64,000 bases of DNA from Promicromonospora sukumoe (GTDB taxonomy: Bacteria; Actinomycetota; Actinomycetes; Actinomycetales; Cellulomonadaceae). The notes beneath the pieces are model-generated. The model was given only the letters and a program-made list of their open reading frames with translations, was not told the DNA's origin and did no database searches. Numbering within the stretch: position 1 is the first letter of the stretch; each line of letters opens with the position of its first letter. Shown here piece after piece: positions 1 through 64,000 of the stretch. The position numbers and the translations under genes were made by a program. The stretch lies in assembly GCF_014137995.1 (NCBI RefSeq), contig NZ_JACGWV010000002.1, positions 868,001-932,000 of the forward strand, written 5' to 3'.

Positions 1-49
1 CCCCGTTAACCCGTCGTCGGGCACGCTTCCGGACTGCCATGCTTCGCGC

Positions 50-1519
50 ATGTTGCACCATTCCCGCGCCACAGCGGGTTCCGCTGCGCTCGCGCTGCTC
101 GTGACGATGCTCGTCGCGACCGCTCAGCCCGCAGCCGCAGCCGTCCACGACGGCACCATCACCACGACCGCCGGCAGCCACACCGTGACCGCGACCGTGT
201 CGGTCCGCGACGCCTCGGTACCGCAGTGGGGCAAGACGGTCACGATCGACGTCAGCTATGCGAGCCCGACCGCCACCGTGACCGCAGCTCCCTACGCGAC
301 GGACCTGATCGTGACGAACCGCGCCACGGGCGGCACCCGGGTCCTTGAGCTGACCGGGTCGGGCACCCGGCAGACTGCTCGGTTCGCCGAGGACGGGTCC
401 GCGACGGGGACGTTCGACGTCGGTTTCCGGGGCAGCGTCACGGCCGACGGCGTGGGCGCCACGCTCGACGAGGACAAGGTCACCAGCTTCACCGTGACCC
501 GCGAGACGCGTCCGTGGATCGAGGTGTGGCCCGGCATGCCTGCCGTGGGTGCCACCTACAAGGTGAGCGCCGGCATGGAACGGTTCGAGCGGGGCACGTA
601 CGTCCCGGCCAAGGGCGCGACGGTCACCCTCTGGTTCACCCCCAAGGGCTCGACGACGGCGGTGCACAAGAAGACCGTCACGCTGGGCTCGTCGGGCAGG
701 TTCAGCGCGTCGTTCACGAACCGTGGCCCCGGCTCCTGGGAGATGCGGTACCGCGGCGACCAGGTGTACTCGCCGTCGTCGGCCGCCATGACAATGTCCA
801 ACTTCTCGTCCGGCACCCACACCGCCACGTACACCCAGAAGATGAAGGACACGTGGCTCTCGGCCACCGTGAAGGCGTCCGACATCGTCATGACGCACCG
901 GGGCGTCACGGCTACGGTCGACGTGCGCTTCCGCCACAACGGGACGCGCGTCGTCTGGGACACAGACGCGTTCCTGGAGGCCCGCAACGCCCAGAACGAG
1001 ACGGCGTTCGGGGACCTCGCCCAGGTCTCCGGTGGGCACTACAGCGGCAAGATTCGCTTCGATGCCTACACGTCCGCCGGCATGCACACGGTCGCGGCAA
1101 TGACCGACGTCAAGGTGTACTACGGACCGGGCGACGGGGACTACGACTGGCACTTCATGCGCACCGAGACGGTGGCCCCCTTCGTCGTCCGCCGGATCAC
1201 GATGCTCGACACGAGGCTGTCGACGAGCACGCCGAAGAAGGGCCGCGACTACACCGTGCAGGGCAGGCTGCGGAAGCTCTCCGTCGACCAGTCGAACCGG
1301 GCCTCGTACCGGCCCGCCTCGAGCGTCCAGGTCCGCCTGTACTTCGACCCGGCCGGTTCGGCGAAGTCGCGGTACGTGAAGACGGTCCGGACGAACTCGG
1401 AGGGCAGGTTCTCGACGCGGACCACGGCGACGCGCTCCGGCATGTGGACCGCGAAGTACGTGGGGACCACGACGACGTACGTCGGCTCGACGGACAGCGT
1501 GCGGCTCACCGTCCGCTGA
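50..1519 (+). CDS. Secreted protein with repeated Ig-like/bacterial surface domains
   Basis: This is a 489-residue exported protein. Residues 1-31 form a signal peptide: a basic start, a hydrophobic stretch (ALALLVTMLVA) and an Ala-rich cleavage region ending AAAA. The mature part is all-beta in character and rich in Thr, Val, Ser and Gly. It contains at least two recognisable units of the type used in bacterial Ig-like domains: an Arg/Lys-rich strand, a 'V.L.F.P.GS' strand, a 'KTV.T.S.GRFS' turn, then 'G.W...Y.G...Y..S'. These lie at about residues 170-245 and 395-488. There is no LPXTG motif, transmembrane anchor or catalytic motif, so it is probably secreted or loosely wall-associated. The ATG at 50 gives a complete signal peptide. 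The gene ends at a strong hairpin. No enzymatic function can be assigned. Confidence 0.75.
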   Translation: MLHHSRATAGSAALALLVTMLVATAQPAAAAVHDGTITTTAGSHTVTATVSVRDASVPQWGKTVTIDVSYASPTATVTAAPYATDLIVTNRATGGTRVLELTGSGTRQTARFAEDGSATGTFDVGFRGSVTADGVGATLDEDKVTSFTVTRETRPWIEVWPGMPAVGATYKVSAGMERFERGTYVPAKGATVTLWFTPKGSTTAVHKKTVTLGSSGRFSASFTNRGPGSWEMRYRGDQVYSPSSAAMTMSNFSSGTHTATYTQKMKDTWLSATVKASDIVMTHRGVTATVDVRFRHNGTRVVWDTDAFLEARNAQNETAFGDLAQVSGGHYSGKIRFDAYTSAGMHTVAAMTDVKVYYGPGDGDYDWHFMRTETVAPFVVRRITMLDTRLSTSTPKKGRDYTVQGRLRKLSVDQSNRASYRPASSVQVRLYFDPAGSAKSRYVKTVRTNSEGRFSTRTTATRSGMWTAKYVGTTTTYVGSTDSVRLTVR

Positions 1520-1544
1520 CGGTCCGTCCGGCAGCGACGAGACA

Positions 1545-1580
1545 GGCCGCCGCACCGCTCCCCCGAGCGGTGCGGCGGCC
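1545..1580. terminator. Hairpin between convergent genes
   Basis: A perfect 16-bp stem (1545-1560 and 1565-1580) encloses a CCCC loop. It lies between the end of the Ig-like protein gene (+) and the end of the copCD-like gene (-), so it can terminate both transcripts. The following bases are only mildly T-rich on either strand. Confidence 0.75.
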
Positions 1581-1628
1581 TTCGCCGTCCGAGGCGCCCG
1601 GCACGGCGCCCGTCACGGCACCGAGGAA

Positions 1629-3326
1629 TCACGGCACCACGAACGTCACCGACTTCACCGGGTTGTCGAACTCCGTGGTGCGCAGCGACACCTGCACCTC
1701 CCACTCCCCCGTGGTCGGCAGCACGATGTCGCCCGCGTAGACGCCCGGGCCGAGCGAGCTGAGCGCCACCTCGCCGAGCTCCACCTCGTCGGACGTCAGG
1801 GCGAGCCGTGGCGCCTCGTAGCCCTCGGCGGGGGCCCCGGCGGCGTCGGTCATCTCGATGGTGAGGGTGGCCGGGCCGACGGCGAGCGGGTCGAGGGTGA
1901 TCCGGGCCGAGATGTCGTCCAGCTCCACCGACTCCTGCGCGCTCTGCGCCGAGGGCTGACCGGCGGTGACGGCGACGTCGTTCTCGGGGCTGCGGTCCAC
2001 CAGGAAGCCGGTGACGGCCAGGACCGCGACCAGCACGCCGGCCTCCGCGACGGCGGTGCGGACCAGCAGCGCGGCCGGGGCCGCGCGGCCCTTGCGCGGC
2101 GCCGTGCGCAGGCGCGGCAGCAGCGCGAACCTGTTCCACGCGGCGATGGCGACCGCGACCAGCGCGACGAGCACCTTGACCAGCAGCAGGCCCCCGTAGT
2201 CGGAGCCCACGAGCGCGCCCCAGCTCCCGGCGACCCGCCACGCCAGGACGACCCCCGCGACCACGAGCACCGCCAGCAGGACGGCGGCCCAGGTCGAGAA
2301 CCTGCCGAGCACGACGGCGCCCGCGTCACCACGCGCGAGGTCCCCGAGCACCAGGGCGACCGCCACGAGCCCGCCGAGCCACATCGCTCCCGCGGCCAGG
2401 TGCAGCACGTCCACGCCCATCACGAGCGCCTCGGGCGTCGTGGCCCGCGTGTGCCCGGTGAACGACGGCGCGGCGAGCGCCAGCAGGCTGCCGGCCAGCA
2501 CGAGCGCGGCCTGCTTCCGGCCGGGTGCGGCACCCGCGGGGAGCGACAGCACGGCCAGCGCGAGTCCCCCGACGACGACGGCGGGCACCACGTACTCGGC
2601 CGCCGCGAGTGCCGTCCAGGTCGAGCCGTCGGTGACCGCCGAGACCGGCAGGCCGAGCTGGTAGAGCGCGACCAGCGGCACGGCGGCGAGCCACCCGAGG
2701 GCGGCGACTCCGGCAGCGACGCGCGCGACGGGGCGGAGCCGGGCGCGCGAGCGGTCGGCGAGACCGTCGCGCGGGAGGAACAGGACCGAGAAGGCCGCCA
2801 CCCCGGCGGCCACGAGGAGGCCCACGTAGCCCATGGCCCGGACGACGCCGAGCACGAACGGGGCGTCGGTGCCGGCGTCCGCGCTGGTCTCCGGCACGTC
2901 CACGACGGCGCTGGGCTCGCCCACCGAGAAGCTCAGGGAGCCGCCGATCGGGTGCCCGTCCGCCGAGACGAGCCGCCACACGACCACGAGCGTGCCGTCC
3001 GCGACCTCCTCGTCGAGGTCGACCAGCAGCCGTGACTCCTGGACCGTGGCCGTGGAGCCGATCTCCTGCCCGGTCGCGTCGAACACCTTGATGCCCGCCG
3101 GCACGCCGATCACGGACTCGTTGAAGGTGAACGTGACCCGCTCGGGTGCGGCGTCGAGCACCGCGCCCTGGGCCGGGTCGGTGCTGATGAGGGTCGCGTG
3201 GGCCGCGGCCCCGTTCGCCGGTCCGAGCAGCAGCGCCCACACGACGGCGAGCAGGAGCGCCCAGGCGCCGGTGCGCCGCACGCTGCCCGGGCGCCTTCCG
3301 GTGCCCGCGTGGGTCCAGTGGGTCAC
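1629..3326 (-). CDS. CopC/CopD-type copper resistance/uptake membrane protein
   Basis: The 565-residue protein is a fusion of periplasm-type CopC and membrane CopD, as in Bacillus YcnJ. A signal peptide (residues about 15-41) ends AAA, leaving His43 at the mature N-terminus, the usual CopC copper ligand. The second conserved CopC signature, S-A-D-G-H-P-I-G-G-S, follows at about residues 125-135. Residues about 160-460 contain some eight hydrophobic helices of the CopD domain. The C-terminal 100 residues form a soluble beta domain like YtkA. The start overlaps the stop of the upstream ycnI-like gene by 4 bp (ATGA), so the two are co-translated. The pair is expected to bind and transport Cu(II) at the envelope; direction (import or tolerance) is not resolved by sequence. 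Confidence 0.9.
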   Translation of the reverse strand: MTHWTHAGTGRRPGSVRRTGAWALLLAVVWALLLGPANGAAAHATLISTDPAQGAVLDAAPERVTFTFNESVIGVPAGIKVFDATGQEIGSTATVQESRLLVDLDEEVADGTLVVVWRLVSADGHPIGGSLSFSVGEPSAVVDVPETSADAGTDAPFVLGVVRAMGYVGLLVAAGVAAFSVLFLPRDGLADRSRARLRPVARVAAGVAALGWLAAVPLVALYQLGLPVSAVTDGSTWTALAAAEYVVPAVVVGGLALAVLSLPAGAAPGRKQAALVLAGSLLALAAPSFTGHTRATTPEALVMGVDVLHLAAGAMWLGGLVAVALVLGDLARGDAGAVVLGRFSTWAAVLLAVLVVAGVVLAWRVAGSWGALVGSDYGGLLLVKVLVALVAVAIAAWNRFALLPRLRTAPRKGRAAPAALLVRTAVAEAGVLVAVLAVTGFLVDRSPENDVAVTAGQPSAQSAQESVELDDISARITLDPLAVGPATLTIEMTDAAGAPAEGYEAPRLALTSDEVELGEVALSSLGPGVYAGDIVLPTTGEWEVQVSLRTTEFDNPVKSVTFVVP

Positions 3327-4018
3327 GGCTGCCGTCGGCGCTGGCGCAGCAGCGCCGCCCCGCCCACGAGGACGCCGGCGGCCAGCAGGCCGGCCGCGCC
3401 GTAGGTGACCAGGGGGTCCCGCGCCCCGGTGTCGGTGGTCGCGCCCGCCGCCTCAGTGTCGGCGGAGTCGGCCGGATGAGCGGCGTGAGCGGTCGCGGCG
3501 GCATCGGCAGGGTCGGCATCCGCGTCGGCGGCGTCCCCGGCCGTCACGACGACGACGGGCGCCGGCCGCTCCAGCTCGTCGTGCCCCTCCGCGTGCTCGG
3601 CCACCTCGGTCCAGGCCGCCTCGCCCACCTCGCACTGCTGGACGACGGGGAACACGAGCGTCGCGCCCGCGTCGTCGGGCAGGCGCACGGAGAGCTCGAC
3701 CTCGGCGTGCTCGCCGTCGGGCAGCGGCTCGTCGGTCGTCCAGGTCACGCTGTCCGCGGCCTGCTCGGCGGCCCAGCGGTCGGTGCCGGTGGCGGTCGCG
3801 TCCGTGACGCCGTCGGGCATCCGGATCGTGAGCCCGGTGGTCGCCGACTCCTCGCAGCCGTGCGGGATCTCGACGCGGAGGACGGCGGTGGCGCCCGCCG
3901 CGGTGGTGGACGGCGTGATGGTCACGTGGGCCGATGCCGACACGGTCCCGAGGGCCACGAGGCCCGCTGCGGCGAGTGCGGACAGGGTCACGCGACGGGC
4001 CGTTGTCATGCGCTTCAT
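3323..4018 (-). CDS. YcnI-family (DUF1775) copper-binding membrane-anchored protein
   Basis: The 231-residue protein starts at the ATG at 4018, which is preceded by a GGAGAG ribosome site; the frame stays open further upstream but has no ribosome site there. Residues 1-24 are a signal peptide ending SASA, followed directly by H-V-T-I-T-P, so the mature protein begins with the copper-binding His of DUF1775. The domain continues to about residue 150, then a Asp/Ala/Thr-rich linker, one transmembrane helix and a short Arg tail (RQRRRQP). That gives an extracellular copper-chaperone head tethered to the membrane. It is the first gene of a two-gene copper operon and overlaps copC/D by 4 bp. Confidence 0.88.
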   Translation of the reverse strand: MKRMTTARRVTLSALAAAGLVALGTVSASAHVTITPSTTAAGATAVLRVEIPHGCEESATTGLTIRMPDGVTDATATGTDRWAAEQAADSVTWTTDEPLPDGEHAEVELSVRLPDDAGATLVFPVVQQCEVGEAAWTEVAEHAEGHDELERPAPVVVVTAGDAADADADPADAAATAHAAHPADSADTEAAGATTDTGARDPLVTYGAAGLLAAGVLVGGAALLRQRRRQP

Positions 4019-4199
4019 AAGACTCTCCGACTCTGGAGGTGGCTCGCACACCAAACCAGCCCGCCGAACTGCTGTCAAGAGTGTGAACCAGCAGCCCGAA
4101 ACCATGGACTTCGCCCGGGTGAGGCACGTACGGTGGTTCACGTCACTGAATCAAGGTCGCACCCGTGAACCATGGATCGACCGAAATCGGAGGGAAGCC

Positions 4200-4424
4200 A
4201 TGCCCAACATCACCGTCGAGCTGCTGCGCGGCCGCACCCTGGAGCAGCGTCGCGACTTCGCCAAGGCCGTGGCCGACAGCGCCGTCGAGATCCTGGGCGC
4301 CCGCCGCCAGGACGTCCGCATGGTCTTCAGCGAGATCACGCCCGACATCGTCGCCAACGGCGGTGTGCTCGCCAGCGAGGACGACAGCCGGGCGGGCGTC
4401 GTCGCCTCGCTCGCCGACGACTGA
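4200..4424 (+). CDS. 4-oxalocrotonate tautomerase family protein
   Basis: This is a 74-residue protein, close to the usual 60-76 residues of the 4-OT family. After Met removal the N-terminal residue is Pro1, the general base of these tautomerases. Arg11 and Arg39 (numbering from Pro1), the substrate-binding arginines of 4-OT, are both present. The chosen start, the ATG at 4200 preceded by GGGAAGCC, is the only one that places Pro second. The natural substrate cannot be deduced, because no catechol meta-cleavage genes are nearby. It is a single-gene unit between divergent ycnI and a pair of strong convergent terminators. Confidence 0.87.
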   Translation: MPNITVELLRGRTLEQRRDFAKAVADSAVEILGARRQDVRMVFSEITPDIVANGGVLASEDDSRAGVVASLADD

Positions 4425-4444
4425 CGGTCGCGGACGACTGACAG

Positions 4445-4514
4445 TTCCCTTCGAGACCGGGGTTTCTTCGCTTTGAGCTGGCTCAAAGCGAAGAAACCCC
4501 GGTCTCGAAGGGAA
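4445..4514. terminator. 34-bp perfect hairpin
   Basis: Arms 4445-4478 and 4481-4514 are perfectly complementary over 34 bp with a 2-nt loop. The hairpin lies between the convergent tautomerase and oxidase genes and is much longer than an ordinary intrinsic terminator. Confidence 0.8.
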
Positions 4515-4524
4515 GAAGGGAACG

Positions 4525-4562
4525 GGGCCGGGCCCGGAGGACACGTCCTCCGGGCCCGGCCC
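4525..4562. terminator. Second convergent hairpin, GC-only stem
   Basis: Arms 4525-4542 and 4545-4562 form an 18-bp perfect stem followed on the plus strand by TTCTC. It lies only 10 bp from the preceding hairpin, immediately before the stop codon of the minus-strand oxidase gene. The two hairpins together insulate converging transcripts. Confidence 0.75.
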
Positions 4563-4565
4563 TTC

Positions 4566-7500
4566 TCACTTCAGCCTGATCGTCACCTTCGTCTCCGCGG
4601 CGAACGCGAGCTCGCTGCCGAGGTAGGACGTCGTGAGCGTCAGGTCCTTGCCCTTGGGCTGGTTCACCTCGAAGCGGGCGAGCCCGTTCTGGATGTTGCC
4701 CGTGAGCGTCTGCCCGTCCTTGACCGCGATCCGCACCTGTCCCGTCACCGGCACGTCGTACGGGGCGGTGAACGAGACCTCGACGACGGCCTTCTTGCCG
4801 GACTTCTTCGCCGAGATCTCCATGGTGGGCACCACCTTGTCGACCACCACCCGCACCTTCGACGTCGCGGACCTGTGGTCGGCGTCGCCCCCGTAGCGCA
4901 GGGTGAGGTCGTACACCCCCGGCTTCAGGCCCTTGGCCGGCAGGACGAGGGTTCCTCGCCCGTCCGCGATCGTGGCCGTCCCGAGGCTGGTGGTCCCGTT
5001 GAGCAGCTCGACGCCGCCCGTGGCCGTGTCGGGCGACACCGCCACGGAGACCGTGCCCGCCGTGCCGTAGGTGACGGGCAGTGCCACACCGGCCACCGCC
5101 GTCACCTTGGGCGACTTCACCGTGATGGTCACCGTGGCCGCGGCGGACAGGTCCTGCCCGTCGGAGGCCTTGTAGGTGAACACGTCCTTGCCGGAGAACC
5201 CGTCGTCGGACGTGTAGGTGAACGAGCCGTCCGCCGCCAGGGTGACCCGGCCGTTGGCCGGCTGCGTTACCGCGGTGGCGGTCAGCACGTTGCCGTCCGC
5301 GTCGGTGTCGTTGGCGAGCACGCCCGGCGCCGGGAGCGTCAGGGGCTGACCGCCCACGGCCGCGTAGGCGTCGTTGCCCGCCACGGGAGCCGTGTTGACC
5401 GGCGGCTGCTCGGCCTCCTCGACGGTGATGGTCACCGTCGTCGCCGCGGACGTCGCCGCGCCGTCGGACGCCTTGTAGGTGAAGGTGTCCGTGCCGAAGT
5501 ACCCGCTGTCGGGCGTGTAGGTGAACGAGCCGTCCGCCGCGAGCTCCACGTCGCCGTGGGCCGGCTGCGTGAGCCCGGTCGCCGTCAGGTCGTCGCCGTC
5601 GAGGTCGGTGTCGTTGGCCAGCAGCCCCGGTGCCTCCACCTCCAGCGGCTCGTCCTGCACGGTCCCGTAGGCGTCCGCGGCACCGACCGGTGCCGTGTTC
5701 GACGCCGTCCCGGCGTGGAGGTCGCCCACCTGCTCGGCGGTGAGCTCGTACCCGAACATCCGGAAGTCGTCGACCAGGCCGTCCCAGCGGCCGTCCGGCC
5801 AGCTGGTCCCGCCGATGAGGTTGGTCGTCGTCTGGCCGCCCACACCGACGTCACCGATGTCGAGGGTGAAGTCGTTGCGCGTGGCCTGGAGCTCGCCGTC
5901 GAAGTAGATCTTCCCGACCGAGCCGCTCTGGGTGAACACCACGTGCGTCCACTCGTTCAGCGGCAGGTCCTTGCCCTGGCCCAGGACCAGACGCTCCTGG
6001 GCGGTGCCCGGGGTGCCCGGCGCCTTGAACGTCGCCGCGAAGCCGGTGGCCCCGCTGACCTGGGTGTTGGACTGGAGCAGGAAGAACGTGTCGGTGCTGC
6101 TGCCGATCTGCAGGAGCGGCACCCACGTGGGAAGCGCGTCCGGACGGGCCCAGATCGACACGCTGAACTGGTCCTCCATCCCCGCCTCGATGTTGTCGGG
6201 CAGCTCGATCTGGTTGCCCGTGCCCGACGCACCGCCGGGCAGGTTGACCGCGCCGCCGAACTTGCCGGCGCCGGACCAGCCGGTCGACCCGGTCAGCGTC
6301 GCCGCCCCGACCGAGCTGTCCAGGCCCGTGTTGGCCGCGCTCGATCCCTGACCCTCGTCGAAGGTGTAGTGGATCGGCGTGCCCTCGCCGGGCGGCGGCC
6401 GCTCGACCGTGTGCTCCACGGTCTGCGCGGAGTCGCGCCACCCGTCGTCGGCGAGGAACCGGACCTGCAGCTCGTGGTCGCCCGGGGAGAGCGCCACACC
6501 GGTGAACTCCACCGCACCGGCGACGACGTCGGCCTGACCGCCCACGCGGGCGCCGTCGACCCAGAGCTCCGCGGAGCCCGTGGGGGCGCCGCCCGAGGCC
6601 GCCGCGATGGCCGCCGAGACGGTGACCGGCTCGGCGAACGGCGACGGGGAGCCGGGCTCGACCGTGACCGTGGTGGTCGTGGCGAGCGCGGTGCCGTCGG
6701 CGTAGAGCGCCGCCACGGCGTCGTCACCGAGCGCCGAGGTGTAGACGCGGACGTCGTCCATGAGGCCGTCGTAGGCCGGGTCCGGGAACCCGTTGCGGCC
6801 CAGCCAGTTGTTCGCCGTCGGGCCGACGTCGGACATGTCGATCGTCAGGTTGTTCCTGGACGCGATGGCCTCGCCGTTCAGGTAGAGCGTGCCGGTGGCA
6901 CCCTGCCGGGTGAACGCGACGTGGTTCCACTCGCCCGCGGCCACGTCCTGGGTGGGCGTGGCGTAGACCCGCTCCTCCAGGGCCGCGCCCTTGGCCTTGA
7001 AGGTGGCGGCGAGACCGGTACCGCCCGCGGCGGCGTTGGTCTGCATCTGGATCTGGAAGAAGCTGCCCGCTCCCGCCACACCGTCACCGATGTGGAACAG
7101 GCCGGTCCAGCCGGTCTTGGTGTCGGGGCGCACCCAGAACGAGGTGGTGAAGGCCTCCTCGCCCTGGAGCAGGTTGTCGGGCAGGTCCACCGCGTTGGCG
7201 TTGCTGCCGCCGCTGAGGTCGAGGGCGTCGCCGAACACGCCGTCCTCGCTCCAGCCGGTGGTCCCCGTGAGCGTCGCGGCGCCCACGGCCTCGTCCGTGC
7301 CGGTGTTGGCGGCCCGGGTGCCGGAGCCCTCCTCGAACGCGTAGTGCACCGGGACGTCGGAGGCACCGGGCTCGGAGCCCACGATCACGAGGTCGTCGAT
7401 CATGACGCCCGCGCCGGAGTCGCCGGCGGAGATGGTCAGGTCCTGCGACCGTGCCCCGGCGACGAAGGTGCCGACGTACTTGCCGAACGCCGTCTGCGAC

Positions 7501-10331
7501 GACTGGTTGGTCCCCGCCGACAGGGTCGTCGACAGGTCACCGACCGAGAGGTCGGCGGTGCCGGGCGCCGTGCCGGCGGACCGGGCATCACGGGCGTAGC
7601 GCAGCGACAGGCGGTACTCGCGGCCCGGGTCGAGACCCTTGACCGTGCGGGTCAGGCTGCCCTCGGTGCCCACGCCCAGGTGGTAGCCGGTCAGGCCGAG
7701 GCCGCCCTGGCTGGGCGCGGCGGCGCGGACGAGCTGGACCTGGCTGTCGACCTCCCACGGGGACATGCGGCCGTTGCCCGGCGCGACGTCGACGACGGCC
7801 GGCGGGTTGGCGTTGCGCCACTCTGCGGGGATGCGGGGGTACTCGAGCTGGTCGACCAGGTGCGGGGCCGGCGCGTCCATCGCGACCTCGGGGTCGATCT
7901 GCACGATGTCGGCCACGGACGGCGTGCCGTCCTCGTCGAAGACGAACAGCATGTACGCACCGGGCGGGGCGTACGTGCCGTCGACGGGCGTCTCGATCGT
8001 CAGGTTCTCGCCGTCCTGGGCGAACGCCAGGTCCTGGAAGTTCTGGTCGTTGTTGAACCCGTGCGTCACGGACCCGTTGCGGACCAGGGTGACCCGCGAG
8101 ACGTCGACGTCGGACCGCACGCCGAACGTGCCGTCGTAGCCGACCTTCTGCGGCACGCCCGAGACCTCGGGGCGCGTCGCCGGCTGGTCGCCGTCGAACA
8201 GGTACGCCGGAGAGTAGAACTCGACGTCCGTGTAGTTGCGCGGGCCGGGCGTACCGCCACCGCCCACCATCAGGCGGCCGTCCGGCAGGAGCAGGGCGGT
8301 CGAGTGGTAGAGCCGGGCGTGCTCGTAGGGCACGTCGACCGTGCTCCACTCGCCGGTCTCCGGGTCCCAGATCTCGGCGCTGGTGACGTAGCCGCCGTTG
8401 CCGTTGTTGTCGCGGGAGCCGCCGGTGACGATCACGTCGCCGTCGGGCAGCACCGTGGACGTGGCCCAGTGCCGGGCGTACTGCATCGGCTCGGTGGCCT
8501 CGACCACCGGTGCGTCGGTGCCGCCGGTGATGTCGACGGTGAAGCCGGCGCGGGCGCCGTCCGGACCGCCGCCGTTGGCCCACCAGCCGCCGCCGACCTG
8601 CAGGATCTTGCCCGGGCGGTACATGGTCGCCGTCGACGTGGCGCCGACCGGGTTGCCGAGGCCGCCCTGGTTGGCGATGCCGGACGGCAGGGTGCCGCGC
8701 AGGGTGATCTCGCCGTCGCCCGACGGGTCGAGCTCGTACATCTGCGTGCCGGTGATGTTGAAGACGTTGCCGTTGCCCGGCGCGACGAACGCGCGCGGGT
8801 ACCACCAGCGGTTCTCGTCGGGGCCGTTGCCGCCCCCGCCGTCGCCGTAGGCCGCGGCGCTGGTCGCGCCCTCCAGGAGCTTCCAGGAGCTGCCCTCGTC
8901 CGGCGTGTAGATCTCCGGGGTCAGCACGCCGGGGCCGCCGGGGCCGCCCTTGAGGCTGCCGCCCTGCACGACGACGGAGCCGTCCGGCAGGGTGGTGCCC
9001 GTCGGGTACCAGCGCGGGAAGTTCATCGGGGCCTCGTTGCGCAGGCCCTGGTTGGTGGAGTAGCTGGTGACGCCGATGGCGGCGTCGTTCGGCGCGTTGC
9101 CGCCCAGGTTGTCGTCACCGCCCACGGTCATGGTGGCCCGGCGGTGCGGCATCTGGACCTGCATCGAGCAGAACAGGTCGGTGTACGTCGAGTTCGTGAC
9201 GATGCCGTCGTTCACGTTGGCCGTCGTGCGTGCCTCGGCCGGGTCCCAGACGTCGATCTCCATCTGGCCGCCCTGCGTGACGCAGGAGTTGCCGTAGAAG
9301 TCGTAGGGCGTCGTGTCGGTGCAGCCCGACGAGACGCTGCCGAAGGACTGGACCTTGCCGTCCGACGTGAGCGCAGCGTTGATCGGCACCAGCGGCCACG
9401 GCGTGACGCCGCTCCAGGCGCCCTGCTCGGCCTTGTCCGGCGGCGAGCAGTCGGCCGTGAGCAGGCCCGCGGTGTAGGCGAGGCCGTTCTTCATCTGGGT
9501 GCGGATCGGGGCCTCGGCGTACGCCGTGCCCTCGTGCCCCATCCCGGAGTACCACGACCGGCCCTCGTCGATCTCCTGGCACCAGGTGATCGGGTGGTTC
9601 GTGCCGTTGTTGCCCCCGCCGTACGACGACTCGTCGGCGTTGAGCAGCGTGCGCACGTTGGGCGCCGGGTTGACCAGCCAGTCGTACCACTCGTCGCTGC
9701 GGGTGAACTCGGCCGGCAGGCCCTGGGTCAGCGGGTGCGAGGTGTCCTTGACCACCACGCGGCCCGGGCGGACCGCGGGGTTCTCCGGGTGGCCCTCGGA
9801 CACCGCGCCCACGAGGCGGGCGTAGAACGGGTTGACGTCGTGCTCGCTCTGCCCGACGGACCACCCGGCGTAGTGCAGGCCGAGGTAGCCGCCGCCCCCG
9901 CGGATGTAGGCCTCCAGCGCGGCGCGCTGGTCCACGTTGAACAGCACGCCGCCGGTCTGGGCGAACGCGATGGTGTCCTTGGTCGCCAGGTTCGCGGTCG
10001 TGAAGGCGGCCGGGTCGTCCGTCTCCTGGATCTCGACCGGCTGGTTGTACTCGACGCCCAGGTCGGCCACGAGGTCCCGGACGGCCTGGCGGGCCTGGAC
10101 GTGGGAGGCGTGGAAGTTGGACTTGTAGAACAGCAGGACGCGCAGCACGCCGTCGTCGACGGCGCCGGGAGCGGCCTGGACGGGCGCGGTGCCCGACGGC
10201 GCGGCCTGGGCGGCCACGGCCCCGAGGGGCGCGGCCACCAGCAGGGCGGTCAGTGCGGCCGCCAGACGCACGGGCGTCCGGCGGGGACGGCGACCACGGT
10301 GTCGCCGGTCAGGTCTGCGTAGCAGGTTCAT
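4566..10331 (-). CDS. Secreted ThuA - copper-radical oxidase (galactose/glyoxal oxidase-like) - LamG multidomain protein
   Basis: This 1921-residue exported protein has a signal peptide at residues 1-44 (Arg-rich start, AALTALLVAAPLGAVA core). Residues 60-300 are a ThuA-like domain. Residues 303-815 are a kelch-type galactose/glyoxal oxidase with its C-terminal DUF1929 domain. The mononuclear copper radical site is visible: Cys388 (FCS) to cross-link with Tyr442 (RWYPT), then Tyr675-His676 (RLYHS) and His757 (THGFN). Next come a carbohydrate-binding-like domain (about 850-985), two LamG/concanavalin-like domains (about 990-1215 and 1320-1540) with a beta domain between, two cadherin/VCBS-like repeats (about 1545-1745) and Ig-like domains to the end. 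There is no wall anchor. The ATG at 10331 follows AAAGGGA. The expected reaction is oxidation of a primary alcohol or aldehyde on a glycan with H2O2 production; the substrate is unknown. Confidence 0.88.
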   Translation of the reverse strand: MNLLRRPDRRHRGRRPRRTPVRLAAALTALLVAAPLGAVAAQAAPSGTAPVQAAPGAVDDGVLRVLLFYKSNFHASHVQARQAVRDLVADLGVEYNQPVEIQETDDPAAFTTANLATKDTIAFAQTGGVLFNVDQRAALEAYIRGGGGYLGLHYAGWSVGQSEHDVNPFYARLVGAVSEGHPENPAVRPGRVVVKDTSHPLTQGLPAEFTRSDEWYDWLVNPAPNVRTLLNADESSYGGGNNGTNHPITWCQEIDEGRSWYSGMGHEGTAYAEAPIRTQMKNGLAYTAGLLTADCSPPDKAEQGAWSGVTPWPLVPINAALTSDGKVQSFGSVSSGCTDTTPYDFYGNSCVTQGGQMEIDVWDPAEARTTANVNDGIVTNSTYTDLFCSMQVQMPHRRATMTVGGDDNLGGNAPNDAAIGVTSYSTNQGLRNEAPMNFPRWYPTGTTLPDGSVVVQGGSLKGGPGGPGVLTPEIYTPDEGSSWKLLEGATSAAAYGDGGGGNGPDENRWWYPRAFVAPGNGNVFNITGTQMYELDPSGDGEITLRGTLPSGIANQGGLGNPVGATSTATMYRPGKILQVGGGWWANGGGPDGARAGFTVDITGGTDAPVVEATEPMQYARHWATSTVLPDGDVIVTGGSRDNNGNGGYVTSAEIWDPETGEWSTVDVPYEHARLYHSTALLLPDGRLMVGGGGTPGPRNYTDVEFYSPAYLFDGDQPATRPEVSGVPQKVGYDGTFGVRSDVDVSRVTLVRNGSVTHGFNNDQNFQDLAFAQDGENLTIETPVDGTYAPPGAYMLFVFDEDGTPSVADIVQIDPEVAMDAPAPHLVDQLEYPRIPAEWRNANPPAVVDVAPGNGRMSPWEVDSQVQLVRAAAPSQGGLGLTGYHLGVGTEGSLTRTVKGLDPGREYRLSLRYARDARSAGTAPGTADLSVGDLSTTLSAGTNQSSQTAFGKYVGTFVAGARSQDLTISAGDSGAGVMIDDLVIVGSEPGASDVPVHYAFEEGSGTRAANTGTDEAVGAATLTGTTGWSEDGVFGDALDLSGGSNANAVDLPDNLLQGEEAFTTSFWVRPDTKTGWTGLFHIGDGVAGAGSFFQIQMQTNAAAGGTGLAATFKAKGAALEERVYATPTQDVAAGEWNHVAFTRQGATGTLYLNGEAIASRNNLTIDMSDVGPTANNWLGRNGFPDPAYDGLMDDVRVYTSALGDDAVAALYADGTALATTTTVTVEPGSPSPFAEPVTVSAAIAAASGGAPTGSAELWVDGARVGGQADVVAGAVEFTGVALSPGDHELQVRFLADDGWRDSAQTVEHTVERPPPGEGTPIHYTFDEGQGSSAANTGLDSSVGAATLTGSTGWSGAGKFGGAVNLPGGASGTGNQIELPDNIEAGMEDQFSVSIWARPDALPTWVPLLQIGSSTDTFFLLQSNTQVSGATGFAATFKAPGTPGTAQERLVLGQGKDLPLNEWTHVVFTQSGSVGKIYFDGELQATRNDFTLDIGDVGVGGQTTTNLIGGTSWPDGRWDGLVDDFRMFGYELTAEQVGDLHAGTASNTAPVGAADAYGTVQDEPLEVEAPGLLANDTDLDGDDLTATGLTQPAHGDVELAADGSFTYTPDSGYFGTDTFTYKASDGAATSAATTVTITVEEAEQPPVNTAPVAGNDAYAAVGGQPLTLPAPGVLANDTDADGNVLTATAVTQPANGRVTLAADGSFTYTSDDGFSGKDVFTYKASDGQDLSAAATVTITVKSPKVTAVAGVALPVTYGTAGTVSVAVSPDTATGGVELLNGTTSLGTATIADGRGTLVLPAKGLKPGVYDLTLRYGGDADHRSATSKVRVVVDKVVPTMEISAKKSGKKAVVEVSFTAPYDVPVTGQVRIAVKDGQTLTGNIQNGLARFEVNQPKGKDLTLTTSYLGSELAFAAETKVTIRLK

Positions 10332-10382
10332 CGTTGATCCCTTTTCGCACGGTTTTCATGGACATGAAGGCAGCCCGAACGA

Positions 10383-10403
10383 CCGGCCCCCGCCCGGGGC
10401 CGG
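10383..10403. terminator. GC hairpin after the kdu/ABC operon
   Basis: Arms CCGGCCCC (10383-10390) and GGGGCCGG (10396-10403) enclose a 5-nt loop. It is downstream of the aldehyde dehydrogenase, the last gene of the kdu operon, and upstream of the oxidase gene on the same strand. It is a plausible terminator, but no clear U-tract follows. Confidence 0.45.
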
Positions 10404-10482
10404 CCGCCCAGACCTGTCGCTGGGTGCTACCTGTCTTCTCTTGTGGTGTTCTCTCGGTGGTGGGTGGGGTGGGTGTGTCGGG

Positions 10483-11973
10483 TCAGCGGAGCTCGGCGAT
10501 GACCGTCTTGAGCTCCGTGTAGTCGTCCAGGCCGAAGGAGCCCAGCTCGCGGCCCCAGCCGGACTGCTTGAAGCCGCCCCGCGGGAGGGTCACGTCGTCG
10601 GCGTGCCAGGTGTTGAGCCAGACCGTGCCGGCCCGGAGCTTGCCGCCGACCCGGTGGGCCGTGCTCAGGTCGCGCGACCACACGCCCGCGGCCAGGCCGT
10701 AGACGGTGTTGTTGGCGGCCGCGACGACCTCCTCCTCCGTGTCGAAGGGGATGGCCGTGATGACCGGGCCGAAGATCTCGTCGGTCTGGACGGCCATCCG
10801 CTCGGTCACGTCGGTGATGAGGGTCGGGGAGAAGAAGTAGCCGCGGTCGGCGGCCGGGTCGGGGCTGCCTGCGGCGATGGTGGCGCCGTCGGCCACCGCG
10901 CCCCGGACGTAGCCCATGACCTTCTCGTGCTGCTCCTGGGAGACCAGCGGCCCCATCGTGGTGGCCGGGTCGAACGCGTCGCCGACCTTGATGGCCTTGG
11001 CCGCGGCGGCCACACCCTCGATCACCTGGTCGAACACGGCGCGCTGGACGTAGAGGCGCGAGCCGTTGACGCAGCACTGGCCCTCGTTGAAGTACCCCGC
11101 CAGGGCGGCGCCCGCGATGGCGGCGTCGAGGTCGGCGTCGGCGAAGATGATGTTGGGCGCCTTGCCGCCCAGCTCCAGCGACACCTTCTTGAGGTTCTTC
11201 GAGGCGCCCGCGGCGATCTTCTTGCCGACCTCGGTGCTGCCGGTGAAGGCCACCTTGTCCACGCCGGCGTGGTCCACGAGCGCGGCGCCCGCGTCCCCGA
11301 ACCCGGGCAGGACGTTGACGACGCCGGCCGGGAGGCCGGCCTCCAGCAGCAGCTCGCCGAGCCGGAGCGCGGTGAGCGGGGTCTGCTCGGCGGGCTTGAG
11401 CACCACGGTGTTGCCCGCGGTGATCGACGGGATGATCTTGAACGCGGCCATCGTCAGCGGGAAGTTCCACGGCACGATGCCGGCGACCACACCGATCGCC
11501 TCGCGGCGCGTGTAGGCGTGGAAGTCTCGGCCGGGCACCGACATCGGGATGGTCGTACCCTCCATCTTCGTGGCCCAGCCCGCGAAGTAGCGGAACAGCT
11601 CGGCGGCCACGCCGACGTCGCCCCGGGCGGACGCGAGGCTCTTTCCGTTGTCGAGCGACTCGAGCTGCGCGAACTCCTCGGTGCGCTCGTCGATCATGTC
11701 GCCGATGCGCCACAACAGGTGCGAGCGGTCCCGCGGCGTCATCCGCGACCACGGGGAGCCGTCCTCGAAGGCGTTCCGGGCGGCGGAGACCGCACGGTCG
11801 GCGTCGACCGCGGAGGCCTGGGCCACCTGGACGAGGACCTCTTCGGTCGCGGGATTCACCGTCGCGAAGGTCTGACCGTCCTTGGCGTCCACCCACTCGC
11901 CGTCGATCAGGAGCTGCTTCGGGGAGGAGAGGAACGAGGAGACGGCGGGCAGGAGGTGGGAGTTCTCGGACAT
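10483..11973 (-). CDS. NAD(P)-dependent aldehyde dehydrogenase
   Basis: The 496-residue length is normal for the ALDH superfamily. Catalytic features are intact: the oxyanion Asn in VPWNFP (about residue 168), the general base Glu in LELGGK (about 267), the nucleophile Cys in GQCCVNGSR (about 300), and the GSTEVG cofactor turn. It uses NAD(P)+ to oxidise an aldehyde to a carboxylate in the cytoplasm. It lies 64 bp downstream of the ABC permease on the same strand and is probably the last gene of the kduI-kduD-transporter operon. A sugar-derived aldehyde such as a lactaldehyde or semialdehyde is therefore a reasonable substrate, but this is inference from context. The ATG at 11973 is preceded by GGAAGGCTCTCC, a usable ribosome site. 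Confidence 0.9.
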   Translation of the reverse strand: MSENSHLLPAVSSFLSSPKQLLIDGEWVDAKDGQTFATVNPATEEVLVQVAQASAVDADRAVSAARNAFEDGSPWSRMTPRDRSHLLWRIGDMIDERTEEFAQLESLDNGKSLASARGDVGVAAELFRYFAGWATKMEGTTIPMSVPGRDFHAYTRREAIGVVAGIVPWNFPLTMAAFKIIPSITAGNTVVLKPAEQTPLTALRLGELLLEAGLPAGVVNVLPGFGDAGAALVDHAGVDKVAFTGSTEVGKKIAAGASKNLKKVSLELGGKAPNIIFADADLDAAIAGAALAGYFNEGQCCVNGSRLYVQRAVFDQVIEGVAAAAKAIKVGDAFDPATTMGPLVSQEQHEKVMGYVRGAVADGATIAAGSPDPAADRGYFFSPTLITDVTERMAVQTDEIFGPVITAIPFDTEEEVVAAANNTVYGLAAGVWSRDLSTAHRVGGKLRAGTVWLNTWHADDVTLPRGGFKQSGWGRELGSFGLDDYTELKTVIAELR

Positions 11974-12037
11974 GGAGAGCCTTCCAGGTGTCGGGATCTG
12001 TTTCGAGGTCGGTGGTGGTCTGGTGCTCGGGCCGCGG

Positions 12038-13030
12038 CTACTTGATGATCAGCACCTTCGATCGGTCGAGGGTGAGCGCGACGGCGGCGACGATGATCGC
12101 GCCGTACAGGATCTGCTCGTAGGCCGACGGGACGCCGACGATCGGCAGGCCGACCCGCAGCAGCGTCACCACGAGCGCCCCGGCGAGGCTGCGCCACAGC
12201 GAGCCGTGGCCGCCGGTGATGGCGGTGCCGCCCACCACGATGGCCGCCACCGCGGGCAGCAGCAGGTTGTCGGCCATGGTCGGGCTGCCGCTGAAGTTCC
12301 GCGAGACCAGCATGACGGCGGCCAGGCCCGCGCAGGCGCCCGAGAGGGTGAACGCGCCGATCTTGACCAGGTCGACGGGCGCGCCGCCCAGCCGGGCGGC
12401 GGACTCCGAGTAGCCGGTGGCCCGCACCCAGCTCTCCAGCGGGGTGAGCTTGAGAACCAGGGAGACGACGGCGACGAGCACCAGCGCGACGACGAACGCC
12501 ATCGGCAGCACGCCGGCGACGTAGAGCGTGAGCCACTTGGTGGAGTCCCGGTCGGCCAGCGGGATGGGGCCGGCGTCCGAGATCACCAGGGCGATCGCGG
12601 CGAAGATGCTCATGCCGCCGAGGGTGACGATGAACGACGGGATGCGCAGCAGCACGTGGACCACGCCCTGCAGCGCCCCGATCGCGCCGGTCGCCGCGAT
12701 GATCGCGAGGGTGGTGGCCCCGCCGAGGTCGGGCAGCCACAGCGCGAAGAACACGGTGGCGAGCGAGCAGAGCGCGGCGATCGACAGGTCGATGCCGCCG
12801 CACAGGACCACCACGGTGGCGCCGGCCGCGAGCACGATGAGCGGGGCCGCGGTCCGGACCGCGGCCGTGAGGCTGCTCAGGGTGAGGAAGCCGGGGTCGG
12901 CGATGGTCAGCGCCGCCAGCAGCACGACGAGCGCGATGACCGGCATGAACGACGTGAGCCGCTGGCCCACGGTGGGCCGGTGGACGACCGGCGCGTCGGG
13001 GGCCGGCTGGGCGAGGACGGGGGTGGACAT
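12038..13030 (-). CDS. Sugar ABC transporter permease (RbsC/XylH type)
   Basis: The 330-residue integral membrane protein of the BPD_transp_2 family has about nine hydrophobic helices. It carries the conserved loop G-G-I-D-L-S near residue 78 and the G-G-T-A-I-T-G-G segment typical of RbsC-like permeases. The ATG at 13030 starts two bases after the TGA of the ATP-binding subunit. A longer open frame extends upstream, but it overlaps the ATPase gene and has no permease character. It is the second of two permeases flanking one ATPase, so the transporter probably works as a heterodimeric channel. Confidence 0.9.
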   Translation of the reverse strand: MSTPVLAQPAPDAPVVHRPTVGQRLTSFMPVIALVVLLAALTIADPGFLTLSSLTAAVRTAAPLIVLAAGATVVVLCGGIDLSIAALCSLATVFFALWLPDLGGATTLAIIAATGAIGALQGVVHVLLRIPSFIVTLGGMSIFAAIALVISDAGPIPLADRDSTKWLTLYVAGVLPMAFVVALVLVAVVSLVLKLTPLESWVRATGYSESAARLGGAPVDLVKIGAFTLSGACAGLAAVMLVSRNFSGSPTMADNLLLPAVAAIVVGGTAITGGHGSLWRSLAGALVVTLLRVGLPIVGVPSAYEQILYGAIIVAAVALTLDRSKVLIIK

Positions 13031-13032
13031 GC

Positions 13033-14595
13033 TCAGACCATCTCCTTGACGAGGTCGAGCGGGGTGGGCTTGCCCCCCGCGGGGGCTGCGACCTCCTTGG
13101 TCGCGCGGCCGTCGCTCATCACGATGATGCGGTCGGACATGCCGATCGCCTCCTCCAGGCTGTCGGCCAGCAGCACGGTGGCGACGCCGCTGTTGGCGAG
13201 CTCGCGCATGAGGCGGTAGACCTCCGAGCGCGCCCCGATGTCGAGGCCACGGGTCGGGTGGTCGAGCAGCAGCAGGCGGACGTCGCCGGCCACGAGCCAG
13301 CGCGCCAGGACCACCTTCTGCTGGTTGCCGCCCGACAGCCGCTGGATCGCGGTGCCCCGGTGCGGGGTGCGGATCGAGAGCCGCTCGATCCACCCGTCCA
13401 CCAGCGACGCCTGCTTGCGCGGGCGCACGACGGGGCCGCTGCAGCGGGCCTGCTGCTTGGTCAGCGTCATGTTGTCGGCCACCGACATCGGCCCGACCAT
13501 GCCCTCGGTCTTGCGCTCGGCCGGCACGTAGCCGACGCCGGCGGCGCAGGCCGCGCGGGTGCCGGACAGCTCGAGCTTCTTGCCGTCGAGCACCACCTCG
13601 CCCGCCGTCGTGGGCTCGGCGCCGAACAGCGCCCGGCACACGTCCTCGCGGCCGGAGCCGTGCACGCCGACGATGCCGACGATCTCCCCGGCGTGCACGT
13701 CGAGGTCCACGTCGCGGAAGGTCTTGCCGGACAGGCCGCGCACCTCGAGGCGGGGCCGGCGGGGCTCGTCGGACCGCTCGGCGGCGCCGTCGTGGTAGTG
13801 GTCGTCGGCCCCGGTCGAGCCGATCATCATGCGGTGCAGCTCGGCCGGCGCGGCGCCCTCGGCGGGCACCTCGCCCACCGACTGCCCGCCGCGGAGCACG
13901 GCGACCCGGTCGCAGACGTCGAGCACCTCGTCGAGCCGGTGCGAGACGAAGACGACGGACGCGAACTCGCGCAGCCGGCGCACCTGGGTGAACAGGGTGT
14001 CGATCTCCTTGGACTCCAGCACCGAGGTGGGCTCGTCGAGGATGATCACCGGCGGGTGGGACGTGCGCTCCTCGATGCGGAGCACCTTGGCGATCTCGAC
14101 CATCTGCCGGTCGGCGAAGCTCAGGGTGTCGGTGCGGGCGAGCGGGTCGATGTGCGACCCGATCTTGTCGAGCTGCTCCTGCGCGAGCTTGCGCATGGTG
14201 CGCCAGCGGTAGACGCCGCGGCGCACGCCCGGGCCCTCGCTGCCGAGCACGATGTTCTCGGCGGCGGTCAGGTTGGGCACGAGCGACTGCTCCTGGAACA
14301 CCATGCCGATGCCGTGGTCGGCGGCGTCCATGATGCTCCGCAGCTTGACCTTCTCACCGCGCACCCAGATCTCGCCGGCGTCGGGCCGCACCAGGCCGAC
14401 CAGCGCCTTGAGCAGCGTGGACTTGCCGGCGCCGTTCTCGCCGGCCAGGCCGAGCACCTCGTGCTGGCGCACGACCAGGTCGACGCCGTCGAGCGCCTTG
14501 ACGCCCGGGTAGTGCTTGACCAGGCCGCGTACCTCGAGGGCGGCCGGGGACCCCGGCGCGCGCGGCCCGGGGTCGATCTGCAGGTCGGTTGTCAC
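13033..14595 (-). CDS. Sugar ABC transporter ATP-binding protein (two ABC domains)
   Basis: This 520-residue protein has tandem ABC domains, like RbsA, MglA and XylG. Domain 1 has Walker A GENGAGKST (about residues 54-62), signature LSFADRQ, and Walker B ILDEPTS. Domain 2 has a degenerate P-loop GVHGSGRED, signature LSGGNQQ and Walker B LLLDHPTRG. In this family the second site is usually the weak or inactive one, which fits. It powers import together with the two permeases on either side. Its start overlaps the stop of the upstream permease by 4 bp. Confidence 0.93.
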   Translation of the reverse strand: MTTDLQIDPGPRAPGSPAALEVRGLVKHYPGVKALDGVDLVVRQHEVLGLAGENGAGKSTLLKALVGLVRPDAGEIWVRGEKVKLRSIMDAADHGIGMVFQEQSLVPNLTAAENIVLGSEGPGVRRGVYRWRTMRKLAQEQLDKIGSHIDPLARTDTLSFADRQMVEIAKVLRIEERTSHPPVIILDEPTSVLESKEIDTLFTQVRRLREFASVVFVSHRLDEVLDVCDRVAVLRGGQSVGEVPAEGAAPAELHRMMIGSTGADDHYHDGAAERSDEPRRPRLEVRGLSGKTFRDVDLDVHAGEIVGIVGVHGSGREDVCRALFGAEPTTAGEVVLDGKKLELSGTRAACAAGVGYVPAERKTEGMVGPMSVADNMTLTKQQARCSGPVVRPRKQASLVDGWIERLSIRTPHRGTAIQRLSGGNQQKVVLARWLVAGDVRLLLLDHPTRGLDIGARSEVYRLMRELANSGVATVLLADSLEEAIGMSDRIIVMSDGRATKEVAAPAGGKPTPLDLVKEMV

Positions 14596-15614
14596 TTGGT
14601 CACCTGGTTCCTACGACGCTGTGGGATGACGGCGGCCGCGACGGCCGCGACGACGATGAGGCCCTGGACCCCGCCCTGCCAGTACGGGCTGACGCCGACC
14701 TGGACCAGGCCGTTGGTCAGCACGGTCACCAGCAGGACGCCGACCGTGGACTGCAGGATGCCGCCCCGGCCGCCGATGAGCAGGGTGCCGCCGACGACGG
14801 CGGCCGTGATGGCCGAGAAGTCGTAGCCCCGGCCGGCCTGGACCAGGCCGGCGCTGAGCTGGCTGGTGACCATCACGCCGGCCAGCCCGTAGAACGCGCC
14901 GGCCATCGTGAAGACCGCCACCTTGTAGGGCGCGACCCGCACCCCGGACAGGGCGAGCACCTCCTCGGCGCCGCCGATCGCGAACGCGTACCGGCCCAGG
15001 CGGGTGTAGCGCTGGACCAGCCAGGCCGCGATCACGCAGGCCAGGGCGATCCAGGTGAGACGGGCCAGCCCGAGGAACCGCTCGACGGCCCAGCCCTCCA
15101 GCATCGCGTCGGAGATGTTGGGCTGAACGCCCGCGAACATGAGGGTGGCCACGCCCAGGCCGACGGCGGAGACGCCGAGGGTGGCCATGAACGAGGGCAC
15201 CTTGAGCACCACGAGGGCCAGCCCGCTGAGACAGCCGAGCGCTGCCGCGACGAGCACGGCGACGAGGACGCCGACCAGGCCGAGGTCGTTGTCGTTGCGG
15301 TTGTTGGCGACCAGCAGGGCGACCGTGATCGCGGAGGCGCCCATGATGCCGGGCGCGGACAGGTCGATGGACCCCATCATCAGCACGAAGCTGATGCCGC
15401 AGGTCACGACCGCGAGGACGGCCGCGGCGTCCAGCACGTTCTGCACGTTCGAGAACGTCCGGAAGCCGGGGCTCATGGCCGCGAAGACACCGAAGAGCAC
15501 GACGAGCGCGATCGGTGGACCCGCGTCCATGAGGGACACCCCCCGCCGAGGCCGGGGGCGCTGCGCGTGCACGACGTCGGTGTCGGCTTCGGCGGGGGAT
15601 GTCGTCATGGTCAC
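14592..15614 (-). CDS. Sugar ABC transporter permease (RbsC type), first copy
   Basis: About 340 residues with around nine transmembrane helices and the RbsC-family loop G-S-I-D-L-S-A-P, followed by the G-G-T-L-L-I-G-G-R-G-G segment. I chose the GTG at 15614 because it overlaps the stop of the binding-protein gene as GTGA, the same junction found at kduI/kduD in this operon. An ATG two codons downstream (15608) is the alternative. Neither has a strong ribosome site, so translational coupling is likely. It pairs with the second permease and the dual ATPase to form the import channel. Confidence 0.88.
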   Translation of the reverse strand: MTMTTSPAEADTDVVHAQRPRPRRGVSLMDAGPPIALVVLFGVFAAMSPGFRTFSNVQNVLDAAAVLAVVTCGISFVLMMGSIDLSAPGIMGASAITVALLVANNRNDNDLGLVGVLVAVLVAAALGCLSGLALVVLKVPSFMATLGVSAVGLGVATLMFAGVQPNISDAMLEGWAVERFLGLARLTWIALACVIAAWLVQRYTRLGRYAFAIGGAEEVLALSGVRVAPYKVAVFTMAGAFYGLAGVMVTSQLSAGLVQAGRGYDFSAITAAVVGGTLLIGGRGGILQSTVGVLLVTVLTNGLVQVGVSPYWQGGVQGLIVVAAVAAAVIPQRRRNQVTK

Positions 15615-16696
15615 GACATCGCGCCCTGCGAGCGGCTGAAGAGGTTGTCGCAGGCGAAGTCGGCCTCGTCGGTCTCCGGGGAGACGAAGTCGGCGACGTT
15701 GTCCTGCTCGATGAGGAACTGCTCCGCGTACCAGGCGCGGTCCTCGTCGGCGATGTCCTCGGCGGCGAGCTCGCCGGTGGCCACGCAGTAGCCGATGGCC
15801 AGGCCGATGCCGCCCTGCCACGGGCCGTCGCTGGAGACGGTCGCCGTCATGGTGCCGTCCTCGATCGCGGTGAGCGCGTCGGGCACGGCGTCGATGCCGA
15901 CCACGGCCACGTCGTCGCGGCCGGCCTGCTGGAGCGCCTCCAGCGCGCCGAGCGCCATGTCGTCGTTCGCGGCCCAGATGCCCTTGACGTCGTCACCGTG
16001 CTTGGTGAGCAGCGTCTTGGTCACCTCCAGCGCCTCGGCGCGGGAGAAGTTGGCGGTCTGGTCGTCGAGCAGCTCGACGTCCGGGTTGGCGGCCAGCGAC
16101 TCCTCGAGCCCGGCGAACCGGTCCTTGGCCGCGCCGGTGTCCAGGATGCCCTGGAGGGCCACGATCCCGCCGGAGCCGCCGATGGCCTCCGAGAGCGCGT
16201 CGCCGATCTGCTTGCCCGACTCCACGCCGTTGTAGGTGAGGTGGGACAGCCAGTAGTCGTAGTCGGTGACGTTGAGGTCGGCCGGCTTGTTCCACTGGGT
16301 GACGAGGTACGCGCCCGCCGCCTCGGCGCCCTCGACGATCGGCGGGGTGTCCGAATCGCCGTTGGGCAGGATGTTCATGACCAGGCAGTCGGTGTCGCCG
16401 GCGAGGAGCTGGCTGATCTGCTCCTGCTGGCGGGTCGAGTCGCCGTCGTACGTGAGCCGCTCCTGCGTGAGGCCGACCTGCTCGGCGAAGGCGTCGCCGC
16501 CGTCGAGCCACGAGGCCTCGTAGGGGTTGGACTCGTTGCGGACCTGGCCCACCAGGGTCACGTCCGCGGGGTCGCAGCCTTCGGCCGCGGCGGTCTCGCC
16601 GCCGCCTCCGGCAGCGGTTTCGGTACAGCCCGTGAGGGCGGCAGCCACCAGGGTGACGCCGACGACGGCGGCCGTGTGTCGAGAGGTGAACTTCAT
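15611..16696 (-). CDS. Sugar-binding lipoprotein of ABC transporter
   Basis: The 361-residue protein is of the periplasmic-binding-protein type 1 (Peripla_BP_4) family. A lipoprotein signal ends in the lipobox L-T-G-C with Cys about residue 23, followed by a Gly/Glu linker, so it is tethered to the outer face of the membrane. The body has the two-lobed fold pattern with segments such as IWAANDDMALGALEAL and VVGIDAVPDAL that form the ligand cleft. Given the kduI/kduD genes 64 bp upstream, the ligand is likely a uronate-derived sugar or oligomer such as an unsaturated uronide. That assignment is from context only. Confidence 0.88.
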   Translation of the reverse strand: MKFTSRHTAAVVGVTLVAAALTGCTETAAGGGGETAAAEGCDPADVTLVGQVRNESNPYEASWLDGGDAFAEQVGLTQERLTYDGDSTRQQEQISQLLAGDTDCLVMNILPNGDSDTPPIVEGAEAAGAYLVTQWNKPADLNVTDYDYWLSHLTYNGVESGKQIGDALSEAIGGSGGIVALQGILDTGAAKDRFAGLEESLAANPDVELLDDQTANFSRAEALEVTKTLLTKHGDDVKGIWAANDDMALGALEALQQAGRDDVAVVGIDAVPDALTAIEDGTMTATVSSDGPWQGGIGLAIGYCVATGELAAEDIADEDRAWYAEQFLIEQDNVADFVSPETDEADFACDNLFSRSQGAMS

Positions 16697-16760
16697 TGTC
16701 GATCCTCGATTTCGTTCGTTGCCGGTGTCCGGCGGTGGGACTTGTGGGGTACGGGTCAGA

Positions 16761-17516
16761 TCAGCGGGCCATCCAGCCGCCGTCGACGACCAGCACGTGG
16801 CCGTTGACGTAGTCGGCGGCCGGGGAGCTGAGGAACACGGCCGAGCCGGCGATGTCCTCGGCGGTGCCCCAGCGGCCGGCCGGGATGCGTTCGAGGATGG
16901 AGCGGGAGCGGTCCGCGTCGTCGCGGAGCGCCGTGGTGTTGTCCGTGGCCATGTAGCCCGGCGCGATGGCGTTGACCTGGACGCCGTGCGGCCCCCACTC
17001 GTTGGCCAGCGCCTTGGTCATCCCGGCCACGCCGTGCTTGCTCGCGGCGTACGACACCACCCGCAGGCCGCCCTGGAAGGACAGCAGGCTGGCGATGCTG
17101 ACGATCTTGCCGTGGCCGCGCTCGACCATCGGGCGGCCGAGCTGCTGGGTCAGGAAGAACAGCCCGTTGAGGTTGACGTCGAGCACGCGCTGCCAGGAGT
17201 CGCGGCTCACGTCGACGGAGTCCTCGCGGTCGATGATCCCCGCGTTGTTGACCACGACGTCGATCTGCCGGGTGGCGTTCAGCTCGGCGGTGACCTGCTC
17301 GACGGCGTCGAGGTCGCTCACGTCGAGGTCGACGACCTCGGCCTTGACGCCCGTCTCGGCGACCAGGTCGCGGGTCGCGTCCTGGCGGCCGGGCCGGCCG
17401 AGCAGGACGACGTCCGCGCCCGCGCTCGCGAGGCCGACGGCGACCGCCTGGCCCAGGCCGCGCCCGGCGCCGGTCACCACCGCGCACCTGCCGTGCAGGT
17501 CGAAGGGGGACGTCAC
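16761..17516 (-). CDS. kduD: 2-dehydro-3-deoxy-D-gluconate 5-dehydrogenase (SDR family)
   Basis: This 251-residue classical short-chain dehydrogenase has the cofactor motif TGAGRGLG (about residues 16-23), NNAG (about 90), catalytic Ser in SIASL, and Tyr-x-x-x-Lys in YAASK (about 158-162). Length and sequence fit KduD, which interconverts 3-deoxy-D-glycero-2,5-hexodiulosonate and 2-keto-3-deoxygluconate with NAD(H). The GTG start at 17516 overlaps the kduI stop as GTGA. Adjacency to a clear kduI makes the assignment much firmer than SDR similarity alone. The downstream enzymes KdgK and KdgA are not in this window. Confidence 0.85.
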   Translation of the reverse strand: MTSPFDLHGRCAVVTGAGRGLGQAVAVGLASAGADVVLLGRPGRQDATRDLVAETGVKAEVVDLDVSDLDAVEQVTAELNATRQIDVVVNNAGIIDREDSVDVSRDSWQRVLDVNLNGLFFLTQQLGRPMVERGHGKIVSIASLLSFQGGLRVVSYAASKHGVAGMTKALANEWGPHGVQVNAIAPGYMATDNTTALRDDADRSRSILERIPAGRWGTAEDIAGSAVFLSSPAADYVNGHVLVVDGGWMAR

Positions 17517-18331
17517 AGCTCCTCCAGCGCCACGGGGCTCAGGTCGGTGTAGACGTTGTTCTCGCCGGCCATCGCCCAGATGAAGGCGTACGAGCCGGTG
17601 CCCGCGCCGGAGTGGATCGACCAGGGCGGGGAGATGACGGCCTCGCGGTTGCGGAGCACGAGGTGGCGGGTGGCGCCGGGCTCGCCCATGAAGTGGAAGA
17701 CGCGGTCCTGCTCGTCGAGGTCCACGTAGCAGTAGATCTCGGTGCGGCGGTCGTGCAGGTGCGGCGGAAAGGTGTTCCAGACCGAGCCGCTGGCGATGAC
17801 CGTGACGCCGAACTGGAGCTGCGAGGTCTTGACGTCCTGGCCCCAGACGTAGCGGAAGAGGTTGCGCTCGTTGGCGGCCTCGGCCGAGCCCAGCGCGACC
17901 GGCTCCACCTCGCTGTGGCGCAGCGCCGCGGTCGGGTAGGTCGCGTGCGCCGGGGCGGACACGAAGTAGTAGGCGGCGTCGGCGCCGCCGAAGGTGACCT
18001 CGCTCCCCCGGCCGACGAAGAGACCGTCGAGGTGCTCGAGCTCGAACTTCTCGTCGTCGACGACGACGTGGCCGGGGGCCCCGACGTTGATGATGCCGAG
18101 CTCGCGGCCCTCGAGGTGGGACTGCGTGCCCAGCACGTCCGACCAGGCCGGCAGGCCGAGCTCGCCGGCGCCGGGGACGGCCCCGCCGATGAGCAGCCGG
18201 TCGTCGTGGGTGTAGGTGCCGTTGACCTCGCCGCTCACGAAGAGGTCGGGGACGAGGAAGTTCTCCCGCAGGTCCGCTGTGGTGGCCGTCTCCGCGCTGG
18301 ACGGAGATGTCGAGTATCGAACCTGGATCAC
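17513..18331 (-). CDS. kduI: 5-dehydro-4-deoxy-D-glucuronate isomerase
   Basis: A 272-residue cupin-type isomerase, matching the 275-280 residues of KduI. It converts 4-deoxy-L-threo-5-hexosulose uronate, the product of pectin/uronate lyases, to the 2,5-diketo form used by KduD. The zinc-site pattern His-x-His-x-x-x-x-x-Glu is visible as PPHLHDRRTEIY. I chose the GTG at 18331 because it has a GAGGGG ribosome site 8-13 bases upstream and gives the family N-terminus (VRYSTSP... DLRENFLV). A longer open frame to 18424 runs through the operator repeats and is unlikely. First gene of the operon; divergent from the IclR regulator. Confidence 0.9.
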   Translation of the reverse strand: MIQVRYSTSPSSAETATTADLRENFLVPDLFVSGEVNGTYTHDDRLLIGGAVPGAGELGLPAWSDVLGTQSHLEGRELGIINVGAPGHVVVDDEKFELEHLDGLFVGRGSEVTFGGADAAYYFVSAPAHATYPTAALRHSEVEPVALGSAEAANERNLFRYVWGQDVKTSQLQFGVTVIASGSVWNTFPPHLHDRRTEIYCYVDLDEQDRVFHFMGEPGATRHLVLRNREAVISPPWSIHSGAGTGSYAFIWAMAGENNVYTDLSPVALEEL

Positions 18332-18354
18332 GTAGTTGCCCCTCGTCGGTCTGC

Positions 18355-18396
18355 GAACTGCGTTCGTCTGTGAACTGCGTTCGTCTATGTGAACTG
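18355..18396. promoter_or_regulatory. Repeated operator in kduI-iclR intergenic region
   Basis: The 15-bp element GAACTGCGTTCGTCT occurs twice as a direct repeat (18355-18369 and 18372-18386, 17-bp period), and a third GAACTG lies at 18391-18396. Each unit contains the inverted pair GAAC-N3-GTTC. Another TGCGAAC half-site occurs near 18455. Position between divergent kduI and the IclR gene suggests these are binding sites of that regulator; this is inferred, not shown. Confidence 0.65.
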
Positions 18397-18527
18397 GTCT
18401 GAAGATAGACGCGATCCGGCTCACGGGTCAAGGGGCGGAAACCTGTCCATGTATGCGAACTCGCGGTACTGTCGTATTCACCCCCGGGGAGGGCCCGGTG
18501 CACCGCAGTAGGACCAGAGGAGAGTTC

Positions 18528-19331
18528 ATGCAGCTTCAGAAGGAGTTCAAGAGGGAGTCGAACGGCGGCCCCGACGCCGGGCCGGTCAAGTCCGCTGCCC
18601 GTGCCCTGGACCTGCTGGACGACATCGCCGCGCACGGCCCCGGAACTCAGCTGCAGCTCTCGACGCGCCTGAACATCCCCAAGAGCAGCCTGCACGCGCT
18701 GCTGCGCACCATGACCGACCGCGGCTGGCTGCAGACCGACCCCACGGGGAGCGTCTACCAGCTCGGCATCCACTCGCTCGTGGTCAGCTCGGCCTACCTC
18801 GACGGCGACCCGGTGCTGGCCCGCGCGGCGTCCGTGCTCGACGAGGTGGCCGCCGCCACCGAGGAGACGGTGCACCTCGGCCGCCTCGACGGCGCCGACG
18901 TCATCTACACCGCCAAGCGGGAGTCGGTGCACCCGCTGCGCATGCACTCCGCCGTCGGGCGCAGGCTTCCGGCGTACGCCACGTCGCTGGGACGCGCCCT
19001 GCTCGCCGAGATGCCGGCCGAGTCCCGCCGCGACCTGGTGCCCGAGTCGATCGCCGCGATCACGGCCAAGACGACCACCAAGAAGGAGGCCGTGCTGGAG
19101 ATCATCGACCGCGCGGCCTACCAGGGCTACGCCACGGAGAGCGAGGAGTCGTGCATGGGCGTGCGCTGCTTCGGCGTCGCGCTCCCCTTCGGCCACCACG
19201 CCGTGGACGCGATGAGCGTCGCGGTGCCGATCAGCCGGCTGGGCGACGGGCGCGAGGACCTCATCATCGAGACGCTGCTCAGCGTGAAGTCCCGGCTGGC
19301 GGCCGTGCACGACAACAGCATGGTGCGCTGA
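18528..19331 (+). CDS. IclR-family transcriptional regulator (KdgR-like)
   Basis: The 267-residue protein has an N-terminal winged helix (about residues 30-85; 'QLSTRLNIPKSSLHALLRTM' pattern) and a C-terminal IclR effector domain (about 100-260) with the family segments E-E-T-V-H-L, G-R-R-L-P-A-Y-A-T-S-L-G-R-A-L-L and E-S-C-M-G-V-R-C-F-G-V-A-L. The ATG at 18528 is preceded by AGAGGAGAG, much better than the ATG 75 bases upstream. Divergent from the kdu operon, it is likely a KdgR-type repressor responding to a 2-keto-3-deoxygluconate-like intermediate. The effector is inferred from context. Confidence 0.87.
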   Translation: MQLQKEFKRESNGGPDAGPVKSAARALDLLDDIAAHGPGTQLQLSTRLNIPKSSLHALLRTMTDRGWLQTDPTGSVYQLGIHSLVVSSAYLDGDPVLARAASVLDEVAAATEETVHLGRLDGADVIYTAKRESVHPLRMHSAVGRRLPAYATSLGRALLAEMPAESRRDLVPESIAAITAKTTTKKEAVLEIIDRAAYQGYATESEESCMGVRCFGVALPFGHHAVDAMSVAVPISRLGDGREDLIIETLLSVKSRLAAVHDNSMVR

Positions 19332-19372
19332 GGGGCAGACCCCGAAGAGTGACGCAGCCCACATTCCGAGCG

Positions 19373-19416
19373 AAACCCCGCCCGACCGGTGCATCTGTAC
19401 TGGTCGGGCGGGGTTT
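19373..19416 (+). terminator. Intrinsic terminator of iclR
   Basis: A stem of about 18 bp with one mismatch (arms 19373-19390 and 19399-19416) ends in GGGGTTTT on the plus strand, a normal rho-independent layout 40 bp after the iclR stop codon. Confidence 0.85.
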
Positions 19417-19508
19417 TGCCGATTTAGCCCGGATGAACGTCATGTGAAGGAGTGCGCCGGCGGCGTCCGGAGCGCCATCCGGAGCGCGGATGCCTCCGAA
19501 CGCCCAGC

Positions 19509-19985
19509 ATGACCCTTTCCGCAACGGCATCTCGCGGTCATCTCGGACAACTCCTCTCGGCCGTGCGCTCGGCCGTCCCGCAGCTCATCGCCTTCGGGGG
19601 CGTGGGCCTCGTGGCGTTCGTCGTCGACGTGGGCACCTACAACGCGCTGCGTGCCGGCGTGATGACGGACCAGGTCATCTGGGCCAAGGTCGTCTCGGTC
19701 ACGGTCGCGACAGCCGTCGCCTGGCTGGGGCACCGGTACCTCACCTTCCGCAGCACCCGCCGCCCCGCGGCGGCCACCGAGCTGGTCCTCTTCGTGCTGG
19801 CGAACGCCGGCGGGCTGCTGATCGCCGCGGGCTGCCTCTTCGTCTCGCACTACGTGCTCGGCTTCCGGTCCACCCTGGCCGACAACATCGCGGGCAACGG
19901 CGTGGGCTTCGCGCTCGGCACCGCCTTCCGGTACGTGGCCTACCGGTTCCTCGTCTTCTCCCCGGCGAAGGGAGGCACGGCATGA
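19509..19985 (+). CDS. GtrA-family membrane protein
   Basis: A 158-residue protein with four predicted transmembrane helices and the GtrA-like pattern: F-x-x-V-G-x-x-x-F-x-V-D near the first helix, then RYLTFR and F-R-Y-V-A-Y-R-F-L-V-F at the end. GtrA proteins are thought to flip or handle polyprenyl-linked sugars, supplying donors for glycan modification outside the membrane. The ATG at 19509 is the plausible start; upstream in-frame codons lack protein character. It overlaps the following glycosyltransferase by 4 bp (ATGA), so it belongs to the glycan operon, which also ends with a polyprenol-phosphate-mannose synthase that could supply the lipid donor. Confidence 0.83.
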   Translation: MTLSATASRGHLGQLLSAVRSAVPQLIAFGGVGLVAFVVDVGTYNALRAGVMTDQVIWAKVVSVTVATAVAWLGHRYLTFRSTRRPAAATELVLFVLANAGGLLIAAGCLFVSHYVLGFRSTLADNIAGNGVGFALGTAFRYVAYRFLVFSPAKGGTA

Positions 19986-21448
19986 GGACGCCGCTCCTCG
20001 CCCTGGCGGCCGGCGCCGTCCCCGGCCCGCTCCTGACCCCCGAGCCCGAGCGGGCGCCCGCGCCCGCCGACGTGCCCAACCGCGGCGTCGTCGACCCGAA
20101 CCTGGCCGACGTCGCCCGCGGCGCCGGCGACCTGGACTGGGTCGCCCTGGCCGGGTACACCGCGCTGGTGCTGCTCGCCCTGGCCCTCACCGCGGTGGCG
20201 GTCACCACCCTGTGGTGGATGCTCTACGCCTGGCGGTCCAAGGGGACCCTGGAGAGCACCGGGTTCTCGCGGGACCCGCACCCGCCGCGGAACACCTTCA
20301 CCCTGCTGGTCCCCGGGCGGCACGAGGAGGAGGTGATGGGCCGCACGCTCGACACGCTCGCGACCCAGACGCACCCGCACGTGCAGATCATCGCGATCGT
20401 CGGGCACGACGACCCGGGGACCGAGGCCGTGTGCCGCGCGGCCGCCGAGCGGCACCCCGACCGCATCGAGGTCGTCGTCGACGACAGCGTCCCGAAGAAC
20501 AAGCCCAAGGCACTCAACCGGGCGCTCCCGTACGCGACCGGCGACGTCGTGGGCGTGTTCGACGCCGAGGACGAGGTGCACCCCGACCTGCTGCGGCACA
20601 TCGACTCCCGGTTCACCGAGACCGGCGCGCTCGTGGTCCAGGGCGGCGTGCAGCTGATGAACTTCCACACGAGCTGGTGGGCGCTGCGCAACGTGCTGGA
20701 GTACTACTTCTGGTTCCGCTCGCGGCTGCACTTCCACGCCGGTGCCAGGTTCATCCCGCTGGGCGGCAACACCGTGTTCATCCGTCGCGAGGCCCTGATA
20801 CGTAACGACGGGTGGGACGCCGACTGCCTCGCGGAGGACTGCGAGCTGGGCGTGCGGCTCTCCAGCCAGGGCGCGGAGGTCGCGGTCGCCTACAGCCCGC
20901 AGTACGTGACCCGCGAGGAGACCCCGGGGTCGCTCGCCTCCCTGTACAAGCAGCGCACCCGCTGGAACCAGGGGTTCCTCCAGGTGCTGCGCAAGGGCGA
21001 GTGGCGCGCACTGCCCACGCGGTCGCAGCGCGCCTTCGCCCGGTACCTGCTCGCCATGCCGTTCCTGCAGGCCGCCACGGGGCTGCTCATCCCGCTCTCG
21101 GTGTGCCTAATCCTGTTCGCGAAGGTGCCCACCGCCGTGGCACTGCTGACCTTCGTGCCGCTCGCGCCCACCCTGGTCACGGTCGCGGTCGAGGTGGCGG
21201 GGCTCGACGAGTTCGGCCGCCTGTACGGCGCGAAGGTCCGGGCCCGGGACTACGTCCGGCTGATCCTCGGGACCATCCCCTTCCAGGTGTTCCTCGCGCT
21301 CGCCGCCATCCGGGCCGTGGTCCGGGAGACCCGCGGCGAGCGCGGCTGGGAGAAGACCGAGCACACCGGGGCGCACCGCACCGCCGAGTCCGCGCCGCTC
21401 CCCGACCTGGCGGCCGAGACCGCCGTGGTCCGGAAGGCGGCGGCATGA
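19982..21448 (+). CDS. Processive family-2 glycosyltransferase (cellulose/hyaluronan synthase-like)
   Basis: The 488-residue membrane protein has one or two N-terminal helices, then a GT-2 catalytic domain (about residues 95-330), then C-terminal helices. Motifs of processive synthases are present: first Asp in VVDDS, D-x-D as FDAEDE, the acceptor motif as LAEDCELG, and Q-x-x-R-W as KQRTRWNQG. It should polymerise sugar from a nucleotide-sugar and probably translocate the chain. The polymer is not identifiable. The GH8 hydrolase two genes downstream echoes the BcsA/BcsZ pairing of cellulose synthesis, so a beta-glucan is possible. Starts and ends overlap its neighbours by 4 bp. Confidence 0.88.
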   Translation: MRTPLLALAAGAVPGPLLTPEPERAPAPADVPNRGVVDPNLADVARGAGDLDWVALAGYTALVLLALALTAVAVTTLWWMLYAWRSKGTLESTGFSRDPHPPRNTFTLLVPGRHEEEVMGRTLDTLATQTHPHVQIIAIVGHDDPGTEAVCRAAAERHPDRIEVVVDDSVPKNKPKALNRALPYATGDVVGVFDAEDEVHPDLLRHIDSRFTETGALVVQGGVQLMNFHTSWWALRNVLEYYFWFRSRLHFHAGARFIPLGGNTVFIRREALIRNDGWDADCLAEDCELGVRLSSQGAEVAVAYSPQYVTREETPGSLASLYKQRTRWNQGFLQVLRKGEWRALPTRSQRAFARYLLAMPFLQAATGLLIPLSVCLILFAKVPTAVALLTFVPLAPTLVTVAVEVAGLDEFGRLYGAKVRARDYVRLILGTIPFQVFLALAAIRAVVRETRGERGWEKTEHTGAHRTAESAPLPDLAAETAVVRKAAA

Positions 21449-23475
21449 GCGCGCCGGCCATCACCAGGCCCTCCCCCGTCTCCGGCCCGACGACGGCGTC
21501 CCGCCCCGCGCGGCGCCTGACCGAGTGGACCCGCCGGCACGCCCGTTCGCTGCTCTGGCTCGCGCCCGTGCTGGTCGTCGGCGCCGTCGTGAACCTCGTC
21601 AACATCGGCGGGTCCCCGCAGCGCATCGACGACGAAGGCACCTACACCGCGCAGGCGTGGGCGGTGGCGCACCTCGGCGAGCTCGCGCACTACACCTACT
21701 GGTACGACCACCCGCCGCTCGGCTGGCTGCAGATCGCCGGGTACACCCAGCTCACCGGCGCCTTCGCGCGCTGGGACGTCGCGGTGCTGGCCGCGCGCGA
21801 GGCGGTGATCGTCGCGACCCTGATCGCCACGGTGCTGCTGTGGGTGCTCGCCCGTCGCGTGGGGCTGTCTCGCGGCGTGGCGTCGGCCGCCGGGCTGATC
21901 TTCGTCCTGTCCCCGCTGGCGGTGCAGTTCCACCGCACGGTCTACCTCGACAACATCGCCGTGCCGTGGCTGCTGGCGGCCTTCCTGCTCGCGACCAACC
22001 GCAGGGGGCAGCTCGCCGCGTTCGCGGGGTCGGCGGTCGCGTTCGGCGTCGCCGTGCTGACCAAGGAGACGTTCCTGCTGGCCCTGCCCGTGCTGGTCTG
22101 GGTGATGGTGCGCTCCGCGCACCGGGAGACCCGCCGGTACACGCTGTCGGTGGCCACGACCGTCCTGGTCCTCATCGGCGGCAGCTACCTGCTGCTCGCC
22201 GCGGTCAAGGGCGAGCTGTTCAGCGGGGCCGGCCGCGTGAGCCTGATGGACGGGATCACGTTCCAGCTCGGGTCCCGCGAGGGCAGCGGCTCCCTGACCG
22301 ATCCCGACTCGCTCCTGAACCGCACCCTCGGCCTGTGGTGGCAGCTCGACCAGGTGGTCATCGTGCTGGGGCTGCTCGCCGCCGTCGCGGCGCTCGCCCT
22401 GCCGCGCCTGCGGCCGTACGGGGTGCTCGTGCTCGGCCTGGTGCTGTTCATGCTCCGGCCCGGCGGCTACCTGCCGGTCCCGTACGTGATCGCGCTGCTA
22501 CCGTTCGCGGCGCTGCTGATCGCCGGTGTCGTGGACGCCGCGGTCCGGGTGTTCGGCCGCCGGCGTGCGGCGCGCTCGGGTGCGGTGCGCCAGGGCAGGC
22601 CCCGCCGCGCGCTCGCGACGGGCGTCGTGGCGGTCGCCGCGATCGGCGCGATCGGCGCGGTGGCCGCGGTGCCGCTGTGGACCACCCAGCTGCGCGGCTT
22701 CCTGCTGGCCGACCTGGACCGGCCGCTGCGCTCCGCGCAGACCTGGCTCGCGGAGAACGCCTCCCGCGACCAGCGGCTGATCGTCGACGACGCCATGTGG
22801 GTCGACCTGGTCCGCGCCGGCTGGGACCGCGACAACGTGATCTGGTACTACAAGCTCGACACCGACCCCGCGGTGCGTGCGGAGTCGCCCAACGGCTGGC
22901 GTGACGCCGACTACGTGGTCACCACCGACTCGATGCGCACCTTCCCCGGCGCGTTCCCCGAGGTGCAGCAGGCGATCGACAACTCCGTCGTCGTCGCGTC
23001 GTTCGGCGAGGGCGCCCAGGCCGTCGAGGTACGCCGCGTCGTCGCCTCCGGGAGCGACGCCGGCGGCGACGCCCAGGACCAGGCGGCCGCGGTACGCGCC
23101 GAGCTCGGCGAGCAGCTCGCCGCCAACCCGGGGCTGCGGCTCGCCGACACCGACCGCGACCTGCTGCGCGACGGGCAGGTCACCGCCCCCGTCGTGTCGG
23201 TGCTGGGCGCGCTCGCCGGGGCGGGCGGCGCGACCGTGTCGGGCTTCCCCGTCGTCGACGGCGAGGAGGGCCAGGCGCTGCGCCAGGTGTCGATCTCCCG
23301 GATCGACGGCGGGCCCGCCGTCGTGGACGGCGCACCGAGCACGGACGCGAGCGCCCTCGTGGCCTCGCTGTCCGGGGCCTACGCACCCCAGGACGTCCGC
23401 GTCAGCGGCGACGCCGTGGTGCTGCGCTACCCGCTCACCAACCTGCAGGACCCCACGGAAAGGAACGCATCATGA
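21445..23475 (+). CDS. GT39/GT83-type polyprenyl-sugar glycosyltransferase (ArnT/PMT-like)
   Basis: The 676-residue membrane protein is of the dolichyl-phosphate-sugar glycosyltransferase superfamily. An N-terminal helix precedes the first extracellular loop, which has the catalytic acidic pair in R-I-D-D-E-G-T-Y, followed by the characteristic YDHPPLGW segment. Around ten further transmembrane helices follow (to about residue 410), then an extracytoplasmic C-terminal domain of about 250 residues with no obvious anchor. It would transfer a sugar from a polyprenyl-phosphate donor to an external acceptor. The donor could come from the polyprenol-P-mannose synthase in the same operon. The start overlaps the GT2 stop (ATGA). 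Confidence 0.85.
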   Translation: MSAPAITRPSPVSGPTTASRPARRLTEWTRRHARSLLWLAPVLVVGAVVNLVNIGGSPQRIDDEGTYTAQAWAVAHLGELAHYTYWYDHPPLGWLQIAGYTQLTGAFARWDVAVLAAREAVIVATLIATVLLWVLARRVGLSRGVASAAGLIFVLSPLAVQFHRTVYLDNIAVPWLLAAFLLATNRRGQLAAFAGSAVAFGVAVLTKETFLLALPVLVWVMVRSAHRETRRYTLSVATTVLVLIGGSYLLLAAVKGELFSGAGRVSLMDGITFQLGSREGSGSLTDPDSLLNRTLGLWWQLDQVVIVLGLLAAVAALALPRLRPYGVLVLGLVLFMLRPGGYLPVPYVIALLPFAALLIAGVVDAAVRVFGRRRAARSGAVRQGRPRRALATGVVAVAAIGAIGAVAAVPLWTTQLRGFLLADLDRPLRSAQTWLAENASRDQRLIVDDAMWVDLVRAGWDRDNVIWYYKLDTDPAVRAESPNGWRDADYVVTTDSMRTFPGAFPEVQQAIDNSVVVASFGEGAQAVEVRRVVASGSDAGGDAQDQAAAVRAELGEQLAANPGLRLADTDRDLLRDGQVTAPVVSVLGALAGAGGATVSGFPVVDGEEGQALRQVSISRIDGGPAVVDGAPSTDASALVASLSGAYAPQDVRVSGDAVVLRYPLTNLQDPTERNAS

Positions 23476-24353
23476 AGCACTCCCGCACCTCCCGTATCGG
23501 GGTGACCGCTGCCGTGGCGGCCCTCGCGCTGCTGCCGGGCACGGCCGCCGTCGCGACGGCCGCGTCCCCGGGCGCCGCGACGCCTGCCGGGGCCACGTCT
23601 GCCGAGGTGACGTCCACCGGGGCCGTCGCCGCGCCGAAGGGCAGCGGCTGGCTGCGCCTCGGGCACCTCTCGCCCGACACCAAGTCCGTGGACGTCAGCG
23701 TGTCGGCGCTCAGCGGCGGGTCCACCGTTTTCGAGCTCGACGGCGTGGGCTACGGGGACGTCTCCGGCTACGAGTCCCTCCCGACGGGGAGCTACACCGT
23801 GAGCATGGTGCCCGCCGGTGCGTCGAGCTCCAGCGTGCCGGTGATCTCCGAGACGGTGCGCATCTCCGCGAAGGAGGCCACGACGGTGGCCGCCTACGGG
23901 TCGAGCGACGACCTCAAGGTGCGGACGTTCGCCGACGACCTGACCGAGCCGGGCGCCGACAAGGCCCGCATCCGGCTCATCCAGGCCTCGACCACCACGC
24001 CCGAGGTGGACGTCATGACCAGCACGGGCCAGGCGATCGTCGAGGGCGCGCAGGCGGGCTCCGCCACCCGGTACGCCGAGATCGACGCCGGGGACTGGTC
24101 GCTGGAGCTCACCGGCGGCGACGTGCGGGACACCGCCGACGTCACCGTGCGGCCCGGCAGCGTGACCACCCTGTTCGTGCTGGACACCGCGGACGGCGGG
24201 CTCACCGTCCAGCCCGTGCTGGACAGCTCGTCGGTGGGTGACGTGCCCGAGGGCGGCGTCGACACCGGCGGCGGCTTCCTGACCGGCGACTCCCTCGCCG
24301 CGCTGCCGTTCGCGTCCTGGGTGCGCACCGTCCCCGGACCGGTGATGACCTGA
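23472..24353 (+). CDS. Secreted DUF4397-domain protein
   Basis: The 293-residue exported protein has a signal peptide to about residue 31 (ALALLPGTAAVATAA) followed by a low-complexity Ala/Thr segment. Two beta-rich DUF4397 units follow: one around residues 55-155 (starts WLRLGHLSPDTKSVDV) and a second around 160-245 (starts ARIRLIQAS). The C-terminus is Gly/Asp-rich and ends with FASWVRTVPG. No LPXTG motif is seen. Function of DUF4397 is unknown; it is common in surface proteins of Gram-positives. The start overlaps the GT39 stop by 4 bp, so it is made with the glycan machinery. It may be a wall- or glycan-associated accessory. Confidence 0.8.
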   Translation: MKHSRTSRIGVTAAVAALALLPGTAAVATAASPGAATPAGATSAEVTSTGAVAAPKGSGWLRLGHLSPDTKSVDVSVSALSGGSTVFELDGVGYGDVSGYESLPTGSYTVSMVPAGASSSSVPVISETVRISAKEATTVAAYGSSDDLKVRTFADDLTEPGADKARIRLIQASTTTPEVDVMTSTGQAIVEGAQAGSATRYAEIDAGDWSLELTGGDVRDTADVTVRPGSVTTLFVLDTADGGLTVQPVLDSSSVGDVPEGGVDTGGGFLTGDSLAALPFASWVRTVPGPVMT

Positions 24354-25525
24354 TGCGGCCCGCGAAGGTCGCCGTGGCCGCCGTGGGCGCCGTCGTCGTG
24401 GCCGGGGGCGCCGCCGTGCTCGCCGTCGGCGGGGGCGAGACGCACGACCACGCCGAGCAGGCCGCGCCGTCCGGGTCCGCTCCCTCGATGCTGTCGTCCG
24501 GCACCACCGCGCTGGCCGACCTCGACGTCCCCGAGCAGGCCGCCGCGTTCCTCGACGGCTGGGTGGACGACGACGGCCGCGTGGTGCGCCGCGACGAGGG
24601 CGGCGACACGGTGAGCGAGGGGCAGGCCTACGGGCTGCTCGCCGCCGTGGCCGCCGACGACGAGGAGTCGTTCGACGCGATCTGGGACTGGACCACCGCG
24701 GAGCTCGTCCGGGACGACGGCCTCCTGTCCTGGCGCTGGGCCGACGGCGAGGTCGTCGACGACGAGCCCGCGTCGGACGCCGACCTCGACGCCGCGCGGG
24801 CGCTCGTGCTCGCCGGGGACCGGTTCGACCGGGACGACCTGCGCGCGGACGGCACCGACCTCGCGGACGTCATCACCGACCGGCTGACCGTCGAGACCTC
24901 GCTCGGCCGCATCCTGCTGCCCGGGCTCTGGGCGGCCGAGACCGAGCCGTACGCCTACAACCCGAGCTACGCGTCGCCGGCGGCCTTCGACCTGCTCGGC
25001 GAGGCCACCGGGGACGAGCGGTGGGCCGAGCTGAACGAAGGGAGCGCCGCGGTGACCACCGAGCTGCTCGACGCCACGGCCCTGCCGCCGGACTGGGCGC
25101 AGGTCCACGAGGACGGCCTGGTCGAGGCCATGCCGGGCCCGCTCGGCGGCGGTGACCCGGTGCAGTACGGGTACGACGCGCCCCGGCTGGCGCTGCGCTA
25201 CGCGGAGTCCTGCACGGCGGGCGACGTGCAGCTCGCCGGCCAGACGTACGCGGCGCTGGAACGCCTCGACGAGCCCGCGGCGCGGCTCGACCTGGGCGGC
25301 GGGCCGCTGACCGAGGACCGGTCGCCGCTGAGCCTGACCGCCCGTGCGGCGGCGGCCGCCGCCGTCGGCGAGGAGCAGGCGGGCAGGGACGACCTGGACG
25401 GTGCGGCCGCGCTGGCCACGGAGCACCCGACCTACTACGGGCAGGCGTGGGTGGTGCTGGCGTCGGCCATGCTGACGACCGACACGCTGGGCGGCTGCGC
25501 CCCGCTGCCGGGAGCGTCGTCGTGA
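24353..25525 (+). CDS. Glycoside hydrolase family 8-like protein
   Basis: The 390-residue protein has an N-terminal membrane anchor or signal (about residues 5-25). The GH8 general acid is in S-E-G-Q-A-Y-G (Glu89), and the signature A-S-D-A-D-L-D-A-A-R-A-L (Asp141, Asp143) matches the GH8 active-site pattern. The (alpha/alpha)6 repeats are recognisable, for example G-Y-D-A-P-R and S-Y-A-S-P. GH8 enzymes cut beta-1,4-glucan, xylan or chitosan. In bacterial cellulose operons a GH8 (BcsZ) trims nascent chains, and here it lies with a GT2 synthase, which supports the same editing role. The stop of the preceding gene overlaps the ATG (TGATG). Confidence 0.82.
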   Translation: MRPAKVAVAAVGAVVVAGGAAVLAVGGGETHDHAEQAAPSGSAPSMLSSGTTALADLDVPEQAAAFLDGWVDDDGRVVRRDEGGDTVSEGQAYGLLAAVAADDEESFDAIWDWTTAELVRDDGLLSWRWADGEVVDDEPASDADLDAARALVLAGDRFDRDDLRADGTDLADVITDRLTVETSLGRILLPGLWAAETEPYAYNPSYASPAAFDLLGEATGDERWAELNEGSAAVTTELLDATALPPDWAQVHEDGLVEAMPGPLGGGDPVQYGYDAPRLALRYAESCTAGDVQLAGQTYAALERLDEPAARLDLGGGPLTEDRSPLSLTARAAAAAAVGEEQAGRDDLDGAAALATEHPTYYGQAWVVLASAMLTTDTLGGCAPLPGASS

Positions 25526-26187
25526 CCGCCCGGACGGGCGCGCGTCTCGCCGGAGCGCGGCTCGCGGCCGCGGGCCTGGCGGCCGCGCTGCTGCTCGGCG
25601 GCTGCGCGGGCTCGGACCAGCACGCCGGCGGCCACGGGGGCGAGCCGCAGGCGTCGGACGCCCCGGACGACTCGTTCGCCGCCGGGGCGATGCAGGACCC
25701 CGCCGCCCCGAAGGCCTCGGACGGCGCCGAGACCGCCGAGCCGGTCCGCATCAGCATCCCGTCCATCGACGTCGACGCCGGCTTCGAGAACCTGGGGATC
25801 GGGCAGGACGGCCGACTTGAGGCGCCCGTCGACTACGACCTGGCCGGCTGGTACGCCGACGGCGTGGAGCCCGGCGACGTCGGGCCGGCCATCGTGGCCG
25901 GGCACGTGGACTCCCGGACCGCCCCCGCCGTCTTCGTGCGGCTGGACGAGCTCGACCCCGGGGCGGAGGTCCTGGTCGAGATGTCCGACGGCGAGGTGCT
26001 CACCTTCGAGACGACCCGGTCGACCCAGTCGGCCAAGTCGGCCTTCCCGACCGCCGACGTGTACAGCAACGTCCCGGCACCCGAGCTGCGGCTGGTCACC
26101 TGCGCCGGCGACTTCGACTCCGGCAGCGGCCACTACGTCGACAACCTCGTCGTGTTCGCCGAGCTGCGCGACCGCACGACCTCCTGA
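25522..26187 (+). CDS. Class E/F-type sortase, predicted lipoprotein
   Basis: The 221-residue protein starts at the GTG at 25522, which overlaps the GH8 stop as GTGA. The N-terminus ends in a lipobox L-L-G-G-C (Cys28), so it is probably lipid-anchored rather than held by a helix. The sortase domain covers about residues 70-220 with the catalytic His in V-A-G-H-V-D-S and the nucleophilic Cys in R-L-V-T-C-A-G-D-F-D. The region where the catalytic Arg is normally found reads G-S-G-H-Y-V-D-N and lacks an obvious Arg. It could join an LPXTG-like substrate to the wall, but no sorting-signal protein is encoded in this operon. Confidence 0.83.
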   Translation: MTARTGARLAGARLAAAGLAAALLLGGCAGSDQHAGGHGGEPQASDAPDDSFAAGAMQDPAAPKASDGAETAEPVRISIPSIDVDAGFENLGIGQDGRLEAPVDYDLAGWYADGVEPGDVGPAIVAGHVDSRTAPAVFVRLDELDPGAEVLVEMSDGEVLTFETTRSTQSAKSAFPTADVYSNVPAPELRLVTCAGDFDSGSGHYVDNLVVFAELRDRTTS

Positions 26188-26201
26188 CGAAAGGACGCAC
26201 C

Positions 26202-27008
26202 ATGCACGACACCCTGGTCATCATCCCGACGTACAACGAGGTCGAGAACCTCGAGCCTATGGTCGGCCGCATCCTCGCCGCGAACGACGCGGTGGACGTC
26301 CTCGTCGTCGACGACGCCTCGCCGGACGGCACGGGTGACCTCGCCGACGAGCTCGCGCTGCGGCACCCCGAGGTGCACGTGCTGCACCGCGCCGTGAAGG
26401 ACGGTCTCGGCGGGGCCTATCTCGCCGGGTTCGCCTGGGGCCTGGAGCGCGGCTACGAGGCGCTCGTGGAGATGGACGCCGACGGCTCGCACCAGCCGGA
26501 ACAGCTCCCGCTGCTGCTCGCGCAGCTCGTGGACCACGACCTCGTGCTCGGCTCGCGGTGGGTGCCCGGGGGCAGCGTCGTGAACTGGTCGCGGCGGCGC
26601 GAGCTGCTCAGCCGGGGAGGGAACCTCTACACGCGCCTCGCGCTCGGGATCGACGTCCGGGACGCGACCGGCGGCTACCGGGTGTTCAGCGCCGCCGCGC
26701 TGCGCCGGGTCGACCTGGCGCACGTCGCGTCGCAGGGCTACTGCTTCCAGGTGGACCTGCTCTGGCGGGCGCTGGAGCGGGAGCTCCGCGTGGTCGAGGT
26801 GCCCATCACCTTCGTGGAACGCGTCCACGGCGAGTCGAAGATGAGCGGGTCGATCGTCTCGGAGTCGCTCGCGCTGGTCACCTGGTGGGGCGTGCGACGC
26901 CGGGTCGCGGCGGTCGGCGCGGTCGTGCGCCACGGCCGCCGGCTGCCCTCGGTGCGGGCGCTCTCGCACCGCGTCCTGCCGCCGGTGGGGGCAACGGCCG
27001 AGCGGTGA
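26202..27008 (+). CDS. Polyprenol-phosphate mannosyltransferase (Ppm1/DPM1-like GT2)
   Basis: The 268-residue soluble GT2 enzyme has the DPM1 signatures: IPTYNEVENL (residues 8-17), VVDDASPDGTG (about 37-47), M-D-A-D-G-S-H-Q-P, G-S-R-W-V-P-G-G, and R-x-L-L-S-R-G-G-N-L-Y. It makes polyprenyl-phosphate-mannose from GDP-mannose at the inner leaflet. This donor is used by GT39-type transferases such as the one five kilobases upstream. It is 14 bp downstream of the sortase gene behind GAAAGGACG and closes the operon. It ends at a strong 21-bp hairpin. Confidence 0.9.
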   Translation: MHDTLVIIPTYNEVENLEPMVGRILAANDAVDVLVVDDASPDGTGDLADELALRHPEVHVLHRAVKDGLGGAYLAGFAWGLERGYEALVEMDADGSHQPEQLPLLLAQLVDHDLVLGSRWVPGGSVVNWSRRRELLSRGGNLYTRLALGIDVRDATGGYRVFSAAALRRVDLAHVASQGYCFQVDLLWRALERELRVVEVPITFVERVHGESKMSGSIVSESLALVTWWGVRRRVAAVGAVVRHGRRLPSVRALSHRVLPPVGATAER

Positions 27009-27035
27009 GCCGGCCGGCCGTTGGCCGACCGGTCA

Positions 27036-27081
27036 GAACGACCTGAGGCACCCGCCGGACGGCGGGTGCCTCAGGTCGTTC
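27036..27081. terminator. 21-bp perfect hairpin between convergent units
   Basis: Arms 27036-27056 and 27061-27081 pair perfectly around a GGAC loop, between the end of the glycan operon (+) and the end of the SigK/anti-sigma operon (-). It can serve both directions. Confidence 0.85.
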
Positions 27082-27109
27082 CTGCTCGACGGCCGGTGGA
27101 CGACGCCGG

Positions 27110-27907
27110 TCAGGTGCCGAGGACCACGACGGGCTCCGTCGTCGGCTGTCGCGAACCCGAGTCGGGCTCGACCGACACGGCCAGGCCCACGCCCTCGGAC
27201 CCGCGCACCAGCGAGGTGGCCTGCCCGTCCCGCAGGGAGAGCATGCCCGCGGAGGAGACGCTGCCGTCGCCGCCGACCACCCAGAGCTGGTAACCCTGGC
27301 CGGAGGCGGGCTCCGGCAGGTCGTCGGCGCGGAAGTACATGTCGCCGTCGGCCACCACCATCGACGCCTCGCCCCCGCCCTCGACGGGGCCGTGGAGCAC
27401 CGAGGCGTCCGGGTCCACGAGCATCTGCGACACGATGTCGCTCTGCTGGCGCAGCTCGTCGCGCTCCGCCGTCACCTGGACCGCCACGGTGGTCGGCACC
27501 GCGATGGCCGCGGCGGCAGCGACGGACACGGCGGCGAGGCCCCACTTCCGGCGACGACGTCGGGAGAAGATCTCGATGACGCGGGCGTCGGCCCGGGGGC
27601 CGGCGTCGGGCGCGGTGCCGGCGTCGGGCCGAACCGGAGCGCCCTGCTGCGGGGTGCGCCGCACCCGGGCGAGCACGCTCGCGCGCAGCGCGGCGGGCGG
27701 CTCGGCCTCGACCACGAACGCGGCGACCACGTCGAAGTACTCGTCGAGCGCCCGGCGCGCTTCGGCGTCCGACACGAGGAGCCGCTCGGCCGCCCGCTGC
27801 TCGGGGTCGTCGAGAGCGTCCAGGGCGTACCCGGGCAGCAGGTCCCAGACGTCGGAACGCGTGCTCCCCGGGAAGCTGCTCGTCCGGCCGGTGTTCCCGT
27901 CAGACAT
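27110..27907 (-). CDS. Anti-sigma-K factor (RskA-like)
   Basis: The 265-residue membrane protein has an N-terminal cytoplasmic anti-sigma domain (about residues 15-75; D-L-L-P-G-Y-A-L-D-A-L-D-D-P-E and a Glu/Arg-rich helix). A single transmembrane helix follows at about 130-150 after RRRRRK, then an extracytoplasmic RskA C-terminal domain (G-Y-Q-L-W-V-V-G-G-D-G near residue 205). It sequesters the cognate SigK-type sigma factor until released by signal-dependent proteolysis. The ATG at 27907 lies inside the end of the sigma gene (8-bp overlap), so the two are coupled. Confidence 0.9.
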   Translation of the reverse strand: MSDGNTGRTSSFPGSTRSDVWDLLPGYALDALDDPEQRAAERLLVSDAEARRALDEYFDVVAAFVVEAEPPAALRASVLARVRRTPQQGAPVRPDAGTAPDAGPRADARVIEIFSRRRRRKWGLAAVSVAAAAAIAVPTTVAVQVTAERDELRQQSDIVSQMLVDPDASVLHGPVEGGGEASMVVADGDMYFRADDLPEPASGQGYQLWVVGGDGSVSSAGMLSLRDGQATSLVRGSEGVGLAVSVEPDSGSRQPTTEPVVVLGT

Positions 27908-28499
27908 GGCGCACCCCCAGGCAGTCGCGCAGCCGGTTGAGCCCGTCGCGGATGCGGCTCTTGACCGTGGGCAGGGCCTTGTCGAGCTGCTCGGCGACCT
28001 CGCGGTAGGTGAGGCCGCCGTAGTACGCGACCACCACCGCCTCACGCTGCGTCGGCGTGAGCCCCTCGATGCAGCGGCGCACCGCGGAGCCCTCCAGCCG
28101 GCGCTCGACGTCCTCGACGACGGTGTCCCGCTGCGCCTCGTTGGTGCGCAGGTCCGTGTCCCGCTGGTCGCGGTCCCGGCGGGACTGCTCCGAGCGGACC
28201 CGGTCCACCGCGCGACGGCGCGCCAGCGTCGCCACCCAGGTACGGGCGGAGCCGCGGGAGGGGTCGAACCGCGCGGCGGTCTGCCACACCTCCACCATCA
28301 CCTCCTGGGTCACCTCGGCCGCGTGGTCGGGATCGCGCAGGACGCCGAGGGAGGCGCCGTAGGCCACCGGGCTCAGCGCGTCGTACACGGGCGTGAATGA
28401 TGCCGGGTCCCCGTCTGCGCACGCGACGAGGAGTGCGTTGACGGCATTGTGCGAGGAGGTGCGGGTTGGTGGTGAAGCCACTGCCCTAGTCTGCCTCAC
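27900..28499 (-). CDS. sigK: ECF sigma factor (SigK-like)
   Basis: About 199 residues. Region 2 (about residues 25-95) has the D-P-D-H-A-A-E-V-T-Q-E-V and W-x-x-A-x-R-F-D-P-S-R-G-S-A-R-T-W patterns. Region 4 has L-T-P-T-Q-R-E-A-V-V-V-A-Y-Y-G-G-L-T-Y-R-E-V-A with a normal helix-turn-helix. I chose the GTG at 28499, which has AAAGG five bases upstream; a GTG six codons later (28481) is an alternative. The open frame continues upstream but lacks sigma-factor character. Co-translated with RskA and divergent from a Tat-exported ferritin-like protein, as SigK/RskA loci often neighbour the exported proteins they control. Confidence 0.88.
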   Translation of the reverse strand: MRQTRAVASPPTRTSSHNAVNALLVACADGDPASFTPVYDALSPVAYGASLGVLRDPDHAAEVTQEVMVEVWQTAARFDPSRGSARTWVATLARRRAVDRVRSEQSRRDRDQRDTDLRTNEAQRDTVVEDVERRLEGSAVRRCIEGLTPTQREAVVVAYYGGLTYREVAEQLDKALPTVKSRIRDGLNRLRDCLGVRHV

Positions 28500-28633
28500 C
28501 CATGCCTTTTGTCTCCTGATGGGCAGGACGAAGCCTCCACTGGGTGCATGCACCGCGATCGCCATCTGGTCCACGTCCTTCCGGGCCCTATACACCTGAT
28601 CTCCACGCAGCGCGCGTCGAGTCCTGCGCAGGG

Positions 28634-28685
28634 GGTTCGGTGCCGAACCGATCCCGGATGGGGTCGTGTTTTCGCCAGAAAACAC
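28634..28685. promoter_or_regulatory. Two dyads in the sigK / ferritin-like intergenic region (28500-28891)
   Basis: The 392-bp gap between the divergent genes contains GGTTCGG-TG-CCGAACC (28634-28649) and GTGTTTTC-GCCA-GAAAACAC (28666-28685). Downstream of these the sequence is markedly A/T-rich (about 28685-28850) compared with the rest of the window, and no coding capacity is evident. These are candidate regulator sites; the protein that binds is unknown. The ferritin-like gene has GTGAAGGGG as ribosome site. Confidence 0.45.
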
Positions 28686-28891
28686 CGGGAAACGGTCATA
28701 TTAATGGCGAAAAAAGAATTCGCGAAGTGACCAATCCGAAACCATCCGCGCGCCGAACCCACCACGCACCCCTGGGGGTATCGGAAAAATCAAGCTCACA
28801 GAAAACACGACAAAGAAGTCACGGGATTTTCTTTGTCGCCGTTTCTCCGGGTGTGTGACGACCCATCCACCACAGTGAAGGGGTACACACG

Positions 28892-29827
28892 ATGTTCGGC
28901 AAGAAGATGGTGGCCGAGATGATCGGCCGCAGCACGAAGAGCCAGACCGACCGCCGCAACTTCCTGCGGGCGGCGGGGGTGGGCGGCCTCGGCGTGATCG
29001 GCGGCGCCACCCTCCTCGCGCAGAACCCGTCTCGCGCGGCGGCGACCGAGGAAGACCAGATCAGCGACGACGCGATCCTGAACTTCGCACTCCAGCTCGA
29101 ATACCTGGAGGCACAGTTCTACTCCTTTGCCGCCACGGGCCAGGGCATCAACGGCTCGCTCACCGGAGGACAGGGAACGATCGGCAGGGTCACCGGCGGT
29201 TCGAAGGTGCCGTTCAAGTCGAAGCGGATCCGCCAGTACGCCGAGGAGATCGCCGGGGACGAGCTGGCGCACGTCCGGTTCCTGCGGACGGCGCTCGGCA
29301 GCTCCAAGACCGCGCAGCCCAACATCGACCTGAAGCACAGCTTCACCGCCGCGGCACAGGCCGCGGGGCTGATCGGCGCCGGCCAGACCTTCGACCCGTT
29401 CGCCGACGAGGACAGCTTCCTGCTGGGCGCCTACATCTTCGAGGACGTCGGCGTCACCGCGTACAAGGGCGCCTCGCCCCTGATCACCAACAAGACGTAC
29501 CTGGAGGCGGCCGCGGGCATCCTGGCCGTCGAGGCGTACCACGCGGGGGTCGTGCGCAGCGCGCTGTTCGAGAAGGGCCTCGCGAAGGAGGCCGAGGCGA
29601 TCTCGACGGCGCGGGACAGCCTGGACGGCAGGACCGACCTCGACCAGGGGATCGTCAAGCGCGGCGACGCGAACCTCGTACCGGCTGACGTCAACGGCGT
29701 CGCCTACAGCCGGACGCCGGGGCAGGTGCTCAACATCGTCTACCTGAACCCGGCCCAGGTGACCGAGGGCGGCTTCTTCCCGGACAGCGTCAACGGCACG
29801 CTGCGGGTCAGCGACCGCAACGCCTGA
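28892..29827 (+). CDS. Tat-exported ferritin-like (desiccation-related/PCC13-62-type) protein
   Basis: The 311-residue protein has a twin-arginine signal peptide (T-D-R-R-N-F-L-R-A-A-G-V-G-G-L-G, residues about 19-34, then a hydrophobic stretch ending SRAAA). The mature domain is a four-helix ferritin-like bundle with acidic/His metal positions: E-Y-L-E-A-Q-F-Y, G-D-E-L-A-H-V, and V-E-A-Y-H-A-G. This is the ferritin_2 family related to plant desiccation protein PCC13-62. It is expected to fold with cofactor in the cytoplasm and then be exported. It lies divergent from sigK/rskA; regulation by SigK is plausible but not demonstrated. Confidence 0.85.
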   Translation: MFGKKMVAEMIGRSTKSQTDRRNFLRAAGVGGLGVIGGATLLAQNPSRAAATEEDQISDDAILNFALQLEYLEAQFYSFAATGQGINGSLTGGQGTIGRVTGGSKVPFKSKRIRQYAEEIAGDELAHVRFLRTALGSSKTAQPNIDLKHSFTAAAQAAGLIGAGQTFDPFADEDSFLLGAYIFEDVGVTAYKGASPLITNKTYLEAAAGILAVEAYHAGVVRSALFEKGLAKEAEAISTARDSLDGRTDLDQGIVKRGDANLVPADVNGVAYSRTPGQVLNIVYLNPAQVTEGGFFPDSVNGTLRVSDRNA

Positions 29828-29872
29828 GTCGTTCGCACCTCGGCGGCCGGGTGGGGTCTCCCGCCCGGCCGC

Positions 29873-30658
29873 CTAGCGGGCGCCCGTCCCTTCGTCCCCC
29901 AGCGCGGCGACCTGGTGGGCCATGAGCACGGCGAACCGCCGCTGCTCCAGCGACGGGAAGACCGCGTGCGACACCGCGGAGACCCGGAAGTAGCCGACGA
30001 CGCCCGTGCTCCGGCGGACCGGGATCGCGACGTACTCGTCGACCGGCAGCCCGACGCGGTCGACGTCGACGGGGCGGCCGTTGCGGGTCAGCACGCCGTC
30101 GTGGTCGAGGACGGCGAACCGCACGTCCCCCACCGGCCCCGCGACGTACAGGCAGTCCTCGGCCTCCAGCACCTCGGTGATCTCGCGTGCCACGACGTCG
30201 ACCACGGTCTTCGCGGGCACGTTGCCGTCGGCCACCGCGCGCGCGGCGCCGAGCACACCGGCGAGGTAGCCCGAGCGCCGCGCCTCCCGGCCCTGCTGCC
30301 GGTAGCCCCACAGGGCGAGCTCGGTCACCGCGAGGCTGATCACGACGAGCAGGGCCGTCGCCTCGATGTCCTCGGCGTTCGAGATGACGAAGCGCAGGTA
30401 CGGCTCGGTGAGGAAGAAGCCGAACCAGACCCCGCCCGAGAAGGCGGCGAGGAGCGCGGCCGGCCGGTCGCCCGTGGCTGCCGCGGCCACCACCGGGAGC
30501 ACGAGGACCAGCACGGAGGCGGCGGCGGTGACCTGGTCGCGCACCGTGTACAGGATCGCGCAGACGATCAGCGGCGCCAGCACGGCCGCCCATCTCACCG
30601 CCGGACGCCACCATGCCGCCGAGGGCCACGCCGAGACGTTTCCGGTCACGCTGATCAT
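29873..30658 (-). CDS. DUF4118 (KdpD-like) membrane protein with C-terminal GAF-like domain
   Basis: The 261-residue protein has about four transmembrane helices at residues 25-120 matching the KdpD-type DUF4118 sensor module, including the F-x-x-P-x-x-x-F-x-I-x-x-x-x-D loop (as FFLTEPYLRFVISNAED). A soluble GAF-like domain follows (about residues 130-255; 'V-V-D-V-V-A-R-E-I-T-E-V-L' onwards). It has no histidine-kinase dimerisation or ATPase domain, so it is a sensor without an output kinase. A partner kinase, if any, is not adjacent. The frame is intact, so it is not an obvious truncation. Confidence 0.78.
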   Translation of the reverse strand: MISVTGNVSAWPSAAWWRPAVRWAAVLAPLIVCAILYTVRDQVTAAASVLVLVLPVVAAAATGDRPAALLAAFSGGVWFGFFLTEPYLRFVISNAEDIEATALLVVISLAVTELALWGYRQQGREARRSGYLAGVLGAARAVADGNVPAKTVVDVVAREITEVLEAEDCLYVAGPVGDVRFAVLDHDGVLTRNGRPVDVDRVGLPVDEYVAIPVRRSTGVVGYFRVSAVSHAVFPSLEQRRFAVLMAHQVAALGDEGTGAR

Positions 30659-30739
30659 CGTTGCGCCGACGGCGGCCCGGCGCGAGCGGTGGCGACTCGC
30701 TCCGGTATCGCACCGCCAGACGGTGGGCGGGGACCGCCG

Positions 30740-31681
30740 TCAGACGGCGGGCGGGACGACCACGACCTTGCCGTGCACCTGCCCGGCGTCGGCCTGCTCG
30801 TGGAGCGCGGGCAGCTCGCTCAGCGGGACGCGCCGGGCGATCTCCACGCGCAGGTCGCCGCTGTCGACCAGCGCGACCAGGCCCGCGAGCACGTCGGCGT
30901 CGGGGTGGACGTAGACCGTGGCCGCGCGCACGCCGCGCGCCTCGTCGCCGGGGGTCTGCACCCTCGGCGTGGTCGAGACGACGACGCCGCCGTCGCGGAC
31001 CCGGGTGGCCAGGGCGGCGAAGCCCTCGGCGTCGATCGGGGCGAGGTTGAGCAACACGTCGACGGGCTCGGTCACCGCGTCGAGCACCGGGGTGGTCGTG
31101 TGGTCTATGACCTCGTCCGCACCCGCCGCCTTGACGGCCTGCTCGCTGCGGGGGCTCGCCGTCGCGACGACGTACGCGCCGGCACGCTTGGCGAGCTGCA
31201 CGGCGTAGCCGCCCACCGGGCCGCCCGCCCCGTTGATCAGCACGCGCTGGCCGGCCTGGAGCCCGCCAGCCTCGAACAGCGCCTGCGAGGCGGTGAGGCC
31301 GACCGACGGCAGCCCGGCGGCGTCGGCGAGCGGGATGCGCGTCGGGGCAGCCACCAGCGCGTCCGCCGGGGCGATCACGTACTGCGCCGCCGAGCCGTCG
31401 GCCGTCATCGGGAGGAACCCAACCACGGCCTGGCCCACGGTGAGGCCGTCCACCCCGTCGCCGAGCGCGTCGACCGTGCCGGAGACGTCGTAGCCCGGGA
31501 CGTGCGGCAGGGTCACCGGGATCGGCAGGAACCCGCCGCGCATGCCGCCGTCGGCCGGGTTGAACGCCGAGCCGGCGACCTGGACACGCACCTCGCCGGC
31601 ACCGGGCTCGGGCACCTCGACGCCCTCGTACCGCAGGACCTCGGCGCCGCCCGTCTCGTGGAACCGCACTGCCTTCATCAT
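30740..31681 (-). CDS. NADP-dependent quinone oxidoreductase-like (zinc-less MDR) protein
   Basis: The 313-residue protein is of the medium-chain dehydrogenase/QOR group. The N-terminal GroES-like domain starts KAVRFHETGGAEVL, and the Rossmann domain has I-N-G-A-G-G-P-V-G-G (about residues 148-157). Zinc-ligand residues of true alcohol dehydrogenases are absent, as in quinone oxidoreductases. Two consecutive ATGs (31681, 31678) follow a GAGGAGAG ribosome site. Expected role is NADPH-dependent reduction of quinones or reactive carbonyls. It is divergent from a MarR regulator across three operator copies, the standard layout of an electrophile-inducible detoxification gene. Confidence 0.88.
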   Translation of the reverse strand: MMKAVRFHETGGAEVLRYEGVEVPEPGAGEVRVQVAGSAFNPADGGMRGGFLPIPVTLPHVPGYDVSGTVDALGDGVDGLTVGQAVVGFLPMTADGSAAQYVIAPADALVAAPTRIPLADAAGLPSVGLTASQALFEAGGLQAGQRVLINGAGGPVGGYAVQLAKRAGAYVVATASPRSEQAVKAAGADEVIDHTTTPVLDAVTEPVDVLLNLAPIDAEGFAALATRVRDGGVVVSTTPRVQTPGDEARGVRAATVYVHPDADVLAGLVALVDSGDLRVEIARRVPLSELPALHEQADAGQVHGKVVVVPPAV

Positions 31682-31699
31682 GTCGCTCTCCTCGTCAAG

Positions 31700-31775
31700 T
31701 GCTTCGGATTCGAAGCAACTGGAGAGGACGCTAACACTGCTTCGAACTGGAAGCAAGTGTTTCGAGTTGGAAGCA
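31700..31775. promoter_or_regulatory. Three MarR-type operators
   Basis: Three copies of an 18-bp dyad with consensus TGCTTCG-N3-TCGAAGCA lie between the oxidoreductase and marR: 31700-31717 (perfect half-sites), 31738-31755 and 31758-31775 (the last with TGTTTC as left half). Spacings between starts are 38 and 20 bp. The last two sites lie close to the marR start and probably cover both promoters. Confidence 0.8.
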
Positions 31776-31801
31776 TCTTGGGGGCTGGCTAGGCTGGCGA
31801 C

Positions 31802-32314
31802 GTGACCTCGACTCCCCCGCCCCTGGACGCCACGCAGCTCGGCGCCTACTTCGCCCTGATCGAGGCGAGCAGCCTGCTCAAGCACTCGGTCGAGCAGCAG
31901 CTGCGGGACGCCGGGGACCTCAGCTACGTGCAGTTCCAGCTCCTGGCGACCCTCGGGGACTCCCCGACGGGCAGCCGGCGGATGACCGACCTGGCCGACG
32001 GCGTCGTCTACAGCCGCAGCGGGCTCACCTACCAGGCCCAGACGCTGGAGAAGCGGGGCCTCGTCACCCGGTCGCAGTCGTCCGACGACGAGCGCGGCGT
32101 CACCGTCACCATCACCGACGAGGGGCGGGCCGTCCTCGCGGACGTCTTCCCGGGGCACGTCGCCACGCTCGACGACCTGCTGTTCGCCCCGCTGTCACGC
32201 GCCGACGTCGAGACGCTCGCGGACATCCTCGGCCGCGCGCGGGACCACATGCGGCAGACGCCGCCGCGGTCGGCGGGGGCGCGGCGGCGCCGAAAGGCCG
32301 CCGCGACGGACTAG
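31802..32314 (+). CDS. MarR-family transcriptional regulator
   Basis: A 170-residue winged-helix protein with the MarR pattern: L-S-Y-V-Q-F-Q-L-L-A-T-L, then R-M-T-D-L-A-D-G-V-V-Y-S-R-S-G-L-T-Y-Q-A-Q-T-L-E-K-R-G-L-V-T-R (recognition helix), wing S-S-D-D-E-R-G-V-T-V-T-I-T-D-E-G. The start is a GTG at 31802 that follows a TAGGCT element by about a dozen bases with no ribosome site, so the transcript may be leaderless. It probably represses itself and the divergent quinone oxidoreductase through the three dyads between them. Confidence 0.9.
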   Translation: MTSTPPPLDATQLGAYFALIEASSLLKHSVEQQLRDAGDLSYVQFQLLATLGDSPTGSRRMTDLADGVVYSRSGLTYQAQTLEKRGLVTRSQSSDDERGVTVTITDEGRAVLADVFPGHVATLDDLLFAPLSRADVETLADILGRARDHMRQTPPRSAGARRRRKAAATD

Positions 32315-32321
32315 AGCCGGA

Positions 32322-32369
32322 ACGTGTCAGACGTACAGGTCACCGGGGTGACCTGTACGTCTGACACGT
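32322..32369. terminator. 23-bp perfect hairpin after marR
   Basis: Arms 32322-32344 and 32347-32369 are perfectly complementary with a 2-nt loop, directly after the marR stop. The next gene is on the same strand, so it separates two transcription units. Confidence 0.8.
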
Positions 32370-32464
32370 CAGGCGAGCGCCTCGTCGACCAGCGTCCGCG
32401 CGGCGTCCTGCACCTCGTCCGCGGCGTCGGCCGTCGGACAGTACGGGGACGGCAGCGGGGCAGG

Positions 32465-32824
32465 ATGTACGCCGTGGAACGCGTCATCGACCTGGATGTT
32501 CTTGCCGACCGGCTGCGGCCGGTCATGAACGAGTGGGGACGCTGGGCGACGGTGAGCCCGCTGACCTGGCGCGACGCAGAGGCGTGGCCCCGACAGATCA
32601 CGCCGGACCGCTCAAGCATTCAGGTTCCGGAGTCCGTCGGATTCGTCGTGCACAGGCGACAGTCGGACGACGTGCTCGCGATCACGGCCTGGACGGGCGG
32701 TTGGACCGACCTCGAATATCAGATCGAAGAAGGGCCGTTTAACTTCTCCCCCTTCTATCGCGACACCGACGAGGCTTGCACGGCGGTGATCAAGGACGTG
32801 GAGGAGTTCGGCGAGATTCGGTAG
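32465..32824 (+). CDS. Small hypothetical protein
   Basis: A 119-residue soluble protein of unknown function. The ATG at 32465 has GGGGCAGG directly upstream; a GTG three codons later (32474) would have better spacing. The protein is acidic near its C-terminus (Y-R-D-T-D-E-A-C-T-A-V-I-K-D-V-E-E-F) and has a Trp-rich middle (W-T-G-G-W-T-D-L-E-Y). No signal peptide or membrane helix. Its size and composition resemble small immunity-type proteins, but no toxin partner is visible and I do not assign one. Confidence 0.6.
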   Translation: MYAVERVIDLDVLADRLRPVMNEWGRWATVSPLTWRDAEAWPRQITPDRSSIQVPESVGFVVHRRQSDDVLAITAWTGGWTDLEYQIEEGPFNFSPFYRDTDEACTAVIKDVEEFGEIR

Positions 32825-32876
32825 CGCCGCCCGCACGGGTCACATGCCCTCAGGGCGTGGTCACCGGACGCGTGGC

Positions 32877-33581
32877 CTATCGAGCCTCAAGGACGAAGAA
32901 GAGGAACGACACGAAGGCGCTCCGCTCCCCGCTCGCGATGCGCGGCGGGAGGAGCTCGGTCGGCGTGTCCGGGGACGGCGCGGGCTCGGCCATGGACGTG
33001 ATGCTGAATCCGGTGGCGGCGAAGGCGTCGGACATCGCGTGCAACGGGCGGTGCCAGAACGTCAGCGTCCCGGGCTGGCCCGCGAACTCGAACTCGTCCG
33101 TGAACTGCCGGGTGCCGAAGTAGCCCTCGTCCGGGAAGAGGAACGGGCGTGCGAGCGGGTGGTTGACCGACACGATGAGGCGGCCGCCGGGCTTGAGCAC
33201 TCGGTGCAGCTCGGCCAGCGGCGGCTCCCAGTCCTCGAGGTAGTGCAGCACGAGGGAGGCGACGACGTCGTCGAAGGAGTCGTCCGCGTAGGGCAGCGGC
33301 TGGGCGAGGTCCGCGACGACCAGCGGCACGTCGTCTCCGAGCTTGCCGCGGGCGAGCTCAACCATCGCGGGGCTGCCGTCGAACCCGCTCATGTGGGCAC
33401 CGCGGTCACGCAGCTCGACGGACAGCGGCCCGGAGCCGCAGCCGGCGTCCAGGATCTTGCGGCCGCGCACGTCGCCCGCGAGCCGGAGCATGGCCGGCCG
33501 TTCGTACCAGGCGTTGAGCAGGCTGCCGGAGTTCTCGGTGTCGTAGCTCGCCGCGAACTCGTCGTAGTGGTCGGCCTTCAT
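32877..33581 (-). CDS. Class I SAM-dependent methyltransferase
   Basis: The 234-residue protein has the class I methyltransferase motifs in order: motif I LDAGCGSGPLS (about residues 44-54), the acidic end of strand 2 in G-F-D-G-S, motif II around V-V-A-D-L-A-Q-P-L-P (about 88-97), F-D-D-V-V-A-S-L-V-L-H-Y and the post-motif V-L-K-P-G-G-R-L-I-V-S. It is of the Methyltransf_11/25 type. The substrate is unknown; it is a single-gene unit preceded by GAAAGGGATCCG. Confidence 0.85.
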   Translation of the reverse strand: MKADHYDEFAASYDTENSGSLLNAWYERPAMLRLAGDVRGRKILDAGCGSGPLSVELRDRGAHMSGFDGSPAMVELARGKLGDDVPLVVADLAQPLPYADDSFDDVVASLVLHYLEDWEPPLAELHRVLKPGGRLIVSVNHPLARPFLFPDEGYFGTRQFTDEFEFAGQPGTLTFWHRPLHAMSDAFAATGFSITSMAEPAPSPDTPTELLPPRIASGERSAFVSFLFFVLEAR

Positions 33582-33741
33582 CGGATCCCTTTCGCCGGAC
33601 GGTCCATGTCCCGCGTGACGCTAGCGGGCCGTCTGGCTGCGAGGGCCGCGTAGTCAGAGCTCTTTCACAAGAGCGCCGGGTACCTGCCGACCACGTTCAC
33701 GCAGGTAGGCGGCAGATCGGCAAACCTCCACATCTGCGGTG

Positions 33742-34368
33742 TCAGTCGTCGGCCAGCCAGGTCCGGCGAGTCCTGGGAGACACCGACGGGACCTCGCTCA
33801 ACGGCACTCGTTCGAAGGGCAGTGGTGCCGGCGCCGTCTCGACCGGTGCGGACGACACCTCGTCGAGAAGTTCGCGAAGCCGACCCGTCCGAATCCAGTC
33901 CAGGAGCCGCGCGAGGCCCTCTTCCGCGGCATGTGCTTCCGCCGTCGAGATGACGCCGGCCGACGACGCCTGCGCGAACTCGTCCTCGTCGACGACCCTG
34001 TAGGTACCGTCCAGGGAGACCAGCACATCGAGGAAGAGGTCGACCGCCGAGACGTCGTCCCCGACACGAACCATCGGAGTCGAGATATCGCAGTTGAGCG
34101 CGAACGAAACTCCGTCGGGCGACGTTGTCTCCATCAGATTGCCGGAGAGGTCATAGGTCGCGTTGATCTTGAACCACTCGTCGGCGAAAGCGAAGTGTCG
34201 AAGAACGAGCATCTCGTCCGTGTCTCCGAAGGTCGCTGGCTCCAGGCTCTGGCGCACGTAGCTGCTGGAGTCGTTCACGAGGAGACCGGCGTCCGGCACG
34301 CGATAGCACCGGACGTCGTTCTCGTCGGGATGGAAGTCGAGGTCCCGGACGGTCATTGCCCGTGTCAC
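33742..34368 (-). CDS. DUF402-domain protein
   Basis: The 208-residue protein has the DUF402 pattern: K-I-N-A-T-Y-D-L-S-G-N-L (about residues 67-78), N-C-D-I-S-T-P, V-D-L-F-L-D-V-L-V, and V-V-D-E-D-E-F. DUF402 members related to FomD hydrolyse nucleoside diphosphates or nucleotidyl adducts with a divalent metal. The first codon is a GTG at 34368 that overlaps the cupin stop as GTGA; an ATG at 34356 is an alternative. It forms a two-gene unit with the cupin. The substrate is not deducible. Confidence 0.72.
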   Translation of the reverse strand: MTRAMTVRDLDFHPDENDVRCYRVPDAGLLVNDSSSYVRQSLEPATFGDTDEMLVLRHFAFADEWFKINATYDLSGNLMETTSPDGVSFALNCDISTPMVRVGDDVSAVDLFLDVLVSLDGTYRVVDEDEFAQASSAGVISTAEAHAAEEGLARLLDWIRTGRLRELLDEVSSAPVETAPAPLPFERVPLSEVPSVSPRTRRTWLADD

Positions 34369-34757
34369 AAGCTCTCCCCGCCGATGACGACCTTGTCGTC
34401 GATCGCGGGACCGCGGATCGTCAGCCCCCGCGCGGGGTACTGCACAGCGACCAGAGCATGGGGGACGCCCGCGCCCACGGTGGCGGCCTCACCCGCCGCC
34501 ACCGTGATCCGCGACCCGTCGACGTCCAGGTCGATGGCGCCCTCCAGGACGACGTAGACCTCGTCGCTCGCCCGGTGGAGGTGGATTCCGTCGTCACCGA
34601 AAGGTTCGTCGACGCGCCAGTGCAGCACCTGGAGCCGGTCCGAGCAGAAGCCGTCGTCCGACGGCGGGCGCGGGCTGGCGATCACCGTCAGCCGGCCCTC
34701 CAGCGAGATCTTGCTGAACGACATCACGGCAGTCTGGCAGGCGCCGTCGTCGGACAT
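34365..34757 (-). CDS. Cupin-domain protein
   Basis: A 130-residue single-cupin protein. Metal-site residues are recognisable in the first cupin motif (G-I-H-L-H-R-A-S-D-E-V-Y-V-V-L-E-G: two His and Glu) and the second (G-V-P-H-A-L-V-A-V). The ATG at 34757 is used here; a second ATG at 34724 would also give a complete cupin. It is co-transcribed with the DUF402 gene. It could be an enzyme or a small-molecule sensor; nothing distinguishes these. Confidence 0.78.
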   Translation of the reverse strand: MSDDGACQTAVMSFSKISLEGRLTVIASPRPPSDDGFCSDRLQVLHWRVDEPFGDDGIHLHRASDEVYVVLEGAIDLDVDGSRITVAAGEAATVGAGVPHALVAVQYPARGLTIRGPAIDDKVVIGGESL

Positions 34758-34798
34758 GCCTCGTCCGCACGTGCACGCGCCGCGCGGACCGTGGCGTC

Positions 34799-34880
34799 AC
34801 GCCGCCAGTAGTGAACGTAGGTGTAGTCGCACTCTGAGCGCTCAGAGTGCGACTACACCTACGTTCACTACTGGCGGCGT
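34799..34880. repeat. 82-bp perfect loopless palindrome (probable terminator)
   Basis: Every base from 34799 to 34839 pairs with its mirror from 34840 to 34880, giving 41-bp arms with no spacer. It lies between the end of the M15 peptidase gene and the start of the cupin gene on the same strand. It presumably acts as a transcription terminator or RNA-processing signal, but its length and perfection are exceptional. Confidence 0.9.
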
Positions 34881-34913
34881 CAATCGGAGCGGCGTCAGCC
34901 GGAGCGGTTCGCG

Positions 34914-35726
34914 TCACGCCGCCGTGAACTCCCAGTGCCACGGCTCGTACGGGCCGACGCCGCCGGCCAGCGCCCATTGCGGGTTGTCCCAGCCGTACTG
35001 CGGACCGTTCGCCTTGAGCCAGTCCCAGCGCTCGCCGGCGTAGCCGTCGGCGCAGATGTCCACTGCGACGCCCCAGCCGTGGTTCGACTTGCCCGGTGTG
35101 GCCGTCAGCGTCGGCTTCTGCGCCTTCGCGGTGACCTGCTGCTCGTAGCTGCGGTAGCCGTCGGTGAGGCAGAGCGCTTCGCCGAACTGCTCGGTGTAGG
35201 CCTGGTTCAGGCGGGCGAGGGCGACGGCGGCGTCGGCCCGGATCGGCGGGTAGCCGTCCCAGAGGTCGCACAGCTCGTCGGCGGGCAGGTTGCCGTTGAC
35301 CCCCGCACCGGTGGCCTCGCCGTCGCAGCCCGGGAGGACGGGCGGCGCCTCGACGTCGACGGCCTCGCTCTCCCCGCCGGACATCGTCGCGTCCTGGGGA
35401 ACGGTGATGCCGGCGTCGGCCGTTCCACGGGGTGCACGCTCCTGGCTGCGGGATGCGGCGCCGTCCCGGTCGCGCGCCGCGTCGACCGCGCCGGACGACG
35501 GGCCGGTGAGCGCGACGGCGGCGCCCGCCAGGTCGCCCGCGTCGTCTCCTGGCCCGCCCGCGGTCGCCACCGTGACCGACATCGTGGCGACGAGAGCGAC
35601 CCCCACCCCGAGCTTGAACGGCCACCGCCCCGTGACCACGGACAGCGCGCTGCCCGACGACGGCGCGGAGTGCCGGCCCTTGCTGTGCCGGCCCCGCCCG
35701 GGGCGTGCTCGCGTGGGTGTTGCCAT
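34914..35726 (-). CDS. M15-family D-alanyl-D-alanine carboxypeptidase (VanY-like)
   Basis: A 270-residue membrane-anchored protein: a basic N-terminus, one helix at about residues 38-57, a long Asp/Ala-rich linker, then the peptidase (about 130-270). The zinc site of M15 is complete: S-N-H-G-W-G-V-A-V-D (His and Asp) and E-P-W-H-W-E-F (Glu and His). T-D-G-Y-R-S-Y and Q-Q-V-T-A-K also match VanY-type enzymes. It would trim the terminal D-Ala of peptidoglycan stem peptides outside the membrane. It precedes the NlpC/P60 hydrolase in a peptidoglycan-remodelling neighbourhood. Confidence 0.88.
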   Translation of the reverse strand: MATPTRARPGRGRHSKGRHSAPSSGSALSVVTGRWPFKLGVGVALVATMSVTVATAGGPGDDAGDLAGAAVALTGPSSGAVDAARDRDGAASRSQERAPRGTADAGITVPQDATMSGGESEAVDVEAPPVLPGCDGEATGAGVNGNLPADELCDLWDGYPPIRADAAVALARLNQAYTEQFGEALCLTDGYRSYEQQVTAKAQKPTLTATPGKSNHGWGVAVDICADGYAGERWDWLKANGPQYGWDNPQWALAGGVGPYEPWHWEFTAA

Positions 35727-35807
35727 GGGTGTTGCTCCTGGGGATAAGCGGGGTCGAAGGCGGGGGTGTGAGGGGCGGGCCTGAGCCCGCCCCTCACGCG
35801 GAGCGCG

Positions 35808-36644
35808 TCAGAGCACGCGGATGAACGTCGGGTTGGACTGCCAGATCTCCGTGTAGCGGACCGTCTTGCCCGGCACCGGCGCCTCGATCTGCATGCCGTC
35901 GCCGGCGTAGATCGCGATGTGCCCGGGTGTCCAGATCAGGTCACCCGGCTGCGCCTCGGACCAGGAGACCTCCGGGCCCGCGTACCGCTGCTCGGACGAG
36001 GTGCGGGGCAGGTTCACGCCGACCTGGGCGTACACGTAGGACGTGAACCCGGAACAGTCCATCCCGGCGGGCGTCGAGCCGCCCCACAGGTAGGGCACGC
36101 CGAGGTACCGCATCCCGACGGACACCACGGCGGAGCCGGACGCCGAGGCCGGGATGTCGAGCGCGGCCTGGGCCTCCTCGGCAGCCTCTGCCGCGGCGGC
36201 CTCGGCTTCGGCGGCTGCCTCAGCCTCCGCCTCGGCGGCGAGCTCCGCCTGGTACTCGTCGTTCTCCGCCGCTGAGACCACCGAGACGGCGGCCTTCTCG
36301 ACCGTCAGCTCGGCGTCGTTGGCCACGGTCACGACCGGCGCGGCGGCGACGGACTCCTTGGCCTGGGCCGCGAGGGCGTTGAGGTCGGCCGTGTTGAGGG
36401 CACCCTGGACGGACGAGCCGGCCACGGACCCGCTGACGGACGCGGGCGCGGGTGCCGCCTGGGCGGGGGCTGCGACCAGCGAGAACAGCACGCCGGAACC
36501 GGCCGCGGCCGCGACGGCGGTGCGTCCGGCGAGCGAGGTGACCTGCTCGGTGGCGGCTCGGGCGACGTCGGCCAGGTCGGGGCGGACCGCCCGGTGACGG
36601 CCACGACCGCGAACAGTGGATTCGGGGGTGAAGCTGGGCTCCAT
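35808..36644 (-). CDS. Secreted NlpC/P60 peptidoglycan endopeptidase
   Basis: A 278-residue exported protein. The start is the ATG at 36644; longer frames upstream overlap another gene. A signal/transmembrane segment lies at about residues 40-65 (AAAAGSGVLFSLVAAPAQAAPAP), followed by an Ala/Glu-rich helical spacer (about 130-165). The NlpC/P60 domain follows (about 170-278) with catalytic Cys in M-D-C-S-G-F and His in P-G-H-I-A-I-Y. It cleaves D-Glu-meso-DAP-type bonds in stem peptides. Its leader of about 100 bp contains a hairpin from the preceding gene. Confidence 0.9.
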   Translation of the reverse strand: MEPSFTPESTVRGRGRHRAVRPDLADVARAATEQVTSLAGRTAVAAAAGSGVLFSLVAAPAQAAPAPASVSGSVAGSSVQGALNTADLNALAAQAKESVAAAPVVTVANDAELTVEKAAVSVVSAAENDEYQAELAAEAEAEAAAEAEAAAAEAAEEAQAALDIPASASGSAVVSVGMRYLGVPYLWGGSTPAGMDCSGFTSYVYAQVGVNLPRTSSEQRYAGPEVSWSEAQPGDLIWTPGHIAIYAGDGMQIEAPVPGKTVRYTEIWQSNPTFIRVL

Positions 36645-36712
36645 GAAAGCTGGGACCTTTCGGATCGGAGTAGAACCACACGCGTCCCGGGTTCGGGGCG
36701 CGCAGAACCGGC

Positions 36713-36736
36713 CGACACCCCTGAGGGGTGGTGTCG
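36713..36736. terminator. Hairpin between the His-rich protein gene and the NlpC/P60 gene
   Basis: The segment folds into a stem with arms CGACACCCC and GGGGTG-GTGTCG around TGA, with a two-base bulge. It lies 16 bp after the stop of the minus-strand gene at 36752. Confidence 0.5.
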
Positions 36737-36751
36737 ACGGGATGTGGTGGT

Positions 36752-37183
36752 CTACGTCCGGGAGATCCCGAGCGCGTGCAGGCACGGCGCGGCCGCTTCG
36801 GCCACGTCGGTGGAGACCGTGGGCTGGGCGTGCGCGACGTCGGGCACCAGCCACTGCTCGGCGAGCTCCGGCGCGGTGGCCAGCTCCGCGGAGGGCGACA
36901 CGGTCCGGTCGTACCGGGCCGTCGCCGTCCGGTTGTCGGAGCAGTGGGCGCCGGTCTCGCCGTGGTGGTCGCTCGCCCCTTCGCCTTCGGCAGTCAGCAC
37001 GGCAGAGGCCGCGTACTGCCCGACGGCGGTCGCCGGGTGGGCGTGTCCGGCCTCGTCGAGGTGGACGCCGCACAGCAGCTGTACACCGAGGGTGGTGAGC
37101 AGCAGGAACATGACCGTCAGGACACGCTTGGTCTCTCGCCGGGGTTCGGCGAGGAGCGAGCGGGCGGCACGTGTCAGGGTCAT
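36752..37183 (-). CDS. Small His-containing membrane/secreted protein of unknown function
   Basis: A 143-residue protein with one hydrophobic segment at about residues 21-40 (VLTVMFLLLTTLGVQLL) that is a signal anchor or signal peptide. After it come C-G-V-H-L, H-A-H-P, D-H-H-G and H-C-S-D, and the mature part is rich in Ala, Thr and Glu. The clustered His/Cys residues hint at metal binding, as in small DUF6153-like actinobacterial proteins, but the family match is uncertain. The ATG at 37183 starts the frame. Confidence 0.6.
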   Translation of the reverse strand: MTLTRAARSLLAEPRRETKRVLTVMFLLLTTLGVQLLCGVHLDEAGHAHPATAVGQYAASAVLTAEGEGASDHHGETGAHCSDNRTATARYDRTVSPSAELATAPELAEQWLVPDVAHAQPTVSTDVAEAAAPCLHALGISRT

Positions 37184-37279
37184 GGCGAGCCCAAGAGTAA
37201 CGGAATGGACACGGAGCCAGGCAACACGACGTGATGACGCGACCTGCTGACACGGCGCCTCGCTCGCTAGCCTGAGCGC

Positions 37280-37666
37280 ATGAATGGTGGCTATCAGCTG
37301 TTCCGCCCGAGGTCAGAGGACGTCTACGACTGGTCCGGCGGGCAGCTGCACCCCGAGATCCGGCAGCTCGTCACGGTGGGCAACGTCGTCCGGGTCCAGG
37401 TCTCCGAGAACGGGAGCGCCGAGACAGGCTGGTCCGACACGCCCTACCTGCGCGTCACCCTGCAGGACGGCGACCGGCTGACCGGTGTCGTGGACGACCC
37501 CTACCGGTCGCAGTACAGCGCCCTGGACAACGGCACGGTCATCGAGTTCGACCGCGCGGACGTGACGGAGATCCCGCTCGACTGGACCGAGAACGAGGCG
37601 CTGGCGCCGAGCGCGACCCACACCGGGCGTGGCCGGGAGATCACCGGGTACATCGCGCCCGACTGA
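37280..37666 (+). CDS. Hypothetical protein
   Basis: A 128-residue soluble, acidic protein. It has a segment F-R-P-R-S-E-D-V-Y-D-W-S-G-G-Q at residues 8-22 and a beta-rich body (V-V-R-V-Q-V-S-E-N, L-R-V-T-L-Q-D-G-D-R-L-T-G-V-V-D-D-P-Y). I do not recognise a family. The ATG follows a TAGCCT element by about ten bases with no ribosome site, suggesting a leaderless transcript. It is followed 32 bp later by an SRPBCC gene on the same strand. Confidence 0.65.
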   Translation: MNGGYQLFRPRSEDVYDWSGGQLHPEIRQLVTVGNVVRVQVSENGSAETGWSDTPYLRVTLQDGDRLTGVVDDPYRSQYSALDNGTVIEFDRADVTEIPLDWTENEALAPSATHTGRGREITGYIAPD

Positions 37667-37698
37667 CCGCCCCCCACCGCAGAACTGGAGCGATCGCT

Positions 37699-38190
37699 AT
37701 GAAGTACACCGTCTCGATGGAGATCGCCCTGCCGCGCGAGCGGGCGGTCGAGCTGCTCGCCGACCCCGCTCACCTGCAGAAGTGGCTGCGCGGCGTCGTG
37801 CTGCACGAGCCCCTGAACGGGATGCACGGAGAGGTCGGGGCCCGGTCGCGCGTCGTGATGCAGATGGGGCAGCAGACGATGGAGGCCGTCGAGACCATCA
37901 CCCGCCGGGAGCCGGCGGACCTGCACGGAATCCCGCGGGACGCCGTCGTGCACTACGAGCGCGAGATCGTCGCCGAGGGCATGTGGAACGCCGCGCGGGA
38001 GCGGCTCACGGAGGCAGGTCCGGGGACGACGCTCTGGGTGAGCGAGAACGAGTACCGGTTCGACTCGGTGCTGATGCGGTTGGTGGGGCCTTTGATGCGC
38101 GGGGCCTTCCGCAAGCAGTCGGTGCAGCACATGCGGGACTTCAAGGCCTTCGCCGAGCTCGGGACCGACGTCCGCGACGCGAAGGGCTGA
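37699..38190 (+). CDS. SRPBCC-family (START-like) protein
   Basis: A 163-residue protein of the polyketide cyclase/dehydrase or START-like superfamily. It begins with the typical strand 'K-Y-T-V-S-M-E-I-A-L-P-R-E-R-A-V-E-L-L-A-D-P-A-H-L-Q-K-W' and ends with a long amphipathic helix (R-L-V-G-P-L-M-R-G-A-F-R-K-Q-S-V-Q-H-M-R-D-F-K). Such proteins bind hydrophobic ligands in a helix-grip fold; the ligand is unknown. It starts at an ATG with AACTGGAGCGATC upstream. Confidence 0.8.
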   Translation: MKYTVSMEIALPRERAVELLADPAHLQKWLRGVVLHEPLNGMHGEVGARSRVVMQMGQQTMEAVETITRREPADLHGIPRDAVVHYEREIVAEGMWNAARERLTEAGPGTTLWVSENEYRFDSVLMRLVGPLMRGAFRKQSVQHMRDFKAFAELGTDVRDAKG

Positions 38191-38249
38191 CCACCGGTCT
38201 GGGCCACACCCACTTCTTGAACCTGTCCCCGATCCTGGTCATCGGCGGC

Positions 38250-38729
38250 TCATCCGCTCGGGCGTTCCCTCTGGCCGTCCTGGAGCAGACGAACGACCTC
38301 TGCGATCCGCACCGGGCGCTGCTCGGGGCGTCGCTTGGTGGCCTCGATCCAGCGCAGGTAGGCCTTGCGGTAGAACTGGGCGAGCGAGTCGAAGAAGGCA
38401 CCCGCGTCGGGGGCTGCGTCCAGGGCGGCTGCGACATCCGCGGGCAGGTCAGCGCGCTGGGGCCCCTCGGGGGTCAGGACCATCTCGACCTGATCGCCCG
38501 TCGCCAGTCGCCCGTCCTGGCACCATGCGGGCCCCAGGACGAGCATCGCGCCGTCCGGCGTCCGCTCGACGACGCCGCGCAGACCCACCCCGTTCAAGGT
38601 GCCCGTGACGTGGTGGCGCGGCTTGGTACCCCAGGTCTTGTCCGGCTCGAACGGCACAGGCACATGGGTGCGACCGCGCCCGTCGATCCGGACGACGGCG
38701 CTGAAGCGCTCCGCTCGCGCTGTACTCAT
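38250..38729 (-). CDS. DUF1905/YdeI-like (OmpD-associated) protein
   Basis: A 159-residue protein. Residues 1-95 match the DUF1905 pattern (F-S-A-V-V-R-I-D-G-R-G-R-T-H-V-P-V-P and G-T-L-N-G-V-G-L-R-G-V-V). The last 60 residues match the YdeI 'bacteriocin-protection' helix bundle (F-F-D-S-L-A-Q-F-Y-R-K-A-Y-L-R-W-I-E-A-T-K-R). I use the ATG at 38729; ten residues more are possible from 38759. Function is not established. Confidence 0.78.
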   Translation of the reverse strand: MSTARAERFSAVVRIDGRGRTHVPVPFEPDKTWGTKPRHHVTGTLNGVGLRGVVERTPDGAMLVLGPAWCQDGRLATGDQVEMVLTPEGPQRADLPADVAAALDAAPDAGAFFDSLAQFYRKAYLRWIEATKRRPEQRPVRIAEVVRLLQDGQRERPSG

Positions 38730-38791
38730 CGCGCCACCGTACCCAGGACCTGGGGCCACTCCCCGTCGACGCGAGCTCTTGGGCGAGGACG

Positions 38792-39020
38792 CTAGATGTC
38801 ACGCCACTCGTGCGACTCCTGGTAGGCGTGCTCGCCTCGGAAGAACCAGTCCGCCAGGTCCCGAAGCCGTTCCAGGCAGTCCTGGTAGTACGCGGCAGAT
38901 CCTCATGCCCCTCGTACTGCTCACAGGCCATCCGCATCGCCTGCTCCAAACGACTGAACGCCGCTCGGTTCCAGACGAGGTCGACTCGCAGGCGCAGTAG
39001 GAGGCCAACACGTCATCCAC
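38792..39020 (-). pseudogene. Small helical gene broken by two 1-nt deletions
   Basis: Read on the minus strand from the GTG at 39020, a coherent peptide of about 75 residues is spread over three frames: M-D-D-V-L-A-S-Y-C-A-C-E, then D-L-V-W-N-R-A-A-F-S-R-L-E-Q-A-M-R-M-A-C-E-Q-Y, then Y-Y-Q-D-C-L-E-R-L-R-D-L-A-D-W-F-F and E-S-H-E-W-R-D-I before a TAG at 38792-38794. Adding one base near 38970 and one near 38892 restores a single frame. It is either a decaying gene or an assembly error. No family is recognised; the product would be all-helical. Confidence 0.6.
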
Positions 39021-39134
39021 GGCAGCATCCTGGCAGCCGAGGACGGCAGAAGTCAGCCGGCGGGCTCCACCGTACTAACTAGGGCTCCGTCTATCCACGG
39101 GAGTAGGTACGCGAGCGTGGAGCATCGCGACGTA

Positions 39135-39578
39135 TCAGTCGTCGCGGCGTTCGATCTTCGCGACTTCTGACCGCCAAATCTCTCGTACGGGATGACCGTC
39201 GCTGTCGAAAAAGGTGTACGAAGTACCGTCCCCGGACCTCTCGTACCTCGCGGCTGAAATCTCAATCTTGTCCCCGCCCCACGTGCTGGACTTGACCCTC
39301 GGATTCGCCAGGGAGCCAGATGTCGAAGTGATGGAGCTTGTGCGCGTCGTAACGACATATGTGCTCATCTTGGGCCGCGCGAGTCGGGCGAGGACAGCTG
39401 GGTAAAAGGCACCCACGAGCAGCAATGATGCGCCGAAGAAGGCGAGCGTGACCCGGACCCAGACGGTCTCGATGACGGGCAGTTCCCAACCCGCCGCCTT
39501 CACGCCGCCGGAGACGATGGCCGCCAGGACGCACAAGATGCCACTGGTGGCGTAGATCGCTCGCAAGCTGTCAGTCAC
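39135..39578 (-). CDS. Hypothetical two-helix membrane protein
   Basis: About 147 residues with two transmembrane helices (about residues 5-28 and 35-65) followed by a soluble C-terminal domain of about 80 residues with a Y-T-F-F-D-S-D-G-H-P-V-R-E-I-W pattern. I prefer the GTG at 39578, which has CGGGAG about 9 bases upstream; six more codons upstream are open. Family unknown. The stretch 39579-39873 to its right contains nothing I can support. Confidence 0.6.
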   Translation of the reverse strand: MTDSLRAIYATSGILCVLAAIVSGGVKAAGWELPVIETVWVRVTLAFFGASLLLVGAFYPAVLARLARPKMSTYVVTTRTSSITSTSGSLANPRVKSSTWGGDKIEISAARYERSGDGTSYTFFDSDGHPVREIWRSEVAKIERRDD

Positions 39579-39873
39579 GACACAAATCTCCCGCACGAAG
39601 TGGACCCGAGCAATGAATCAGGATGGATTGGGACTCCCGCTAGACCTACGCTGCTGGCGGGACGCTACGCGTTACCCCCCTGGTTGAGCACCGGCGGTCT
39701 GTCGGATACCCGGGGATTCACTTGGGTCGCACGACGACCACAGCCCGACGGCCGATATGCCAGACAGCCGAAGAGGCGAGGCCACTTCATGAAGGCATCC
39801 CCGAATGGACGGGACACCCGCCCTGGCAGTGGATCCGCCGCCAGATCGTCGATCGCTCGGACAGTTGGGCTGC

Positions 39874-41370
39874 CTAACCTCTCGGCGCCACGGGGATGAT
39901 TCTGGAAGCTGTGTGCTGCAGGAAATCCTCGGCCGCGGCAAGGGCACGCAGCCGGAACGGACTCCTCTTGGTCGCGCGCTCGTGGACGACCGTGCGCCAG
40001 TCTTCACGATGCTCAGCGATCGGGGTGCGGGCGTCGCCGGAGGCTGTCGCGTTCTCGTAAGGACAGTGCAGGCCGGACTTCGCGCTGGAGTGCTCGAGAG
40101 AGTGAGTGGACAGGATGTAGCGCAGTGGTGCCGGGATGCCACGGCCGCCCGGGTGGGCGGTCAGGCTCACAAACTGCGCCAGCAAGGCGCCGCTGACGCT
40201 CGCGGAGAGCGCGGCGACGTTCTGCCGGGAAGGCGCATCTCGATGAGCTCCAGCGATGTACTCCGGGTCGTCGAGCAGCCCTCCCTTATCCAAGGAAATG
40301 TCGCCCATGACTAGCTGTCCAAGGCAGACCATGCAAGGGCTGCCGGGCACCAGGGTGTGTGCGCGCCAGATCCCGTTGCGCATCCGCCCGTCGGGGAAAG
40401 TATCGAGTGCGATCCCACCATCGATGACCGGGATGAGATCCGCATAGGCGATCGCGTTAAGCACTGCGCGCGGCCAGGGTCCATCAACGCAAGAGAAGAT
40501 GACGTCGTAGTCGAGTGCAGCGCTTAGCCCGACGGGGTCGGTGATGCTGAGCTCGTGGAGTCGAACCTGAAACGACTCCGCAGTCGCGGACGACTTCATA
40601 AGACGCGCAGCGACTTTGACCTTGGACCGTCCGAGTGCGGCGTCGAGACGGGTCGCGCCGATCATGCGATCCAGATTCACCGTCTCTACCGCGTCGTAGT
40701 CCATCACGCCTACCGTCGCTAGGCCCGTTGCGGCGAGGCGCTGCGCGACGTCGAGACCGACGCTGCCGCTGCCGACGACCAGGACACGCAGGCGAGAGAT
40801 CGAAGCCTGCGTGCGCTCGCCCCACGATGAGACCGTGCGCTGCTGTGAACGTGTCACCCGGGGGATGCGACGAAGCTCGTCATTCCAGGTGACGGCGAGC
40901 TTCGGCGAGACCGATCGCACTGACTCCGCCCATGTGGGTCCACTTCGGTCAAACCAGAAGCGGGCCGACCAGGAGATGTCACGTCCGCCAAGCGTCATGC
41001 CGAGGAGGGGCATCTTCGTGATCCCGCGTGCGACGCGCTCGTACTCAGACTCAGTTTCCTTGTCCATGTTGCTGAGCTGTTGCCAGCCGCGGCCTCGTGG
41101 GTGGGAATGAAGGAGCACGACTCCGTGGCCAAGCGCACGCGCCTGCGTCGATGCGCGTAGAACGTATCCGCTGGTGAAGGACGCGTTGCCGTGCACGTGC
41201 CGCTCGCCCTCTCGGGGGAAGATCACCGACTTGATGAGGGCCGTCGTACGCTCATTGCCGGTAGAACGGGCGTAGGTTGCGATGAGCACGTCTTCCTGCC
41301 CGTCGTCGCGGAGGAGGTGATCCCGCATGGTCGCTTCGACCTCGCCCGTCATGGCCACGGAGTACCGCAT
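39874..41370 (-). CDS. JAB deubiquitinase-like - E1/ThiF adenylyltransferase fusion
   Basis: The 498-residue protein combines two ubiquitin-pathway enzymes. Residues 1-150 are a JAB/MPN+ metalloprotease: Glu26 upstream, then H-S-H-P (His88, His90) followed by S-N-M-D (Ser100, Asp103), the JAMM zinc site with a slightly long spacer. Residues about 180-420 are an E1/ThiF domain with VVGSGSVG (188-195), M-D-Y-D (Asp of strand 2), and N-L-D-R-M. A CMVC pair and a later HCP segment look like zinc ligands. It would adenylate the Ubl C-terminus and also process it or remove it. I chose the ATG at 41370, one base after the E2 stop. Third gene of the operon. Confidence 0.85.
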   Translation of the reverse strand: MRYSVAMTGEVEATMRDHLLRDDGQEDVLIATYARSTGNERTTALIKSVIFPREGERHVHGNASFTSGYVLRASTQARALGHGVVLLHSHPRGRGWQQLSNMDKETESEYERVARGITKMPLLGMTLGGRDISWSARFWFDRSGPTWAESVRSVSPKLAVTWNDELRRIPRVTRSQQRTVSSWGERTQASISRLRVLVVGSGSVGLDVAQRLAATGLATVGVMDYDAVETVNLDRMIGATRLDAALGRSKVKVAARLMKSSATAESFQVRLHELSITDPVGLSAALDYDVIFSCVDGPWPRAVLNAIAYADLIPVIDGGIALDTFPDGRMRNGIWRAHTLVPGSPCMVCLGQLVMGDISLDKGGLLDDPEYIAGAHRDAPSRQNVAALSASVSGALLAQFVSLTAHPGGRGIPAPLRYILSTHSLEHSSAKSGLHCPYENATASGDARTPIAEHREDWRTVVHERATKRSPFRLRALAAAEDFLQHTASRIIPVAPRG

Positions 41371-41371
41371 G

Positions 41372-41752
41372 TCAGGCTGCCGTCGGGATCGCCGTGGAGA
41401 CAAAACCCCGCACGTGCCTCAGCCACGCGAGGGCCGGCGGCACAGACGTGTCGGTGTAGTTGAACTCGCGGGAGTGTCGCTTCCATCCGGGCGGGCAGTC
41501 AGTGTCGTCCATGTTCGTCAGGGTGAACGTGACCGAATCAGGTAGGTGGATCCAGTGCGGCGGGACGGCAGGCCAGCTCTGCACCTCGGACACGCTCACA
41601 CCGGTGGTCACAACCTGCCCCGCAAGCGCGCCGTGGACAGCCATCACATCGTAGAGAATCCGGTGGCCGTCGGCCCGCGCCGGGGCGCCCACAGCAGTCA
41701 TGTCATCGACGAACTGCTGGGCCGCCCCGGTCAGGACGACAGTGCCGCTCAA
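41372..41752 (-). CDS. E2-like conjugating protein of bacterial ubiquitin operon
   Basis: A 126-residue protein between the Ubl and the E1 genes. It has the segment P-P-H-W-I-H-L-P-D-S-V-T-F (residues 64-76), then D-C-P-P-G-W-K-R-H-S-R-E-F (85-97), with Cys86 as candidate active-site cysteine and His69 and His93 nearby. This pattern resembles the prokaryotic E2 (Prok-E2_E-like) proteins that accompany multiubiquitin genes; the family assignment rests partly on context. The TTG start at 41752 overlaps the Ubl stop as TTGA, and no better start with a ribosome site is visible. No transmembrane segment. Confidence 0.72.
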   Translation of the reverse strand: MSGTVVLTGAAQQFVDDMTAVGAPARADGHRILYDVMAVHGALAGQVVTTGVSVSEVQSWPAVPPHWIHLPDSVTFTLTNMDDTDCPPGWKRHSREFNYTDTSVPPALAWLRHVRGFVSTAIPTAA

Positions 41753-42186
41753 GCGACACCGCCAACGTGCTTGGCGGTGACGAACTCGTCACCGGACTTG
41801 ATCTTGACGAGCTGATCGTCGCGGAACAGTTCGGTGTCGCCAGATGGCCGGATGCGTGCGAGGTCGTAGCTGGCGGGGTCCACGCCTGCGAGACGAAGTA
41901 GGGCGGCCGCGCTCTGGTCGTCGTCATATGAGCTATGGGATTCGCCATCGATGGTGAATCGGACCTTCTCGCGAGAGGCGAACCGCGCGCCGTCCTTGAG
42001 GTTGACGATCTGACCGTCACCGATCCGGTCCTCGACACCGTTCTTCTTCACGAGGAAGAGGTCGAAGGTCTTCGGGTCTCGGCCAGCGAGTCGCAGGAGC
42101 GCAGAAGCTTCCTGGTCCTCGTCGTGCACGGTGAACGTCTTGTCATCGATGACGACCTGCAGGGGCGTCGGAGTTGAGGGGGCCAT
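41749..42186 (-). CDS. Tandem ubiquitin-like (multiubiquitin) protein
   Basis: A 145-residue protein made of two beta-grasp Ubl repeats, residues about 9-71 and 74-140. Both repeats share A-L-L-R-L-A-G-x-D-P-x-x-x-D-L (29-43 and 95-109), which shows the duplication. The C-terminus is H-V-G-G-V-A, so the di-glycine is masked by Val-Ala and would need trimming before activation, a natural job for the JAB domain encoded downstream. The ATG at 42186 follows an excellent GGAAGGAGG ribosome site. First gene of the operon; divergent from the HigB-like gene. Confidence 0.85.
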   Translation of the reverse strand: MAPSTPTPLQVVIDDKTFTVHDEDQEASALLRLAGRDPKTFDLFLVKKNGVEDRIGDGQIVNLKDGARFASREKVRFTIDGESHSSYDDDQSAAALLRLAGVDPASYDLARIRPSGDTELFRDDQLVKIKSGDEFVTAKHVGGVA

Positions 42187-42283
42187 CTGGCCCTCCTTCC
42201 TTGTAGCGTGTCGCTCCCGCATCCCAGATCGGACGCAGGTAGCATGTACCTGTCGGGTAAAGCCCACCGTACCACAAGTACCA

Positions 42284-42300
42284 TTTACCAAAGAGGTAAA
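42284..42300. promoter_or_regulatory. Dyad at the TA promoter, candidate HigA operator
   Basis: TTTACC-AAAGA-GGTAAA (arms 6 bp) ends four bases before the TTG start of the toxin and overlaps its ribosome site GAGG. Related GTACC and GGTAA half-sites lie just upstream (about 42245-42280), in the divergent space shared with the Ubl operon, so binding could affect both. Confidence 0.55.
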
Positions 42301-42303
42301 GTC

Positions 42304-42657
42304 TTGCAGCTAGGGTGGTCAGACCCTCGGCTCGAGGGCTGGTGTCTCACCGGAGCGCGCCTCAGCGCTACCCTCGGCGCGCACGCCGACGCAGCAGAGG
42401 ACCTGCTACACGTCGTCTCCCAGGCCCCCCGGCTCGAGCACCTAGCCACATTCCAAAGCGTCCAAATCGACGTCGACGCCGGAAACCTGACCCTTTCGAT
42501 CGAGGAGGTTGACATGCACGCACGACCGCTCAGCCCCGATGGTGCGCCGTACGTCCTTGCGAACCGGGCGTCGTTGCCAGATCACGCCCTGTCCCAAGCG
42601 CTCCTTGTCCAAGATCTCCTCATTCAGGGCCAGTCGATCCTCCGACTCAAGGGCTGA
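42304..42657 (+). CDS. HigB-like (proteic killer) toxin candidate
   Basis: A 117-residue protein directly upstream of a HigA-like antitoxin. The start is a TTG at 42304 with GAGG seven bases before it; no ATG or GTG gives the conserved N-terminus. The opening G-W-S-D-P-R-L-E-G-W-C, the helix with A-A-E-D-L-L-H-V-V and the L-E-H-L-A-T-F segment resemble RelE-fold killer proteins in order and spacing, but the usual catalytic basic residues are sparse. I am less sure of ribonuclease activity than of the TA role. It is 10 bp from the antitoxin gene. Confidence 0.65.
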   Translation: MQLGWSDPRLEGWCLTGARLSATLGAHADAAEDLLHVVSQAPRLEHLATFQSVQIDVDAGNLTLSIEEVDMHARPLSPDGAPYVLANRASLPDHALSQALLVQDLLIQGQSILRLKG

Positions 42658-42667
42658 TCGAGACCTC

Positions 42668-43771
42668 ATGACTACGTACACCGCCACCGATGCCCACTTC
42701 GATTTCCCGCCTCGCCCTGGTCGCTTGCTGCAACGAGAGCTCGACGCACGCTCTATCAGCCAAGCGCAACTAGCTGCGCGCACTGGGTTGAGCCCGAAGC
42801 ACATCAATCTCGTCATCAAGGGAACGGCCCCGGTTTCGCCCGATGTTGCAGTCACCCTCGAGCAGGTACTTGGAACATCTGCCGAAACCTGGCTGCGGCT
42901 AGAAGCGGCGCATCAGGCACAAGAAGCACGACACGAAAAGCGCAACGCTCTCGAAGGTTTCGCCGACTGGGCGAAGGCTTTTCCTCGCCGAGTTCTCATC
43001 GACCGAAACGTGATTGATCCTGAAGACTCAGGCGCTGAACTCGTAGCAAAACTTCTCGCCTTCTTCTCAGTCGCGTCGCCGAGCGCGTACACGAAAACCT
43101 GGCTCGAGCCACAAGCGTCCTACAAGAGAAGCCAAGTCCATGCCATCGATCCGAACTTAACAGCGCTCTGGCTGCGGCTGTCCGAGCTGCACGCGGCTGA
43201 CCTGATTGCCGACACGCAAATGTATGATCCGGCAAGGCTGCGAGCCGCTGCTGCAACGATTCCCCGGCTCACTGTCCATGACGCAGGAAAAGCATTCAAA
43301 GAAACGCAGAGCCTTCTGCTTGACGCGGGTGTGGTTCTCGTGTTTGTGCCAGAGATCCCGAACACGCGGATCAGCGGCGTTTCACGATGGATACACGGAA
43401 CGCCAATGATCGCGGTAACCAGTCGATACAAGTCTTTCGACGGGCTCTGGTTTACGATTCTGCACGAAATTGCTCACGTACTTCTTCACCCCAAGAGAAG
43501 CACTTTTATAGATGACGGCTTCAAGGCAAACGACGATGCGGACTCGCAGGAGACCGCCGCAAACGCGTTTGCTGAAGACCACCTGATTCCACCGGACTAC
43601 CAGGCCATCCTCTCCGCGGCAACGACGGCAGAGGCGATCCGCTCGCTCGCCGACACACTCGGCGTGTCTCCCAGCGTGGTCGCAGGGCAGTGGGCCTTCC
43701 GGACCAGCACCTGGGGCGGGCCGATCGCCAAGCTACGCAAGAAGGTTGACCTCGCTGAGGTACTCACGTAG
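42668..43771 (+). CDS. HigA-type antitoxin with ImmA/IrrE-like peptidase domain
   Basis: The 367-residue protein has an N-terminal HigA XRE helix-turn-helix (about residues 13-80; I-S-Q-A-Q-L-A-A-R-T-G-L-S-P-K-H-I-N-L-V-I-K-G, then P-D-V-A-V-T-L-E-Q-V-L-G) and a C-terminal ImmA/IrrE zinc-peptidase domain (about 215-340) with H-E-I-A-H (about residue 265) and a downstream E-T-A-A-N-A-F-A. The base composition is lower in GC than the surroundings, consistent with recent transfer. It should bind the toxin or operator; the peptidase could respond to stress or phage by cleaving a partner. Divergent from the ubiquitin-like operon. Confidence 0.85.
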   Translation: MTTYTATDAHFDFPPRPGRLLQRELDARSISQAQLAARTGLSPKHINLVIKGTAPVSPDVAVTLEQVLGTSAETWLRLEAAHQAQEARHEKRNALEGFADWAKAFPRRVLIDRNVIDPEDSGAELVAKLLAFFSVASPSAYTKTWLEPQASYKRSQVHAIDPNLTALWLRLSELHAADLIADTQMYDPARLRAAAATIPRLTVHDAGKAFKETQSLLLDAGVVLVFVPEIPNTRISGVSRWIHGTPMIAVTSRYKSFDGLWFTILHEIAHVLLHPKRSTFIDDGFKANDDADSQETAANAFAEDHLIPPDYQAILSAATTAEAIRSLADTLGVSPSVVAGQWAFRTSTWGGPIAKLRKKVDLAEVLT

Positions 43772-43824
43772 GGATGGCGCTACACCGAGAATGATTGCCG
43801 GTCCGTGTGCCTGTACCGGAACTG

Positions 43825-44058
43825 TCATCGCGCCCATCCCCTCCCTGGACTCGTCAGAGAGTTGACCTGGATCTCGTGCTCATGCGCCGACACCAGCCGC
43901 TCATAGTCGGGAACACCCTTGATGAGCACCGACCCGCCGGCCGTGTGCAGGAACGCGGCGAAGGTCGAGTTACGCCCCGCCGACGGAGCCTCAGCACGCA
44001 GCACTGGCCCGCGCTCCGCTTCGACGGCATAGCGGAGCGCGGTGGCAGTTCCTCCCAT
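43825..44058 (-). pseudogene. N-terminal fragment of an APH-like phosphotransferase
   Basis: The 77-residue reading resembles the start of actinobacterial aminoglycoside-phosphotransferase-like proteins: A-V-E-A-E-R-G-P-V-L-R-A-E, then A-G-R-N-S-T-F-A-A-F-L-H-T-A-G-G-S-V-L-I-K-G-V-P. The remainder of the kinase, including the HGD-x4-N motif, is missing. The fragment begins to lose similarity after E-H-E-I-Q-V-N. It fills most of the 380-bp space between higA and the sulfotransferase gene. Confidence 0.5.
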
Positions 44059-44150
44059 GAGTGGCGGTGCGTCATCCGTGCGACTCGGTCCCTCTGTGGT
44101 CGGTCAGGTTGCGGTAACTCCGACACGCCACCGAGATCGTCGGCGGCCTG

Positions 44151-45368
44151 TCACAGCTCGACGGCCGGGGTGGCGTCGCGCAGGTCGAGGCGGTCCAGCA
44201 TGCGGTTGTACTGAGCGAAGGCCGCATCGGCCTCGGCGCGGTCGACGTAGCGGGACAGGTCGTACTGGTGGGACGGGGCACCCTTCGGCTTGGCGATCAC
44301 CTCGGCCAGGTGTTCCTGGTCGTGGGTGGTCCACCGTGCCCCGATCGCCGCGTACACCTGGGGTACCACCGTGACCGGGTCGGCGGACAGGTTGTGGTAC
44401 GGCACGTCCACGATCGAGGACAGCGGCATATTCGTCCGCGCAGCCAGGCCACGCTCGACCTGGGCGACCAGGTGATCCAGCGCGGCTCGTCCGATCTCTG
44501 CGGGGTCGGTCTCGCGCTGACACATGGCCTGCAGGGTCTCCAGGAGACTGGCGAACGAACCGATGACCGTGACCGGGTCGCGGTGGGTCCACACGAACGT
44601 CGCGTCGGGGAACACCTGCCGGATGGTGTCCATGTCGCCCAGGTGCCCCGGGTACTTCAGCACCCACCGCTTGGGCTCCCGGCCGTGCTGGAGCACCTGC
44701 AGCCCGAGCTTCAGGTACTCGTACTGTGACCGCACGTCGTGCTTGTCGGCGAGCCAGGCGCTGTAGGACGACATCGGTCCGCGCTGCAGCGGCCACTGGG
44801 GCCCGTGCGCGAAGAACAGCACCGACTCCTCCGGCCGGTCGATGTAGGTCGGGTGCTTCTGCTGCAGGCCGGGAGCGACCAGCTCCATCAGGGACAGGGC
44901 CTGCTCGAGCTGCTTGATCACCCGCTGTGCCGTGTGCGGGTCGTGCAGGGTCGTGTGGTGCAGCTCCCAGGTCAGCGGGCCGCGATGGTCCGGCGACTGT
45001 GCCAGGACCCGGTGGGCCAGCGTGGTGGCGGTGCGCGGCAGTCCGCACACGAACACCGGCGCGGTGATCTGCTCGTCGGCGACCTGCGGGTGCTCGGACA
45101 GCGCCCGGTTGACCCGCAGCCGGTTGACGTACTTGCCCTTGACCTCGTTGAAGATCAGGAACCAGCCCAGCGGCGACAGCCGCGGTATCTCGGCGGCCCC
45201 CTGCAGGATCTGGCCGAGGTCGTCAGCGAACGCGTGGTCCTGGGTACCGGCGGTCTTCTCGACCTGCGCGACCGCCTTCGCCCAGGACGCTTCTGGGTCG
45301 CGATAACCCGTGGCGAAAGGGCCCAGCGCGGTGTTCAGGACTCGGGTGGTACGTGGGGCACGGCTCAC
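44151..45368 (-). CDS. Sulfotransferase-family protein
   Basis: The 405-residue protein starts at the GTG at 45368, preceded by AAGGAGAG. The PAPS 5'-phosphosulfate loop is V-C-G-L-P-R-T-A-T-T-L-A-H-R (about residues 103-116). The 3'-phosphate site pattern F-V-W-T-H-R-D-P-V-T-V-I-G-S is at about 230-243, with a conserved K-Y-P-G-H-L before it. Length and pattern fit bacterial Sulfotransfer_3 enzymes, which sulfate lipids, sugars or natural products using PAPS. No PAPS-generating genes are in the window. It is at the left edge of the radical-SAM gene cluster. Confidence 0.85.
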   Translation of the reverse strand: MSRAPRTTRVLNTALGPFATGYRDPEASWAKAVAQVEKTAGTQDHAFADDLGQILQGAAEIPRLSPLGWFLIFNEVKGKYVNRLRVNRALSEHPQVADEQITAPVFVCGLPRTATTLAHRVLAQSPDHRGPLTWELHHTTLHDPHTAQRVIKQLEQALSLMELVAPGLQQKHPTYIDRPEESVLFFAHGPQWPLQRGPMSSYSAWLADKHDVRSQYEYLKLGLQVLQHGREPKRWVLKYPGHLGDMDTIRQVFPDATFVWTHRDPVTVIGSFASLLETLQAMCQRETDPAEIGRAALDHLVAQVERGLAARTNMPLSSIVDVPYHNLSADPVTVVPQVYAAIGARWTTHDQEHLAEVIAKPKGAPSHQYDLSRYVDRAEADAAFAQYNRMLDRLDLRDATPAVEL

Positions 45369-45492
45369 GACTCTCCTTGCTGGTAGCTGGACTCCTATCT
45401 GCACATAACGGACTATCGGGGCAGGGTGTAGTGGTCAAGGGGTGTTGCGCCATGCGGTGCACCTTCACCCCTCCTGCGGGCGCGGGCCAGCG

Positions 45493-45783
45493 CTACTGCA
45501 GCCTGCCTTCGCCCTCCGGCGAGTACCGCCAGGCCCACCGCTCGTCATCGGACTCCCGCTGCGGCAGGTGCAGCGTGCGCAGAGCCGGCGAGTGGACGTT
45601 CCCCATGACGCCACCGAGGCAGTACCGCCCGCCGTCCACAGGGTCGCCGACCGCCGCCCAGTAGAACCAGCCCGACTCGGCCCTCTCCAGGGTTACGGGC
45701 TCGCGGCAGAACACACAGAACTTCTTCGTCCCTGGCTCCGGCATCGGGGAGTACAGACCCGAAAGCGGCTTGCTGGCGTCCAC
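45493..45783 (-). CDS. Small zinc-ribbon-like hypothetical protein
   Basis: A 96-residue protein with one C-V-F-C pair at about residues 23-26 and a distant single Cys (R-Y-C-L-G-G), so at most a partial zinc site. It is Trp/Tyr-rich (W-F-Y-W, E-R-W-A-W-R-Y). The ATG at 45792 sits directly on the AGGGAGG ribosome site, so the GTG at 45783 is a better start. Family not recognised. Confidence 0.55.
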   Translation of the reverse strand: MDASKPLSGLYSPMPEPGTKKFCVFCREPVTLERAESGWFYWAAVGDPVDGGRYCLGGVMGNVHSPALRTLHLPQRESDDERWAWRYSPEGEGRLQ

Positions 45784-45948
45784 GAGATGCATCCTCCCTG
45801 AATGGCGTCCGCGGGGTCACATCACGCGCTGCAGCGGCCGGCGTCCGTTATCGAACCGGGACACGCAACCGCCGAGATCTCGCCCGGGCGGTAAATCACC
45901 CGTACCACCCGGCAATGCGGTCGACGATGTGTGCCAGGCTGCACAGCC

Positions 45949-46515
45949 ATGGACGTCGATCTGGAAGCGCCGACGAGCGCTGACAGCCCCCACGCCACGG
46001 CGTTGATCTGGATTAACCGCGTGGTCGAATCAGACGACTCGCAGTCGTGGTACGAGTTGAACATGACGCTACGGCGCTGGTTCGTCCAGCGCTGGATTTC
46101 CTCCAACCTGGACGTTCTGAACGAGCCGGTGGCGAATTCATCGGCGCGGGACAAGCTGGTCGACTTGCTCGTCGGCCCTTTTGGAGACGACCACGCTCTG
46201 TTCCCCCACATGTGGAGCGTGACGCGTGGTTTCGTCTTCGAGTCGCTTGGTGCCCTCCTCGGGGAACAACTCTTGGCCGGGTCTCGGCCGCGCACCGTCG
46301 CGCCAGGCATTGAGGCCGTACCCATCTTCGGAGCCACCGGCCTCCAGGACGATGGCGGCCTCCGCCTGTTCGGTCCCGGCGCGGACGGCGGCTCGCTCGT
46401 CCTGTTGCTCAGCCACGAGCAAGAGATGTGGTTCATTGCTTCTGTCGGATCGTGGCTGCCAGTCCTCGGGTGGCCACCACAGGTGCAGGAGCTGCCGGCA
46501 CCAGCGATCGACTAG
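45949..46515 (+). CDS. Hypothetical soluble protein
   Basis: A 188-residue acidic protein without signal peptide or membrane segment. It has a Trp-rich first third (S-W-Y-E-L-N-M-T-L-R-R-W-F-V-Q-R-W) and a Gly-rich, hydrophobic C-terminal part ending W-L-P-V-L-G-W-P-P. A GTG 18 bases upstream is an alternative start. I recognise no family. It faces the APH-like gene tail to tail. Confidence 0.55.
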   Translation: MDVDLEAPTSADSPHATALIWINRVVESDDSQSWYELNMTLRRWFVQRWISSNLDVLNEPVANSSARDKLVDLLVGPFGDDHALFPHMWSVTRGFVFESLGALLGEQLLAGSRPRTVAPGIEAVPIFGATGLQDDGGLRLFGPGADGGSLVLLLSHEQEMWFIASVGSWLPVLGWPPQVQELPAPAID

Positions 46516-46571
46516 TCGCCAGATGTATCCCGGCGACGGCGGGTGAAGGACGAGAACTGGGCGCACTGGGG

Positions 46572-47393
46572 TCAGGGCGCGAGATGGTCGCGGATCAGCC
46601 TCTCCGCGTACTGGCCGATGGGGGCGGCGATCTCGGGGTGTTCGCCGCCTTCGACGAGGCGCAGGTACTTGGTCGCGACGATGAGCTGGGCGATGGCGCC
46701 GGAGTAGGTGTTGAGCACGTCGGCGAACTGAGCCCGGACTTTGGCTTCGATCTCGGGTTGCAGGACTGCGGAACAGGCGAGGTGCGCGGCGTCATAGCCG
46801 ACGGGGGCCCAGCCCCAGTTCTCCCAGTCCAGGATGTGCAGGTCAGGGGCGGTCAGGTTGCCGAAGTGGAGATCGCCGTGGACGACTTCCCACTGGACGC
46901 GGTCCCGGTCGATCTCGACGCCGAACCACTCCAGGAGCTGGGCCTGGAAGCGGCGGGGGTTGATGGCCATCCGCTTGGTTACCTCGATACGCCGCAGCGG
47001 GTTCAGTCCAGCGTGCAGGCTCGCCCACCAGGTGTCGGTCAGCTCGGGCTGGTGCTCCAGGACGAGCCCGGTGCCGATCGTGGGCTGCGAGATGTAGGTG
47101 AGCAGGTCCGCGCGGACGTTCAGGTCCCGGTCGGTCCACTCGACGGACCGCAGCACGCGAGGCATGGGGACGTCGTCGAACGGGTCACCGGTCGCGGTGG
47201 CGATGCCGTTCCACATGTCGTCCTTGGCCCAGCTGGTACTCAGGACCGCTACCCGCAGCCACGCCGGACCCGAGACCCGGACACCGGCCGTGCCGTTGTG
47301 GTGCCCTGTCACGACGGCCCCTTCGACGGTCACGCCGAACCTTGCGGCAGCCTCAGCCAGGTATCGCGCGGCAGGGTCGCTGCTGGTCTGCAT
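46572..47393 (-). CDS. Aminoglycoside-phosphotransferase-fold kinase
   Basis: The 273-residue protein has the APH/choline-kinase catalytic motifs: V-V-H-G-D-L-H-F-G-N (catalytic Asp, Asn; about residues 170-179) and I-L-D-W-E-N-W-G-W (metal-binding Asp; about 187-195), followed by the helix G-Y-D-A-A-H-L-A. The N-terminal lobe is divergent. It phosphorylates a small molecule or a modified peptide; nothing points to antibiotic resistance specifically. Divergent from the AAA ATPase, with about 90 bp between start codons. Confidence 0.8.
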   Translation of the reverse strand: MQTSSDPAARYLAEAAARFGVTVEGAVVTGHHNGTAGVRVSGPAWLRVAVLSTSWAKDDMWNGIATATGDPFDDVPMPRVLRSVEWTDRDLNVRADLLTYISQPTIGTGLVLEHQPELTDTWWASLHAGLNPLRRIEVTKRMAINPRRFQAQLLEWFGVEIDRDRVQWEVVHGDLHFGNLTAPDLHILDWENWGWAPVGYDAAHLACSAVLQPEIEAKVRAQFADVLNTYSGAIAQLIVATKYLRLVEGGEHPEIAAPIGQYAERLIRDHLAP

Positions 47394-47480
47394 CCTGGCC
47401 CCGTTCGCCGGTTCTGATGCTTGGGATGGTGATCACGTGTCGCGATCCTGGGGTCGTGGTCGGTACGGCACGATGTTGGC

Positions 47481-48245
47481 ATGACACGCACCCGTACCGC
47501 TGGCGGACCGTACGTGCGTGAAGCCCGCGCGGACCGCCTCCCGTCGGAGGGCTGGCCGTTCACCATCCCCGCGGTCCGAGCGCTGGCCGACGGTGATGTG
47601 CTCGACCTGGACCACCCGGTCACGTTGCTGTGCGGGGACAACGGAAGCGGCAAGTCCACCCTCGTCGAGGCCATCGCCGCCGCTGCCGGTTTGAACGTCG
47701 AGGGCGGGTCGCGGAACTTCCAGTTCAGCACCCGCACGACGGAGGTGCCCCTTGCTGAGCACCTCCGTCTGGTGCGGCATCCGGGCCGCCGGCCTCGGGA
47801 CGGGTTCTTCCTGCGGGCAGAGTCGTACTTCAATGTCGCGTCCGAAATCGAACGCCTCGACCAAGAGCCCGACACTCCACCACTTCTGCCCACCTACGGC
47901 GGCGTCTCGCCCCACGAGCGGTCTCATGGTGAGTCGTTCCTGGACCTGGTGACGCACCGGTTCGGAACCGACGGGCTCTATGTGCTGGACGAGCCCGAGG
48001 CGGCACTGTCGGTGACTGGTTGCATGGCGCTGCTGGCCCAGGTGATGGAGCTGTCCGAAGGCGGGTCGCAGTTCATCATCGCCACGCACTCACCGATCCT
48101 GCTGGCCATCCCCGGCGCAGTCATCCATCAACTGGACGAGCATGGCTTCGAGCGCCTGGAGTACGACGACACACTCCCGGTGGTCACGATGCGCGCGTTC
48201 CTGGCTGACCCCGCCCGGTTCGTGCACCGCCTCCGGGCCGACTGA
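47481..48245 (+). CDS. AAA/ABC-type ATPase (SMC-like, single-chain)
   Basis: A 254-residue protein with Walker A G-D-N-G-S-G-K-S-T (about residues 51-59), Walker B L-Y-V-L-D-E-P-E-A-A-L-S (about 171-182) and a switch His in A-T-H-S-P. There is no membrane domain and no long coiled coil, so it is of the OLD/AAA_21 small-ATPase kind often found in accessory and defence clusters. It lies divergent from the kinase gene and convergent with the radical SAM gene. The role in the cluster is unknown. Confidence 0.8.
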   Translation: MTRTRTAGGPYVREARADRLPSEGWPFTIPAVRALADGDVLDLDHPVTLLCGDNGSGKSTLVEAIAAAAGLNVEGGSRNFQFSTRTTEVPLAEHLRLVRHPGRRPRDGFFLRAESYFNVASEIERLDQEPDTPPLLPTYGGVSPHERSHGESFLDLVTHRFGTDGLYVLDEPEAALSVTGCMALLAQVMELSEGGSQFIIATHSPILLAIPGAVIHQLDEHGFERLEYDDTLPVVTMRAFLADPARFVHRLRAD

Positions 48246-48263
48246 GCTGGCGGTGCCAACCGG

Positions 48264-49247
48264 TCACTGGAAGTAGGGCCAGCACCGACCGTCCGGCGCG
48301 CAGGGCGAACAACTCGGGCCGCACTTGGGTGAGCACGTCGGGTTGCAGCTTGCGGGTGCGCACGACGGCGCGCACGTCGGCTCACACCGGTGCGGGCCAC
48401 ACGTCGGGTTGCAGTCAGGGTTGCACTTCTCGCCCCACCCCTGCGGCTCGGCACGGGCGTTGAACTCAGCCCGCAGCTCTGCCGTAGCGGCAGCGTGCGC
48501 CTGTCCGTCGAGGATGTCGGTCAGGAGTGCGTCCTGGACGTTCCCGACCGGCATCCACCTGGTGAAGACACACGGCCACACCGCGCCGTCGGGGCCGACC
48601 GCGACGACGCCGTCACCGCACCCGCCGCACAGTTCGGCGACCGTGGCGTCCCGGTCGCGGATTCCGCGACCGACCTGCCGAAGATGATCCACACCGACCT
48701 CCGCCACACCTAGCGCCTCCAGCTCTGCGGTCGCCGCGGCGACGTTCTGGTCGTCGAGCATGCCGATGATCCCGGCCCGCAGCGGGACGCCATGGGCGAG
48801 GGCCTTGGTGATGTTCGCCTTCGTGCGGGCGTGCGTGTTCCGCTTCGTGATCAGCAGGTGCTGCTTCGGGTCGGTCGAGTACCAGGAGCACGCCAGCCGC
48901 ACACCGGGGCGGGTGAACGCGTCCCACGTGCGTGTCGAGACGTGGACGAGGTTGGAGAAGACCTCGACCTCCAGGCCACGCTCCAGGGCGTACTCGACCA
49001 GGACAGCCAGGTCGGGGTGCAGGGTGGGTTCACCGCCGATGAACTGCACCATGCGCACTCCGAGGTCGGCGCACTGGTCGATCACTCCGAGCCAGTCGGT
49101 GCGCTGCATGGCGCCGTGGGTTCCGGTGGGCCCGGACTCCGCGTAGCAGTGGATGCACTCCAGCTGGCACTTGCCGGTGATCTCCAACCAGACGAAGTCC
49201 AGGCCAGCCGCGCGGGTGACGGTGGTTGGTTCGGTCGTTGCGGTCAT
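48264..49247 (-). CDS. Radical SAM enzyme with cysteine/proline-rich C-terminal tail
   Basis: The 327-residue protein has the [4Fe-4S]-SAM motif C-Q-L-E-C-I-H-C (Cys27, Cys31, Cys34) and the usual F-I-G-G-E-P-T. A SPASM-like segment follows (C-G-G-C-G-D-G ... W-P-C-V-F, about residues 205-230). The last 53 residues hold 12 cysteines, mostly in C-x-P-x-C or C-x-P-x-x-C steps, and end G-R-C-W-P-Y-F-Q. The tail could bind auxiliary iron-sulfur clusters or zinc, or be a built-in substrate. No small precursor gene is visible beside it. The ATG at 49247 is preceded by TGGAGGAAC. Substrate unknown. Confidence 0.85.
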   Translation of the reverse strand: MTATTEPTTVTRAAGLDFVWLEITGKCQLECIHCYAESGPTGTHGAMQRTDWLGVIDQCADLGVRMVQFIGGEPTLHPDLAVLVEYALERGLEVEVFSNLVHVSTRTWDAFTRPGVRLACSWYSTDPKQHLLITKRNTHARTKANITKALAHGVPLRAGIIGMLDDQNVAAATAELEALGVAEVGVDHLRQVGRGIRDRDATVAELCGGCGDGVVAVGPDGAVWPCVFTRWMPVGNVQDALLTDILDGQAHAAATAELRAEFNARAEPQGWGEKCNPDCNPTCGPHRCEPTCAPSCAPASCNPTCSPKCGPSCSPCAPDGRCWPYFQ

Positions 49248-49282
49248 CTGTTCCTCCAGGTGATGTCGGTGGTGCCTGGGGG

Positions 49283-49314
49283 TGCAGGCCGAGACCAGGG
49301 CGATGGTCCCGGCC
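49283..49314 (-). terminator. Hairpin upstream of the radical SAM gene
   Basis: Arms CAGGCCGAGACCA and its partner (49283-49295 and 49302-49314 on the plus strand) form a 13-bp stem with one mismatch, and a second GC stem (CCCGCC/GGCGGG) lies at about 49327-49346. They follow the HAD gene in its direction of transcription, so they probably end that transcript before the radical SAM gene begins. Confidence 0.55.
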
Positions 49315-49412
49315 TGCGTTGGGGTACCCGCCCCGGGGAGGCGGGCCTACGGCGGACAGTCCGCGCGAGACGGGACAGGGGTGCGCCCAGCCGCAAGATC
49401 AAGTGGTCTCGG

Positions 49413-50533
49413 TCAGAGGGCGCTCAACGGGAGTTCGAACCCGGCCGGCCCGTCGCCGGTGACGCTGCGCCACTGCGCCCGACGTCGTCCCTCGTCCCCG
49501 CGCGGATAGGGCAGCCCGGCCTCCAACGCGGCGGTCTCGATGGCGCGCATGGTGGTCCCGACTCCGGACGGGATCGGCGCATGCCGAACCCAACGACCGC
49601 CCTGCAAGGCCCAGGCCTCACATCGGGCCAGATCCGGGCCGCTGCCGTGCCACACCCGCAGCGCCACGGGACCGCGCGCGGTGCGCTCTGCGGTCGCGAT
49701 CTGCGCTGCAAGCGGCGACAACGCACCGTCGATCGCAGGGACCAGCGAGGCCAACACGGAGAGGGCACCGGCCTCCTCGATGGAGCCGGTCGTCTGATCC
49801 GCAGTGCTCCGCACGATCTCTGGCGCCTGCCCCATCGCGACGGAGCGAGCGGCCCAGGCCAGCATGTCGAGATCGTTGATGCCGTCCCCGACCGCGACCG
49901 TGCGATCCGCCGGGATACCCAGGTGGGCCCGGACGACGTCGAGCGCGACGGCTTTGTTGACACCCGGTGCCGTGATGTCGAGCCAGTCACGCCGCTGTGG
50001 GGCGACGGTGACTCCTGTCGCGCGCAGGTCACTCATGCAACGGCGGATCTCAGGCGCGTGGAGCGCGAGCCGGCTTGCGGGCCATGCCTTCAGCTCGGCC
50101 ATCTGGACCGTCTTCTGTTGGCCGTTCAGCTCGTCGGGTTCGAATGCGCTGCTGGTGCGCCACCCCCATCCCACTTCCTCAACCGCGACACGCACGCCCG
50201 GTGCGACGTCCAGGGCTCGGCCGATGACGGGTGCGGGGTCGAAGGTGCGTGCCTCGACGACGTCGTAGCCCGACGGCGCGCTCCGATCCAGGTGGACTGT
50301 CAGGGCGCCGTTGGAGCACACAGCCCAGCCTCGCGTGAGCCCAGCCTGGTGGCGATCGGCAGCAGCCCGGCCAGCGATCGGCCTGTGGCGAGCACGACCT
50401 CATGGCCTGCCGCTCGGACCAGGTCCAGGGCCTCGACCGTGCCGGCCGGAACCCGTCGATCGCCGTCGATGAGCGTGCCGTCGATGTCGAGGGCAACGAG
50501 AACACGAGCCGAGGTGACGGTCGCGGCGCTCAT
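49413..50533 (-). pseudogene. HAD-family (Cof/type IIB) phosphatase interrupted by a 1-nt frameshift
   Basis: The first part (50533 down to about 50345) encodes motif I, A-L-D-I-D-G-T-L-I-D-G-D, then V-L-A-T-G-R-S. It runs into a stop at 50300-50302. The other part, one frame over, continues L-T-R-G-W-A-V-C-S-N-G-A-L and carries motif IV, A-V-G-D-G-I-N-D-L-D-M-L, plus a C-terminal extension of about 100 residues. Adding one base within 50337-50345 (a GGGC run) restores an intact Cof-type phosphatase of about 373 residues. Either the gene is broken or the run was misread. Its start overlaps the upstream gene's stop by 4 bp, so it is second in a two-gene unit. Confidence 0.8.
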
Positions 50534-50841
50534 CGGGCGACTACCTGCCGCAGCGCTGACCGGACCTGGACCTCCAGGCCGTCGCGCTCACCGGTCCACA
50601 GCGTGTGACCGGGCACGAACATGCGGTGGTCCAGAGGGGACTCGCATCCCAGAGTCCGCGCGAGCTGCTCACCTCGGTTGAGTTCTGCCGGCTGCAGACA
50701 GATCCGGCCGCGAGTCAGCGTCACGATCTCGACGCGATCTGGCCCGACCAACCGAAGGCTGTCGGCCGCGATGCCCATCGCCAACATGAGCGGATCCAAA
50801 GCGCTTGACGCCTCGTCCTGACGGTGAAGTTGAAGGCCCAT
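50530..50841 (-). CDS. Small hypothetical protein upstream of HAD gene
   Basis: A 103-residue protein starting at the ATG at 50841. Fourteen more codons upstream are open but unlikely to be used. It contains L-Q-L-H-R-Q-D-E-A-S-S-A-L-D-P-L-M-L-A-M-G-I-A-A-D and a beta-rich second half (V-E-I-V-T-L-T-R-G-R-I-C-L). No family recognised. Its stop overlaps the HAD start (ATGA). It is divergent from the XRE regulator across a dyad. Confidence 0.6.
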   Translation of the reverse strand: MGLQLHRQDEASSALDPLMLAMGIAADSLRLVGPDRVEIVTLTRGRICLQPAELNRGEQLARTLGCESPLDHRMFVPGHTLWTGERDGLEVQVRSALRQVVAR

Positions 50842-50942
50842 CGTTGCTCCCCCTACGCACCCGCGGTCAGCAGTGCCGGTCATCGGCCCGAGGGATCACG
50901 GGCCGCCCAGGATCTACTGTCGGCGTGCTGGAAGACCCGGAA

Positions 50943-50962
50943 GTGACACACTCGCGTGTCAC
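50943..50962. promoter_or_regulatory. Dyad in the XRE-regulator intergenic region
   Basis: GTGACAC-ACTCGC-GTGTCAC has perfect 7-bp arms with a 6-bp spacer, in the 200-bp space between the divergent small protein/HAD unit and the XRE gene. It is a likely binding site for that regulator, controlling itself and the cluster. Confidence 0.6.
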
Positions 50963-51040
50963 CCGGTGCTCATCTCTCGGCTGGGTCGGTCCCGAGGTCT
51001 AGGCTCGCGAACGTCACGCTCCCGAAGCAGGGATCAAACG

Positions 51041-52249
51041 ATGAACGACCACGAGGCGATCGGCCGGCGCATCGCGCACTTCCGCAAGGCACGCGGAATG
51101 ACGCAGGTTGCCCTGGCGCAACAGGCATCGATCAGCCTGTCTCTGCTGCGCAAGGTGGAACAGGAGTCGCGAGAAGCGACCCCTGTCCTAATCGCTGCTG
51201 TGGCGAAACCTCTTGCGGTGGACGTGACGACGTTGACCGGGCAGCCCTACGACCTCAGCGGGCCGCACCGCGACGCGATCCACGAACTGATCCCGTCGGT
51301 CCGGCGCGTACTCAACTACTGGGACGTGCCCCCTGACCTGGAGACACCGCCCCGCTCTGCAGCGGAGATCCTTGCGGACGCCCGTGCCGTGGCCCATCTG
51401 CGCCAAGCAGACCGCAACGTGCAGGCGCTCGCGCAGGTGCCGGCTCTGCTCATGGAGATGACCGCTGCGATCCACGCGACGGCAACAGCCTCGGAGAAAG
51501 AGCGGTTGTTCGACGCAGTCGCCACGGTGCTGCACCCGACCATGTCGATCCTGCACGCCACCGGATACGACGACCTGGCCACGATCGTGGCCGACCGCAT
51601 CGCCTGGACGTCAGCCCAGTGGGGCAGCCCTCTGGCAGTCGGTCTCGCCGCCCATACCCGCACGTCGTCGATGCTTCGCCAGGGGACCTACGACGTCGGA
51701 CTGCGGCTGATCGACAGCGCCAGAACCGTGCTCGACGCGGAGCCCACACGAGACGTCCCAACGCTGCGGATGATCGGGTCCCTACATCTGCGGTCCGCGG
51801 ACCTGTCCGCACGCGCCGGCAGTGCCGCGGGCGCGAGCGCTCATATCTCCGAGGCTCGGGGTATCGCCGAACATCTTCGGGTCGAGACGGATCACCTCTG
51901 GCGCAATCTCGCGTTCGGTCCCACAAACACCGGGTTCCACGACGTGGCAACGGCCATCGAGCTCGGTGACGGACCTCGGGCTCTGACGCTCGCTCGTGAT
52001 CTACGGATACCCGACGGGTTCCCGCCCACTCGGACCGGGCATCACTTCATGGACATTGCCCGGGCCTATCTCTGGCAGGGCCGCCATGACCAGGCGCTGG
52101 CGAGCCTCCAGCGAGCCCGGGAGCTCGCCCCACAGCAGACTCGCCATCACCCCACGACCCGCGAGGTCCTGCGCATGCTCGTACGCGCGCACCGGCACGC
52201 GAACAAGCCGCTGGCGCGTTTCAACGCCTGGATCGGTGCGGGCGGCTGA
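51041..52249 (+). CDS. XRE-family regulator with TPR-like C-terminal domain
   Basis: A 402-residue protein. The first 65 residues are an XRE helix-turn-helix (R-I-A-H-F-R-K-A-R-G-M-T-Q-V-A-L-A-Q-Q-A-S-I-S-L-S-L-L-R-K-V-E). The rest (about 90-400) is all-helical with repeating helix pairs typical of TPR-containing XRE regulators of actinobacteria, e.g. near the end Y-L-W-Q-G-R-H-D-Q-A-L-A-S-L-Q-R-A-R-E. Such regulators often sense small peptides or metabolites. The ATG at 51041 is preceded by AAGCAGGGAT. It probably controls the radical SAM cluster through the dyad upstream. Confidence 0.85.
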   Translation: MNDHEAIGRRIAHFRKARGMTQVALAQQASISLSLLRKVEQESREATPVLIAAVAKPLAVDVTTLTGQPYDLSGPHRDAIHELIPSVRRVLNYWDVPPDLETPPRSAAEILADARAVAHLRQADRNVQALAQVPALLMEMTAAIHATATASEKERLFDAVATVLHPTMSILHATGYDDLATIVADRIAWTSAQWGSPLAVGLAAHTRTSSMLRQGTYDVGLRLIDSARTVLDAEPTRDVPTLRMIGSLHLRSADLSARAGSAAGASAHISEARGIAEHLRVETDHLWRNLAFGPTNTGFHDVATAIELGDGPRALTLARDLRIPDGFPPTRTGHHFMDIARAYLWQGRHDQALASLQRARELAPQQTRHHPTTREVLRMLVRAHRHANKPLARFNAWIGAGG

Positions 52250-52275
52250 CGCCCGTGAGGCAGGAGGAGCGGCCG

Positions 52276-52809
52276 CTAAGTGTTCGCAGGCGCGAGCGTG
52301 TCCAGGATCTCCTCCCAAGGAAAGTCATCCGCAGCGCCCACGCCCGACTCGTGCGGCTCGCTCGGGCCGATCACGACGTTCACGCCCCACTCCTTGAGCG
52401 TTGCCAGGCTGCCCTGGTAGGTCGGGTGGTCCGCGAACTTCACGTTGATATACGGCCCGGCGGTGATCGGGATGTCACGGCCGATCTGTTCCGCTAGCCG
52501 GGTCAGCACGTAGGTGTCGGCGATGCCCAGCGCCCACTTGGTAAGCGTGTTGTAGGTCGCCGGGGCGACGATCACGGCGTCCGGGTCGGGCAGGGAGTAC
52601 CCGACAGTGGTGTGGAAGTCCGTCCGCACCGGACGTCCCAGGGCTTCCTCGATCTGCAGCATTGTCTCCGGGAAGCTGCTCATCGCTTGAACGGTCGCAA
52701 GAACGTAGACGTCCCAGCCCCGCTCTGCGGCCAAGGGCAGCAACCGCGACGGAACTTGTCGGGTCGCGCCAGCACCGGTCACAACGACGTACAGCACACC
52801 CAAGCTCAT
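52276..52809 (-). CDS. Flavoprotein (PPC-decarboxylase/EpiD-like fold)
   Basis: The 177-residue protein has the HFCD flavoprotein pattern: a first strand L-Y-V-V-V-T-G-A-G-A-T, the FMN-binding region with V-I-V-A-P-A-T-Y-N-T-L-T-K-W-A-L-G-I-A-D-T (about residues 78-98) and I-T-A-G-P-Y. Members oxidatively decarboxylate phosphopantothenoylcysteine or C-terminal cysteines of peptides. The typical H-base near the N-terminus is not clear, so activity is uncertain. It converges with the XRE gene; such XRE/flavoprotein pairs are frequent in actinobacteria. Confidence 0.8.
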   Translation of the reverse strand: MSLGVLYVVVTGAGATRQVPSRLLPLAAERGWDVYVLATVQAMSSFPETMLQIEEALGRPVRTDFHTTVGYSLPDPDAVIVAPATYNTLTKWALGIADTYVLTRLAEQIGRDIPITAGPYINVKFADHPTYQGSLATLKEWGVNVVIGPSEPHESGVGAADDFPWEEILDTLAPANT

Positions 52810-53116
52810 GGTCCCGAGGCTACTGCTTCGCTTCTCGCGGTCGGTGCGACTGCCGCTCCCCGGCTACCCGCGGTAGGTTGCAACGCACGATCTCCCAAGT
52901 ACAACTCTCAAGTTGCACAACAAACGAGGCTGGGTGGCTGAGCGCCCCAGGCGGCCGACTTCGCGGAAATCGACTGCTCCGGAAGCTCACCAATCCTCCG
53001 TCGGGATCGAAGTTGGCCTATCGCATGCAGACGAACTACGACGACCAGTCCCCTTCGAGACCGCAACGTGCCTCCAGGCCCGCGATCCGCTGCGGCAGAT
53101 CGTCGGCAGGCTCTCC
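52810..53116. other. 307-bp gap between flavoprotein and GntR genes
   Basis: No convincing gene on either strand. Upstream of the flavoprotein start lie GTTGCAAC (52877-52884) and CAACT-CTCA-AGTTG (52902-52915), small dyads that may be operator sites for a GntR-type repressor. Confidence 0.4.
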
Positions 53117-53353
53117 TCAGGAGAGGCCGATCGCGGCGACGAACTCGCCCTTGCCCTGCTGGCTGACGACGAATCCTTCCGCCTTGAGGATCTTGATCGC
53201 GTCTCGGACGACTGCGCTCGAAACCCCGTACTCGACTTGCAGCTGGGCCGATGACGGGAACTGGTCGCCCTCAGACAACTCGTCAACGATGCGGCGACGT
53301 AGTGCTCTGGCGAGCCGCTGGCCGGCGGGCTCGCCAGTGGTCTTTGCGGGCAT
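53117..53353 (-). CDS. GntR-family winged-helix regulator, DNA-binding domain only (copy A)
   Basis: A 78-residue protein consisting of a single GntR winged helix (R-L-A-R-A-L-R-R-R-I-V-D-E-L-S-E-G-D-Q-F-P-S-S-A-Q-L, then V-V-R-D-A-I-K-I-L-K-A-E-G-F-V, G-K-G-E-F-V). It has no effector domain, as in KorSA-like repressors of actinomycete integrative conjugative elements. The ATG at 53353 has GGAAGGGG eight bases upstream; an ATG at 53374 is less likely. It is a paralogue of the GntR gene at 63454 and is part of the repeated module described in the findings. Confidence 0.83.
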   Translation of the reverse strand: MPAKTTGEPAGQRLARALRRRIVDELSEGDQFPSSAQLQVEYGVSSAVVRDAIKILKAEGFVVSQQGKGEFVAAIGLS

Positions 53354-53370
53354 GTGGGCATCCCCTTCCT

Positions 53371-53433
53371 TCATTCCGTGTGCATGTGGTGCGTCCGGCC
53401 CGCCCGGGTGCGGCGGCGGCCGCCGGGGGCCGC
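53371..53433. repeat. GC-rich element, copy A (partner at 61183-61249)
   Basis: This roughly 65-bp stretch starts TCATTCCG and runs into a GCGGCGG/CCGCCGG-rich stem. It recurs with few changes at 61183-61249 at the same relative place, beyond the cargo gene. It could be a structural site of a mobile element (transfer, replication or recombination). Which of these it is cannot be told from sequence. Confidence 0.7.
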
Positions 53434-53448
53434 GCTATGCGACTGGCG

Positions 53449-54009
53449 CTAGTCCCTCGTGGATGGCTCCAATAGGTCCAGGATCCCCGCGTGGTCCATC
53501 GTCCACGAGTTCCCAGCGAGGTCGCGGAAGAACCACAGCGGGTTTACTCCGTCGTCGCTCCCGAAGTAGATCCTGCCCAGATTGAATCTCCGAGTCTCGC
53601 CCGGTCGAAGTATCCGCTGCATCACACCAATCGAACTTGGTCCCTGATGCGAAGGGTCCAGGTAGTCGCCCGGGCCAACATCAAAGACCGGATGACTGCT
53701 GTAGTTGGCAATGTTGAGGAACGATTCGGGAACCTCCGGCCCTTCTTCCGCGCATGACTCCCAAGCAAGCGGCTCATCGTCGTCGACCCAAACAGCGACC
53801 TGCCGGGCCTGTCGCTCGCGCTCCCGCCGAACTTCCGCCTGTTCTGCAGTTCGCTGCTTCTCCTGAGCCGTGTCACGCTCAGCCTCAGCGATCTTGCGGT
53901 CAGTTCGCTCGCGAGACGCGAGCACTACCGCGATTACCGCAGCCGCCGCACCGCCAAGGGCACCGATGATCTCAAAGGCGTCGTGCACCCATGCCCAATT
54001 TCCAGTCAC
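53449..54009 (-). CDS. Membrane-anchored hypothetical protein (cargo gene A)
   Basis: About 186 residues from the GTG at 54009. It has one N-terminal transmembrane helix (A-L-G-G-A-A-A-A-V-I-A-V-V-L-A, about residues 12-30), a charged coiled coil (about 31-68, R-E-R-T-D-R-K-I-A-E-A-E-R-D-T-A-Q-E-K-Q), and a C-terminal beta domain of about 110 residues with F-L-N-I-A-N-Y-S-S-H-P-V-F-D-V and R-I-L-R-P-G-E-T-R-R-F. A TTG at 54048 is an alternative start. No family is recognised. It is the single gene between the GC-rich element and the GTAGCGG repeats. Confidence 0.65.
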   Translation of the reverse strand: MTGNWAWVHDAFEIIGALGGAAAAVIAVVLASRERTDRKIAEAERDTAQEKQRTAEQAEVRRERERQARQVAVWVDDDEPLAWESCAEEGPEVPESFLNIANYSSHPVFDVGPGDYLDPSHQGPSSIGVMQRILRPGETRRFNLGRIYFGSDDGVNPLWFFRDLAGNSWTMDHAGILDLLEPSTRD

Positions 54010-54136
54010 CCCCAGAGGGTTCCACCGACCGCCGGGCGGCGCACTCAAGTGGCGGGTGAACCTATTCGTTCCAGCCCACGGGTAGCGCGGCAGCCATCCC
54101 GTGCCACCTACCCGACCAGCACGCTCGGTTGCGCAC

Positions 54137-54323
54137 GTAGCGGAGAGCCCCGCTACTGGCAGCGGGGGCGCTACCGAACTCCGCTACCCCCGGGAGTCGC
54201 TACATTGCAGCGATTCTCTCCAGGGGTAGCGGAGTAGCGGCCTTCGAGCGAGGCCCTTGTTTTGGCCCGAAACCCGGGTTCTGGCGGTCGGCTGATGGAC
54301 GCAGACTGCGCGCTACCGCTACC
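54137..54323. repeat. GTAGCGG-rich inverted-repeat region, copy A
   Basis: GTAGCGG or its complement occurs at 54137, 54150, 54170, 54181, 54226, 54234 and 54312, in both orientations. A 25-bp segment (54261-54285, centred on AACCCGGGTT) is identical to 62230-62254. It follows directly after the Nudix gene and precedes the cargo gene. It could be a replication or recombination site; it also has terminator-like folding potential. Confidence 0.7.
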
Positions 54324-54325
54324 TG

Positions 54326-54724
54326 TTAGGCCAGCGTCACCGCGAGGTAGTCCTGCACCGCTGGCGCGAAGCCGTAGGGCACGTAGTCGACGAACTTGTC
54401 CGGTGTCGCCCACACGATGTCTGCGAGCTCGTCGGCGTCGGCGACGTATGCCTCGCCGCTGATGACGTCGCACGCAACGTAGCCCATCAGGCGGGCGGTG
54501 TTCGGTTGCACGCGCTCCCCTAGCACCTTGACGACCTGCACGGTGAGCCCAGCCTCCTCGGCGGTCTCACGGACCGCCGCCTGCTCGAACGTCTCCCCCG
54601 GCTCGACTGCGCCGGCGGGGAACTGCCACGAGAGCGAGCCCTCGGGGACGCGCCGCTGGACCAGGAGCAGCTTCCTGTCCTGGACGATGATCGCCGCCGC
54701 GACGGCAGGAAGTGCTCCCGTCAC
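54326..54724 (-). CDS. Nudix hydrolase (copy A)
   Basis: A 132-residue Nudix enzyme with a complete Nudix box G-A-V-E-P-G-E-T-F-E-Q-A-A-V-R-E-T-A-E-E-A-G-L-T (about residues 35-58; all catalytic Glu and Arg present). The GTG at 54724 with GAGAGGG upstream is the start. It is closely similar, also at DNA level, to the Nudix gene at 62294. Nudix genes occur in AICEs such as pSAM2 (Pif), beside KorSA-like GntR repressors, which fits the setting. Substrate is unknown. Confidence 0.87.
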   Translation of the reverse strand: MTGALPAVAAAIIVQDRKLLLVQRRVPEGSLSWQFPAGAVEPGETFEQAAVRETAEEAGLTVQVVKVLGERVQPNTARLMGYVACDVISGEAYVADADELADIVWATPDKFVDYVPYGFAPAVQDYLAVTLA

Positions 54725-54778
54725 CGGTCCCTCTCTGGCATGAAGAACCGGCCTGACCATTTGTCGGCACGCGCGGCG

Positions 54779-55594
54779 TCAGGGGCGTGCGAGATAGACG
54801 TCGTCCTCAGGTCCGTACTCGCCACCGGCGTGCACCTCGACACCCGATCCGAGCGTCGCATGTACGTCTGGCACGACGTCGGGCGCCATGATGAGCTCAT
54901 CTGCGAGCGGCCCGGTGAGCTCGGGTGGATGTCCTGCGGCGCCGAGGGCCTGAGCGATGGCCGCCGCTGCGACGGTGGCACCACCGGCGCTGCGGTAGAG
55001 CACCTCCTGGTGCTGCCGTTCGAGCCCCGGTGCGGCCTGGTCGGGTTGTGCGCCTCCCGCATCGGGCCCGGCCGCACCGATCTCGTGCCCGGCGAGGAAG
55101 ACCTGACGCAGGCCGCCCGGGTCGACCAGCACTTCCAGGCCGGCCAACAACACGCTGCCGAGCGGCCCGAAGTTGAGGGTGATGCTCAGCGGGCTGCCGT
55201 AGGACATGCTCCGCACGGCGATCGCGTAGTCCGCCATGTACTGGACGGCATCCGCCGCTGGCACGATGATCGGCAGGCTGGCCGCCTCGGCGATCCGTTG
55301 CGGATAGGCGACGTCGAACCCAGAACCGCCCAGAGGCCGTCGGGTGAACGCTCCGCGGCGATGTGTCGCCGCCCTGTCGACCAGGCCGGTCATCATCGAA
55401 GAAGGTCCCAGGACGATCCCGCCGCGTGCAGCGGGCCGGCCCTCGAAGGTCAGTGCGACTTCCGAGGAGAGCGCCAGATGACCGGCAATGATCGCAGCCG
55501 CAGATCGAACCCACGCCTTGGGCAGGTAGGTCACTGTGGAACCTGACAAGCCACGCACGGCGCCAGGCATCGTGAGTATGACATCAGCCGACAT
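54779..55594 (-). CDS. Hypothetical protein
   Basis: A 271-residue protein without transmembrane helices. The C-terminal 180 residues are Ala/Gly-rich with segments A-G-G-A-Q-P-D-Q-A-A-P-G-L-E-R-Q-H and Y-R-S-A-G-G-A-T-V-A-A-A-A-I-A-Q-A-L-G. The N-terminal part has V-T-Y-L-P-K-A-W-V-R-S-A-A-A-I-I-A-G. I do not recognise a family. It is upstream of and on the same strand as Nudix copy A, separated by 54 bp. Confidence 0.6.
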   Translation of the reverse strand: MSADVILTMPGAVRGLSGSTVTYLPKAWVRSAAAIIAGHLALSSEVALTFEGRPAARGGIVLGPSSMMTGLVDRAATHRRGAFTRRPLGGSGFDVAYPQRIAEAASLPIIVPAADAVQYMADYAIAVRSMSYGSPLSITLNFGPLGSVLLAGLEVLVDPGGLRQVFLAGHEIGAAGPDAGGAQPDQAAPGLERQHQEVLYRSAGGATVAAAAIAQALGAAGHPPELTGPLADELIMAPDVVPDVHATLGSGVEVHAGGEYGPEDDVYLARP

Positions 55595-55767
55595 ACTCGG
55601 ATGCTAAAACCGAGGGCTGTGATCGGCACCCGACCCTCGCGGATGAACTTGCCCTCCTGACCAGCTCTTCGGCCACCGCGACCCCGATCAAGAAAGATGG
55701 ACGTACAGGCTCGGCATCCGGGGTCAGCAGTCCTATGCTCAGGGGACCAAAACCCGAGGTGGGGCTC

Positions 55768-56127
55768 ATGCACCGGCTGTCAGCGCACGATCTGCTCGCG
55801 CTCGCCTATGACGTCGCATTCCCCGCAGCGCCCGACCGGACGAGCCTCCTGAAGGTGCAGAACAGTTCGGGGACCCGCGGCGCGGTCCTGGAGATCTGTC
55901 CCTACAGCTTGCGGATGGTCGATCGGGTCGATCCGGATGCCTCCTACGAGTGGCAGCTCAGTGGCCCGGACGGTCTCCAGTCCGCGACACGATGCGGAAC
56001 CGAGGAGCAAGCACACCGAATCGCCAGAGACTGGATCGCCGAGACCGTGACACGGGGCACGAAACCCTCGCCAGCGCAGCTGGACGAGATGCGGGCCAGG
56101 AAGCAGAGCGGACTCGCAGCAAGCTAA
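55768..56127 (+). CDS. Small hypothetical protein
   Basis: A 119-residue soluble protein from the ATG at 55768 (GAGGTGGGG upstream). It contains L-L-A-L-A-Y-D-V-A-F-P-A-A-P-D-R-T and Y-E-W-Q-L-S-G-P-D-G-L-Q-S-A-T. Basic C-terminus (R-A-R-K-Q-S-G-L). No family recognised. Confidence 0.6.
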   Translation: MHRLSAHDLLALAYDVAFPAAPDRTSLLKVQNSSGTRGAVLEICPYSLRMVDRVDPDASYEWQLSGPDGLQSATRCGTEEQAHRIARDWIAETVTRGTKPSPAQLDEMRARKQSGLAAS

Positions 56128-56165
56128 CCGGACCCGTCGGTCGCCCCACGACGGCGATCCGCGGC

Positions 56166-56573
56166 TCAGCCGGCGAGCTGTGCCTGGATCAACTGGTTGT
56201 CGATCAAGGACCAGACGTGCGCGATGCGTCCGTGATCGAACCGATAGAAGCCATGCTCGGCGAACTCGACGCGGCGACCGGTAGGCGCCAACCCGAACAT
56301 CGGTTCTGCGGGTGCGCAGTCGCACCAGAGCCGGACAGCAACGGCGTCCTCACTGTTGACGAGCAGTTGCACCTCGAAGTGCAGGTCTGGCACAGCCTTG
56401 GCGTCCGCCGCGAGCAGGTCCGCGAACTCCTGACGAATCACCGTCGTGTCGTTGTAGGTGATCTCGTCATGGACGAACTCGGCCAGATCACCGAACCGTC
56501 GCTCGTTCACCGCGTCGAGATACGCCAGGTACGTTGCTCTGAGGCTCGGGTACGGCACGGAACTCCATCCCAT
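56166..56573 (-). CDS. SnoaL-like (NTF2-fold) protein
   Basis: A 135-residue protein of the SnoaL/polyketide cyclase type: an opening helix Y-L-A-Y-L-D-A-V-N-E-R-R-F-G-D-L-A-E-F-V, a curved sheet with V-P-D-L-H-F-E-V-Q-L-L-V, G-L-A-P-T-G-R-R-V-E-F, and the last strand G-R-I-A-H-V-W-S-L-I-D. This fold is used by cyclases, isomerases and small-ligand binders. No polyketide genes are nearby. Confidence 0.78.
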   Translation of the reverse strand: MGWSSVPYPSLRATYLAYLDAVNERRFGDLAEFVHDEITYNDTTVIRQEFADLLAADAKAVPDLHFEVQLLVNSEDAVAVRLWCDCAPAEPMFGLAPTGRRVEFAEHGFYRFDHGRIAHVWSLIDNQLIQAQLAG

Positions 56574-56713
56574 TGCGTCCGGCCCCCTTCGCGAAGGCTA
56601 CGCCGACACTTGTACTTTCGATCCCGACATGCCGCACGGCGGCGTTGCCGGTTGTGCTTGGTCGGCAGGTACCCGATCGAGAGAACGCAGTGGCCACGAC
56701 GTAGATGCGCTGG

Positions 56714-58339
56714 TCAGCTCTGGGCCAGCGGAGCACGCCACTCCAGACGGGTGCCACTCGCTCCAGCCGACTGAACGCTGAACGCACCACCGAGATCTGC
56801 TGCCCGCCGGGCGAGATTACGCAGCCCGCTGAGAGGAACGCCGGTCGGGATGCCGACCCCGTCGTCGGCCACGGTCAGGACGACGCCGTCCGACACCACC
56901 AGGTGTACCGAAACCGCATGCGCGTGCGCATGCCTGGCGACGTTCGACAGCCCCTCTCGCAGTACAGCGATGATGTGCTCCGCGACGTCTTGTGGAACAG
57001 CTGCGTCAACAGGCCCGTCGAACCGCAACCGAGGCGGGTAGCCCAACCGGGTGGTGGCCGCATCGATCTCCGAGTAGACCCGTGATCGCAGTCCCACTCG
57101 CCGCGAGCTCGCATCTTCAGGTTCCAGGCGGTGCACTGTCGTGCGGATCAGCGCGATCGTCTCGTCGATCTCGTCGACCGCGCGGCCGATCCGCTGCGCG
57201 TGACCCTCGTCGAGGTCACGGCCGGCAGCCAGCAGCGACAAGCCGGTCGCGTACAGGCGCTGGATGGCGAGGTCGTGCAGGTCGCGCGCGATGCGTCCCC
57301 GGTCACGCTGCACGGCGAACCGCTCGACGTCGGCGCGATGTTCCGCCAGCTCGAGCGCAACGGCCGCCTGAGCCGCGAAGCCCTGTAACGCCTCGACGAC
57401 GAGTGGCGCGAACGGAACCGCGCCGCCGTACCTCCCGACGGCCAGCACCCCACGCGTACTGCTTGGCTCACCCAGTGGAAACGCCAGGAGCGAGCCGATC
57501 TCACGGCCCAGATCGAAGGAGAGCTGTGCGCGTTCGTCCACCGTGGCGTCAGGACTGGAATGCAGGACATCAGGCTCGAACGCGTTGCCCGAGAGAGTGC
57601 TACCTGGCGGGAGCATGACGCCGACCAGTCGATTGGCCTCGGCCCCCGACGCAGATCGCACGACCAGGCGCTTCGACTCAGGCTCCGGCAGGGCGATGAC
57701 CGCCAGGTCCGCGTCGGCGACCTGCAGGGCGCGATCCGCGATCAGAGCGTGCAGTTGCCCCTGTGAGTGACCGGCAAGGACCCGGCGGGAGATCTCGTCG
57801 TTCGCCCGTGCCGACTGTTCCCGCAGGCGCGACTCCTCATAAAGATGAGCATTCTCGATGGCGACGCTCGCACCAGCGGCCAGCGCTTCCAGCAGCCGCT
57901 CGTCCTCATCGGTGAAGTCGCCACCGCCCTTCTTCTGCGTGAGATAGAGATTGCCGAACGCCGTGCCGTGCACACGTAGCGGCACCCCGAGGAAGGACCG
58001 CATCGGTGGATGTCTGGCCGGGAACCCCACGGATGCCGGGTGCGCCGAGAGGTCATGCAACCGCAACGGCACCTGGCGCCGGATCAGTTCGCCCAAGATC
58101 CCGCGCCCTGTCGGGTAGGAGCCGATGGCTCGCACCTGCGCGGCTGAGAGCCCGACCGTCAGCAATCGGTCGATGCGCCCGTCGTCGCCCAGAATGCCCA
58201 GTGCTACATACCGCGCACCGACCAATTGAGCCGCGATCGCACTGATCTGGTTCAAGACGGCTTCAAGATCTAGACCGCGCCCGAGATTCGCCATGGCGTC
58301 GAGCAGGAGTTTGGCTCGCTCGCGGGCATGCTCCGCCAC
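56714..58339 (-). CDS. GAF-domain sensor histidine kinase (DevS/DosS-like), orphan
   Basis: The 541-residue soluble kinase has two GAF domains (about residues 20-165 and 190-335), a HisKA_3 dimerisation helix with the phospho-acceptor His in R-I-A-R-D-L-H-D-L-A-I-Q-R-L-Y (about residue 357), and a HATPase domain with N-V-A-R-H-A (N box), D-D-G-V-G-I (G1) and S-G-L-R-N (about 440-520). The order is that of DevS/DosS, which sense oxygen or NO through heme in GAF-A; heme binding here is not proven. The GTG at 58339 follows CAGGAGG. No response regulator is adjacent, so its partner lies elsewhere. Confidence 0.88.
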   Translation of the reverse strand: MAEHARERAKLLLDAMANLGRGLDLEAVLNQISAIAAQLVGARYVALGILGDDGRIDRLLTVGLSAAQVRAIGSYPTGRGILGELIRRQVPLRLHDLSAHPASVGFPARHPPMRSFLGVPLRVHGTAFGNLYLTQKKGGGDFTDEDERLLEALAAGASVAIENAHLYEESRLREQSARANDEISRRVLAGHSQGQLHALIADRALQVADADLAVIALPEPESKRLVVRSASGAEANRLVGVMLPPGSTLSGNAFEPDVLHSSPDATVDERAQLSFDLGREIGSLLAFPLGEPSSTRGVLAVGRYGGAVPFAPLVVEALQGFAAQAAVALELAEHRADVERFAVQRDRGRIARDLHDLAIQRLYATGLSLLAAGRDLDEGHAQRIGRAVDEIDETIALIRTTVHRLEPEDASSRRVGLRSRVYSEIDAATTRLGYPPRLRFDGPVDAAVPQDVAEHIIAVLREGLSNVARHAHAHAVSVHLVVSDGVVLTVADDGVGIPTGVPLSGLRNLARRAADLGGAFSVQSAGASGTRLEWRAPLAQS

Positions 58340-58817
58340 AGCGTCCTCCTGTGTGAATGCCCCCTACCTCTTCCACAGTAGTCACAACGGGGCCTGCAGG
58401 CGCGCTTCTTTCAAACACCTCGTGGAAGCCTGCTGCCAAGCCCTAGGGCGTGCCGATGCGGGACGCATCAGCCTGGTCGTCGACGCTGACTGCAGGATTC
58501 GACGAGTCGGTGAACCAGCTCATCAGCCAGGTGGCGAGGTCTCGCACCGGGATGGACCGGGTTGGCTCTACAGCCCGAGCCAGCAATGAGCCGCCCCCGT
58601 TTTTTGAGGGCGACCCATCACTCCGATCTTCGGTGTGTAGGCGCCCACTCGCACATTTACCCACTTGAAGAATTTCGTACAGACGGAACCGCTCACGGCT
58701 TGCGCATGAGGTGTACGGCCTTCGTCGTGGCGGTCCGCGGGGCCGCTGTCCGCTGCACGCCGACCCGCTGCACGCAGCCGCGCGCGTAGTCGCCACCCGC
58801 GCGACTCCGAAAATCGA
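58340..58817. other. Intergenic stretch without a convincing gene
   Basis: Several short open frames exist on both strands, but none has a good ribosome site, codon bias or a recognisable product. A 19-bp sequence, CCTTCGTCGTGGCGGTCCG, at 58719-58737 recurs at 61029-61047. The region may hold decayed sequence. Confidence 0.4.
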
Positions 58818-58838
58818 GTGACGCACGTCACGATTGAA

Positions 58839-58855
58839 CTTGACCTGAGGTCAAG
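58839..58855. promoter_or_regulatory. MerR-type operator/promoter element upstream of serine hydrolase
   Basis: CTTGACCTGAGGTCAAG is a perfect 17-bp dyad containing TTGACC, which could be the -35 element, as in MerR-regulated promoters. A second dyad, GTGACG-CA-CGTCAC, lies just upstream at 58818-58831. The MerR regulator is encoded downstream (60144), so auto- and cross-control are likely. Confidence 0.6.
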
Positions 58856-58920
58856 GTGGACGGTTTCTCGCATCGGCAGGGCGCCGAAGGGAATCGAGCG
58901 CTTCGAAGGAGCGAACCACC

Positions 58921-60033
58921 ATGACCACCACCGTTTCCAACCAGACCGCCGACCGTCTCCAGCGGGCGATCGAGGCGATCGTCGACCCCGGCATCATCGG
59001 GCTGTCGGTCCGCGTCAACGACGAGCAGGGCGAGTGGGTCGGCACCGCCGGCGCGGCAGAGGTCGGCGGGGACGTGAAGCCGCCTGCCGACGGTCACATC
59101 CGGATCGGCAGCAACACCAAGACCTTCACCGCGACCCTGATGCTTCAGCTCGTGGCCGAGGACAGGATCGGCCTGGACGACACGGTCGCGGACCACCTGC
59201 CCGAGTTCGGGATCGACCAGCGGATCACGGTGCGGATGCTGCTCCAGCAGACCAGCGGCCTGTTCAACTTCACCGGCGAGGTCTACGAGGACGGCTCGAT
59301 GGTGTTCGGCATCCCCATCCCTTACGGCCCCAACGGCAAGGAGTGGCTGGACAACCGGTTCAAGACCTACCGGCCACAGGAGCTGGTCGAGCTCGCGTTG
59401 TCCAAGCCTGCGCGGTTCGAGCCCGGAGCGGGCTGGAGCTATTCCAACACCAACTACGTCCTGGCTCGCCTGCTCATCGAGAAGGTCACCGGCCGTACCG
59501 TTACCGAGGAGATGCAGCGGCTGATCCTGACCCCGCTCGGCATGTCGCACACCGTGGTCCCGGAGGACGCGGAGATCGCCGAGCCGCACGCCCACGCCTA
59601 CTACCGGTACGACGAGGACGGCGGGCCGCGCACGGTCGACATCACCCGCCAGAACCCCTCCTGGGTCTCCGCGGGCGGTGACATGATCTCGACCACCGAG
59701 GACCTTCACACGTTCATCGCCGCGCTCACCGGCGGCAAGCTCCTCCCGGACGAGCTGCGCGAGGAGATGTTCACCCCGCGTGCGACGGGCATCCCGAACA
59801 TGGACTACGGGCTGGGGGTGTTCGTGCTGACCACGGACGACGGTGCCACCGTGATCTCTCACAACGGCGCCGCGGTGGGCCACGCGGCGCTCATGTACGC
59901 CACCCCCGACGGGTCCAAGACCTTGACCGCCGCGCTGAACTGCGTGGACGACGCGAACCTCACCGTTGCCGCGGCGTTCCAGGGCGCCCAGCAGCGCCTC
60001 CTCAACGAGGTATTCGGCAGCGGGCCCGCGTAG
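58921..60033 (+). CDS. Serine hydrolase of the class C beta-lactamase/DD-peptidase family
   Basis: The 370-residue protein has the three active-site motifs: S-x-x-K as I-G-S-N-T-K (about residues 62-67), Y-x-N as S-Y-S-N-T-N-Y (about 175) and H-x-G as S-H-N-G-A-A-V-G (about 318). No signal peptide is present, so the enzyme is cytoplasmic and probably an esterase/amidase-like member rather than a wall enzyme or a resistance beta-lactamase. The ATG is preceded by GAAGGAGC. It lies downstream of a MerR-type dyad, and a MerR regulator gene follows on the same strand. Confidence 0.87.
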   Translation: MTTTVSNQTADRLQRAIEAIVDPGIIGLSVRVNDEQGEWVGTAGAAEVGGDVKPPADGHIRIGSNTKTFTATLMLQLVAEDRIGLDDTVADHLPEFGIDQRITVRMLLQQTSGLFNFTGEVYEDGSMVFGIPIPYGPNGKEWLDNRFKTYRPQELVELALSKPARFEPGAGWSYSNTNYVLARLLIEKVTGRTVTEEMQRLILTPLGMSHTVVPEDAEIAEPHAHAYYRYDEDGGPRTVDITRQNPSWVSAGGDMISTTEDLHTFIAALTGGKLLPDELREEMFTPRATGIPNMDYGLGVFVLTTDDGATVISHNGAAVGHAALMYATPDGSKTLTAALNCVDDANLTVAAAFQGAQQRLLNEVFGSGPA

Positions 60034-60143
60034 ACCAGGAGAACCGTCGCCGCGCCGAGCTCGCCGAGCCCGGCACGGCCGGTCCCCGCACCCCGCAGCG
60101 GCACACGCGATCAGCGCCCCCGGACACTCGGCAGGATGAGCAG

Positions 60144-60929
60144 ATGCACAACGGAGTCACGATCGGCCAGGCGGCCGCGTTCGTCGGCATCACGATCAAG
60201 ACGGTGCGGCACTACCACAAGCTCGGCCTGGTCACCGAACCCCGACGCGACGGCTCTGGATACCGGCGGTACGGATCGGACGACCTGCTCAGGCTGGTGC
60301 AAGTCCGGACCCTGGCCGCCGCCGGGGTACCGCTGGCCGAGATCGGACCCCTGCTCGACGCTGACGCCGCGCTGTTCGCCTCCGCGCTCGTCCAGGTCGA
60401 ACGACAGCTCGACGAACACATCGCGGAGCTGACCGCGCGGCGCGCCATGCTGCACCGCCTCGCCGACGGCGACCGGGCGCTGCTGCCCGACCGTGCCGTG
60501 GCCCTGCTGGAGCGGATGCTCGGCCTCGGATACTCAGAGGACGAGGTCGCGGCCACCAGGGAGGGCTGGGTGCTGGCGCGAGCCCTGGTCCCCGAAGGCT
60601 TCGACGACTACCTCGCCCAGTTCGAGCACGCCCTGCAAGACACCAGGCTCATCGCCCTGACCAGGCGCATCGCCGAAGCCGCGACCTGGGAGGCGGACGA
60701 CCCCCGCATCGACCGTCTCGCCGCCGATGCGGCCGACCACTACCTGGCCGACCCCGTGCTGCTCAAGACCGTCACCAGCATGCAGGCACGGACCGACACC
60801 GCGCCCCGGTACGCGATGATCGCCCGCCACGGTGACAAGCCGACACCGGCCATGGCACGACTGTCCGCGCTCTTCGAGTCCAGACTCCGCGCCGCCGGCG
60901 TTCGCATCCCGAGGTCCGACCCCCGTTGA
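60144..60929 (+). CDS. MerR-family transcriptional regulator
   Basis: The 261-residue protein has an N-terminal MerR domain (T-I-G-Q-A-A-A-F-V-G-I-T-I-K-T-V-R-H-Y-H-K-L-G-L-V, then R-R-D-G-S-G-Y-R-R-Y-G-S-D-D-L-L-R-L-V-Q-V-R-T-L), a coiled-coil dimerisation helix (about residues 80-105) and a helical C-terminal part of about 150 residues. It lacks the conserved Cys of metal-sensing MerRs, so it more likely senses an organic ligand. It probably acts on the dyad upstream of the serine hydrolase gene. Confidence 0.88.
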   Translation: MHNGVTIGQAAAFVGITIKTVRHYHKLGLVTEPRRDGSGYRRYGSDDLLRLVQVRTLAAAGVPLAEIGPLLDADAALFASALVQVERQLDEHIAELTARRAMLHRLADGDRALLPDRAVALLERMLGLGYSEDEVAATREGWVLARALVPEGFDDYLAQFEHALQDTRLIALTRRIAEAATWEADDPRIDRLAADAADHYLADPVLLKTVTSMQARTDTAPRYAMIARHGDKPTPAMARLSALFESRLRAAGVRIPRSDPR

Positions 60930-61062
60930 CCACGAAGCGAACCGGCCCCTTCCACGTCGATGCTTGCAATGCAGAGGAGACGTCGCCACCTCATGCGTGG
61001 CACGATGCGTGGCATTTTCATGGGCCGCCCTTCGTCGTGGCGGTCCGGCGAGAAACAAGAAA

Positions 61063-61095
61063 GCCGCTGACCTGGTGTCATACCAGTTCAGCGGC
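61063..61095 (-). terminator. Terminator downstream of the tRNA-Ala 3' fragment
   Basis: A 14-bp stem with one mismatch (61063-61076 and 61082-61095) is followed on the minus strand by TTTCTTGTTT. It begins 11 bases after the tRNA 3' end, which is the normal place for a tRNA terminator. This indicates that the DNA to the left is the original flank downstream of the tRNA gene. Confidence 0.75.
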
Positions 61096-61105
61096 CCTCT
61101 GTCGG

Positions 61106-61147
61106 TGGAGCTAGGGGGATTCGAACCCCCGACCTTCTCATTGCGAA
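61106..61147 (-). other. 3' half of tRNA-Ala(CGC): attachment-site fragment
   Basis: On the minus strand the 42 bp read anticodon loop TTCGCAA (anticodon CGC), 3' anticodon stem TGAGA, variable loop AGGTC, T-stem GGGGG-TTCGAAT-CCCCC, and acceptor strand TAGCTCC plus A. U70 fits the alanine G3:U70 identity pair. The 5' half is missing: bases before the loop (CCGTC) do not pair with TGAGA. This is the usual trace of integration of a mobile element into a tRNA gene. Not a functional tRNA. Confidence 0.82.
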
Positions 61148-61182
61148 GACGGCCCGGGGCCCCGTACGGCGAATTTGCCGCG

Positions 61183-61249
61183 TCATTCCGCGTGCATGCG
61201 GTGCGTCCAGCCCGCCCCCGTGCGGCGGCGGGGGCCGCCGGGGGGCCGC
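61183..61249. repeat. GC-rich element, copy B (partner at 53371-53433)
   Basis: Starts TCATTCCG and continues with the same GCGTCC, GTGCGGCGGCG and CCGCCGG segments as copy A. It is 36 bp from the tRNA fragment, at the left end of the integrated element and next to the cargo gene. Confidence 0.7.
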
Positions 61250-61339
61250 ACGCAGCTCGCTCATCCCGTAGGTGACGAAGTGCAAGTGCGGCACGGGATC
61301 CCTCATGCGACCTGTGCTCTCCCAGTCGAACAGGCCCGC

Positions 61340-61909
61340 TCACAGGCCGTTCTCGTCCCCCCACTTCTTCAATGCAGAGAGACGTCCTCGCCCGATAGTA
61401 CGTGCCCGTTCGCGCAAAAGGTCCACAGCACTCGGCATTGCTGCAGATAGGAGAACGGCGTTGGCGTCTCTCATCTGCTCACTCAGTTCTTCATCGATAA
61501 GATTCACACCGACTCTAAATCCTATCCGAGACGCGTTGTTCGTCGCCTCCTCAGCAATCCCTGGAAGCCCGGAAGGAAACATCGATCGAGCAAAGTTCAA
61601 GCACGAGTGCATCAGCGCGCCAGCGCTGAACGCATAAGAATATGCGCCGCCGCGCTCGTGCCCATCCACCAGATCCGATGTGCCCTCGATCCGCTCCACA
61701 AGACGATCCCACTCGCCCTCTTTCGCGACTCCCGACCAGAGTTTATCTAGTATCTGGCCGTATAGATCAGCATCCGCCATTCGGTCATCAAGCGATGCCG
61801 CCCAAAATAGAACGCCAGCAGACCGCTCAGCGCAAGCCGCTGCGAATTGCAGCTTCTGCGACGTCGCGCCCTGCCTGATCAGGCGGTCAACAAACGGATT
61901 TGCGGCCAA
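61340..61909 (-). CDS. DUF416-like hypothetical protein (cargo gene B)
   Basis: About 189 residues from the TTG at 61909, which has AAGGA seven bases upstream. The segment K-L-Q-F-A-A-A-C-A-E-R-S-A-G near residue 20 and the helical layout resemble DUF416 proteins; the match is tentative. A second helix carries D-A-D-L-Y-G-Q-I-L-D-K-L-W-S-G-V. No membrane segment. It has lower GC than its flanks, which suggests a different origin. It occupies the same slot (between the GC-rich element and the GTAGCGG repeats) as the unrelated cargo gene A. Confidence 0.65.
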   Translation of the reverse strand: MAANPFVDRLIRQGATSQKLQFAAACAERSAGVLFWAASLDDRMADADLYGQILDKLWSGVAKEGEWDRLVERIEGTSDLVDGHERGGAYSYAFSAGALMHSCLNFARSMFPSGLPGIAEEATNNASRIGFRVGVNLIDEELSEQMRDANAVLLSAAMPSAVDLLRERARTIGRGRLSALKKWGDENGL

Positions 61910-62106
61910 TGAGATGTCCTTACTCCTGTTACGAGCAGAGGCCCGGTGGGGCGGGAAGATCGACGCCACTGTGGTTGACCTTGACGACGAACCCGGGCAA
62001 CAGAAGGTCGATCGGGTCGGCGGCCAGGAGAGGACAGCTGGGCTGTCTACGGCAAGCAAGCAGGACCGTAGCCGACTCCGCTCAGCGCGACGAGCGGGGT
62101 AGCGCA

Positions 62107-62290
62107 GGTAGCGGAGCCCCCCGCTACCGGTAGCGGGGGCGCTACCGCACCCGCCACCCCGGGAGCCGCTAGATTTCAACGATTCTCGCCGAAGGTAGCG
62201 GAGTAGCGGCCTTCGAGCTAGACCCCTGATTTGGCCCGAAACCCGGGTTCTGGCACTCGACGGATAGTCCGCGACTCCGCTACCGCTACC
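62107..62290. repeat. GTAGCGG-rich inverted-repeat region, copy B
   Basis: GTAGCGG or its complement occurs at about 62108, 62121, 62130, 62141, 62195, 62203 and 62278-62290. The arrangement parallels copy A, and 62230-62254 is identical to 54261-54285. It lies between Nudix copy B and cargo gene B; the wider gap 61910-62293 holds no gene. Confidence 0.7.
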
Positions 62291-62293
62291 GCG

Positions 62294-62704
62294 TCAGGCC
62301 AGCGTCGTCGTGAGGTAGTCCTGCACCGCTGGCGCGAAGCCGTAGGGCACGTAGTCGGTGAACGTGTCCGGTGTCGCCCACACGATGTCTGCGAGTTCTT
62401 CGGCGTCCGCGACGTACGCCGCGCCGCTGATGACGTCGCACGCGACATAGCCCATCAGGCGACCCGTGTTCGGGTGCACCCGCTCCCCCAGCACCTTCAC
62501 AGCCTCGACGGTGAGCCCGGCCTCTTCGGCAGTCTCACGGACCGCCGCCTGCTCGAACGTCTCCCCCGGCTCGACTGCGCCGGCGGGGAACTGCCACGAG
62601 AGCGAGCCCTCGGAAACGCGCCGCTGGACCAGGAGCAGCTTCCCGTCCTGGACGATGATTGCCGCTGCGATGGCGGGCTTCTCTTCGGTCACTGCCTCAG
62701 ACAT
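62294..62704 (-). CDS. Nudix hydrolase (copy B)
   Basis: A 136-residue Nudix protein with a complete box (G-A-V-E-P-G-E-T-F-E-Q-A-A-V-R-E-T-A-E-E-A-G). It differs from copy A mainly at the N-terminus (M-S-E-A-V-T-E-E-K-P-A) and at scattered positions. The ATG at 62704 overlaps the end of the upstream HTH-Nudix gene by 8 bp. It belongs to the integrated element that begins at the tRNA fragment. Confidence 0.88.
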   Translation of the reverse strand: MSEAVTEEKPAIAAAIIVQDGKLLLVQRRVSEGSLSWQFPAGAVEPGETFEQAAVRETAEEAGLTVEAVKVLGERVHPNTGRLMGYVACDVISGAAYVADAEELADIVWATPDTFTDYVPYGFAPAVQDYLTTTLA

Positions 62705-63347
62705 GCGTGCCTCCCAGCACTTCGAGAATGGGCGGGTAGATAGTGCTCTCCGGGATGAACCTTCCCAGGTCCGCCACGGCGACCCATGCGACACTGGCGT
62801 TCTCCACGACGTCGCGATTCTCCGCCTCACCGGCGAGGTAGTCACAGTGGAAATACTCGATGTACACGCCCGTGTGCGGGTGCACACGGGCTCCGATCTG
62901 CTCGCTGACGGAGCAGTGGACGGCGGTCTCGACGTAGGTCTCACGGACGGCGGCATCGGCAGGTGAGCCGCCGGGCTTCACGATGCCAGCCGGGAACTGC
63001 CAGCGGAGCGCGCCGTCGTCGCGGCGCTGAACCAGGAGGACGGAATCGTCCCGCTGGACCACGGACAGGGCGACCATCAGCCGCTGAGGCCCGCTGTCGT
63101 CCCGTTCTGGTTCAGCAGCTCGCATCGCATGCGCGAACCGCTGACGGGCGCCGTCGTCGGCTCGCTGCACGGCTGCGTCGAGCATTCGCTGGACGTCGGG
63201 ACGCGGTCGAGTACCCGGGTTCTGGTGCCAGCCCGCCACTGTGCGTGGTGCGAGCCCTAGATGCTCCGCGAACTCTTCGTTGGACATGCGTAGCGCGGCC
63301 TGGAGCCTCCCTGCTCGCTCGCCGTTCCACGCGTCGATCACAGTCAC
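62697..63347 (-). CDS. HTH-Nudix fusion protein with degenerate Nudix box
   Basis: About 216 residues from the GTG at 63347, which has AGGGGGTG upstream. Residues 1-65 are an XRE-like helix-turn-helix (L-R-M-S-N-E-E-F-A-E-H-L-G-L-A-P-R-T-V-A-G-W). Residues about 85-210 are a Nudix domain, but the box reads G-I-V-K-P-G-G-S-P-A-D-A-A-V-R-E-T-Y-V-E-T-A: the first Glu is Gly and one of the paired Glu residues is missing. It is therefore more likely a ligand-sensing regulator than a hydrolase. It is translationally coupled to the active-looking Nudix gene that follows. Confidence 0.82.
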   Translation of the reverse strand: MTVIDAWNGERAGRLQAALRMSNEEFAEHLGLAPRTVAGWHQNPGTRPRPDVQRMLDAAVQRADDGARQRFAHAMRAAEPERDDSGPQRLMVALSVVQRDDSVLLVQRRDDGALRWQFPAGIVKPGGSPADAAVRETYVETAVHCSVSEQIGARVHPHTGVYIEYFHCDYLAGEAENRDVVENASVAWVAVADLGRFIPESTIYPPILEVLGGTHV

Positions 63348-63453
63348 TGCAATCACCCCCTGCATCGGTTGCACGTGCACTGCATCGGGACTGCACCGGG
63401 GCGTCATCGATCGCCCGCCCGAACAGCGATTCGCTGGTCACATGCGAAACGAC

Positions 63454-63780
63454 CTACTCCGCCCGAGCCTCTTCCAGGGCCTTGACCCGCGCTTCGAGCG
63501 CGGCGACGCGCTCGACCAGGCTCTCAGCGTCGCCCGTCGCGCTCCGCTGGTCAGCAGAGGCAACGAAGACTCCCTTGCCCTGCTGCCCGACGACGTAGCC
63601 CTCCGCCTTAAGCGCGCTGATGGCGTCACGGACGACCGTGCTGGAGACGCCGTGCTCCGCCTGGAGCGACGACGAGGAGGGCAGTTGAGCGCCCTCGGGA
63701 AGGTCACCGCTGACGATGCGGCGTCGAAGTTCTCCGGCCAGCCGTCGACCGGCGGGTTCGCTCGTGAGGTTCGTGTTCAT
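63454..63780 (-). CDS. GntR-family repressor with coiled-coil tail (copy B)
   Basis: A 108-residue protein: a GntR winged helix (residues about 8-75; R-R-I-V-S-G-D-L-P-E-G-A-Q-L-P-S-S-S-S-L, V-V-R-D-A-I-S-A-L-K-A-E-G-Y-V) followed by a short coiled coil (L-V-E-R-V-A-A-L-E-A-R-V-K-A-L-E-E, about 88-105) for dimerisation. The ATG at 63780 follows AAGGAGG. Like KorSA of pSAM2-type elements it is probably the element's repressor, acting on the dyads between it and the divergent gene at 63944. Confidence 0.85.
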   Translation of the reverse strand: MNTNLTSEPAGRRLAGELRRRIVSGDLPEGAQLPSSSSLQAEHGVSSTVVRDAISALKAEGYVVGQQGKGVFVASADQRSATGDAESLVERVAALEARVKALEEARAE

Positions 63781-63799
63781 CAGGGCACCGCCTCCTTCG

Positions 63800-63880
63800 T
63801 GCACTAAGTACAGCACACCCCACCTGCGAGTTCACGGAAGTTCACTCGTGACGCTTGACGCACTAGGTGCACTAAGTGCA
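63800..63880. promoter_or_regulatory. Three GntR-type operator dyads
   Basis: GCACTAAGTAC (63801-63811), GCACTAGGTGC (63860-63870) and the perfect palindrome GCACTAAGTGC (63869-63879) share the motif GCACTA-x-GTGC. They lie in the divergent promoter region between the GntR repressor and the gene at 63944, and the last two overlap. This is the expected layout of an autoregulated element repressor. Confidence 0.75.
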
Positions 63881-63943
63881 TTGTGGAACCACTCGCCAAT
63901 GACACAGGGTCATCGGCCAGGACAACGAACATCGGAGGTCATC

Positions 63944-64000
63944 ATGTCTGTGACGACGACGGAGAAGACAGCGCTCGGGGCGATGGAGCCGCGGAGCCTG
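63944..64000 (+). CDS. Start of an element-encoded gene, cut by the window end
   Basis: Nineteen codons are visible from the ATG at 63944, which follows GGAGGTCATC. The residues (M-S-V-T-T-T-E-K-T-A-L-G-A-M) do not identify the product. Being divergent from the repressor and after its operators, it is probably a replication or transfer gene controlled by GntR. Confidence 0.55.
   Translation, partial: MSVTTTEKTALGAMEPRSL

What the first reader, a model, noticed from the sequence alone, without database searches (positions are those of the whole stretch)
39874..42186. Compact ubiquitin-like conjugation operon with tandem Ubl, E2-like protein and JAB-E1 fusion
Seen: three overlapping or abutting minus-strand genes. 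The Ubl has two related beta-grasp repeats and ends G-G-V-A. The E2-like protein has Cys86 in D-C-P-P-G-W. One polypeptide carries both a JAMM site (Glu26, His88, His90, Asp103) and an E1 site (G-S-G-S-V-G, Asp, Arg). Known: bacterial Bil/Bub-type and multiunit Ubl systems combine Ubl, E2, E1 and JAB enzymes, and the Bil system has been shown to be anti-phage. Inference: this compact three-gene form, with the JAB protease trimming the masked Val-Ala tail and the E1 fused to it, could be a complete minimal conjugation cassette. The extra small gene often found with multiubiquitin operons is not visible here.
Basis: partly seen in the sequence, partly recalled or inferred. Interest (0 to 1): 0.85.

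Follow-up and report, generated by a model that had tools for sequence, protein, structure and literature searches.

The report
Actinobacterial ubiquitin-like tagging operon, diverged branch
An actinobacterium carries a compact, probably mobile set of genes resembling the bacterial 'Bub' ubiquitin-like tagging pathway; it is a diverged branch in which the tag's conserved tail and the transfer enzyme's conserved core differ from textbook ubiquitin chemistry, and it comes with its own exchangeable switch.

Summary
On the minus strand, 39874-42186, lie a tandem Ubl (Multi_ubiq), an E2-fold protein and a JAMM-E1 fusion. Of 26 loci fetched by the E2, 26 have the Ubl upstream and 25 JAB-E1 downstream (one is cut by its contig end). 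Closest solved proteins: Citrobacter BubCD and BubB; so a Bub-type operon, 'type 6e' of a 2006 prediction.

Two parts of the interpretation weaken. Cys86 is kept in 120 of 121 close E2 sequences, but in 13 of 120 listed by a divergent-member profile; 11 of 26 loci lack it. His66, Trp67, Ser94, Arg95, His113 and Arg115 are kept in both sets. The Ubl's terminal Val-Ala (120/120 listed close; 25/27 loci) is kept more widely than Gly-Gly (116/120; 14/27), so 'JAB trims Val-Ala behind Gly-Gly' cannot be the family rule.

Missed: a divergent pair, a 117-aa unknown and an HTH-M78 peptidase regulator. The operator TTTACC-N5-GGTA lies between them and the Ubl, and nowhere else in 6.5 Mb. All 12 fetched relatives with the window-type regulator have it there; two close relatives with another regulator do not.

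Verdict: new variant of a known kind; biochemistry and phage defence untested.

The parts
41749..42186 (-). Ubl (BubA-like): 145 aa, two tandem Multi_ubiq domains, C-terminus ...KHVGGVA
   Evidence: PF14452 E 1.6e-13, two stretches; 391 homologues at E<=0.001; tail statistics
41372..41752 (-). E2-fold protein (BubB-like), 126 aa, TTG start overlapping the Ubl stop
   Evidence: AF2 pLDDT 90.4; Foldseek rank 1 and VIA rank 1 = BubB chain 9eae_C; no Pfam, PADLOC or NCBIfam hit; conserved residues
39874..41370 (-). JAB(JAMM)-E1(ThiF) fusion (BubCD-like), 498 aa; JAMM E26/H88/H90/S100/D103; its only Cys are 294, 346, 349, 436
   Evidence: 9ea4 BubCD E 1.8e-18 over residues 6-395; ThiF E 6.5e-25; residues checked; family alignment
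42284..42300 (.). Operator 1: palindrome TTTACC-AAAGA-GGTAAA
42247..42261 (-). Operator 2: TTTACC-CGACA-GGTA
42304..42657 (+). Divergent small gene, about 117 aa, unknown family (start codon uncertain)
   Evidence: homologue beside the operon in 10 of 26 loci; no Pfam or PADLOC hit
42668..43771 (+). Divergent regulator: HTH (HigA-like) + ImmA/IrrE M78 metallopeptidase with HEIAH motif, 367 aa
   Evidence: PF06114 E 3.6e-13, PF01381 E 6.8e-10; PADLOC PD-Lambda-2_B E 8.7e-33, capP E 1.4e-8; conserved beside the operon

Best explanation
This is a probably mobile, regulated Bub-type ubiquitin-like conjugation and deconjugation cassette of a diverged, mostly actinobacterial branch. Shown by sequence: the gene set, JAMM and adenylation motifs, operon conservation, plasmid-borne relatives, and a divergent HTH-M78 regulator gene with a matching operator; the E2 fold is shown by a confident predicted model. 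Inferred: the regulator represses both directions at the two TTTACC-N5-GGTA sites, and its M78 peptidase relieves repression on a stress signal. The E1 half adenylates the Ubl C-terminus and hands it on through the E2-fold protein to a target amine or hydroxyl; the JAMM half removes it. Because the aligned E1s share no cysteine outside the Rossmann CVD and the probable zinc CxxC...C, and many E2 relatives lack Cys86, the common chemistry of the branch probably does not depend on a cysteine thioester. It probably uses the conserved E2 core (His66, Ser94-Arg95, His113, Arg115) and a Ubl ending in Val-Ala; Cys86 would be an addition in, or a loss outside, the Cys clade.
For: Gene set and motifs. 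E2 fold, with BubB as top match; profile link to five Prok-E2_E-type sequences, hhalign probability 54%, P 1.3e-4, 71 columns; sub-threshold Prok-E2_E hits of two distant members. Operon conservation. Plasmid relatives. Cys86 120/121 versus 13/120, and the conserved core. Tail: with synonymous change of the Val codon. Operator at two sites only in 6.5 Mb; at that place in all 12 fetched loci with the window-type regulator (two sites in 11, one in L049), absent from L005 and L010, which carry an HTH protein and a kinase-like protein instead (the kinase named by eye), and replaced by ATCACC-N5-GGTGAT in L013, L014, L046, which carry the other HTH-M78 subtype. GC 60-66% at 38-44 kb against 68-77% in the first 38 kb and no full-length E2 in 12 other same-genus genomes support acquisition.
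Confidence: 0.7

Rival explanations
1. One reading: a canonical thioester cascade in which E2 Cys86 is the acceptor and the JAMM half trims Val-Ala to expose Gly-Gly before activation.
For: Cys86 in 120/121 close homologues; GGVA in 116/120 listed close Ubls; JAMM residues present. May hold within the Cys clade.
Against: Cys86 missing in L016-L026 and in 107 of 120 divergent hits (a biased draw). The residue before Val-Ala varies: G, P, Q, S, D, T, E; four close members have GAVA, GDVA, GNVA or GPVA. No conserved Cys in the E1 crossover stretch (position recalled from MoeB/ThiF). L013, L015, L046, L055 and L056 have the Cys but not GG.
Confidence: 0.22
2. The E2-fold protein is a catalytically inactive RWD/UEV-like adaptor, as Iyer et al. 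2006 proposed for type 6e, and the E1 or an unseen factor makes the bond.
For: VIA ties BubB with TSG101 UEV, an inactive E2; PMC1779556 sections 14 and 25 call this domain inactive.
Against: His66, His93, Ser94, Arg95, His113 and Arg115 are kept in 241/241 sequences (His93 is Trp in L025 and L026), more than a pure adaptor should need, though they could form an interface.
Confidence: 0.25
3. The divergent pair is a toxin-antitoxin module (HigBA-like, PD-Lambda-2-like) that is a neighbour, not the operon's regulator.
For: REG matches PD-Lambda-2_B and HigA antitoxin TIGR02607 above its cut-off; in two Rhodococcus plasmids the same position holds a gene annotated RelE/ParE toxin, one tested and matching PF05015 HigB.
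Against: SMALL shows no HigB similarity (hhalign probability 0.5%; no Pfam or PADLOC hit); operator and regulator change together in front of the Ubl gene.
Confidence: 0.2
4. A sulphur-carrier (ThiS/MoaD-like) pathway rather than protein conjugation.
For: The E1 half is of the ThiF/MoeB superfamily.
Against: JAMM fusion, E2-fold partner, tandem Ubl, best solved match BubCD; Gly-Gly tail not family-wide.
Confidence: 0.04

Closest known systems
Bub (bacterial ubiquitination-like) operons: Citrobacter BubB/BubCD (PDB 9ea4, 9eae) and enterobacterial plasmid kin (L044)
   Same: Multi_ubiq Ubl, E2-fold protein, fused JAMM-E1 of the same domain order; match to BubCD over residues 6-395; BubB is the top structural match
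   Different: Ubl and E2 are separate genes here (fused in L044); no DUF6527 gene next to it; E2 below Prok-E2_E detection, with PPHW(I/V)HLP and HSR where Prok-E2_E relatives have WSRH; CxxC in the E1 (not seen in L044 BubCD); Val-Ala tail; different regulator
Iyer, Burroughs and Aravind 2006 operon type 6e (polyUbl + inactive E2/RWD + JAB-E1), PMC1779556
   Same: Architecture, including a standalone E2-like gene between Ubl and JAB-E1; an actinobacterium (Frankia) is listed
   Different: That paper's E2-like domains lack the Cys; here one clade has a conserved Cys. Their metal-binding gene 'Y' was not seen in the adjacent downstream gene
Jiella pelagia plasmid operon (L048): HTH + M78 / multiubiquitin / E2/UBC / ThiF
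   Same: Divergent HTH and M78 regulator genes, then Ubl, E2, ThiF-type gene in the same order; no DUF6527 listed
   Different: HTH and peptidase are two genes; Ubl split over two annotated genes; E2 is a clear Prok-E2_E (E 1e-49); tail TTEGGA
Bil operon (BilABCD, anti-phage)
   Same: Ubl, E1, E2 and JAMM enzymes in one operon
   Different: From recall: separate E1 and JAMM genes and a cysteine E2; not compared gene by gene here

Membership tests
Bub / type 6e operon | Multi_ubiq-type Ubl gene | tested here: met
   PF14452 51 bits against cut-off 24.5
Bub / type 6e operon | JAB fused N-terminally to E1, BubCD-like | tested here: met
   BubCD E 1.8e-18 over residues 6-395; JAMM residues; no Pfam JAB hit
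Bub / type 6e operon | E2/RWD-fold protein between Ubl and JAB-E1 | tested here: met
Bub / type 6e operon | DUF6527 or metal-binding accessory gene (frequent, not universal) | tested here: not met
   Next gene downstream (39138-39596) has no such hit; none listed in 6 of 6 actinobacterial plasmid loci viewed (gene tables incomplete); listed in 5 of 7 other plasmid loci viewed (yes; no: 62, 64). Not taken as defining
Bub / type 6e operon | Ubl conjugates formed in cells | not testable with these tools
   needs biochemistry
Pfam Prok-E2_E (PF14462) | Scores above the gathering cut-off | tested here: not met
   No hit for the window protein; distant members L025, L026 at 14.6 and 14.1 bits against 25, three others none; remote link hhalign probability 54%, P 1.3e-4
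Canonical E2 enzyme | Conserved catalytic cysteine | tested here: inconclusive
   Close clade 120/121; divergent list 13/120 (biased draw); 15 of 26 loci have it. Position relative to the canonical Cys not measured in 3D
CapH+CapP type regulator | HTH plus M78 peptidase beside an immune operon with a matching operator | tested here: inconclusive
   One fused protein; capP E 1.4e-8 and capH E 0.015, but PD-Lambda-2_B scores far better; operator evidence
Bil | Separate E1 and JAMM genes | tested here: not met
   Fused in one 498-aa frame; the Bil definition is recalled
Anti-phage system | Protects against phage | not testable with these tools
   PMC13373217 (passage): not shown even for Bub

The most novel reading that the evidence does not exclude
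A bacterial Ubl cascade that works without glycine and without cysteine: the Ubl is activated and joined through a conserved Val-Ala C-terminus, and a diverged E2 moves it with a conserved His/Ser/Arg core. One branch has Gly-Gly and a cysteine (Cys86) as well, which makes the family a natural series between cysteine-free and cysteine-bearing E2 chemistry.
Probability: 0.25. Interest if true: 0.82.

Novelty: new variant of a known kind. Interest (0 to 1): 0.52.

Why it matters
The E2-fold family has no Pfam label, and the names shown in the listings are 'hypothetical' or 'uncharacterized', except one source's nicotinamidase-related (P0300). Homologues with and without the cysteine share one operon, so one can ask directly whether a bacterial E2 needs a cysteine, and whether a Ubl needs Gly-Gly. 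The regulator-operator swaps give a ready test of how such tagging operons are switched on.

Tried and rejected
Prok-E2_B (PF14461) in the own genome: no match, but the control genomes gave none either, so uninformative. PDB sequence profile search with the E2 alignment: no hit up to E 10. SMALL as HigB: rejected; its AF2 model is useless (pLDDT 45.6), so no fold search was made. Empty-site comparison: by blastn only the sulfotransferase gene aligned in regions of three same-genus genomes, so no insertion boundary could be set. Two weak same-genus E2 hits (G403, G406) are partial matches in 241-244-aa frames with no Ubl or JAB-E1 found in the 3.2-kb loci fetched; set aside. The place of Cys86 relative to the canonical E2 cysteine could not be measured in 3D (no coordinates); by sequence it lies 8 residues before Ser94.

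Lists seen: 120 of 183, 120 of 391, 120 of 864 hits. In the profile comparison, two of the five Prok-E2_E-type sequences (L052, L053) were not themselves tested against Pfam, and 'BubB' there is the Leclercia plasmid protein, not the Citrobacter one.

Papers: PMC13373217 and PMC12687455, passages only; PMC1779556, sections 14 and 16, part 2 of section 25, and passages. Gong 2025, Ye 2026 (also by preprint DOI), Chambers 2024 and PMC5881585 (which I took from memory to be Burroughs 2011) are not held, so whether they already include this branch or its chemistry is unknown; I recall, unseen, that Ye et al. report unusual intermediates for Bub. Literature searches that ran.

Confidence in the best explanation went from 0.72 to 0.70 for the first two.

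Full report
What is there. Three minus-strand genes at 39874-42186: a 145-aa Ubl with two Multi_ubiq repeats (repeats 37% identical over 67 aa), a 126-aa protein whose TTG start overlaps the Ubl stop, and a 498-aa JAB-E1 fusion whose ATG is one base past the E2 stop. In the alignment to the wild-type BubCD chain, D103 falls on the residue that the D104A entries change (chain index 106; the alignment to the mutant chain itself is shifted by one).

Distribution. A genome-contig scan with the E2 gave 26 loci: 26 of 26 have the Ubl upstream and 25 of 26 JAB-E1 downstream; L016 ends at the contig edge. By record title 22 are actinobacterial and four are metagenome bins of other groups (Spirochaetia, Chloroflexota, Hyphomicrobiales, Myxococcota), which may be misbinned. 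JAB-E1 relatives lie on plasmids of Pseudarthrobacter, Clavibacter, Rhodococcus, Nocardioides and mycobacteria. Multi_ubiq is in 13 of 396 Actinomycetota genomes (11 over the cut-off); in the 3.2-kb loci fetched, this E2 family was found in 4 of the 13, the own one included. None of 12 other same-genus genomes has a full-length E2, and the region is GC-poor: a sporadic, probably mobile cassette.

The cysteine. Among the window and 120 listed close homologues (of 183), Cys86 is kept in 120 of 121. A second search with a profile of ten divergent members (nine without the Cys) listed 120 of 864 hits; 13 have Cys at that column, 102 have a gap, and 16 have any Cys in columns 80-92. This draw favours Cys-lacking proteins, and their genomic context was not seen. 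In both sets W60, P64, P65, H66, W67, H93, S94, R95, H113 and R115 are kept in all 241, and H69 and W110 in 240. In the two most distant loci, L025 and L026, His93 is Trp and Trp60 is Phe. By locus, L001-L015 have the Cys and L016-L026 do not; L017 has one three columns on. So Cys86 is not shared by the whole family. The window E1 has four cysteines only: C294 in CVD, C346/C349 in CxxC and C436; no other column is Cys in at least 25 of the 26 aligned E1s, although nine of 26 have a Cys in an S-I-C motif. The assignment of CxxC...C to zinc and of the crossover position is from recall of MoeB/ThiF.

The tail. All 120 listed close Ubls (of 391) end Val-Ala; 116 end GGVA and 4 have GAVA, GDVA, GNVA or GPVA. 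Over the window and 26 loci, 25 of 27 end Val-Ala and 14 of 27 GGVA; L025 ends VV and L026 VE. Of six actinobacterial plasmid Ubls, six end Val-Ala and two GGVA. The Val codon differs by synonymous change, and the overlap with the next start constrains at most the third base of the Ala codon, so the dipeptide is kept as protein. A tail to be trimmed should be free to vary; here the reverse is seen. Either Val-Ala is the activated end, or it is a recognition element for the JAMM enzyme.

The switch. Divergent from the Ubl lie SMALL (42304-42657) and REG (42668-43771; HTH + M78 with HEIAH). Both are found in 10 of 26 loci, a REG relative without SMALL in two more, and window-type REG also in plasmid loci L045 and L049. 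The motif TTTACC-N5-GGTA occurs at two sites in the 6.5-Mb genome, both in front of the Ubl (expected 0.00 in the window). Of 32 relatives examined it is found at that place in exactly the 12 with window-type REG (two sites in 11, one in L049); one further match, in L021, lies elsewhere. L005 and L010 carry an HTH protein and a protein that looks kinase-like by eye, and no such site; L013, L014 and L046, with the other HTH-M78 subtype, carry ATCACC-N5-GGTGAT, but L055 and L056, also of that subtype, have neither. PMC13373217 reports that 219 of 544 Bub operons have CapW or CapH+CapP, DNA-damage regulators (passage); REG is likely a fused analogue, although its best PADLOC match is PD-Lambda-2_B.

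Judgement. The finding is real and is a diverged branch of a known kind. Function against phage is open.

Noticed in passing
42304-43771 and 42247-42300: Divergent SMALL + HTH-M78 regulator with a pair of operator sites found nowhere else in the genome; regulator and operator change together among relatives.
   Followed up: yes
L005:4408-7395, L010:4406-7420: In place of the HTH-M78 regulator these two operons have an HTH protein, a protein that looks like a serine/threonine kinase (by eye) and a 500-aa protein, with a different upstream sequence.
   Followed up: partly
JAB-E1 of L015, L017-L022, L025, L026: A cysteine in an S-I-C (S-V-C in L025) motif of the E1 half is present in nine aligned E1s, eight of them from Cys86-lacking operons, and is Thr in L001-L014; L015 has both, L023/L024 neither.
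   Followed up: no
L050:2611-4943: A haloarchaeal plasmid (Halorarius) carries three abutting genes that may be the same kind of operon (110-aa protein, 145-aa protein without Pfam hit, ThiF-type protein).
   Followed up: no
38000-44000: GC falls to 60-66% against 68-77% in the first 38 kb; the rest of the window stays lower (65-70%), suggesting a large acquired or variable region.
   Followed up: partly
47481-48242: A 254-aa protein matching AAA_21 and AAA_15 ATPase families (Pfam: putative AbiEii toxin) lies about 4 kb beyond the regulator, perhaps another defence gene.
   Followed up: no
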